DNA of 29,171 nt from a virus. The translations under genes and the position numbers were made by a program. The stretch covers positions 1 through 29,171 of the IMG/VR virus record IMGVR_UViG_3300044681_000120; one strand, given 5' to 3'. Below, in pieces: positions 1-29,171 of the stretch (the stretch's first letter is position 1; each line of letters begins with the position of its first letter). The notes beneath the pieces are model-generated. The model saw nothing but the letters and a program-made list of their open reading frames with translations, was not told the DNA's origin and searched no databases.

Positions 1-2
1 AC

Positions 3-188
3 GCCATCACATCTCTGCGCCAAGCAATCGCAGACCTTGAGAAACACCTTACTGACACCACCCAACCCGCACAGCCAAAGCGTGAATGGGTTGGGCTGAC
101 TGAGCAAGAAGCCGCTGAGTGTTGGTCAACATCTTCTTTCCGCACATGGCAAGCCATTGAAGCCAAACTCAAGGAGAAGAACACATGA
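3..188 (+). CDS. Partial small early-phage protein (C-terminal part)
   Basis: The reading frame is open from the left edge and stops with TGA at 186-188, so the start lies outside the window. The visible 61 residues include a WVGLTEQEAAECW segment and the ending AIEAKLKEKN. From memory, short accessory proteins of many Burkholderiales phages share the 'WVGLT-(D/E)-(E/Q)-E' stretch and an 'AIEAKLKEKN' tail; their function is unknown. The stop overlaps the start of the next gene as ATGA, and an AAGGAG ribosome binding site at 171-176 lies inside this gene and serves that next gene. Both genes point rightward, opposite to the late genes. No function is assigned. Confidence 0.6.
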   Translation, partial: AITSLRQAIADLEKHLTDTTQPAQPKREWVGLTEQEAAECWSTSSFRTWQAIEAKLKEKNT

Positions 189-418
189 GCATTGAAGCAA
201 TCAATGGCAGGGAAAGCACCCAAGCTCGCCGACAAATGCCGGAGCAAAAAATGAAAAGCAGCTGGATCTTTGACCTCATCAATGCCGAGTTTGCTGCCAA
301 GATTTTTCGCCACCTCTTGCAGGGGGTGATTGTCACCACCCTCCTCAAAAAGGCCCGGCACATAGGCCGGGCAAGGTTGCCGAAGCAACAGGAGACAACT
401 GCTAAGCCTTGCCTTTGA
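185..418 (+). CDS. Small hypothetical protein, 77 aa, convergent with the late operon
   Basis: I do not recognise this protein. The ATG at 185 overlaps the previous stop as ATGA and has AAGGAG 8 nt upstream, which supports translation. The product is basic, with many Lys and Arg in its second half (about residues 52-77), and has a short hydrophobic stretch around residues 42-54 that is too weak to call a membrane segment. Its last 17 bp overlap the 3' end of the convergent holin gene, and the late-operon terminator hairpin lies inside it at 353-372. The C-terminal third may therefore be shaped by that RNA structure. It could be a real early gene, or a frame kept open by chance over the terminator. 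Confidence 0.5.
   Translation: MSIEAINGRESTQARRQMPEQKMKSSWIFDLINAEFAAKIFRHLLQGVIVTTLLKKARHIGRARLPKQQETTAKPCL
347..372 (-). terminator. Rho-independent terminator of the leftward late operon
   Basis: A perfect 7-bp GC stem (GCCCGGC at 353-359 pairs with GCCGGGC at 366-372) encloses a 6-nt loop. Read on the minus strand it is followed by C and then five T (complement of 347-351). It lies about 30 bp past the stop of the last lysis gene. There is no T-run on the plus-strand side, so it acts leftward only. Confidence 0.8.
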
Positions 419-812
419 TGCGCTCGAAAGTGCGAAGGCTACCCAAGCCTAACATGCCGGTCAGCAAGACCATCAGGGTCTCGTTGTCGATGGGCGGCAA
501 AGGGGGCACAGACCCGCCACAAACGGCCACAATCCACGGCAGGATGGGTTGCAGCAAAAATTGATACGCCAAGCCAAAGACGCACGCCCAGCCCGTTGCA
601 GGACGCCAGCCACCCCTGAACATGTCGGTGTTGGCCTCGACCTTGTTGACCTCGAGTTGCCCCAGCGACAGCTTCGTTTCAGCGTCGAGCACGGCCAATT
701 CGCCCTTCTGTGCCAACTCCATGACCTTAAGCTTTGCATCAGCCTGGGCCTGCGGGTCTGGGATGGCCTTTTCGACAATCGTGCCAATCAGTGGGATGAG
801 GGCTTGCCACAT
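402..812 (-). CDS. Holin of the 3-TM (gene-transfer-release) superfamily
   Basis: The 136-aa protein is predicted to permeabilise the inner membrane at the end of infection so that the endolysin can act. The amphipathic, charged N-terminal half (about residues 15-60, heptad-like) is followed by the motif FRGGWRPATGW (about 65-75). Hydrophobic segments lie at about residues 74-98 and 110-125, and a basic tail ends in ERIKGKA. This layout and the GGWRP(A/T)xGW signature are typical of the 3TM holin family of phages and gene transfer agents. The ATG at 812 touches the last base of the M15 endopeptidase stop, so the two are coupled. It is the last gene before the leftward terminator. A spanin role cannot be excluded, but the motif match makes holin much more likely. 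Confidence 0.85.
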   Translation of the reverse strand: MWQALIPLIGTIVEKAIPDPQAQADAKLKVMELAQKGELAVLDAETKLSLGQLEVNKVEANTDMFRGGWRPATGWACVFGLAYQFLLQPILPWIVAVCGGSVPPLPPIDNETLMVLLTGMLGLGSLRTFERIKGKA

Positions 813-1192
813 TACGGGTACTCCTTGCGATCAAGTTCGAAATGAGGGCCATCTTTGAAACGCGCCCACGAACCACCCCAAACAATCTTGATGCCAAGTT
901 CGCTTGCAGCCTCATTCATCGCCTTGGCAATCTGGTGGTAAAGCGGCCAATCCCAGCGCACCTCACCGTCCACCCAAGCGCCCAGATCGACCGCATGGCC
1001 TGTGATGTGGCGTGAGTTCAGCGTCTGGCTGGCACCGGCTTCCTTGAGCACCTTCTGGCGCTCTGGCGTGCGCAGCCCTTCGAGCACAGCGAAGTCCACC
1101 GTGCTGATCTCGATGGCATGTTCGACGACCTTTACTAGGTCAGGATGCACGCCATTGAGCCGTTGCTTTGAGCGTGCGCCGAGCTTATACAT
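812..1192 (-). CDS. Endolysin: M15/VanY-type L-Ala-D-Glu peptidase
   Basis: This 126-aa single-domain peptidase is predicted to cut the peptide stems of peptidoglycan in the periplasm. The zinc signature SxHxxGxAxD is present (S60, H62, G65, A67, D69), and the second motif DGPHFEL supplies the probable catalytic Asp114 and third zinc ligand His117. Length and motifs fit phage T5 endolysin-type enzymes without an extra cell-wall-binding domain. The frame is open further upstream to 1363, but that part reads through the preceding gene in the wrong frame. The ATG at 1192 overlaps the upstream stop as TGATG and begins MYKLGARSK, a usual start for this family. There is no signal peptide, so export depends on a holin. 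Confidence 0.92.
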   Translation of the reverse strand: MYKLGARSKQRLNGVHPDLVKVVEHAIEISTVDFAVLEGLRTPERQKVLKEAGASQTLNSRHITGHAVDLGAWVDGEVRWDWPLYHQIAKAMNEAASELGIKIVWGGSWARFKDGPHFELDRKEYP

Positions 1193-1410
1193 CAGCTGCC
1201 TTTTACGTGGCTGATCAGGAACCCGACAAAGCCAGACACGGCAGAAGCGACGGTCATTCCGAACCACAGGCCGCCCTTGCCTTTGTTGGCCAGAGCAACC
1301 AGTTCTTCGAGCTGGCACTCCATCTTGTCGATCTTCTTGTCCATGTCCTGCACACGCTGCCACAGGACGCCATACCGAACAGGGTCGATCTCTCCGTTGT
1401 TGAAATCCAT
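1192..1410 (-). CDS. XhlA-like small membrane protein with coiled coil
   Basis: The 72-aa product has a charged heptad-like region at about residues 15-43 (VQDMDKKIDKMECQLEELVAL) followed by one hydrophobic segment at about 48-67 and a short basic tail. This is the layout of the XhlA/haemolysin-type accessory lysis proteins, in which a cytoplasmic coiled coil is anchored by a C-terminal membrane helix. It sits directly before the endopeptidase, with a TGATG overlap. An accessory holin or antiholin role is inferred from layout and context, not from a strong motif. Confidence 0.6.
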   Translation of the reverse strand: MDFNNGEIDPVRYGVLWQRVQDMDKKIDKMECQLEELVALANKGKGGLWFGMTVASAVSGFVGFLISHVKGS

Positions 1411-1422
1411 CGACCGTGCTCC

Positions 1423-1788
1423 TTACAGGCCTTCGCCAGGCGTGATGTACAGCGTGGTGGCACCAGTTGCGAATCCGCTGAAATACGATCCAATCGGGAA
1501 TCGCAGAATTTCAACTGCACCAGGAACCAACGGAACAACGGCTTGGCTATCCCCATGGTTAATGAGATTGAGCGCAGCATCCGCATTGTCTTGTGCCCCT
1601 GTTGCCGAACCGCCAACCCCAAGATAGACGGTGTTTGTGCCAGCATTTACAACGCGCACCTGACCGGTGGCCTGTGCGTCGAACTTGCCGTTCACCGGTG
1701 CCTGCACTCCAGCAGGTGCAGTGGAATCAGCAATCACAACGACAGTGTTGCCTTGCGGGTTAAATGCGATTTGCGAGTTGGTGGACAT
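1423..1788 (-). CDS. Small virion-type protein, 121 aa, unknown role
   Basis: The protein begins MSTNSQIAFNPQGNTVVV and is rich in Gly, Ala, Thr and Val with few charges. It has alternating beta-type segments and ends in TTLYITPGEGL. It has no signal peptide, membrane segment or catalytic motif. Its composition, like that of the 110-aa protein at 11064-11396, fits a small beta-sandwich virion or fibre-associated protein. The AAGGAG upstream of ATG 1788 (complement of 1796-1801) supports the start. It lies between the second spike gene and the lysis genes, so it may be a tail or head decoration. From memory, similar proteins occur in beta-proteobacterial phages without a known function. Confidence 0.65.
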   Translation of the reverse strand: MSTNSQIAFNPQGNTVVVIADSTAPAGVQAPVNGKFDAQATGQVRVVNAGTNTVYLGVGGSATGAQDNADAALNLINHGDSQAVVPLVPGAVEILRFPIGSYFSGFATGATTLYITPGEGL

Positions 1789-1803
1789 GATGGGCTCCTT
1801 GGT

Positions 1804-2997
1804 TTAGATGACGTTGAAAATGACCTTGTTCTTGCGCCGAGTGTAAATCTGGCCTGAGAACTGGTCGTAGTAGTTGATGGTGGCGAGGTGGCCGTTCAGG
1901 TAATTTGCACCATCACTGCCAAGACGCGCCTGCGTCACGGTGGGAATTGTGGCCGACGTGTCTACGACTCTAGCACTGGTGTTTTGCCGCGCTGCGCAAA
2001 AGTTTGTCTGCCACCATCCGGTCAGGCTGTAGGCTGTGTTCGCTGCAATGGTGCCCGCGTCAATGGTGGCCTGATCCACGCCGCCCGAGCGGATGTAAAG
2101 CTCCGGGTTTGTGGTGTTGCCACGCAGCGCAATGATATTGTCGGCGGTGTTGTCGTCGAACTGGATCAGAGGCCGGACACCGCTGGCTGTGGATGGCAGC
2201 GTTTGCACCAATGCACCACCAAGTCCTGCTTGCCACCAATCGCTGAAGTTGGCACCGGTGATGGTGGCAATATCTGGATCGCAGGTCACCTGCGACGCGC
2301 CAGTGGCTATGTAGCTTGTTGGGCTGTCGCTTTCCTCAAGCTGCGCACCCCAGAACAATACTTGAGCACCAAGCGCCGTGAAGAAGTTCCTAAATCGGAT
2401 TGTCGTGGTGGAGTTGGTTGTGACGACCAGATAAACGCGATACCACCCGCCTCCTGCCGGAACAGCGTCGGCACCAAGAATTGTGAAAGTGCCTTCTTGC
2501 TGAGTTGTAAACGTGCCTGTGTTCAGATTGACGGAAATCCGTCCACGGTTTGCGGTTGTGCCATCGTCAAGAGACAGAGCGAAAGATGACGAGTCGCCTT
2601 TCAGATACAGCGACCCAGCGTAGGTGGCTGGCGATGCGGCCTTTGTTCTGACCTGTGTGACAACGGCAGTTCCTGCGGTTGCTGTAATCAAGTCTGCCGA
2701 CAAGGTTCCATCTGGCGCATTTGCGTTGTTGGCGCTCAATGTCGCAGATGCAATCGTCCAACTGCTTGAGAAGTCTGCGCTGTTCAGGATCAGGTTGGTT
2801 CTTTGGCCTTCAACCAGCAGCCCTTTACAAGCCAACGTCACAGGGTCGTAGTCAAAGCGCGGAGTGTCAGCCGCCATTGTTTCAATCGCGCCGCTTGCAT
2901 TCACGCGGGTGGCGACTGCACCAGCCCTTGTGAATGTAACTCGTGGGTCGAGAGTGCCGGATGTAAAGTCAAGCTGTAGTGCTGGCGTCATTGTCAT
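1804..2997 (-). CDS. Second spike/fibre protein with head-spike-type N-terminus and LamG-like C-terminus
   Basis: About 397 aa. The N-terminal part has the series FTRAGAVATRVN, PRFDYDP, KGLLVEGQRTNLI and the following NSADFSSSWT, the hallmark of the phage head-spike/fibre carbohydrate-binding region. The rest is beta-rich. Near the C-terminus, ALVQT... to ...NGHLATINYYDQ resembles concanavalin/LamG-like lectin folds. It is predicted to be a receptor- or glycan-binding virion protein. The frame extends to 3033, but GAGG upstream and the overlapping 37-aa gene favour ATG 2997 or ATG 2991; 2991 has the better GAGG spacing of about 9 nt. The last residues (RRKNKVIFNVI) are unusually basic and hydrophobic for the family and may be a local change. 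It is transcribed just after the P22-type tailspike. Confidence 0.72.
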   Translation of the reverse strand: MTMTPALQLDFTSGTLDPRVTFTRAGAVATRVNASGAIETMAADTPRFDYDPVTLACKGLLVEGQRTNLILNSADFSSSWTIASATLSANNANAPDGTLSADLITATAGTAVVTQVRTKAASPATYAGSLYLKGDSSSFALSLDDGTTANRGRISVNLNTGTFTTQQEGTFTILGADAVPAGGGWYRVYLVVTTNSTTTIRFRNFFTALGAQVLFWGAQLEESDSPTSYIATGASQVTCDPDIATITGANFSDWWQAGLGGALVQTLPSTASGVRPLIQFDDNTADNIIALRGNTTNPELYIRSGGVDQATIDAGTIAANTAYSLTGWWQTNFCAARQNTSARVVDTSATIPTVTQARLGSDGANYLNGHLATINYYDQFSGQIYTRRKNKVIFNVI

Positions 2998-3082
2998 TTT
3001 CCTCGCAACCGCACCAAGAGCATTCCTGCCCAATCAGCACGGAAATCCAGTTCTTGTCAGCTTTGCAGTAGTGCTTCCACAT
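2969..3082 (-). CDS. 37-aa Cys-rich mini-protein between two spike genes
   Basis: This frame was read by hand. It has ATG at 3082, a perfect AAGGAG at 3089-3094 (6-nt spacing) and TGA at 2969-2971. The product begins MWKHYCKADKNWISV, contains ECSWCGCEEN, and so has four Cys (C6, C22, C25, C27) in an arrangement that could bind zinc. From memory, similar 'HYCK...WIS...ECxWCG' mini-proteins occur in other phage genomes without a known function. It fills the gap between the tailspike stop (3093) and the second spike start, and overlaps the latter by 22-28 bp. A role is not known; it may be a small zinc-ribbon protein. Confidence 0.75.
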   Translation of the reverse strand: MWKHYCKADKNWISVLIGQECSWCGCEENDNDASTTA

Positions 3083-3092
3083 GATGTTCTCC

Positions 3093-5342
3093 TTAGCTCA
3101 CAACAGCGAGTTTTCGGACTGTGCCAGACGAATCCTTGATTTCAACGTAGCCGGTAACGGTTTCGCCAGCCAAAGCAGAGTGCGCACCGTAACGGAACAA
3201 TCCAGCACCTTTGGGAATCAAACGAATATCGATGTCAGTCGTTGCGCCAGTGGCCTCAATCTTCGGAGACGAAGAAAGTCCGTTTGCACCGCCAGCAACT
3301 TCCAAAAAGTTGATCGACGTGCCAGAGGAGACGTATCCAACAGAGCCATCACCGTTGAACGCATAAAGCACGGTCGCGGGAATGGAGTTCACAGCATCCA
3401 CGCCGTTGTTGGCAAGGCGGTTGTTGGTAACTATGCAGGCAGTCACCGTGGTGTCCAAAAACACACCATAGTCCTGTGTGCGAGAGCCTGCGGAGCGAGA
3501 GTCAAAGCATCGGTTTCCAGATACCACGCAGTTGTTGGACGTACCCATGACAGCAATCCCCGGCTTGTTCAAGCCACTGGTTCCACTGTCACGCACGACG
3601 TTGGAAGACAGCATTGCGTGATCGCAGTCGGTCAGCAGAATGCCGCCAAGTTCCGCATTGATGACTTGGTTGCCAATCAATGAAGATCCTGCCAGTGCGC
3701 TGACAAGTTCAATGCCCGAACCACCAGGATTCTGAATGGCGTTGCTGGACACAGACACTTGAGAGCCACTAGTGACCCGGATGCCGTCAGAATAGCAGTC
3801 CACAATCGTGTTTCCGGTAATTGTTCCGGTGTCCATCTGCGAGTAGCCAATGCCAACGCCGCAGTCGTAGATGGTGTTGCCAGACACCGTGCCCCAGTCG
3901 CAAGAGCTGTATGTGATACCGGCGATGGCTCCCTTAATAAAGTTGCCGGTAACAGTGACGTAATCAGACTTGTAAACACTAACACCACCATTGGCATCAA
4001 GATTGTTCGCTGTGTCGATAACGTTTCCGCTGATCACGCACTGGTGCGAACCCTCATCACAGCGAATGCCGGAACTGGTTGTGTAGCCAACAATGTTGTT
4101 GGAAATCGTGGCGCGAACTTTATTGCCGCCGCCGATGTTTGTTGCACCGTTTGAATAGGCGTTGTTACCAATAATTCTGGCGCCTTCGCTACCATAATAA
4201 ACTTCAGATGCAAACAACGGGCCAGAACCGATCAAAATACCTGCTGCAACCGCATCCGTAACTTCACAATTTTCTACAACAATTTTTTCCATCGGCGCTG
4301 TCTGACCGTTCATGTAAATACCGGCACGATAAGCAAAATCATTGTCCAAATTGTAGGCATTCATGTAGCCTGTACCTGTGCGCTCATCAAATGGCTGACT
4401 GGTTACGTTGGTCACATAACCAAGCGCAGCATCAACGCTAATGTTGACTGAACTAGCCGTTTGTCCTGCACCTAATGATGTAACCACATAGACTAGATCG
4501 TTCGACGCGCCAGTAGATGAACCACCAGTAGATGATACAGACAGCACTTGACCTGACGCGCCGTATGTTTGACCAAGTTGGAACTTGATGCAATATGGTG
4601 GTTCAGTACCTCCACGGGAAAAGTTCCCTTCAACTTTTAAGTTTTGAACTTGATGCCCATTACCAGTCAGTGCCCACAACACGTTTGATTTGAGTTCAGC
4701 ATCAGTAACTAAATCAGCAGGGTCTGGTTTGTAGATGATGCTGGACGGGCCGTCACCATAGATGACAATGTTGGATTTGCCACCACCAGTGCCGTCAACA
4801 CGAATGTTGGTTGCCAAATATGTTCCAGCCGGGACATAAACAGCGCCGCCAGTAGAAGGCAGAGCGTCAATCGCGGCCTGAATTTTGTCGGAGCAAACGG
4901 TTGTTCCAGTCGGGTCTGCGCCAAAGTCCAAAACGCTGACAACCTGTGCCAGCTTTGCTTCGACGTTGGTCTGAACACCACCTGTAAAAGGCGGGTCGTA
5001 TTCAACATTGACCGCGTTCATTCCTGAAACAACAATATCGCTATATCGCTCCGTCGCAGATGGCGCGCTGTAAACCACGCCGCCATTCTTGTTCATCACG
5101 CGGATGCTGTAGTCGCTGTTGACGTACAAGCGTGCAGGCGTTCCGTTGTTGGATGGATAGCCGTTGAGCGTGCGGATCGGCTGGCCTGCAGGCTGTGTCA
5201 GCAAAGCGTCCCAGAACACGGAAATCGGGTTGCCTTCTGGGTCAAGGTTGGCCGTGCCAATCCAAATGTAGCCGTCTTCCAGCGGCTGGCCATCCGTCTC
5301 CGTGAAGATCGGGTAGGTTGGCTGAATGCTGAGTGCGGACAT
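3093..5342 (-). CDS. Tailspike: P22-type head-binding domain plus parallel beta-helix
   Basis: 749 aa. Residues about 8-105 match the P22 tailspike head-binding domain in order (YPIFTETDGQPL, GYIWIGTANLDPEGNP, QPIRTLNGYPSNNG, YSIRVMNKNG). A linker follows, then at about residue 133 the pectate-lyase-3 start VVSVLDFGADPTG, SDKIQAAIDALPSTGG and AVYVPAGTY. The body has many NxISGNxI-like coils of a right-handed beta-helix, as seen in trimeric tailspikes that bind and often cut lipopolysaccharide O-antigen. The C-terminus ends VEIKDSSGTVRKLAVVS. It is attached to the portal vertex through the head-binding domain, as in P22 (family knowledge). The active site cannot be placed from sequence alone. 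The middle part (roughly 4,140-4,740) is poorer in GC than its neighbours, consistent with domain exchange. The start overlaps the ejection-protein stop as TAATG. Confidence 0.93.
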   Translation of the reverse strand: MSALSIQPTYPIFTETDGQPLEDGYIWIGTANLDPEGNPISVFWDALLTQPAGQPIRTLNGYPSNNGTPARLYVNSDYSIRVMNKNGGVVYSAPSATERYSDIVVSGMNAVNVEYDPPFTGGVQTNVEAKLAQVVSVLDFGADPTGTTVCSDKIQAAIDALPSTGGAVYVPAGTYLATNIRVDGTGGGKSNIVIYGDGPSSIIYKPDPADLVTDAELKSNVLWALTGNGHQVQNLKVEGNFSRGGTEPPYCIKFQLGQTYGASGQVLSVSSTGGSSTGASNDLVYVVTSLGAGQTASSVNISVDAALGYVTNVTSQPFDERTGTGYMNAYNLDNDFAYRAGIYMNGQTAPMEKIVVENCEVTDAVAAGILIGSGPLFASEVYYGSEGARIIGNNAYSNGATNIGGGNKVRATISNNIVGYTTSSGIRCDEGSHQCVISGNVIDTANNLDANGGVSVYKSDYVTVTGNFIKGAIAGITYSSCDWGTVSGNTIYDCGVGIGYSQMDTGTITGNTIVDCYSDGIRVTSGSQVSVSSNAIQNPGGSGIELVSALAGSSLIGNQVINAELGGILLTDCDHAMLSSNVVRDSGTSGLNKPGIAVMGTSNNCVVSGNRCFDSRSAGSRTQDYGVFLDTTVTACIVTNNRLANNGVDAVNSIPATVLYAFNGDGSVGYVSSGTSINFLEVAGGANGLSSSPKIEATGATTDIDIRLIPKGAGLFRYGAHSALAGETVTGYVEIKDSSGTVRKLAVVS

Positions 5343-8300
5343 TACTGATTCTCCTGATCGAATTGTTCCTGAGCCTGCAGCGACTGAACGATGAACTTCT
5401 CACGCGCACTCATTTCGCGTGGGAGCTTTACCGCGTCGGCAAACTTCTGGAAAGATTGTGACATCAAGACAGCCTTTACGGTAGCCTTGGATGGTTGATT
5501 GCCTGTGGAAACTGTCTCGACAGCCAAGCGTTGAAACTCAGGCGATGAGATCAGCTCATCAGCTGCTTTCAGTGCGCCAGGCTTGGCCTTGGTCAAAGCT
5601 GCTGTCAGACCGGATGCAATACCAGCACCAGGCAAGCCCACGGCAGTGGTGGCCGCTTCGATGGGCAGGCCAACTGCAGCACGCTTGGCCACGCCGTAGA
5701 TATTGGTCAGCAAGTTATCAGCGCCTTGCAGCTCCTGTTGGACGGCTTGGATGCGGCCTGTGGTGATGCGCTCGCGGGTGGCCTTGCTCACATTGCTAGC
5801 AACGCGATACAGGTCGGACAGCTGCTTGCGTGCAGGCTGCGGCAGGTTGGCCATCAGCGCGGCATAGGCCTGCCTGTTGGCCAGCAGGCCTTCATACCAC
5901 TTGGCGTAGGTGTTGAAGTTCAGAGCGCCGTTCTGGGTGGCCTTGCCGAAGGCAGTGTTCAGAGCCGAGGCCGTGACCATCTGTCGCATGTCCTTCGGGA
6001 TGGCGGTCAGAATCTTGGCCAGCTTGTCGGCATCGCCCTTTGTCAGGGACATGGTGGCCGATTCCAGCTTGCCCACCAGGCTCTGGTCGAGCTGGCGTCC
6101 GAACAGGGACACCATGTCATCCTCAAAGCCTTTGCGCATCTGCACCAGGCTCTTGGCCAGGCGGTAGCTTTCGCCTTGGCCAGCGCCTTGAGCCAGCGCA
6201 AACTGGTCGTCGTCGATCAGGCGGTAAAGCTGCTTTGCAAGGCCTGTGTCAGCATCAGCGAACGGGCCAGCCTGGCGTGCGGCTGCCCCAACGTCGCGCC
6301 GGACGTCGTCGATCAGGGCGTAGGTCGGGGCACGGGTGCCGATCACGTTGCCAGCCTCGTCCTTGATTGGCTTTGGCGTCAGCTTGCTGCGCACCATCTT
6401 TTCCAAGGCCGACAGGTTTTCAGCGCCGTCCAAATCATCAGCACGACGCTGCACGAATTCCAGCACGTTGGTGGCCTCGCCACGGGTCTGCGACGGAATC
6501 TGCGTGCGCAGAGCCTTGTAGGCGTCATCGGCCTGGTTGGACAGGTTGGTCACGGTCTGGTCGAGCTGCGTGCGCACGGCCTGATTGAGCTTGCTCAGGT
6601 CGGTCGTGCCGCCGATCTCGGAAATCAGGCGGTCTGCACGCTGGCCAACTTGCTCAAGGCCCTGAATCTCGGCAGCGCGGGTCTGGCTGCCAGGGATGGA
6701 CTTCACGGCCTGGGCCAGCTCGCGATAGGCCTGGTTTGAGGTCAGGTGGTCGGGCTGCAGGTATTCATCGATGCCAAGGCGTCGAGCAGCCTCCAGCACT
6801 TTCGGGTCGGGTGCGGCCTGGCCAGCCAGCACGGATGTGGCGCGGGTTGCGCCCATGCCACCCGCGGCGGCCGTGCGTGCGGTCGTGGCCAGCTCCTGCG
6901 GGGTCATGGCGGCAGGCGGGGTGACTGGAGTTGTAACTGCGCCACTTGGCTGAACACCAGCAGGCTGGATTTCTGGCGCGGCAGCACGGACAGGTGCAGA
7001 TGGTGCAGCCGGAGCCATCGCCGTGCCCATAGGAGTGCCAGCAGGGGCCGCAGGGCCAGCAGCTGGGGCAACAGGCGCACGGGCAGCACGGACGGCCTGC
7101 ACACCGCGCACAGCGGCCGGGAGGACGGGAGCCAGCGCAGCGGTCGTGGCAATGTCGCCAACGTCGAATCGGCCGCCAGTGGCAGCCTGTGTTGCCTCGA
7201 TGGCAGCCTGGGTTCCTCCTGCAGCAGCGGCCATGCCAGTCAACGTGGTGGCGCGGCCAGCCGGTGTGAAGGCAGCCAAAGCGCCAGCAGCGCGGGGAAT
7301 GTCGCTCACCTGGAAGCCGGGCTTGATGGCGTACAGCTGTCCGTCGATCGACGACTGCAGCACGAAGTTTCCCTTCTCATCCTGGCTGACTTGCACGCCG
7401 GGAAAGTTGGATTGGATGACCTGCACAGTTTCCTGCGGGTTGGTCATCATCGTGCCCAGGGCCGACTTGAAGCTGGCCATGCTGAAGGTGTTGAGCTCTG
7501 GCATCGATGCCCAATCAGGCAGCGCCTGAGTTGTGGGCGTTTCGCGCTCAGTGCCGGTGATGGCCTCACGGATGCCGCCAAGCACACCCAGGGCCTCAGT
7601 TTCTTTGAGCTGCATGCCATCAGGTGCACGCACCATGCCGTTCTTGACGTCAGCCTCCAAGTCCATCATTTCCTGACGGGTCATGCGGCCGGTGTTGTAG
7701 GCCTCGACCACGGCAGGCGGCAGCTCAGCGACTTGCGTGCTGGGCTTGGTGCCTTGGGCTGGCGCAGGCTGTTGGCCACGCAGGGCAGCGCCACGGGGCA
7801 GCATGATTGCGCCAGACTGGACGTCGGCCTCGAACTCTGCCGCCTCTTCAGGCGTCATCTGGCCGGAGCTGTAGGCGTTGAAGATGTTTTGAATCGAGCC
7901 AGGGGCCATAGCAGGGCCACCAGCAGCAACGCCAGCACCACCTCGGGCTGCCATGACGCGTTGAAACGTGCTCTCCCCACCTCCGGGGAGCGTGGCTTGT
8001 TGCTCTTGGCCGACACCGGCAGTCACGCGCTCGATGTAGGACTTCGTGCGAGGCCCCCAGTTTTTCGGGTCGGTGCCGCCGTGATACTCGGCAGCGGCCA
8101 GCTTGATGTCGCCATTGTTGCGCTGCAGGGATTCCTTGAGCAGCAGGCCAGCAGCCTCGGCCGCGTTCTGTGGGCTGAGGTAGGCGTCCACGCCGTACTT
8201 GTCCAGCACAGCCTTGCGGGTGGCTGGGATGATCTGGAATGGCGTCTTGGCGTTGGCCTCGGACACCTGGTCGGCATTGCTGCGCTCGCCATAAAGCAGC

Positions 8301-8404
8301 ACCGACTTGAGCAGACCAGACGGCAGGCCGAGCTTCTGCTCGGTGCTGGACGCCAGGTCAGACCAGAACGGGTCTTTGTAGCTGTTTGGGGCTTGTTGGG
8401 CCAT
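5342..8404 (-). CDS. Large DNA-ejection protein with N-terminal lytic transglycosylase domain
   Basis: 1020 aa. Residues about 25-128 look like an SLT-type transglycosylase: GLLKSVLLYGE with candidate catalytic Glu40, then TPFQIIPATRKAVLDKYG, and AAAEYHGG with NWGPRTKSYIERV. Residues 175-208 and 233-266 are two copies of a ~34-residue unit with consensus AYxxGxMTxxE...EADVxxGxxxxPxG. A long Ala/Pro-rich, low-complexity section follows (about 430-540), then a helical, Gln-rich C-terminal half. Position (third of three ejection-type genes, just before the tailspike) and size fit the role of P22 gp16 or T7 gp16: delivered from the capsid, opening the cell wall and helping DNA cross the envelope. 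Sequence similarity to those proteins beyond the enzymatic domain is not claimed. ATG 8404 is just after the previous stop. Confidence 0.82.
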   Translation of the reverse strand: MAQQAPNSYKDPFWSDLASSTEQKLGLPSGLLKSVLLYGERSNADQVSEANAKTPFQIIPATRKAVLDKYGVDAYLSPQNAAEAAGLLLKESLQRNNGDIKLAAAEYHGGTDPKNWGPRTKSYIERVTAGVGQEQQATLPGGGESTFQRVMAARGGAGVAAGGPAMAPGSIQNIFNAYSSGQMTPEEAAEFEADVQSGAIMLPRGAALRGQQPAPAQGTKPSTQVAELPPAVVEAYNTGRMTRQEMMDLEADVKNGMVRAPDGMQLKETEALGVLGGIREAITGTERETPTTQALPDWASMPELNTFSMASFKSALGTMMTNPQETVQVIQSNFPGVQVSQDEKGNFVLQSSIDGQLYAIKPGFQVSDIPRAAGALAAFTPAGRATTLTGMAAAAGGTQAAIEATQAATGGRFDVGDIATTAALAPVLPAAVRGVQAVRAARAPVAPAAGPAAPAGTPMGTAMAPAAPSAPVRAAAPEIQPAGVQPSGAVTTPVTPPAAMTPQELATTARTAAAGGMGATRATSVLAGQAAPDPKVLEAARRLGIDEYLQPDHLTSNQAYRELAQAVKSIPGSQTRAAEIQGLEQVGQRADRLISEIGGTTDLSKLNQAVRTQLDQTVTNLSNQADDAYKALRTQIPSQTRGEATNVLEFVQRRADDLDGAENLSALEKMVRSKLTPKPIKDEAGNVIGTRAPTYALIDDVRRDVGAAARQAGPFADADTGLAKQLYRLIDDDQFALAQGAGQGESYRLAKSLVQMRKGFEDDMVSLFGRQLDQSLVGKLESATMSLTKGDADKLAKILTAIPKDMRQMVTASALNTAFGKATQNGALNFNTYAKWYEGLLANRQAYAALMANLPQPARKQLSDLYRVASNVSKATRERITTGRIQAVQQELQGADNLLTNIYGVAKRAAVGLPIEAATTAVGLPGAGIASGLTAALTKAKPGALKAADELISSPEFQRLAVETVSTGNQPSKATVKAVLMSQSFQKFADAVKLPREMSAREKFIVQSLQAQEQFDQENQ

Positions 8405-8413
8405 CTGGTTTCC

Positions 8414-9811
8414 TTATTGGCCAGCAGCCGGAGCAGGAGCTGCACCAGGCACAGCACCAGTTTGTGGATTGGCCCAGCGCATGTAGCCACGCTGGCCGGT
8501 GACCACGCTGGCCTGCTGTGCAGCCACGCCCTTGGCGCGTTGCTCGCCGTACTGGCGCATGAAGTCCACGAAGGTCGTGCCAGCAGGCACCTGAATGCCG
8601 CCGATGTTGATGTCGGTCTTGGCGCGGCCAAGGGAGCCGGTCGAGTTGACCCAATCAGCCTCGGCAGATTTTGCCGCCGCGTCGAACTGCTGCATCTTGG
8701 CCATGCCGCGCAAGAACGAGGCGATGGTGGCAGCGTTGGCGGTTTCCTCGGGAAAACCCTTGAGCGCCAGCTGGATGTCCTTGTCGGTGGCGGGGCCAGG
8801 CGGCAGCATCTTAATCGCTTGAGTGTTGCGCAGGCGGGTATATTCCTGGCGCATCTGCGTCCACTCATCCTGGCGGCCGGTTGCGCCTGCGAACCACTCG
8901 CTGGCCTTGGTCAGTGCGCCCTTGCCGCCTTGTGCGGATTCGATGCGGCCAGCCAGGTCAAGCATGCGGCCTGCTGCCTGCTCACTTGCGACGGCTGCGA
9001 TGGTTGCGTCGTTGACGATCTTGCGTTGGTCTGTGTCCAGCTTGGTGCCAGCCTGACCGAGTTCGTAGAGCTTCATCTCCACATCGGTCTGCAGCTTGTC
9101 GCGGTCGAGCGCTAGGCGGCCAGAACGGTCTGCGATCTGGCTGTCGATGTTGCGAATCTGTGCACCGGTGTTGGCGTTTTCCAAAGCTAAGCGAGTCGGC
9201 GTGTTGGCCGTGACCAGCTCTTTCTCTGTCGCGCCAGCCTCGCCAGTGCGAATCTCGGCCGGAGCCTTCAGCGCCTTGATCGAGGATTCCAGCACCTTGT
9301 CGCCACCAGGCAAAGTGCCAAGCATGATTCCAAGCGTTTTTTGTGCCGTGTTCGGATTCATTTCGGCCAGCTGAGCATAGGTCTCAAAGGTTCGAGCCTT
9401 GTCAACACGGCCAGCATTACGTTCAGCCTCGGCACGCTGCTTGAGCAGATCAATGCCGACTTGTGGTGCACCTGAAGTGAAAGCAGAAACTACCTGACCA
9501 CCAAAGCGCAGCTCGGACTCCTGCTGTGCCTTGTTGAGCGTGTCCCAATTCGCACGGATGCTGGCCGCCTCTTTTTCTGGCAGCAGCATTGCCAAATTCG
9601 TGAAGTCGCGTGCGCTTGGATTTGGATTGCTCATCAGTGCCTTGTAGCCCTGATTGAGCATTTCCTGGCGCTGCATTGCTTGTTGCTGCGCCTGTTGCTT
9701 TGCGATCTGTTCCTGTCGGAAAGCCTCGGAGGTCATTCCGATCTGGTAACCACGCAAGGCCTCCACAAACGGCTGAGCGACGTTGATCGAATAGTCTGGA
9801 AGTGTTGCCAT
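8414..9811 (-). CDS. DNA-ejection (internal virion) protein, 465 aa
   Basis: The protein begins MATLPDYSINVAQPFVEALRGYQIG and is strongly helical and Gln/Ala-rich (repeated AQQQAMQRQEM-like stretches around 35-55). A C-terminal part carries a Pro/Ala tail (GAVPGAAPAPAAGQ). There are no membrane segments. It is the middle of three ejection-type genes, the position of P22 gp20. Family members in other podophages are internal proteins ejected into the host envelope; the assignment here rests on gene order, composition and similar proteins remembered from podophages. The frame is open to 10066, but that part is the wrong-frame shadow of the next gene. ATG 9811 comes one base after the upstream stop with AGGG nearby. 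Confidence 0.7.
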   Translation of the reverse strand: MATLPDYSINVAQPFVEALRGYQIGMTSEAFRQEQIAKQQAQQQAMQRQEMLNQGYKALMSNPNPSARDFTNLAMLLPEKEAASIRANWDTLNKAQQESELRFGGQVVSAFTSGAPQVGIDLLKQRAEAERNAGRVDKARTFETYAQLAEMNPNTAQKTLGIMLGTLPGGDKVLESSIKALKAPAEIRTGEAGATEKELVTANTPTRLALENANTGAQIRNIDSQIADRSGRLALDRDKLQTDVEMKLYELGQAGTKLDTDQRKIVNDATIAAVASEQAAGRMLDLAGRIESAQGGKGALTKASEWFAGATGRQDEWTQMRQEYTRLRNTQAIKMLPPGPATDKDIQLALKGFPEETANAATIASFLRGMAKMQQFDAAAKSAEADWVNSTGSLGRAKTDINIGGIQVPAGTTFVDFMRQYGEQRAKGVAAQQASVVTGQRGYMRWANPQTGAVPGAAPAPAAGQ

Positions 9812-9812
9812 G

Positions 9813-10520
9813 TCAGAACCCTGCCATTTGTGCTTGCAGCATCGCCGTCTGCTGCGAACCAGGCGTGGTTCCAAACTGCGATGCGATGTTTTGATTCGCC
9901 AGGGCTTGGCGGCCAAAGTACTGGCCTGCAACGTTCGACAAGCCGCTGATGGTCTGGCCGTAGGCTTGTGCCTGGCCAAGAGCGCCAGCAGCCTGAGCTG
10001 CGCCTTGCTGGCCGAGCAGATTGGCCACATTCGTGCCCATTGCTTGGCCTGCGGTGCCAACACCAACAGCGGACTGTTGGCCGAGTGAAGTCAAGCCACC
10101 GAGGCGGCTGTATTGCTGCTCGATCAGGCTGGACAAAAGCTGTGGACGGAATTGTGCAAGTGCTGCTTGGACGTTTCCGCCACGCAGGCCACCAGTTGCT
10201 GAGGCGCGTTGAAGAATTGCCTCTTCACCTTGTCGCGCAAGCGCTTGGAATGTCTCGCCACCTCGGATGCGCTCAATGGCCGCACGTTCAGCCTCTGGAC
10301 CTTGCATGCCAAGAAGTGCCTGCTGTTGCGCAAGCGCAGGCTCGCCAACAGCCACGAATGGTTTAAGCAGCTCTTGAATTTTGTCGAATTGACGACGCTG
10401 TTCTGCGATGCCAGCTTCAGCCGAACCGGCCTGTGCAGCAGCCGCGTCACCAGCGGCCTCTGCTCCCATATAACCTGTGACGAGCGTAGCTCCAGCCACA
10501 GCAACCAAACCCCATGTCAT
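9813..10520 (-). CDS. DNA-transfer/ejection protein (P22 gp7-like position), 235 aa
   Basis: A hydrophobic Gly/Ala-rich N-terminus (about residues 4-35, VAVAGATLVTGYMGAEAAGDAAAAQAG) is followed by QRRQFDKIQELLKPFVAVGEPALAQQQALLG. Next comes a Gly/Gln/Ala-rich body with GLRGGNVQAALAQF and a tail of repeated GQAQAYGQTI-type stretches. Proteins with the pattern 'QFDxxQxLLxPxxxxGxPALxxQxALLG' are annotated as DNA transfer or internal virion proteins in many podophages. It is predicted to be carried in the capsid and delivered to the envelope. The start has an excellent GGAGG site, and the ATG overlaps the cupin stop as ATGA. Exact equivalence to P22 gp7 is an inference from order. Confidence 0.75.
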   Translation of the reverse strand: MTWGLVAVAGATLVTGYMGAEAAGDAAAAQAGSAEAGIAEQRRQFDKIQELLKPFVAVGEPALAQQQALLGMQGPEAERAAIERIRGGETFQALARQGEEAILQRASATGGLRGGNVQAALAQFRPQLLSSLIEQQYSRLGGLTSLGQQSAVGVGTAGQAMGTNVANLLGQQGAAQAAGALGQAQAYGQTISGLSNVAGQYFGRQALANQNIASQFGTTPGSQQTAMLQAQMAGF

Positions 10521-11044
10521 TTCAGAACCTCCTGTTGAGTTGGTGCACCAAGACCAAGAATCTCCGGGTCGATGTGCTCAGCTTCAATTACTGCCAAGTC
10601 TTGCGAGTCGTTCTTGTTGACATGCACGGTCACGAATTGCGTGTCCTCCAAAGCAAGAACCACACGTTTGACGCCAGCGGGGGAAATTGAAATGTGTCCA
10701 GCCTCCACCACCATTCGCCCAAATTCACTGATAACCTCTGCACGACCTTTGAGCACAAGCAAAAAATGCTCATGCTTGTGGATTTTGCCTACTATCAGCA
10801 TGCCTGCAGGCACAACCAACTCACGAAGGTACATGCCAGGGGCAAAGAAATGACGAGGGTCTGGCTGTGTGCACTGTATTGGAAGCATTGCCTCCTGCAA
10901 GCGCTGGATTTTTTCACGAGTAGGCAATTCAGAGGTTTGCTCTTGAACTTCGTGATTTTCCGAGACAGTCAGCATCGTTTCTTCATCCTTGGACGAGTGA
11001 GCTACTGGCTGCTCGGACGGCTCAGTAAGGCTATTGTCCCACAT
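10517..11044 (-). CDS. Cupin (RmlC-like) protein inside the virion operon
   Basis: 175 aa. A charged, probably disordered N-terminus (1-55) precedes a single cupin-type barrel: FFAPGMYLRELVVPAGMLIVGKIHKHEHFLLVLKGRAEVISEFGRMVVEAGH...GVKRVVLALEDTQFVTVHV. The HKHEH stretch is a likely metal- or ligand-binding part of cupin motif 1. From memory, proteins of this type occur in several podophage structural operons with unknown function. No enzyme activity can be assigned. It lies between a small structural protein and the first ejection protein, so it may be a virion or assembly component rather than a metabolic enzyme. The start at 11044 has AAAGG upstream; an internal Met (MLTVSENHE) is an alternative. 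Confidence 0.72.
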   Translation of the reverse strand: MWDNSLTEPSEQPVAHSSKDEETMLTVSENHEVQEQTSELPTREKIQRLQEAMLPIQCTQPDPRHFFAPGMYLRELVVPAGMLIVGKIHKHEHFLLVLKGRAEVISEFGRMVVEAGHISISPAGVKRVVLALEDTQFVTVHVNKNDSQDLAVIEAEHIDPEILGLGAPTQQEVLK

Positions 11045-11063
11045 TTGCCTGCCTTTGCAACCA

Positions 11064-11396
11064 TCACGTAATCTCGCGCCCTGACACGCGCAGCGTCAGA
11101 CCCGCAGCACTGGCGATGGTGGAAATAAAGCCGCCATTGGCCAGCACTTGGCCGACCAGCTCGGGGCAGGTATAAGTCTCGCCGGGTGCGATAGCGCGGT
11201 CATCGATGATGAGGTTCGATGCTCCCGCACTGCCGCCGCTGGTAACGAGGTTCACGGAAAACGTGAGATTGCCTGCGGTTGTGTTGGTCACGGTCGCTTT
11301 GTCAATGATGGCGGTGGCGTTGGTGGCGGTGTACTGCGTGGTCTGGACTGTCTCCATCTCTTTAGCAGGAACCAGCACCTTTGTGGTGACGGACAT
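11064..11396 (-). CDS. Small structural-type protein, 110 aa
   Basis: The protein begins MSVTTKVLVPAKEMETVQTTQYTATNATAIIDKATVTN and ends LTLRVSGREIT. It is beta-rich, Thr/Ala-rich and uncharged, without signal peptide or membrane segment. It resembles small beta-sandwich virion proteins found next to fibre or decoration genes in other phages. AAGGAG lies 6 nt upstream of ATG 11396. It follows the 404-aa fibre-like protein by 10 bp, so they are co-expressed. A role as fibre accessory or decoration protein is inferred only from context. Confidence 0.6.
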   Translation of the reverse strand: MSVTTKVLVPAKEMETVQTTQYTATNATAIIDKATVTNTTAGNLTFSVNLVTSGGSAGASNLIIDDRAIAPGETYTCPELVGQVLANGGFISTIASAAGLTLRVSGREIT

Positions 11397-11406
11397 GAGT
11401 TTCTCC

Positions 11407-12621
11407 TTACTGTTGGACTTGGGTGACGGTCAGAACGATGGCAGGTGCGCCAGGTGCGAATGCAGTGGACGCTACAGTGTCAACAGTCACGTTTGTGCTG
11501 TCTGCTGCAAAGGCCATTTCGACGTACTCGTTGGCGTTCAGAGATACCGTCTCGCTCAGTGCGATTGGAATGTAGCCGTTGTTGATGTCAGACGTCACCA
11601 GTCGCGCACTGTTTGCAATGGCTGTGCCGTTCTTTTTGAACCAGACCCAGACATTCTTTGCGCTGGAGCTTCCGCTGGTCAGCTGCACCGTGGCGTCAAA
11701 CTGGTATAAGCCGGACTGTGGAACGATGATCTGCGAAGTCGTGCCACCGATCACCACGCCGTTGCTGATCTGCGTGTTGTCGAAGGTCAGCAGGTATTCG
11801 GTGTTTGTCGCAGCAGGCGATTGGTCGGTGGTCTTGGTGAACACGCCGTAATACTTCATCTGCTCGATGGTCGGGCGCACAAAGATCACACCAGCCGATG
11901 CGTCGGACACGATACAAGCGGCCAGAGGGATGACGTTGTTCGGGGCTGTAGGTTTGACGTTGGTCAGCGCTCCAGCGGTTGTTGGGCTGGCATAGAGAAT
12001 GTCGCCTGCGCTGAATGCGCTGGTGTCCAAGTCGCGCACAAAGCCCCATGTGGTGCAGTAGCCCTTCTCGCCGCTGTCCGGCAGGTCGTGCGTCATCACG
12101 CCAAGGATGTAGAGCGATGGGCTTGTGCCGTCGGCAAGATACGGGGCCACCAGCAGGGCATTGGCAGTCGCACCAGCAAAGCCCACCACTGAGCCATTCG
12201 GGATGGTCGAGCCTGTCGTATTGCCGACACGGGCGTAAACCTCTTGACCGACCTGCTGCACCACGTCGTAGTCCATGCCGATGTTCACGGTCTGGTCGGT
12301 TTCATTCCAGCCCAAGCGACGGATGCGCGAGACAAATGCCGCCGTGTTCAGGTCGATGTAGTCCGTCACCACCGAGTTGTTGTTCTCGATCACGGGCGCA
12401 GTGGCCAGTAGTTCCAGCGCATCAGCGATTCGTTGCAGTTGTGCGAGTGCCTCGTTTGCTGAGGCCTGTGCATTGCCTGCATCGATCTTGACCTCGTTCA
12501 CCACATCGGGCGCGATAGCGTCGGCAACCTGAAAAAGCTGCTCGAATTGCCTGATCTGCTCGTGGTTCTTCAGGAACGTAGCGAGCTGGTCGCGTGTGAG
12601 GTTGAGCTTTTGCGTTGCCAT
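11407..12621 (-). CDS. Fibre-like protein with coiled-coil start and jelly-roll-like C-terminus (tail-needle position)
   Basis: 404 aa. Residues about 8-75 form a helical, heptad-like region (LTRDQLATFLKNHEQIRQFEQLFQVAD, then EALAQLQRIADALELLA). The middle (about 115-250) has a widespread phage virion domain, starting YARVGNTTGSTIPNGSVVGF and containing GFVRDLDTSAFSAGDILYAS. The C-terminal ~145 residues (GLYQFDATVQLTSG, VWVWFKKNGTAIANSA, SLNANEYVEMAFAA) look like a C1q/TNF-type trimeric jelly roll. It follows the gp10-like gene by a TGATG overlap, where P22 encodes the tail needle gp26. The N-terminal gp26 plug motif is not seen, so it could instead be another fibre or decoration protein. Confidence 0.65.
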   Translation of the reverse strand: MATQKLNLTRDQLATFLKNHEQIRQFEQLFQVADAIAPDVVNEVKIDAGNAQASANEALAQLQRIADALELLATAPVIENNNSVVTDYIDLNTAAFVSRIRRLGWNETDQTVNIGMDYDVVQQVGQEVYARVGNTTGSTIPNGSVVGFAGATANALLVAPYLADGTSPSLYILGVMTHDLPDSGEKGYCTTWGFVRDLDTSAFSAGDILYASPTTAGALTNVKPTAPNNVIPLAACIVSDASAGVIFVRPTIEQMKYYGVFTKTTDQSPAATNTEYLLTFDNTQISNGVVIGGTTSQIIVPQSGLYQFDATVQLTSGSSSAKNVWVWFKKNGTAIANSARLVTSDINNGYIPIALSETVSLNANEYVEMAFAADSTNVTVDTVASTAFAPGAPAIVLTVTQVQQ

Positions 12622-14021
12622 CAGTAGGCCAATGGCTCGATCTGAGCCTCAAGACGGATGAAAGACAGGTGCGCCTGGCTGTCGCCACGGAAGCGCTGGA
12701 TGCGCCAGTTGCGCATGTGGCCTTGCTGGAACCAGGCCAGACGTTTGCGGCTGCCGGTCGTGCCTGCACGGATGCTGCGGTCTTGGCTCCAAGCCTGGCC
12801 GTCCACGCTGTAGCTGGTCGAGATCATTGGGTCGACGCCAAGCGCAACGCTGCCGGTCAAGCTGACCAGCTCCAGCTCATTGAAAATCGCGCCGTTGCTC
12901 TCGTTGTAGACGATCAGCGTGCCAAACTCCCAGCGCACGATCTGGCCCCAATGGCTGCTGATGTTGTCCACCAGGTAGCCAATGGCGCTGGACTGCGGGT
13001 CACCGATCAGCCACTTGTCGTAGGCCCAGACCAGATTCCTTGCGCGATACTGACTGAATCCGACCTGGCTGGTGGTTAGTGTGAACCAGACGGGCTGGCT
13101 CAGTGCTGCGGTGGCCGCAGCATCGAACACCAGCGTGCGGTCGGGCAGGTGGACATACAAGTGCTGGTGGGCTTTGTCGTTGCGAGCCTCCAGCTTGACG
13201 CCAGCCAGCTGCGCCTCGGTGTAGCCGAGCAGAATCTGGTCGATCTCCTGCGTGCTTATTTTTTGAGCAGTTGCGTTCACGCCGAGGTAGATGTTTGGCG
13301 CTTCATTGCGGCCGGAGCCTAGGAAGGCGACGCTATCCACGAACACGCAGCAGCCAAACGTGCCAATCACGCCCTTCTGAATCTGTGCGCCATCAATGCG
13401 CTGGAACGGGAAAAACTCGCCGCCAACGTTGTCGAACACCTCGATGGTGTTGCGGTTCAGCGCATAGACCTCGTTGCGCAGCTTGAGCAATGCCACCACG
13501 GGGTCTGGGTCAACTTCGCTGGAGCCGTACTTCAGCGGGTTGACCTGGGTCGGGTCGGACAGCTCGGTCACCACCAAGCTGGTGCCATCGGTGGTCATGA
13601 AGTAGCCATCCACCCACACCACATCCAGCACGACGCCAAGATCAGGGTCGGTCACTTGCGTGAGTGCGCCTGTCCAGTAGTAGAGACGCCCACCGGAAGC
13701 GATGGCCAGGCGGTCGAAGCTGTAGTCCATCGTAACCAGGGTGTTGACGGGGCCACCAACGTCACCCAGCACGGTCACAGCGCCATTGCTGGCCACGGTC
13801 ACCAGCTTGGTGCCCATGACGCGGTAGCAGACGCCGTTCCAGTTGATGCCGCCACGGTCGATGCCTGGGCCGGTGCCGTTGCCGACGATGCCGTCACCAG
13901 GACGCAGAAAACCGGCACTAATGCCGGACTGCTTTGGGACTGGCACCAGGTTGACAGGATACGCAGTGCGAAGGTCGGGGCCGTTATCAGCAAAAATCCC
14001 GTTGAGGATAGGCACTTGCAT
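12621..14021 (-). CDS. P22 gp10-like packaged-DNA stabilisation (tail hub) protein
   Basis: 466 aa against 472 in P22 gp10. Matching landmarks in order are: an N-terminal YPVNLVPVPKQSGISAGFLRPGDG (P22 has YLPVNMLATPK...GYLRSFPG), VCYRVMGTKL, then VDGYFMTTDGTSLVVTELSDPTQ, and AQIQKGVIGTFGCCVFVDSVAFLG (P22 MVQKGIAGTYCKTPFADSYAFI). Further on come QKISTQEIDQILLGYT, HLYVHLPDRTLVFDAAATAA and YLVDNISSHWGQ. In P22, gp10 binds below gp4 to close the portal channel after packaging and forms the tailspike attachment hub. The same job is predicted here. It has AAGGTGG upstream of ATG 14021 and an overlapping TGATG with the next gene. Confidence 0.88.
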   Translation of the reverse strand: MQVPILNGIFADNGPDLRTAYPVNLVPVPKQSGISAGFLRPGDGIVGNGTGPGIDRGGINWNGVCYRVMGTKLVTVASNGAVTVLGDVGGPVNTLVTMDYSFDRLAIASGGRLYYWTGALTQVTDPDLGVVLDVVWVDGYFMTTDGTSLVVTELSDPTQVNPLKYGSSEVDPDPVVALLKLRNEVYALNRNTIEVFDNVGGEFFPFQRIDGAQIQKGVIGTFGCCVFVDSVAFLGSGRNEAPNIYLGVNATAQKISTQEIDQILLGYTEAQLAGVKLEARNDKAHQHLYVHLPDRTLVFDAAATAALSQPVWFTLTTSQVGFSQYRARNLVWAYDKWLIGDPQSSAIGYLVDNISSHWGQIVRWEFGTLIVYNESNGAIFNELELVSLTGSVALGVDPMISTSYSVDGQAWSQDRSIRAGTTGSRKRLAWFQQGHMRNWRIQRFRGDSQAHLSFIRLEAQIEPLAY

Positions 14022-14031
14022 TCATGCCACC

Positions 14032-14487
14032 TTACACAATTCTGTACCAGCTGTTCAGAGACTGCACGAAGCGCATGCGGAAGAACGCATTGGCGGCCAG
14101 CGTCGTTGGAGCGCCATAGGCTGCGGCTGCGCCGTTCAGCGCCAGCGTGAACGTGGTGATGATTTGCGTGGTCGTGACCAGCACCTCGGTGCCATCAGGC
14201 ACGCCAGTATTTAAAGGCAAGGTGATCGTGCCAGTGGCCAGCGTTCCAGCAGGCTGCAGCAGCATCCATTGCTGCTGGCTGACAGGGGTCGGCACGGTGA
14301 TGTTGAAGCCGGTGCCAGGCGTCGAGATGCTGGTGGCCAGCGTCGGGGCTGCGAAGGTCTGCTGGAAAAGCGCCAGCAAGGAACCGATCGGCAGGCGTCG
14401 TGCGTCGCCGTTGTTCGGGGTGTAGACGGGAATCTGGTCGCCAGTGGAAGCCTGGAGCAGCAGCGGCAGTTGGTTGATTTGTGGCAT
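14032..14487 (-). CDS. Small virion/fibre-type protein, 151 aa
   Basis: The protein starts MPQINQLPLLLQASTGDQIPVYTPNNGDARRLPIGSLLALFQQ, a head commonly seen on small phage fibre or baseplate-like proteins ('INQLP...GDQLPVY...GDARKxSI...'). It continues with beta-rich Thr/Gly/Ala sequence and ends AANAFFRMRFVQSLNSWYRIV. No enzyme motif is seen. It lies between the gp4-like and gp10-like genes, where P22 has no gene, so it is an insertion in the portal-vertex block. A virion role is inferred. GAGG lies 8-9 nt before ATG 14487. Confidence 0.65.
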   Translation of the reverse strand: MPQINQLPLLLQASTGDQIPVYTPNNGDARRLPIGSLLALFQQTFAAPTLATSISTPGTGFNITVPTPVSQQQWMLLQPAGTLATGTITLPLNTGVPDGTEVLVTTTQIITTFTLALNGAAAAYGAPTTLAANAFFRMRFVQSLNSWYRIV

Positions 14488-14496
14488 GGTTTGTCC

Positions 14497-14979
14497 TCAG
14501 TTGTACTCGATGGGGCCGTCCGGGCCTGCGGTGACCGGATCGACCGGAGGACGCAGGAATGGGTTGTCGTACACGCGCCATGGCTTGTTGCCAGCGCCAG
14601 ACGGCATGGTGACGGGCATCTGCTGCGGAATAGGTGCGGTCGCACGCTGCAACAGGGTGTTGTAGCTGTCTTTGGCCGCGGCCTTGGTCTCTGGCATCAC
14701 CACCTTGCCGTAGCCAGGTGCAATGCGGATGCCAAGGTTTGTGATGATGGCTTGGTTGGCAGAATCAGGCACCAGCGTCGGCTCATCGAGGTCGCTGTCC
14801 TGTGGGCTGCCTGGCAGTGGGTAGCCCAGACGGATGCCTTTTCCGTTCCAGTCTGCGATCATGGCATCGAGGCGACGCAAAGCGGACTGGAGCTGTTCGG
14901 GTTGCAGGTCGAAGACATAGGACGCAAGGCCGATTTCCTCAAAGGCTGCGGTCACAAATTGGCGCTTGCTGTAGCCCAT
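14497..14979 (-). CDS. P22 gp4-like tail accessory (head completion) protein
   Basis: 160 aa against 166 in P22 gp4. Shared landmarks in order are: a helical N-terminus (RQFVTAAFEEIGLASYVFDLQPEQLQSALRRLDAMIADWNGKGIRLGYP; P22 has LVRAALRKLGVAS...[23 protein letters not shown]), SANQAIITNLGIRIAPGYG (P22 VSAVFHNLACRIAPDYA), and a C-terminal MPSGAGN (P22 MPTGSGN). In P22, gp4 forms a ring on the portal after packaging, and muralytic activity has been reported for it. The same portal-ring role is predicted. It is co-directional with portal, scaffold and coat as in P22. Confidence 0.88.
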   Translation of the reverse strand: MGYSKRQFVTAAFEEIGLASYVFDLQPEQLQSALRRLDAMIADWNGKGIRLGYPLPGSPQDSDLDEPTLVPDSANQAIITNLGIRIAPGYGKVVMPETKAAAKDSYNTLLQRATAPIPQQMPVTMPSGAGNKPWRVYDNPFLRPPVDPVTAGPDGPIEYN

Positions 14980-14980
14980 G

Positions 14981-15274
14981 TCAGGCCTCCTGCTTGCTGA
15001 GTGCTTCGGTGATCATGGCCAGCAACTTCTCGTCGCTGGTGCGCTTGGTGAACGTCAGGCCGAGTTCTTTGGCCTTCTCGATCAGCTCGATGCGGGTGGG
15101 CGCTGCGTTGTCATCGGGCACGGCCGAGACTTCAGCTGCGACTTCCTCCAGCACCTGGGTGGCCTGCTGCGCCAGCAGGCGGTGATTGATGCCGTCGATG
15201 GGGCGCGATGGCTTGCGCACTTTCACCGGCTTTTTGTTCTTCCGGTATTTGGGCATCAAGATGATCGCGTCCAT
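14981..15274 (-). CDS. Small protein with basic N-terminus and HeH/LEM-like C-terminal helix pair
   Basis: 97 aa. The first third is very basic (KYRKNKKPVKVRKPSRPIDG). The C-terminal part (APTRIELIEKAKELGLTFTKRTSDEKLLAMITEALSKQEA) resembles the short helix-extended-helix (HeH/LEM) or SAP-like fold often found at the ends of phage head proteins. ATG 15274 overlaps the upstream stop as TGATG with AAGG 7 nt before. A GTG three bases upstream is an alternative start with worse spacing. Binding to DNA or RNA is possible but not shown. Confidence 0.62.
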   Translation of the reverse strand: MDAIILMPKYRKNKKPVKVRKPSRPIDGINHRLLAQQATQVLEEVAAEVSAVPDDNAAPTRIELIEKAKELGLTFTKRTSDEKLLAMITEALSKQEA

Positions 15275-15510
15275 CACTTAGCCTTTTTCATGGGTGCTCG
15301 TGCAGGCTTGGCGGCTGGTTTCGCACGCGACGCCATGCTCGCCACTTTGGTGGCTGCAGCGGCTTGCTGCTTGGCAACGGATGCGACACGGGCCATGCGC
15401 GATTTGTCGGCTTGAATCTCTTGGGCACGGGTCAGCGTGCGCATGTCGTCCTCGGCCTGCCAGCGTGCTTCGTCTTTCATGGATGGTGCAGATACCTTGA
15501 TGTCTTTCAT
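15274..15510 (-). CDS. Small basic Ala/Lys-rich protein, 78 aa
   Basis: The protein runs MKDIKVSAPSMKDEARWQAEDDMRTLTRAQEIQADKSR at the start and ends in an Ala/Lys/Pro tail (AAKPARAPMKKAK). The first half should be helical; the second half is disordered and positively charged. I do not recognise a function. It is coupled to both neighbours (ATGA overlap upstream, TGATG downstream) in a cluster of three small basic proteins placed directly after the coat gene. A head-interior or DNA-binding role is possible. Confidence 0.65.
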   Translation of the reverse strand: MKDIKVSAPSMKDEARWQAEDDMRTLTRAQEIQADKSRMARVASVAKQQAAAATKVASMASRAKPAAKPARAPMKKAK

Positions 15511-15686
15511 TTCATTTTCCTTTTGGCAGGTTTCGGGGCTTTGCTCGGCTTGCCTGCTTTTTCAGCAGCCTTGCGAGCGACGTTCAAAGCGATGGCCATT
15601 GCCTGCTTGCGCGGCTTGCCTGCTTTCTCTTCGGCCTTGATGTTCTTGCCGATGGACTTGGAGCTGTAACCTTTGGTCAGTGGCAT
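15507..15686 (-). CDS. DUF6496-like small basic protein, 59 aa
   Basis: Read by hand: ATG at 15686, TGA at 15507-15509, with GGAG 6-7 nt upstream. The sequence MPLTKGYSSKSIGKNIKAEEKAGKPRKQAMAIALNVARKAAEKAGKP matches the conserved pattern of a phage family I remember as DUF6496 ('SKNIxxExxAGKPxKQAxAIALxxAR'). Members are very basic and of unknown function. It is the first gene after the coat terminator and overlaps the next start by 4 nt. Confidence 0.8.
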   Translation of the reverse strand: MPLTKGYSSKSIGKNIKAEEKAGKPRKQAMAIALNVARKAAEKAGKPSKAPKPAKRKMK

Positions 15687-15703
15687 TTCAATCTCCTATG
15701 CAG

Positions 15704-15730
15704 AAAGGGGGGCCGAAACCCCCCATTTCT
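15704..15730 (-). terminator. Hairpin terminator/attenuator after the coat gene
   Basis: Six G (15707-15712) pair with six C (15719-15724) around a 6-nt loop. The flanks AGAAA and TTTCT add symmetry, so on the minus strand the stem is followed by TTTCTG. It lies 17 bp after the coat stop. The U-run is short on this strand, so it is probably leaky and separates high coat expression from the tail genes. The plus strand has the longer T-run (15730-15735), so it can also stop antisense transcription. Confidence 0.65.
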
Positions 15731-15740
15731 TTTTTGCTAC

Positions 15741-17021
15741 TTATTGATTGAACAGCAAAATTCCGCTCATCTCGGGGTTCTTGTTCACGACGCCGAACAG
15801 CGTGTCCAGACGATACTTGATCGTCATGCTGTCGATGTCGTAGAACTTCTGCATCACCAGCTCGATGCCCTGGTCGGTGGTGGCTCGCATCACTGCGACG
15901 CCAGCATCGGCCGGGACTGCGTAGCGGCCAGGCAGAATTTCCAGAGCATCACGCTGCCAGAACACGTTGACCTGTGCGGTGTTCACGTTCAGGAAGGTGA
16001 TGGCTGCAGTGTTCGACGGGGTTTCCACCTCGACGTTCTTGTATTGCAACTCGGCATCGGTTGGGGTGCTTTGAGCGCCGATGATTGGCGGGGTGATCGT
16101 CATGGTCGTGCCGGAATCCACGGACACCACGCGGAAGGTCTTGAGTTGACCAGTGCTCTGCTTGGTGATGTGGTGAACGGCATACACGCCACCGATCGTG
16201 AAGGCATCGCCTGCAGCCACGTTGGTGGTCGAGGAAACGGTCACGGTCTGGAAGCGGTTGTCCACGTTGATCTGGCCACCGACAGAAGTCGATGTGGCTT
16301 GAGGCTCGTAGTCGGCCTGGCTGCCTGCACCGCTGGTGTCGATGGTGATGGAGCCACCACCAGCTGCAGCAGCTTGGCGGTTGGCGTAGTCCATCTTGTA
16401 GGTCTCGAAGCCAGCGACCATGCCGACGTAAGAGCGCTCATAAGCCTTGTCAGACTTCTGATTGCCGAACGAACGGGCAGAGCCAACCAGGTTGCCAGCC
16501 AGGCCGTTGTAGTCGCGGCTGGACAGGGCCATGAAGCGCTCGTAGTCGGGCACGCCTTGCTCGTTCATGATGGCGTCGCACAGGGCCACGTCGTCATAGT
16601 CACCGGCAGCAGCAGCGATCGGCACAACCAGCGAACCCAGGCTTGCGGCCGAGTTCATGATGGCGATGTTGATGTCGCTGGCCAGCTTCTGCTTGGCGGA
16701 CTCGCCCAGGCGGCCTTCTTGCAGGGCATCGCGCAGTTCGAGGGATGTCATTTCCCAGGGCACGGTCTTGCTGAAGCCCAGGGTCGCAGGCACGGCCAGC
16801 TGCGTCATGCCCTGGTAGCCGGGAATCGGCGTGCCAGGAGTGCTGCTGATCGACTGAGCGATGTAGGGCTGGGGACGCCAGATCGTGTTGTTGGCACGTT
16901 CCATCATCGTCTGATCGGTTTGGTAGATCGAGACGTTGCGGGACAGCACCAGGGCGTCCTGGAAACCTTCGAGGAGGTCTTCGAACGCTACGCGTTCTTC
17001 TTTGGAAAAACTATTGGCCAT
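15741..17021 (-). CDS. P22-type major coat protein
   Basis: 426 aa, close to the 430 of P22 gp5. The clearest match is the region P22 uses for its inserted I-domain and after: INVDNRFQTVTVSSTTNVAAGDAFTIGGV (P22 [29 protein letters not shown]), KTFRVVSVDSGTTMTITPPII (P22 [21 protein letters not shown]), and ITFLNVNTAQVNVFWQRDALEI (P22 [22 protein letters not shown]). N-terminal SNTIW-like NNTIWRPQPY also matches. It builds the T=7 HK97-fold shell around the scaffold. It follows the scaffold gene by 24 bp with GGAG upstream of ATG 17021, and precedes a hairpin terminator. Confidence 0.93.
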   Translation of the reverse strand: MANSFSKEERVAFEDLLEGFQDALVLSRNVSIYQTDQTMMERANNTIWRPQPYIAQSISSTPGTPIPGYQGMTQLAVPATLGFSKTVPWEMTSLELRDALQEGRLGESAKQKLASDINIAIMNSAASLGSLVVPIAAAAGDYDDVALCDAIMNEQGVPDYERFMALSSRDYNGLAGNLVGSARSFGNQKSDKAYERSYVGMVAGFETYKMDYANRQAAAAGGGSITIDTSGAGSQADYEPQATSTSVGGQINVDNRFQTVTVSSTTNVAAGDAFTIGGVYAVHHITKQSTGQLKTFRVVSVDSGTTMTITPPIIGAQSTPTDAELQYKNVEVETPSNTAAITFLNVNTAQVNVFWQRDALEILPGRYAVPADAGVAVMRATTDQGIELVMQKFYDIDSMTIKYRLDTLFGVVNKNPEMSGILLFNQ

Positions 17022-17045
17022 GATGGGCTCCTATTTCAAAAAGTG

Positions 17046-17933
17046 TCAGTTTTTGGCTGCTTTCTGTCGCTTGTACTGAAGCACCTTGGTGTAGTTGCCA
17101 GTCTTTTCAGCTTCAGCACGCAGCCGTTCGAGGGTTGAGTCCACAGCGCCAGAAACTCGGCCAGTTGAGCTGACCATCCTTTCGGGTGCAGGGGCTGCCT
17201 TTCGGTTCGTAACTTTCAATTCCTTCTCCAGTTTCGCTACCGCAAAGGCAAACTTTACGGGGTCTTCAATTTTGGCCAGCTCTGCCGCCTTCTTCGGGTT
17301 CTTGCCGAGTGCGTAAATCACCAGTGCCGGATTGTCCGCGCCTTGCAGCACGACGCCCTGTTGCGTGACGTTGAAGAGTTCCTGGGCCACAGCCTCGGCG
17401 TCCTCAAAGTCTCGCACGCGCAGCTCAGCTTTCGCTTTGCCGTACCCTTCGAGCTTTTCCTGCCAGGCTCGTTGTTGCGCTTGCTCGGCCTGGCGAGATT
17501 TTTCAACCTCGGCGTCGGCTTGGCGCTTGCGCTCGAACCAGTCTGCCAGTGCAGTCTCGAATCGGTCTGCGTCGTATTCGTAGTCCTCCAGCTTAGGCTT
17601 TGCACCAAGTGCGACCGGCTTTTTCTCAGTCGTCTGGTTCAGCTTCGCTTCGAGTTCTCGAATGCGTTTTTCCTTCTCACGGTTTGCCTTACGCAGCTCT
17701 TTCACCCAACCAGGTGCCTGAGCGTGCTCATCGGGAGGTGGCGCTTCCTCACCAATGGAAACGATCACTTCGTCGTCGTCGCCTTCGTTGTCGTCAGTGT
17801 TGGAATCGTCCTGGTCGCCGGTGGAATCTTGCTCACCAGCCACTTGCTCAGTCTCGATTTCCTCTTCCTGATCTTCGACCACTACGGTTTCGTCGTCGTT
17901 GCTCTCATCTCCAAAATCTGCCTTTTTGTTCAT
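17046..17933 (-). CDS. P22 gp8-like scaffolding protein
   Basis: 295 aa against 303 in P22. The N-terminal ~75 residues are extremely acidic (Asp/Glu tracts); then comes a long coiled-coil/helical region (WVKELRKANREKEKRIRELEAKL, then the ADAEVEKSRQAEQAQQRAWQEKL stretch). The protein ends in a basic helix-turn-helix-like tail (LERLRAEAEKTGNYTKVLQYKRQKAAKN). In P22 the basic C-terminal hairpin binds coat protein and the scaffold leaves the procapsid before DNA fills it. Position between portal and coat agrees. GGGG lies 7 nt upstream of ATG 17933. Confidence 0.85.
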   Translation of the reverse strand: MNKKADFGDESNDDETVVVEDQEEEIETEQVAGEQDSTGDQDDSNTDDNEGDDDEVIVSIGEEAPPPDEHAQAPGWVKELRKANREKEKRIRELEAKLNQTTEKKPVALGAKPKLEDYEYDADRFETALADWFERKRQADAEVEKSRQAEQAQQRAWQEKLEGYGKAKAELRVRDFEDAEAVAQELFNVTQQGVVLQGADNPALVIYALGKNPKKAAELAKIEDPVKFAFAVAKLEKELKVTNRKAAPAPERMVSSTGRVSGAVDSTLERLRAEAEKTGNYTKVLQYKRQKAAKN

Positions 17934-18011
17934 TCAAATACCCCATTTAACTCACCCATTTGAAACGGCTGGGTGGGATTCCGTATAACCACATTCTCCA
18001 CTAAAACGCTG
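17934..18011 (-). promoter_or_regulatory. 78-bp spacer between portal and scaffold, possible control region
   Basis: This is the longest gap in the minus-strand run. It holds the scaffold ribosome binding site and an inverted repeat (CACCCA at 17953-17958 with TGGGTG at 17970-17975, 11-nt loop). A weak TATAC-like element is visible on the minus strand near 17993, without a clear -35. A promoter or an RNA element that sets the scaffold level is possible but not shown. Confidence 0.3.
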
Positions 18012-20078
18012 TCATCTGACAACGGGTTGCACTTGTTCGCCAAGCGCAGCCTGCTGAATCGCCTCTGTGGCGGTCAGCGCCATGTTCTGATCGATCTCGC
18101 CAGTCTTGGCCAGGGTCTCGGCCGTCTTGGCGCGGGACAGCTCTGCGTCGGCCACGGTCTTGATGGTGTTGGCACGTGCCTGGGCAGCCTTGGCCACGGC
18201 CTCTTCGGCTGCAGCCTGCAGGAAGATGGCGTTCGGGTCTTGCTGCTGGCCCTTGGCTTCGGCCTCGGCCATGAGTGCCTCGATTTCCTGCTCTGTCGGC
18301 TTGACCACGCCCATGCGGATCAAGTGCTGGCGGAAGAAGTCGCGCACCTCGCTGATGCCTTCGCCTTCCATGTTCATCATCGCCATGGCACCAAGCACCT
18401 GCAGGGTTTCGGGGTCTTGCGTGATCTGCATCATGCCGGTCAGGGCACGGACGGTCGCGGCACGCTTGGAGCTGCTGGACGGGCCGACCTCGACGTTCAC
18501 ATCGAACTTGGCCATGCTCAGATCGTTGGCCATGCGCACCTCGCCAGTCTCCTGGTCGATGGTGGGCTGCATCAGCGTGACGGTGCTAGTGCTCTCGTCC
18601 TCGTTGATGATCTTCATCGTGCGGCCTTCTTCGATGTAGATGTCCTTGGCCATCGAGAGCCAGACCTCGCCGCAGCGCTTCATGGCCTTGGCGAAGTTGC
18701 TCATGTAGATGAAGGTCTGCATGTCCAGGCGCTGCTGGATCATCTCCACGGCCTTGCCACTGATGTTGGACACCAGCTTGTCTGCGCCGGTCGGGTTGCC
18801 CAGAATGTCCTGCATGTCTTGCTCGGTCACCTGCAGCAGGGCTGCCATGGCCGGAGGCACGTTCGGGGCGCGGGTGTAAGCCACGGGGCCGCTGACGGTC
18901 TGGCTGCCGTCCGGGCCGGTGATCGGGTTGATCAGCAGGTAAGGGTAGTCCTTGAGGTTGTCCTCTGCCCACATGACCTGGTGGCCAGCAACCTGCTCAG
19001 GCGTGAGGATGGGCTTCTCGACGCTGGACAAGGCGCTGATCTCGCCCAGCTTGGACAGCTGCATGTTCTTCAGGCGCTGCGCGTCCTTGGCCAGGCGCAC
19101 GTGACCCATGCAGCGCTCGACGTTGTCCACGAACCAGCGCTTGCCATAGACCGGGATGATCGGGATGCACTTGCCTGCGATGTAGCCAGCGTCCTCAAGG
19201 ATGCGGCCACCGGACATGATGTACTTGTGCACCTTGCGCGACTTGATCTTGCGCTGGCGCACCTCTTGGCTGCCGATGGCGGCCAGGGTGTTTTCCAGCT
19301 CTGGATCGTCCTCGAAGTCCTTGGCGCGGTAGCGTTCCTCTGTGCCGTCGATGTTGCGGAAGATGCGGATGGTCTCGGTGACGTCCTCGACCTTGTAGTA
19401 TTCCGCGATGTAGACCACATCAGGCGTGCACCAGTCGAACTCATACTGGTGGATGATCTTGGGCCAGCTGGTCGGGTCGTCGTTCCACTCTTCCTTGTAG
19501 GACTTATAGGTCATCGAATAGATAACATAGCAGAAACGGGCGTCGGCCTTGTCCTGGCGCTTGGCGTTCAGGTCAAAGAAAACGGAGCTGTCGGCATCGA
19601 AGATCGGCTCGATCTGGATGCGCTGGCGCTCGTTGTCCTCGTCCTCGTCGTCCTCGTAGGATGTGCGCAGACGCCAGGCACCAAAGCCACCGCCCACAGC
19701 CTCCTCAAAGGCGTTGTCGTAGGCTTCATCGGCCACGCTGTCCTGCTCATCGGCGCGGTACAGGCCATCACAGGTCTCGGCCAGCTTGTCGGCCTTACTG
19801 CCGTCCTTGGCCACGAAGTCGACGGTGATGCGGTTGTTGCGGTATTCGTTGATGATGCGAATGACCGACAGCATGATCTTGTTGACCTCGAACTTCGGCT
19901 TGTTCTCGTAGATGTCCCACAGTGGGCCTTCCCACTGCGCACCGGACAAGCTGTAGAAGCGTCGGTCTTGAAGGCATTGCAGCCTTTCGTCCCGCAGCGC
20001 TGACTGAACGTTGTCGAACTGCGCGAGCGCTTCGGCGTGTACGTTAGCCAGTCGCTGATCTCGTGAAATGCGTGCCAT
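18012..20078 (-). CDS. P22-type portal protein
   Basis: 688 aa, near the 725 of P22 gp1. The protein starts MARISRDQRLANVHAEALAQFDNVQSALRDERLQCLQDRRFY and has QWEGPLWDIYENKPKFEVNKIMLSVIRIINEYRNNRITVDFVAKDG. This is the typical N-terminal wing of P22-type portals, followed by the AWRLRTSYEDDEDEDNERQRIQIEPIFDADSSVFFD region. The end is a helical Ala/Gln-rich barrel region (ANTIKTVADAELSRAKTAETLAKTGEIDQNMALTATEAIQQ). The dodecamer forms the DNA entry channel and docks the terminase and later gp4. GAGGG lies 8 nt before ATG 20078. The gene follows large terminase by 27 bp. Confidence 0.92.
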   Translation of the reverse strand: MARISRDQRLANVHAEALAQFDNVQSALRDERLQCLQDRRFYSLSGAQWEGPLWDIYENKPKFEVNKIMLSVIRIINEYRNNRITVDFVAKDGSKADKLAETCDGLYRADEQDSVADEAYDNAFEEAVGGGFGAWRLRTSYEDDEDEDNERQRIQIEPIFDADSSVFFDLNAKRQDKADARFCYVIYSMTYKSYKEEWNDDPTSWPKIIHQYEFDWCTPDVVYIAEYYKVEDVTETIRIFRNIDGTEERYRAKDFEDDPELENTLAAIGSQEVRQRKIKSRKVHKYIMSGGRILEDAGYIAGKCIPIIPVYGKRWFVDNVERCMGHVRLAKDAQRLKNMQLSKLGEISALSSVEKPILTPEQVAGHQVMWAEDNLKDYPYLLINPITGPDGSQTVSGPVAYTRAPNVPPAMAALLQVTEQDMQDILGNPTGADKLVSNISGKAVEMIQQRLDMQTFIYMSNFAKAMKRCGEVWLSMAKDIYIEEGRTMKIINEDESTSTVTLMQPTIDQETGEVRMANDLSMAKFDVNVEVGPSSSSKRAATVRALTGMMQITQDPETLQVLGAMAMMNMEGEGISEVRDFFRQHLIRMGVVKPTEQEIEALMAEAEAKGQQQDPNAIFLQAAAEEAVAKAAQARANTIKTVADAELSRAKTAETLAKTGEIDQNMALTATEAIQQAALGEQVQPVVR

Positions 20079-20105
20079 ATTTTTGCCCTCGTTTCAAGTA
20101 TTTTC

Positions 20106-21572
20106 TCACCATTTGTTCACAGTAGGCAATGGTTTGACCGTTGCCGTCCGATTGGCCGGGAGACGCTGCACCAGGTTGATGGCGTCGAACATCGGGTCGA
20201 GCTGGTCATCATGAGCGCCAGCCGGGAAAGCTGCAACCTCGCTCAGGAAGTCGGAAAGCCATGGCGCGTCCTGCGGCAGCACCACGTTGCCAGAGGCGAT
20301 GAACGGTGCCGCGTCGTAGCCTCGGCTGATCTTGTCCTTGCTGCGTTGCACGGCCACCACAGGGATGCCCTCGCGCCGCAGGGTCTGGATCAGGCCGGTG
20401 CCAGACACCTTGTCTTCCACGTACATGCCGCGTAGGGCAGAGCCTTGGGCCACCGGGCGCATATCGTTCAGGTGCTTGAGCCAGAAAGCCCTGGCGTTGA
20501 TCAGCAGCTCGGGAGCCTCACACTTGCCGCGCACCTGGTCGAGCTTGACCGCCTGGCCAACGGTCGAACGCGCCCAGCACTGCAGCACCGACCAGTCGTT
20601 GTGGTCGGCGGTCTTTTGGGCCGTGTCCACGGTGATGAAGCGGAACTCGAGCTGCGGGACGCTGGCCCAATACTTGAACCACTCGGTGTTGATGATGCCG
20701 CCGCCACGGGGTGCAGGCCGCTGCTGGAGCTGGCCAGCCGTGCCGTAGGGGCCGAGGGTTTTCTCCAGCTCGGACACCTGGGCCTCCCCAAAGCGCTCTG
20801 GGAACATCAGCTCGCCTTCCTTGGTGCGCGGGTCAGTCCAGCCGATGCTGGTGGTGCATCGGTGCTCAGGCTCGAAGCGCATCGGGATGCACAGGTGCAC
20901 GTAAGGCAAGCCCATATCCTTGATGACGCCGGAGATGTCCTTCTCATTCAGGCGCTGCATGATGACCACGATGGCCGATTTGTCGGAGTTGACGCGGGTC
21001 GGCAGCGTCTCTGTGAAGGCGATCTTGGCCGCCTCCAGCTTGGCCTGGCTGTTGGCGTTGTCGGCGCTGATCGGGTCATCCAGAATCACTCTGTCGCCAC
21101 GCACGCCGGTCATGCTGGTGAAGGCACGGGCCTGCCGCACGCCTTTGCGGGTATTCCCGAACTCGCGCTTGCCGTCCAGATCGGCCAGCAACTCGATTGG
21201 CCAGAGCTTCTGGAACCAGTCGGACTTGATCAGGTCGCGGCAGCGTCGGCTGTCCCGGATGGCCAGCTGCTCTTCGTGGGCCGTGCCGACAAAGCGCATC
21301 TCAGGCATGTCCCGAGGCCCCCACTCCCAGGCTGGCCAGATCACGCCGGTCAGCAGGGACTTCATGGAACCGGGTGGCACGTTCATCAGCAGGCGGTTAA
21401 TCTCGCCCTTGGTCACGGCCTCCAGGTGCAGGCAGATAGCGTCCAGCGCCCAGCCCCACTTCAGCTCGGCAGCCGGTTCGAGCACGCGCCAGGCACGCTT
21501 GGCAAACTCGGCCAGCGACCTGCGACAAAGCTCGCGCTCGACGGCCAGCAGGTCAGCTTCCGTCAGTTGCAT
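20106..21572 (-). CDS. terL: Terminase large subunit (ATPase-nuclease)
   Basis: 488 aa from ATG 21572; the frame is open to 21776 but that extension is a shadow of the small subunit. Walker A NVPPGSMKS (64-72, the deviant form usual in this family), Walker B VILDDP (162-167), and coupling region TETLPTRVNSDKSAIVVIMQRLNEKDISG follow. The RNase-H-like nuclease shows FITVDTAQK (Asp316), YVEDKVSGTGL (about Glu386) and GAHDDQLDP (Asp455, Asp456, Asp459). It packages DNA into the procapsid through the portal and makes headful cuts. The N-terminal MQLTEADLLAVERELCRRSLAEFAKRAW fits this group. The start overlaps the small subunit gene by 20 bp and has only a weak ribosome binding site, suggesting coupling. 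Confidence 0.93.
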   Translation of the reverse strand: MQLTEADLLAVERELCRRSLAEFAKRAWRVLEPAAELKWGWALDAICLHLEAVTKGEINRLLMNVPPGSMKSLLTGVIWPAWEWGPRDMPEMRFVGTAHEEQLAIRDSRRCRDLIKSDWFQKLWPIELLADLDGKREFGNTRKGVRQARAFTSMTGVRGDRVILDDPISADNANSQAKLEAAKIAFTETLPTRVNSDKSAIVVIMQRLNEKDISGVIKDMGLPYVHLCIPMRFEPEHRCTTSIGWTDPRTKEGELMFPERFGEAQVSELEKTLGPYGTAGQLQQRPAPRGGGIINTEWFKYWASVPQLEFRFITVDTAQKTADHNDWSVLQCWARSTVGQAVKLDQVRGKCEAPELLINARAFWLKHLNDMRPVAQGSALRGMYVEDKVSGTGLIQTLRREGIPVVAVQRSKDKISRGYDAAPFIASGNVVLPQDAPWLSDFLSEVAAFPAGAHDDQLDPMFDAINLVQRLPANRTATVKPLPTVNKW

Positions 21573-22050
21573 CTTTTGCGGCCATGATCTGCGCCAGCAC
21601 GTCGGTGCCAAGCTTGGAAACGTCCAGGGTGGCCACGGCAATCGGTGCGCCGTCCTTGCCGGTGATCTCGTGGGCCTGCACCTCTTTCCAGCGCATCTGG
21701 GTCTTGCTCCACCAGATGGCGGCCGTCGTGTCGCCGGACATGGCCTTCTGGAACAGGGTCTTGCCGATCTGGCCATTGGCCTTGGCTTTGCCCTCGATCA
21801 GCTCTTTGCCGAAGTATTTGGTCAGGGTATCCACCGAGATGCCATCCCGAATCAGGACGGCAATCTGGTCGATCGGCAGGCCATAGCCGGACAGGGCTTC
21901 GACCTGCTTTCGCTCAGCGTCGGTCGGCTCAAATGCTGGTCGCCCAGCACCTTCCCGAGCGCCTCCGCTGTTCGGCCTGGGGCCGCCGCGCTTTTTTGTG
22001 ACGGGTTTTTCAGCAGTGTCAGTCTGCTTTTTGTGGTTTTTCGTTGCCAT
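21553..22050 (-). CDS. terS: Terminase small subunit
   Basis: 165 aa. A basic, Gly/Arg-rich start (KKRGGPRPNSGGAREGAGRP) is followed by FEPTDAERKQVEALSGYGLPIDQIAVLIRDGISVDTLTKYFGKELIEGKAKANGQIGKTLFQKAMSGDTTAAIWWSKTQMRWKE. This contains an N-terminal helix-turn-helix and the AKANxQIxxTLFxxAxSGxxTAAIWWxKxxxxW signature common to this small-terminase group. It recognises the packaging site and recruits the large subunit. GGAGG lies 6 nt before ATG 22050. The start overlaps the 3' end of the methyltransferase gene by 32 bp. Confidence 0.88.
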   Translation of the reverse strand: MATKNHKKQTDTAEKPVTKKRGGPRPNSGGAREGAGRPAFEPTDAERKQVEALSGYGLPIDQIAVLIRDGISVDTLTKYFGKELIEGKAKANGQIGKTLFQKAMSGDTTAAIWWSKTQMRWKEVQAHEITGKDGAPIAVATLDVSKLGTDVLAQIMAAKDATDGS

Positions 22051-23269
22051 TTGTAACCTCCGCGAAAGGTTCGCCAGTTTCTGCGTGAGTTGCTATTTTG
22101 CCAGTGAACTGCTGCCACCGTTTGACGATTACGTCGCAATACTTGGGGTCGAGTTCCATCAGACTGGCATGGCGTCCGGTTTTCTCGCAGGCGATTAGGG
22201 TGGAGCCTGAGCCGCCGAATAGATCGACAATGATCTTTTTGTCAGCCATCGAGTAGTAGTCAAAGAACCAGCAGACAAGCTCGACCGGCTTCTGCGTAGG
22301 GTGAACCCGCCTCTTCGTGTCGTCCTTGTGCATTCCGTGATGACCTGACCACAGAATGCGAGCGACCATACGCTTGTGCTTTGCCTTCGACCAGCAAAGC
22401 TCAAACGTGTTTCCAACGACCTTATCCATTTTTTCGTCGCAACGCTTATCCCAGACAACCCATGAGCCATCATTGCGGTTTGGTATCAGATCAACATAGT
22501 AATCAGCGCCCCAAAGGAAAATCTCTTTGCAATAATTAAACGCCGCAAAAATCGTGTTTATAAAGTCGGGGTTAAAGTCATCGTGATCGCCTTTAACCAC
22601 GTCAAAGCGGTTTCCTGTTTTCTTGTGGGTCTTGTCGTTGCTGAACATGCTGTCGTAATTCGTGTTCAGGAACATGCCATACGGTGGGTCAGTGAAAACC
22701 ATGTCGGCTTTTTGTCCATCCATCAGTCTATCCACCGCATCGATGCTGGTGCTGTCTCCACACATCAGCCGGTGCTTGCCAAGAACCCACACATCGCCCA
22801 GCCGCGTCACCGGCTCGACAGGCACATCCGGCACAGCATCCTCATCGGTTAAGCCTTCCTCAACCTGCACAGGCGTCAGTGCGTCGATCTCGTCTGCCGT
22901 GAATCCGGTCAAGTCCAGATTAAAGCCCATGTCGGTCAGCTCTGCGAACTCCAGCGCCAGCAGGTCATTGTCCCATTCAGCAAACTCGGCCATGCGGTTG
23001 ACGCTGATGCGAAACGCCTTGATTTGAGCTTCTGTCATGTCATCGGCCAGAATCACAGGCACTTCGGCCAAGCCGAGCTTTTTGGCTGCCTTCAGTCTCA
23101 GGTGGCCATCGACAACCAGGCCGTCAGACTTGGCCACCACGGGCACACGGAATCCAAACTCCTTGATGGCTGCCGCGATCTTGTCCACAGCGTGGTCGTT
23201 CTTGCGCGGGTTGCGTGCGTACTCGGTCAGCCGTTCGATCGGCCAGGTTTCAAAGGTAAGCGGGGTCAT
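22019..23269 (-). CDS. ParB-domain DNA methyltransferase (N6-adenine/N4-cytosine, beta-type order)
   Basis: 416 aa. Residues about 5-95 form a ParB/Srx-like domain (WPIERLTEYARNPRKNDHAVDKIAAAIKEFGFRVPVVAKSDGLVVDGHLRLKAAKKLG). From about 150 a methyltransferase follows: motif IV TDPPYG (193-198), a target-recognition stretch (about 205-320), then motif I DLFGGSGST (349-357). Motif IV before motif I is the circularly permuted beta-class order. The target sequence and base cannot be read off. The region 22,340-22,640, corresponding to the middle of the enzyme, is lower in GC. No partner restriction enzyme is visible. It overlaps RusA (ATGA) and small terminase; a role in protecting phage DNA or marking it for packaging is inferred. 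The frame open to 23686 is a shadow. Confidence 0.9.
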   Translation of the reverse strand: MTPLTFETWPIERLTEYARNPRKNDHAVDKIAAAIKEFGFRVPVVAKSDGLVVDGHLRLKAAKKLGLAEVPVILADDMTEAQIKAFRISVNRMAEFAEWDNDLLALEFAELTDMGFNLDLTGFTADEIDALTPVQVEEGLTDEDAVPDVPVEPVTRLGDVWVLGKHRLMCGDSTSIDAVDRLMDGQKADMVFTDPPYGMFLNTNYDSMFSNDKTHKKTGNRFDVVKGDHDDFNPDFINTIFAAFNYCKEIFLWGADYYVDLIPNRNDGSWVVWDKRCDEKMDKVVGNTFELCWSKAKHKRMVARILWSGHHGMHKDDTKRRVHPTQKPVELVCWFFDYYSMADKKIIVDLFGGSGSTLIACEKTGRHASLMELDPKYCDVIVKRWQQFTGKIATHAETGEPFAEVTNGNEKPQKAD

Positions 23270-23613
23270 TCTGTGGGCCTTTCGATGTGAACTTCTACGA
23301 ATCCGCCGACCGTTTCGCCCTTGCGGATGGTCAGCGTCCAGTGTTTGTCGTCTACCTTGAGCACGTCGGCCAGGCCATCGAGACCGGCTTTCATGCGTGC
23401 CAGGGCGTTGTCCAGGTCGTACTGCCTGCGGGTTGGCGGGTAGAACGTCAGGGTCAGGTGCAGGCTGGCGGACTGGATCGGGCGTGCGCCTTGCTCCATG
23501 GCCTGCCAAAAACAGGTCTCTCGATACTGCTTTTTGAGCTTGGCGGTCTTGGCCCAGTGGTTTCTGGCGTTTGGAGACAGGCCGGTGGGTGGCCATGGAA
23601 GGACAATTCTCAC
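23266..23613 (-). CDS. RusA-type Holliday-junction resolvase
   Basis: 115 aa from GTG 23613 (RIVLPWPPTGLSPNARNHW). The family landmarks are LPWPP at the start, then YPPTRRQYDLDNALARMKAGLDGL with the catalytic Asp66 and Asp68, and VLKVDDK with Asp88/89. RusA resolves recombination and replication junctions before packaging. The GTG is preferred because it overlaps the stop of the 38-aa gene as GTGA, has GAGG upstream, and gives the normal family length. A longer frame to 23718 would add a wrong-frame, Cys/Trp-rich piece. The product acts as a dimer in the cytoplasm. Confidence 0.9.
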   Translation of the reverse strand: MRIVLPWPPTGLSPNARNHWAKTAKLKKQYRETCFWQAMEQGARPIQSASLHLTLTFYPPTRRQYDLDNALARMKAGLDGLADVLKVDDKHWTLTIRKGETVGGFVEVHIERPTE

Positions 23614-23726
23614 AGCCACCTCGTCCAAATAAGCCAGGCATATAGAGCCACCACACCCCACCACTGGCCAAATGCAACAAGTGCAACGGTCAGCAGGACG
23701 GGCCAGTATCGTTCCCAAAAGCTCAT
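23610..23726 (-). CDS. 38-aa Trp-rich membrane mini-protein
   Basis: Read by hand: ATG 23726 overlaps the previous stop (ATGA) and TGA 23610-23612 overlaps the RusA GTG (GTGA). The sequence starts MSFWERYWPVLLTVALVAF and ends LYAWLIWTRWL. It is almost entirely one or two membrane segments with seven Trp in 38 residues. From memory, close relatives occur at the same site in other Burkholderiales-type phages. No function is known; a tiny membrane effector or a translational coupler is possible. Being linked on both sides by 4-nt overlaps makes real translation likely. Confidence 0.72.
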   Translation of the reverse strand: MSFWERYWPVLLTVALVAFGQWWGVVALYAWLIWTRWL

Positions 23727-24019
23727 TTCAGTCGCTCCAGTGTTTCGGCCAGCAAGTCTTCCTGCCGCCCGTATTTTTCCTCAAATCTGGCCTTCCACGG
23801 GTGGACCGCGATTAGGCCCGGCGCGCCTGTGCCGTCCTGGTGATGACCGGCACATAGTGCAAGCACCTTGCTATGCGCCCCGGCCTTGGTGCGCCCATCG
23901 ATGTGGTGGATGCTGACCAAATCCGTAAACACCCCGTCTTTGCGGCATGCGATGCACCCAAGCGCAGCGATGCGGCTCCAAAGGGCCCGCTCGGATTTTG
24001 TGGGGGTCTTGCCTTTCAT
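23723..24019 (-). CDS. Ref-like (RecA-dependent) HNH nuclease
   Basis: 98 aa. GCIACRKDG (C22, C25) is followed by SIHHIDGRTKAGAHSKVLALCAGHHQDGTGAPGLIAVHPWKARFEEKYG, the beta-beta-alpha HNH core of the phage P1 Ref / RecA_dep_nuc family. Ref cuts DNA in a RecA-filament-dependent way and raises recombination (family knowledge). The start MKGKTPTKSER at 24019 overlaps the upstream stop as ATGA; a frame to 24112 is a shadow. It sits next to RusA, consistent with a recombination-linked gene block. Confidence 0.85.
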   Translation of the reverse strand: MKGKTPTKSERALWSRIAALGCIACRKDGVFTDLVSIHHIDGRTKAGAHSKVLALCAGHHQDGTGAPGLIAVHPWKARFEEKYGRQEDLLAETLERLK

Positions 24020-24915
24020 TCGCACAGCCCGTAGATGGATGAGCACAGCGGGCCGTCGTTCTGGACGCGCATGAGGTCGTATTGGGTGCCGCCACGGCTG
24101 GTCTTGGACCATTCCACCACTTGGGCAATGTTCTCGCCGCGCCCATCATGCGTGAAGAACGAGGCCGCTTGTATCTTGCTGGCCTGCGAGACAATCCGCT
24201 CCCACTCGGCCACCCGCTCAATCTGCTCGGGGAACCTCCGGCTGATCTCGAGCAGCTCGTCCTTGCGGGCGTGGATGCACGGCATGCAGCCAACCCTGCC
24301 CATCCCCTGCTCGTAGAGCGGGTTGTGCTTCACGTTGTGCTTACGATGCATCGCGAAGGCGTCTGCCGCCGTCCATTTCAGGATCGGTCGGTAGTTCCAC
24401 AGACCGCCGCCAACTTCCTCCAGCTCGGCCAAATCCCGGCGAGCGAGGCTTTCGTCTGCCCTCACGCCCTGCCATGACCAGATGGTGTCGCCCTGCTCCA
24501 GCAGCGGAATCTGAACCTGCTCGACGATGGGGTTGCGCTTGAGTTCCTCACTACAAAACCTGGCCTTCGTGCTGGGCATTCGGCCTTTCCAAATGCACAG
24601 GTCGAGGAACGGGATGCCGGTGGGCACCAGCGCAGCCAGTGCCTGCTCGACGACCTCGGGGGGCACTCCCTTCTCCTGCCACTTGCTGCGGACGTATTCT
24701 CGCTTGCGCTCGATGTCCTGGGTGAAATCCGCTTTGATGGTGCGGATCGGGAACACCGTGTCATTCAGGTAGTGGATGTAGTCGTAGGTTTGCGGGTGCT
24801 CGTGACCGGTGTCAGCGAACACGGCCTGCAAGTTCTCGGCCTCACGCTCAATGGCCAGCAGCAGCAGCGCCGTGCTGTCCTTGCCGCCGCTCACGCTGAC
24901 GATGTTGTGCTTCAT
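24016..24915 (-). CDS. PAPS-reductase-like ATP pyrophosphatase
   Basis: 299 aa. The N-terminal PP-loop SGGKDS (9-14) is followed by FADTGHEHPQTYDYI, then RFCSEELKRNP (Cys121), GVRADESLARR (150-160), and a C-terminal half with VGCMPCIHARKDEL (Cys210, Cys213) and PLCSSIYGLCE (Cys291, Cys298). This is the CysH/DndC-type fold that adenylates a substrate, and the four late Cys could hold an Fe-S cluster or zinc. In phages the real substrate is not known. Options include sulfur addition to nucleic acid or sulfate metabolism. No other dnd genes are seen. It overlaps DUF1367 (ATGA) and Ref (ATGA), so it is in the same operon. Confidence 0.85.
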   Translation of the reverse strand: MKHNIVSVSGGKDSTALLLLAIEREAENLQAVFADTGHEHPQTYDYIHYLNDTVFPIRTIKADFTQDIERKREYVRSKWQEKGVPPEVVEQALAALVPTGIPFLDLCIWKGRMPSTKARFCSEELKRNPIVEQVQIPLLEQGDTIWSWQGVRADESLARRDLAELEEVGGGLWNYRPILKWTAADAFAMHRKHNVKHNPLYEQGMGRVGCMPCIHARKDELLEISRRFPEQIERVAEWERIVSQASKIQAASFFTHDGRGENIAQVVEWSKTSRGGTQYDLMRVQNDGPLCSSIYGLCE

Positions 24916-25364
24916 GTCCAGCCCTCGATGATCATTTCCATCAGTCGCTCTGCGGTGGCCTTGTCCATGTGGGTGAGGATGTGGCGCAGCACGCCATCAA
25001 TCGCGGCACTGTAAAACTCGTCGAACTCGTCTTGGTCCATGCTGTCGTAGCTGATGGATTTGGGCAGCTGCATGAGCTGGCCGGTCACTGGGTCGATGAT
25101 CGGCTCAGCATGACCGCTCACCAGCTTGACTGCCACCAGGGCTTTTTCGACGGTGTCGTAGGTCTCAGAGTTTTCGGCCACCAGCGTTAGCAGCGCGAAA
25201 AATTTGCGGTGGTGCTGGCCATTGCGCGGGCGGGCCCACTCGATGCGGATATAGGTCCCCGGTGGCATGGTCTCTAGACGACGCTTGAATTTGGTCCAAG
25301 TCTCATGGTCTTTGATCGTGGCCCCTCGCAGCCCTCGCTCGGTCTTGACCAGCATGGACTTCAT
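24912..25364 (-). CDS. DUF1367-like protein
   Basis: 150 aa. The core PPGTYIRIEWARPRNGQHHRKFFALLTLVAENSETYDTVEKALVAVKLVSGHAEP is the hallmark of DUF1367 ('GxYxxxxxxxRNxxxHRKFFALLxL'), and it ends in a helical YSAAIDGVLRHILTHMDKATAERLMEMIIEG. Members are common in lambda-like nin-type regions and have no proven function; a link to recombination is suggested by context only. The start at 25364 overlaps the Cys-rich gene stop (ATGA). It is 5' of the PAPS-reductase-like gene. Confidence 0.78.
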   Translation of the reverse strand: MKSMLVKTERGLRGATIKDHETWTKFKRRLETMPPGTYIRIEWARPRNGQHHRKFFALLTLVAENSETYDTVEKALVAVKLVSGHAEPIIDPVTGQLMQLPKSISYDSMDQDEFDEFYSAAIDGVLRHILTHMDKATAERLMEMIIEGWT

Positions 25365-25531
25365 TTGGCGCCCGCCTTGCTGGGCAATGCATCAGGCCTG
25401 GGGCGCAGCGTGGGAGCTGGCAGCCCCCAGTGCGTGGCCGTGCGGACCACCACCTTTAGCGCGTGGACCTGGCATCCATCGCATGGGATGGGGCGGCTTT
25501 GACAAACTCCCAGCTCATCGCATGTCCGCAT
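25361..25531 (-). CDS. 56-aa Cys-rich mini-protein (putative zinc binder)
   Basis: The protein begins MRTCDELGVCQSRPIPCDGCQV, with Cys at 4, 10, 17 and 20 (C-x6-C-x6-C-x2-C), and continues with a basic tail ending PSKAGAK. Four Cys in this spacing suggest a zinc site. Similar short 'CDELGVCQ...C.GC' proteins are known, from memory, in Burkholderiales phages without a function. The ATG at 25531 lies one base after the upstream stop; the frame further up (to 25648) is a shadow of the DUF6475-like gene. It ends in an ATGA overlap with the DUF1367 gene. Confidence 0.7.
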   Translation of the reverse strand: MRTCDELGVCQSRPIPCDGCQVHALKVVVRTATHWGLPAPTLRPRPDALPSKAGAK

Positions 25532-25532
25532 G

Positions 25533-26174
25533 TCAGTCCCCGCCGATGATGTTGCTTGCAATTTGAGCCAGCGGCGTAAATGTGACCGCAGTCTTGCCGG
25601 CAATACTGCCGTGCAAAAAAACTTGCTTCGCCCGGTCTGGATCACCAATCAAGGCTGGTTTGGGCGGTGGCAAGCCTTTGGCCGCATAGACATCGTCAGG
25701 GCTTCTGTCACCCATCAGTCGCCGCGGGTAGTCGAACTGGCCTCTGGCAGTGTAGGCTCGATGCGCTTCGCAGAATCGGTGTTGCAAATAGCTAAGCTGG
25801 CTTGTTTCGCCGCGGCAAATCTTGACCCAACCGCCCAAGTCCTCGACCGCGGCATGGATTGCCGGATCATCAAACACCACGTCGGTATAAGCGCCAACCC
25901 TTCCCATGGCTTCATACAACTTGCCCCAGGCGAGCATCGCCCTGTCGGTTGCTGTGCCTTCCAGCTGCCGAACCAGGTCAGCAGGCTTTGGTGGGAATAT
26001 TCCGCGCTCGGCATCCATGGCGTGCTTTGTCAGGGCTTTGGAAACCTGCTCGAAATCAAAGTTTTCGCAGGCCGACCACCAGACATTCAAAGCAAACGGG
26101 CTGACGTCCTGTTTGTAGAAGGCCATCACGTCACGCAGCATGGCGGCAAATTGCTGTTTGTCAGTTGGCTTCAT
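25533..26174 (-). CDS. DUF6475-like phage protein, possible replication accessory
   Basis: 213 aa from ATG 26174, which has AAGGAG at 6 nt; the ATG at 26195 lacks one. The sequence has the family landmarks FYKQDVSPFALNVWWSACENFDFEQVSKALTKHA, GIFPPKPADLVRQLEGTATDRAMLAWGKL, VGAYTDVVFDDPAIHAAVEDLGGWVKIC, and PALIGDPDRAKQ. From memory this matches DUF6475, found just after replication-initiator genes in phages. It could act like a helicase loader by position (the slot of lambda P), but no ATPase motif is present, so the role is open. It overlaps the upstream gene by 14 bp. Confidence 0.72.
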   Translation of the reverse strand: MKPTDKQQFAAMLRDVMAFYKQDVSPFALNVWWSACENFDFEQVSKALTKHAMDAERGIFPPKPADLVRQLEGTATDRAMLAWGKLYEAMGRVGAYTDVVFDDPAIHAAVEDLGGWVKICRGETSQLSYLQHRFCEAHRAYTARGQFDYPRRLMGDRSPDDVYAAKGLPPPKPALIGDPDRAKQVFLHGSIAGKTAVTFTPLAQIASNIIGGD

Positions 26175-26904
26175 GAATGTCTCCTTGTTGCGCAAGCCAC
26201 TCCTCCATGGCTGCCTGGTTGCGCTGTTCGACAGCTGCCTGCTTGTTGATCGTGCCGCCGCCTGCTGCCTTCAAAGCAAAAAGGCCCTGCCATCCGTTGG
26301 CGATCGACTGCTCGACCACCGCAGCCTGCTGCTCGCCATGCTTGGCCAAGGCTTGTTGAGCAGAATGGATCGATGCAGGCTTCAGCGCTTTGCCGATCTC
26401 TTTTCTGTAGGCAACCCAACGATCCCAAGACCTGACGTCCAGGCCTTCTGGAAAAACATCGGGTGCGCTGTCAAGCGCTTTCCGGTTTTTGTTTCCGGTC
26501 TCGGTTTTTGTTTCGGTTTCGGTTTCGGTTAAAGGTAGAACTGTACGCGGCTTGCTTGCAGATGTATGCAAGTGTGCGCAATCGTAGTCTGGTGCAGGGT
26601 ATTTGCTTTCCTTTGCGCGTGGCACGTTGTCCCATTTGCACATTTGCAGACAAGGCTTTCCGTCTGTGGTGTAGATGTGCACAAGCCCTGCCGCATGTAG
26701 CTCATCAAGCAATGCAGCGCACTTTGCAGGCGTCATGTCCTTGATTGGAAAGCAGTGGGCTTTGACCATGGCTGGCCGACCGTCATAACGGCCAAAGTCG
26801 TCCACCGTGACCAGCAAACGGTAAAAAAGGGTTTCGGCCAGAGGGCTCAGTGAATCAATGGCTTCACTGTCTCTGACACCTGGCTTCAGGTATCTAGTTG
26901 GCAT
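26161..26904 (-). CDS. Replication-initiator-like protein (lambda O-like layout)
   Basis: 247 aa. The N-terminal ~110 residues (MPTRYLKPGVRDSEAIDSLSPLAETLFYRLLVTVDDFGRYDGRPAMVKAHCFPI, then CAALLDELHAAGLVHIYTTDGKPCLQMCKWDN) match the winged-helix start of phage replication/replisome-organiser proteins. A low-complexity linker TETETETKTETGNKN (about 126-140) follows, encoded by ACCGAA-type hexamers. The C-terminal part (SWDRWVAYRKEIGKALKPASIHSAQQALAKHGEQQAAVVEQSIANGWQGLFAL) resembles the DnaT/replication C-terminal domain. It should bind the phage origin and recruit host helicase. The start overlaps the 35-aa gene by 11 bp. Confidence 0.8.
   Translation of the reverse strand: MPTRYLKPGVRDSEAIDSLSPLAETLFYRLLVTVDDFGRYDGRPAMVKAHCFPIKDMTPAKCAALLDELHAAGLVHIYTTDGKPCLQMCKWDNVPRAKESKYPAPDYDCAHLHTSASKPRTVLPLTETETETKTETGNKNRKALDSAPDVFPEGLDVRSWDRWVAYRKEIGKALKPASIHSAQQALAKHGEQQAAVVEQSIANGWQGLFALKAAGGGTINKQAAVEQRNQAAMEEWLAQQGDIHEAN
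26479..26530 (-). repeat. ACCGAA hexamer repeat inside the replication gene
   Basis: On the minus strand three exact ACCGAA units stand in tandem, followed by ACAAAA, ACCGAG and ACCGGA and then AACAAA/AACCGG-like units. It codes for a Thr-Glu linker between the two domains of the replication protein. It may be only a flexible linker, or it may double as origin iterons as in lambda O. Confidence 0.6.
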
Positions 26905-27001
26905 TTTTTGCTCCGCGTCGCTCCCAGAAAAAAGACTTACGGCAGGCGGGGAGTTCGCTTTTCGGTCGGGGGATCAATCCTGACCTAGCCGGGTCTCGCA
27001 T
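26894..27001 (-). CDS. 35-aa basic mini-protein between regulator and replication gene
   Basis: Read by hand: ATG 27001 has GAGG 7 nt upstream (inside the end of the regulator gene) and TAG at 26894-26896. The product starts MRDPARSGLIPRPKSELPACRKSFFWERRGAKNAN and is rich in Arg/Lys. It overlaps the replication gene by 11 bp, so it may couple its translation. I do not recognise a family with certainty. A leader peptide, a small DNA-binding protein, or a chance frame are possible. Confidence 0.5.
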   Translation of the reverse strand: MRDPARSGLIPRPKSELPACRKSFFWERRGAKNAN

Positions 27002-27010
27002 AACTTTACC

Positions 27011-27223
27011 TCAGACCAGCAGTCCATTCAAGGATTTTCTGAAGCCAGGGCCGAACTTCTTGTCCAGCACCGGCCGCCATTTGTGCGCCACGCCATTGCG
27101 TGTCCAAGCCTCCACGGCCTGGCCACTGGTGGCTCCCAAGGCCTGCGCCACTGCCTTGTAGGAGCCGAGGCTCTCACGGGCAAAGGCCAGCACCTGTGCG
27201 AAATATTGGTCGTCTTTCTTCAT
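27011..27223 (-). CDS. YdaS/Cro-like transcription regulator
   Basis: 70 aa with a helix-turn-helix in SYKAVAQALGATSGQAVEAWTRNGVAHKWRPVLDKKFG (about 21-58), where the AVEAW...GVAxKWRPxL pattern is that of YdaS/Cro-like proteins. It is the first gene of the leftward operon, facing the operator-rich 27,224-27,346 region. It is expected to bind that region and repress one or both divergent promoters. It has a close GAGG only 1 nt from the ATG, so its translation start is weakly supported by spacing, and a short or leaderless mRNA is possible. Confidence 0.78.
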   Translation of the reverse strand: MKKDDQYFAQVLAFARESLGSYKAVAQALGATSGQAVEAWTRNGVAHKWRPVLDKKFGPGFRKSLNGLLV

Positions 27224-27346
27224 GCCTCAAACTTTACCACGATTTTGCATGATTCGTGCAAAAATATTTTTTGCCACTTGCACAAAATCCTCTTGCACCA
27301 TGCTATGATTCGTTTCACCAACAACCAACCACGAAAGGTGAACTCG
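27224..27346. promoter_or_regulatory. Divergent control region with operator half-sites
   Basis: The 123 bp between the regulator and the rightward operon contain TTGCAT (27245-27250), GTGCAA (27256-27261), and TTGCAC twice (27278-27283, 27293-27298). TTTTGCA and TGCAAAA (27243-27249 and 27257-27263) form a palindrome with a 7-nt spacer, and GCAAAAA/TTTTTGC (27258-27264 and 27268-27274) a second one. ATGATTCGT occurs twice (27249-27257 and 27305-27313). This fits binding sites for the adjacent regulator. A leftward -10/-35 pair could not be placed with confidence. Confidence 0.65.
27301..27309 (+). promoter_or_regulatory. Extended -10 promoter of the recombination operon
   Basis: TGCTATGAT is an extended -10 (TGn followed by TATGAT). 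No good -35 stands at 16-18 nt; TTGCAC at 27278 is 20 nt away. Transcription would start near 27316, about 30 nt before the first gene. Confidence 0.55.
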
Positions 27347-27532
27347 ATGCAAGACGACTTTTACATCACGGTGAACGACGGCAACGCCGTCATCATCAGC
27401 CCCAACGAGGAATACATCTCGATGGGCGTGCACATCCGAGGCGGCAGCGTTCGGATCGACATGACACCCCAGCAGGCCCAGGAACTGATCGAGGCCATCG
27501 CAAACACCATGAACACAAAGGAGACAGCATGA
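27347..27532 (+). CDS. Small hypothetical protein, 61 aa, first of the recombination operon
   Basis: The protein starts MQDDFYITVNDGNAVIISPNEEYISMGVHIRGGSVRIDMTPQQAQELIEAIANTM. It has AAAGGTG upstream at 6-7 nt, and an ATGA overlap with the ERF gene. A beta-rich first half (DFYITVNDG...IISP...VHIRGGSVRIDM) is followed by a helix. From memory, similar small proteins stand first in recombination operons of other phages. No function is known. The frame is open further up to 27083, but that part lies over the operator and the opposite gene. Confidence 0.7.
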   Translation: MQDDFYITVNDGNAVIISPNEEYISMGVHIRGGSVRIDMTPQQAQELIEAIANTMNTKETA

Positions 27533-28104
27533 AAGAGATCGCAGCAGCATTGGTCAAGGCCCAGCGAGCATTTGGGCCTGCACTCAAGACCAGCTCAAAC
27601 CCCCACTTCAAGAGCCGATACGCCGACCTGGCCGCCTGCGTCGAGGCTGTCATGGATGGCCTGAACGCCAACGGCATTGCCCTGGTGCAGCAAACCCACG
27701 AATGCGAATCAGGCGTGATCGTCGAGACGGTCTTTGTCCACGAATCAGGGGAAACATTCTCAGCAGGCAAACTGCACGTGCCTGCGGTCAAGCACGACGC
27801 CCAGGGCTACGGCAGCGCCCTGACCTACGCACGCCGCTACAGCCTGATGGCCGCCTGCGGTATTGCGCCAGAGGATGACGACGGCAATGCCGCCAGCAAG
27901 CGCACGCCAGCGCCTGTGCCGGGTTATGGTGAGTACGAGGCCGAGACCCTGCCAGCCATGCGCGACGCCGCCATGCAGGGCAGCGAGGCACTGGCCGCAG
28001 CTTTCCAGGCATTGCCCAAGTCGGCTCATAAGGCCGCGTTCTGGCAAGCCCAAGGCCCAGCCCTCAAGAAGGCCGCCAAGACCGCAGACGGAGGTGCAGC
28101 ATGA
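27529..28104 (+). CDS. ERF-family single-strand annealing protein
   Basis: 191 aa. The core MKEIAAALVKAQRAFGPALKTSSNPHFKSRYADLAACVEAVMDGLNANGIALVQQT and FSAGKLHVPAVKHDAQGYGSALTYARRYSLMAACGIAPEDDDGNAA are diagnostic (P22 Erf family: 'NP.FKS.YA.L', 'QG.GSA.TYARRY.L....G...EDDDGN'). It anneals single strands made by the following exonuclease and so circularises or repairs phage DNA. AAGGAG lies 5 nt before the ATG. A charged Ala-rich C-terminus (RTPAPVPG..., ALKKAAKTADGGAA) is probably the flexible tail. Confidence 0.92.
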   Translation: MKEIAAALVKAQRAFGPALKTSSNPHFKSRYADLAACVEAVMDGLNANGIALVQQTHECESGVIVETVFVHESGETFSAGKLHVPAVKHDAQGYGSALTYARRYSLMAACGIAPEDDDGNAASKRTPAPVPGYGEYEAETLPAMRDAAMQGSEALAAAFQALPKSAHKAAFWQAQGPALKKAAKTADGGAA

Positions 28105-28727
28105 GAATCATCACTGCCGACCAAGGAACAGAGGAATGGAAGCAGGCACGTGTCGGCGTGCCGTCCGGCTCCAAGTTCAGCGACATCATGGCCAAAGGCA
28201 GCGGGGCAACCCGCGCCACCTACCTGACAGCTTTGGCCCTGGAGCGCATCACAGGGGTGCGTGAGGAGTTCAAGACCACGTTTGCGATGGAGCAGGGCAC
28301 GGAGCGCGAGCCGCTGGCCAGATCAGCTTACGAGGCGCACACCGGCAGCCTGGTCGAAGAAATTGGCTTCTGTATGCACGACACCATGCAGGTCGGGGTC
28401 AGCCCTGACGGGCTGGTCGGCAAAAACGGCATGACCGAATACAAGTGCCCGATGCCAAAGACCCACTTGGAGTATTTGCGCCTGGAGGCAGGCAAGTGCC
28501 CGACAGCCTACCGCTGGCAGGTGCAAGGCCAGCTGTGGATTGCTGAGCGTGAATGGTGCGACTTCGTGTCCTATAACCCAGACTTTCCAGAAAACGCGCA
28601 GACGGTCATTCGCAGAGTGGTGCGTGACGACAAGGCCATCAAGGAGCTGGAGACCGAGGTGGTGAAGTTTCTGGAAGAGATCGAGCGTGAGGTCGAGTTC
28701 ATCAAGTCTTACAAGGACGCATCATGA
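28101..28727 (+). CDS. YqaJ/lambda-Exo-type exonuclease
   Basis: 208 aa. The order is EEWKQARVGVPSGSKFSDIM (11-30), GTEREPLARSAYE (66-78), VGVSPDGLVG with Asp103, TEYKCP with Glu113 and Lys115, and WQVQGQLWIAE (139-149). These are the catalytic residues of the YqaJ viral recombinase fold. It trims 5' strands of double-stranded ends to make 3' overhangs for the ERF protein, forming a two-part recombinase. It overlaps ERF (ATGA) and the next gene (ATGA). Confidence 0.92.
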   Translation: MRIITADQGTEEWKQARVGVPSGSKFSDIMAKGSGATRATYLTALALERITGVREEFKTTFAMEQGTEREPLARSAYEAHTGSLVEEIGFCMHDTMQVGVSPDGLVGKNGMTEYKCPMPKTHLEYLRLEAGKCPTAYRWQVQGQLWIAEREWCDFVSYNPDFPENAQTVIRRVVRDDKAIKELETEVVKFLEEIEREVEFIKSYKDAS

Positions 28728-29014
28728 AAGGTTGCGACCTTCGAGACGCAGGCATCGCTCGCGTGTCCATTGGCCGCGAGGAATGGATCGCCAAGGCACG
28801 CGGCACAGCGATCGCAATCGCCAAGCGTGTAGGCCAGGTGACCATCAACGACGTTCGGAAGTTCATCGAGCTGCCGGACGACTACCACCCCAACACCTGG
28901 GGCGCGGTTCTGAGGGGTGACGCCTTCGAGCCGATCGGATTCTGTCAAGCAACCCACCCATCAGCCCACGCTCGGGTCGTTCGGGTCTACAAACTGAAGG
29001 AGAGCACGGTATGA
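28724..29014 (+). CDS. Small protein with possible winged-helix fold
   Basis: 96 aa. A helical first part contains EEWIAKARGTAIAIAKRVGQVTINDVRKFIELPDDYHPNTWGAVLRGDAFEPIG, and the ending has SAHARVVRVYKLKE. From memory, proteins with 'VTxxDVR...HPNxWGAVxR...xxG....SxHARxVRVW.L' are common in phage recombination operons, and the fold is probably winged-helix. DNA binding is possible, for example to help the recombinase. It is linked to exonuclease and SSB by ATGA overlaps on both sides. Confidence 0.7.
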   Translation: MKGCDLRDAGIARVSIGREEWIAKARGTAIAIAKRVGQVTINDVRKFIELPDDYHPNTWGAVLRGDAFEPIGFCQATHPSAHARVVRVYKLKESTV

Positions 29015-29171
29015 AAGCAAACGGACTGGCACGCATCGGCAAAAACGCCGAGGTGCGATACACACCAGGCGGGGCAGCGGTGGCCAACGTCTCACTGGCG
29101 TTCACCTACGGCAAAAAAGGCGACGATGGCAAGCGGCCAACACAGTGGGTTGACGCATCGCTGTGGGGCCA
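29011..29171 (+). CDS. ssb: Single-stranded DNA-binding protein (N-terminal part)
   Basis: The first 53 residues are MKANGLARIGKNAEVRYTPGGAAVANVSLAFTYGKKGDDGKRPTQWVDASLWG, a clear OB-fold SSB start (GRIGxxxEVRYTPxGxAVANxSLA, then TxWVDxSLWG). The gene runs past the window edge. AAGGAGAG lies 5-7 nt before the ATG. It coats single strands for annealing and replication, and completes a recombination set with ERF and the exonuclease. Confidence 0.9.
   Translation, partial: MKANGLARIGKNAEVRYTPGGAAVANVSLAFTYGKKGDDGKRPTQWVDASLWG

Follow-up and report, generated by a model that had tools for sequence, protein, structure and literature searches.

Introduction

In lambda and P22, a Cro-like gene heads the replication operon and the recombination genes lie in the opposite early operon; in lambda, nutR/tR1 follows cro. 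Aca-type phage autorepressors, in turn, are small helix-turn-helix (HTH) proteins that repress their own promoters. The studied case closest to the region described here is the immunity region of the cryptic prophage CP-933P. According to PMC8630535, YdaS acts there on a divergent region of 97 bp, and paaR2, which encodes the CI analogue, has a leaderless message.

The 123-nt region at positions 27224-27346 of the 29,171-base stretch analyzed here (hereafter the window), which is one linear virus record from an uncultured phage, is a real regulatory region of a known kind in a variant form, apparently lytic and with a single regulator. With moderate confidence, we interpret it as an early control region in which back-to-back promoters share an UP element and a leaderless Cro-like autorepressor acts on a 21-bp palindrome. 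A literature search that included few subscription journals returned no description of this divergent region. An initial annotation had placed divergent promoters here, beside a small Cro/YdaS-like HTH protein and with an operator-like palindrome; our data support that description, so that its observations were largely right and its interpretation partly so.

Results

Positions 27224-27346 are the exact gap between the start codons of two divergent genes, a 70-aa gene on the minus strand that begins at 27223 and runs downwards and a 61-aa gene on the plus strand that runs upwards from 27347. The former (27011-27223) encodes a Cro-like HTH regulator and heads a replication operon, where it is followed by an O-like replication initiator (26161-26904, minus strand; phrog_5810, E 1.3e-19; phrog_678, E 5.5e-18) and then a gene that matches helicase loaders (phrog_2289, E 1.8e-7). 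The latter (27347-27532) has no Pfam match over cut-off, is represented by other genes in relatives and precedes, on the same strand, genes for an Erf-type ssDNA annealing protein (27529-28104; PF04404, E 1.7e-21; phrog_2324, E 3.6e-39) and a YqaJ-type exonuclease (28101-28727; PF09588, E 4.4e-25). Portal, head, scaffold and connector genes of the window match phrog_156, 283, 648, 578 and 637, a head-gene set that we take to be P22-type. The best match of the terminase (64% identity) is in Paracoccus phage vB_PkoS_Pkon1, and a DNA similarity search of isolated phages with 26001-29171 returned two records, each covering 2-3% of the query. Two further minus-strand genes, at 22019-23686 and 24016-24915, presumably encode a ParB-like/DNA methyltransferase fusion and a PAPS-reductase-like protein, judging by eye.

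Scans with the regulator and its alignments yielded 32, 67 and 80 loci, mostly on the same contigs. The main set of 80 regions consists of these 80 loci minus L175, whose start is missing, plus the window; the 79 further loci encode regulators 43-100% identical to that of the window. A close set of 27 regions (the window and L102-L127; 15 distinct sequences) has regulators 96-100% identical.

The initial annotation had assigned control of this region to a YdaS/Cro-like protein. A small HTH gene does adjoin the palindrome, but its product misses the gathering cut-offs of both Pfam families: YdaS (PF15943) scores 14.1 bits (E 0.042; cut-off 30 bits) and P22_Cro (PF14549) 12.6 bits (E 0.12; cut-off 30.2 bits). 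Across 30 family members, matches at E up to 1 occur in 22 for YdaS (best 0.0027) and in 17 for P22_Cro (best 0.024). The best PHROG is phrog_8008, 'DNA binding protein' (E 0.00035); NCBIfam gave nothing over cut-off, and a search of 50,697 phage records for relatives of the regulator in isolated phages returned no match. A close predicted-structure entry, A0A6J5LW12 (80% identical), is an uncharacterized protein of an uncultured phage. The AlphaFold model has four helices (residues 5-19, 22-29, 34-43 and 50-68) with an HTH and a mean pLDDT of 85.9. Its best Foldseek match in the PDB is Cro of Xfaso 1, which is not significant (E 0.46) and is followed at ranks 2-6 by unrelated epoxidase chains (HppE). 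The PDB matches include the Cro structures of Xfaso 1, XPH1, P22 and N15, at E of 0.46 or worse and Z of 5.9 or lower, and the best Z, 6.7 to a phage Rep-Ant complex, lies within a noise range where POU domains rank too. Searching solved structures by sequence placed XPH1 first, again not significantly (E 0.75). Since the Pfam cut-offs are missed and the fold matches are not significant, we file the regulator in neither P22_Cro nor YdaS. It resembles Cro-type regulators in the wide sense in heading a replication operon divergent from the Erf/YqaJ recombination operon, and we propose that it works like a Cro, with self-repression predicted.

The leftward promoter appears to lie against the regulator gene itself. 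An extended -10, TGGTAAAGT (27231-27239, minus strand), ends 7 nt before the start codon and is invariant in all 27 close regions, and TGnTAnnnT occurs 6-8 nt before the regulator ATG in 62 of 63 distinct upstream regions. Mean pairwise identity among 15 representatives is 0.83 for the extended -10 and 0.41 for the 7 nt before the ATG. An SD-like 4-mer is absent from 35 of 39 distinct 18-nt stretches upstream of the regulator; the window is among three such stretches with GAGG, too near the ATG to serve. Given the spacing between -10 and ATG and the usual distance from a -10 to the transcription start, a leader of 0-2 nt is predicted, and the regulator mRNA is probably leaderless. Locus L155 (= L073), the sole exception among the 63, is without the extended -10; with AGGA lying 11 nt upstream of the start, its message is likely to carry a normal leader. 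A strict sigma-70 scan of 26800-27800 reported no promoter, and neither side has a good -35 hexamer.

Between this -10 and the center of the region lie two palindromes that overlap and have GCAAAA in common, TTTTGCATGATTCGTGCAAAA (27243-27263) and GCAAAAATATTTTTTGC (27258-27274), both as initially annotated. The first, TTTTGCA-N7-TGCAAAA, is our proposed operator and reaches from about -19 to about -39 on the leftward promoter. Nine of its 10 pairs match, its GCA and TGC centers are 10 bp (one helical turn) apart, and the window has no other 21-bp palindrome with one mismatch or none; shuffled copies of this AT-rich region yield one of such quality with P = 0.037. Four TTGCAC/GTGCAA half-sites had also been claimed: three are exact (GTGCAA at 27256, TTGCAC at 27278 and 27293), and the fourth would at best be a degenerate TTGCAT at 27245. 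Three exact copies are the maximum for any 123-nt stretch of the window, reached only here, and dinucleotide shuffles of the region give at least three with P = 0.001 (2,000 shuffles). The two copies of the 9-bp direct repeat ATGATTCGT (27249 and 27305) are identical, but the repeat is statistically weak (P = 0.067). The density of half-sites is thus unusual, but the P values of palindrome and repeat are modest in so AT-rich a stretch, and conservation must therefore decide.

Conservation favors the palindrome among close relatives. Across the 27 close regions its right arm is invariant, its left arm is kept in 26 and its center varies in 4; in L028/L060, whose regulator is 80% identical, the outer arms are kept and the center is changed. 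Lineages with regulators 71-76% identical lack the 21-bp dyad. Over 18 representatives and 8 pairs, its center is the best of all centers (4.33 of 8; mean 2.32); over 19 representatives and 7 pairs it ranks third of 81 (column permutations, P 0.011), and sixth of 81 (P 0.049) once the window and its nearest relative are removed. Mean pairwise identity among 15 representatives is 0.55 for the operator segment, 0.38 for the spacer beyond the UP core and 0.72 for the regulator gene (nucleotides). The operator segment is thus less conserved than the promoter parts and more conserved than the free spacers, which fits a site that changes with its protein. TTTTGCATGATTCGTGCAAAA is therefore a credible candidate for an operator at the promoter of the regulator itself. 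Close relatives share it and many distant ones do not: conservation supports this role well within the clade of the window and in the nearest relative, and only weakly across the family.

No further match to the palindrome with at most two mismatches occurs in the window. Two other matches were rejected as operators, having three mismatches each, and 30 of 100 shuffles gave as many. The several equally spaced operator palindromes of lambdoid immunity regions are thus represented here by one full operator-like palindrome. Residue 38 of the recognition helix (E or Q) was compared by eye with the operator sequences for a possible link, which was dropped as untidy.

The half-sites and the repeat fare differently. 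TTGCAC at 27278-27283 (plus strand) is intact in 17 of the 27 close regions and changed in 10, and the plus-side pair forms a direct repeat with a spacing of 15 bp rather than a symmetric dimer site; the idea of four equivalent half-sites is thus unsupported. The copy at 27293-27298 (plus strand), in the spacer of the rightward promoter, is invariant in 27/27 close regions and, by eye, loosely kept among distant representatives; it may be a weak half-site. For ATGATTCGT, which had been put forward as a point of repression, copy 1 is unchanged in 23 of the 27 close regions, altered in 4 and missing from the distant representatives displayed, and copy 2, unchanged in all 27, coincides with the conserved plus-strand -10 plus the sequence after it. 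Given the poor conservation of copy 1 and the promoter identity of copy 2, we reject the repeat as an operator; it is probably a chance occurrence. Neither the half-site at 27278 nor copy 1 of the repeat, altered in 10 and 4 of the 27 close regions, respectively, is under strong constraint.

The second palindrome, GCAAAAATATTTTTTGC, looks more like an UP element than an operator, and binding and stimulation by alpha-CTD are predicted. In PMC2412878, the UP-element consensus includes an AAAWWTWTTTT core, with subsite centers near -42 and -52. Positions 27260-27270 match this core at 11 of 11 positions, and the core center would lie near -52 of the plus promoter and -42 of the minus promoter, counted from inferred start sites; NNNAAA, which the full consensus has after the core, is absent. 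Although the motif was picked after the conserved A/T tract had been noticed, at least 10 of 11 positions match in all 19 representatives and 11 in 14 of them. The core center is 38-41 nt from a plus-strand TATGAT or TAATAT -10 in 70 of the 80 regions (10 are without this arrangement), 27260-27272 is invariant in the 27 close regions, and mean pairwise identity of the core is 0.72 (15 representatives). The match is not rare in shuffles for L129, L134, L147 and L173 (P 0.165-0.225), and is borderline for L130 (P 0.070) and L164 (P 0.065); the match of L178 stands at 43 nt from the minus -10, farther upstream than the usual 27-30 nt.

Alternatively, GCAAAAATATTTTTTGC could be the regulator's primary operator, the 21-bp palindrome being a clade-specific accessory. 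The overlap of the two palindromes is consistent with this, as is the rank of the A/T dyad center, which is first over the 19 representatives both with and without the window and its nearest relative. However, an A-tract followed by a T-tract is dyad-symmetric from composition alone, the UP core matches 11/11 at both expected positions, and the tract is near-constant even among relatives whose regulators have diverged to 43-60% identity, as expected of a site for a host factor (the alpha-CTD of RNA polymerase, for example) more than of one for a changing phage repressor. We consider the primary-operator explanation unlikely, if the strongest of the alternatives, and retain the UP element.

The rightward promoter has the extended -10 that the initial annotation had claimed, TGCTATGAT at 27301-27309 (plus strand), invariant in 27/27 close regions. 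It is followed by a CA-rich 5' leader with a putative SD (GAAAGG; 27310-27346, plus strand), which is conserved ahead of differing first genes: among 15 representatives, mean pairwise identity is 0.81 for the 40 nt from the -10 onward and 0.67 for the 20 nt upstream of it, and the first genes in the 80 regions include MQDDFY-type and MDYLHP-type genes, Erf itself (MEIKQIAAALVKAQ) and several others. Gene exchange thus seems to occur right at the start codon after the leader. A hairpin that would sequester the ribosome-binding site (TTCACC/GGTGAA) was rejected, as only the window forms one out of six leaders folded singly, and a consensus of 15 representatives showed no conserved fold (-0.14 kcal/mol).

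There is no clean palindrome near the plus promoter, and its control by the regulator is the weakest step of our model. The regulator might even activate this promoter instead of repressing it, as the lack of a -35 combined with the invariant TTGCAC at 27293 and weak CII-type matches (phrog_101 in 4 and Phage_CP76 in 9 of 30 family members) could suggest. However, positions 27293-27298, at about -23 to -18, fall inside the core promoter, which is a repressor position, and the weak family matches are mostly to YdaS, Cro and repressor families. Activation is accordingly improbable, and damping by the regulator remains our preferred reading of the plus side.

On the other side of the regulator gene, between it and the replication initiator, lies a putative int-alpA RNA with downstream pairing arms (26906-26995, minus strand). 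In the window, RF02996 matches 26920-26995 with 32.5 bits (E 1.8e-5), below its gathering score of 35.8. By sequence pattern, 64 of 76 regions carry the element (39 distinct) at this place, directly behind the regulator's stop codon. With an E limit of 1, RF02996 matches 15 related loci out of 20 (5 over the gathering score, up to 47.4 bits); with a limit of 0.01, it matches 17 of 20 records (6 over the gathering score; that of G012 is placed elsewhere) and none of 14 control genomes. We know of no assigned function for int-alpA RNA, and its name is almost absent from the literature that we searched.

The P3 loop of the element is complementary to two downstream arms, arm 1 after P1 and arm 2 at the ribosome-binding site; the Rfam structure line for RF02996 shows neither pairing. 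Taken element by element against shuffled tails, the pairing with arm 1 reaches P 0.05 in 6 of 39 distinct elements; since single elements are so seldom significant, the case for it rests on covariation. The arms were defined after inspection and the permutations ignore kinship, but the mean longest run with arm 1 is 6.12 versus 3.57 for mismatched partners (0 of 20,000 permutations), and with arm 2 it is 4.65 versus 3.79 (P 0.00005). This sample comprised 17 distinct loop types, 13 from the window's family and 4 from isolated phages; L190 is exceptional, with a run of 4 in the arm 1 pairing. These patterns suggest that int-alpA may be a translational switch with alternative pseudoknots.

Isolated phages also have int-alpA matches: in the 8 examined of 39 matching records, a gene starts at most 45 nt from the end of the int-alpA match in 7, and in Tyrion the annotated gene lies 167 nt away. 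Two of the genes beside these elements are annotated HNH endonucleases. In these isolated phages (L184-L191), the gene immediately downstream of int-alpA varies, and its surroundings are structural, lysis or packaging genes.

In the window's family, loci L158, L159, L160, L167 and L168 are without int-alpA and have, in the first 127 nt after the regulator stop, a long hairpin and then a terminator-like one; judged by eye, the loops of the two appear complementary (GGACAAG/CUUGUCC, GAAUCAG/CUGAUUC). The slot of L162 and L173 shows a third arrangement. Rfam gave nothing over gathering scores for the slot of L158 and L162. Other structured RNAs thus appear to occupy the slot where int-alpA is missing.

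The phage family appears to be strictly lytic. The search for lysogeny genes covered PF00589, PF00717 and HTH_3. Neither the tyrosine-integrase model (PF00589) nor the S24-repressor model (PF00717) matched any of 20 related records (28.9-40.5 kb), compared with 14 and 10 of the 14 control genomes, respectively; the related records are classed as linear and may be fragments, so that the absence is suggestive rather than final. HTH_3 gave one below-cut-off match in the 20 records and matches in 14/14 control genomes. That match overlaps positions 1126-1617 of L101 (the contig of L088), a stretch near YqaJ that looks, by eye, HNH-endonuclease-like with an HTH-like end. As the integrase and S24-repressor models match 0/20 records, the region appears to be a lytic early timer rather than a lysogeny switch.

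A true lysis-lysogeny switch of a temperate phage would need its CI-type repressor to be encoded outside the 29-kb record. The record is linear and may be a fragment, and the gene order, as we take it, recalls temperate lambdoid phages. However, besides the lack of PF00589 and PF00717 in records whose controls do match, no CI-type repressor gene lies between the two promoters, and no relative, prophage or otherwise, was confirmed in 84,980 genomes scanned by pattern with the regulator alignment. A temperate switch is therefore quite improbable, and we continue to read the region as a lytic timer. Finally, a terminator scan reports exactly the stem of the 21-bp palindrome and its T tail, but a weak intrinsic terminator halting antisense reading from the regulator gene is scarcely credible, with only three G-C pairs, a chance expectation of one such report in the scanned stretch (mean 1.0) and no transcript known to come from that side.

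Discussion

From the anatomy of the region, its conservation, the predicted fold of the regulator and the lack of integrase and S24 matches, we infer the start sites, the DNA binding, the direction of regulation and the function of the UP element as follows. Two back-to-back promoters would start near 27223/27224 (leftward) and 27316/27317 (rightward), each without a good -35 and each driven by its own -10 (extended on the left) together with the common A/T palindrome acting as an UP element. Translation of the regulator would begin at the 5' end of the leftward transcript or within two bases of it. As the regulator accumulates, a dimer may occupy GCA-N7-TGC of the 21-bp palindrome, over its own -35/spacer and abutting the shared UP element. 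The bound dimer would shut off the regulator's own operon, and the recombination operon would be damped, a partial shut-off, through hindrance of the UP element and perhaps also through the weak half-site at 27293.

A more speculative extension, which we offer tentatively, is that the locus forms an early timer of a lytic phage that has no lysogeny repressor: a leaderless Cro-like protein might silence both promoters from one operator abutting a shared UP element, and an interchangeable structured RNA, here int-alpA, might gate passage to the replication genes, its P3 loop pairing with either a decoy arm or the ribosome-binding site of the initiator. If true, early control of the lambda/P22 type would be reduced, where the lysogeny repressor is missing, to a timer that limits itself, with one operator possibly acting on two promoters by way of their shared UP element. 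Furthermore, the 79 related loci offer a natural series for the joint change of repressor and operator, the operator segment varying more than the promoters and leader, and int-alpA RNA gains a testable function through its two covarying pairing arms.

The layout resembles lambda and P22 in that a Cro-like gene heads the replication operon opposite the recombination genes, and a structured RNA follows that gene here as nutR/tR1 follows cro in lambda. In contrast to lambda and P22, no CI gene lies between the promoters, which stand directly back to back with a single operator palindrome, and the cro-like gene is predicted to be leaderless. The autorepression proposed here, through a palindrome that overlaps the regulator's own promoter, is also that of Aca-type proteins, although the fold similarity of the regulator to Aca7 and Aca10 (Z 6.3 and 4.9) is within the noise range. 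The nearest parallel remains CP-933P (PaaR2/YdaS). Its divergent region is similarly short, at 97 bp against 123 bp here, and it likewise combines a small HTH protein of the Cro type with promoters overlain by inverted repeats and a single regulator gene that is leaderless (PMC8630535). The leaderless gene in CP-933P is the CI analogue paaR2, whereas here it is predicted to be that of the Cro-like regulator; and where that account describes two regulators with overlapping footprints and four 18-bp palindromes, the present region has one regulator and one full operator-like palindrome (PMC8630535).
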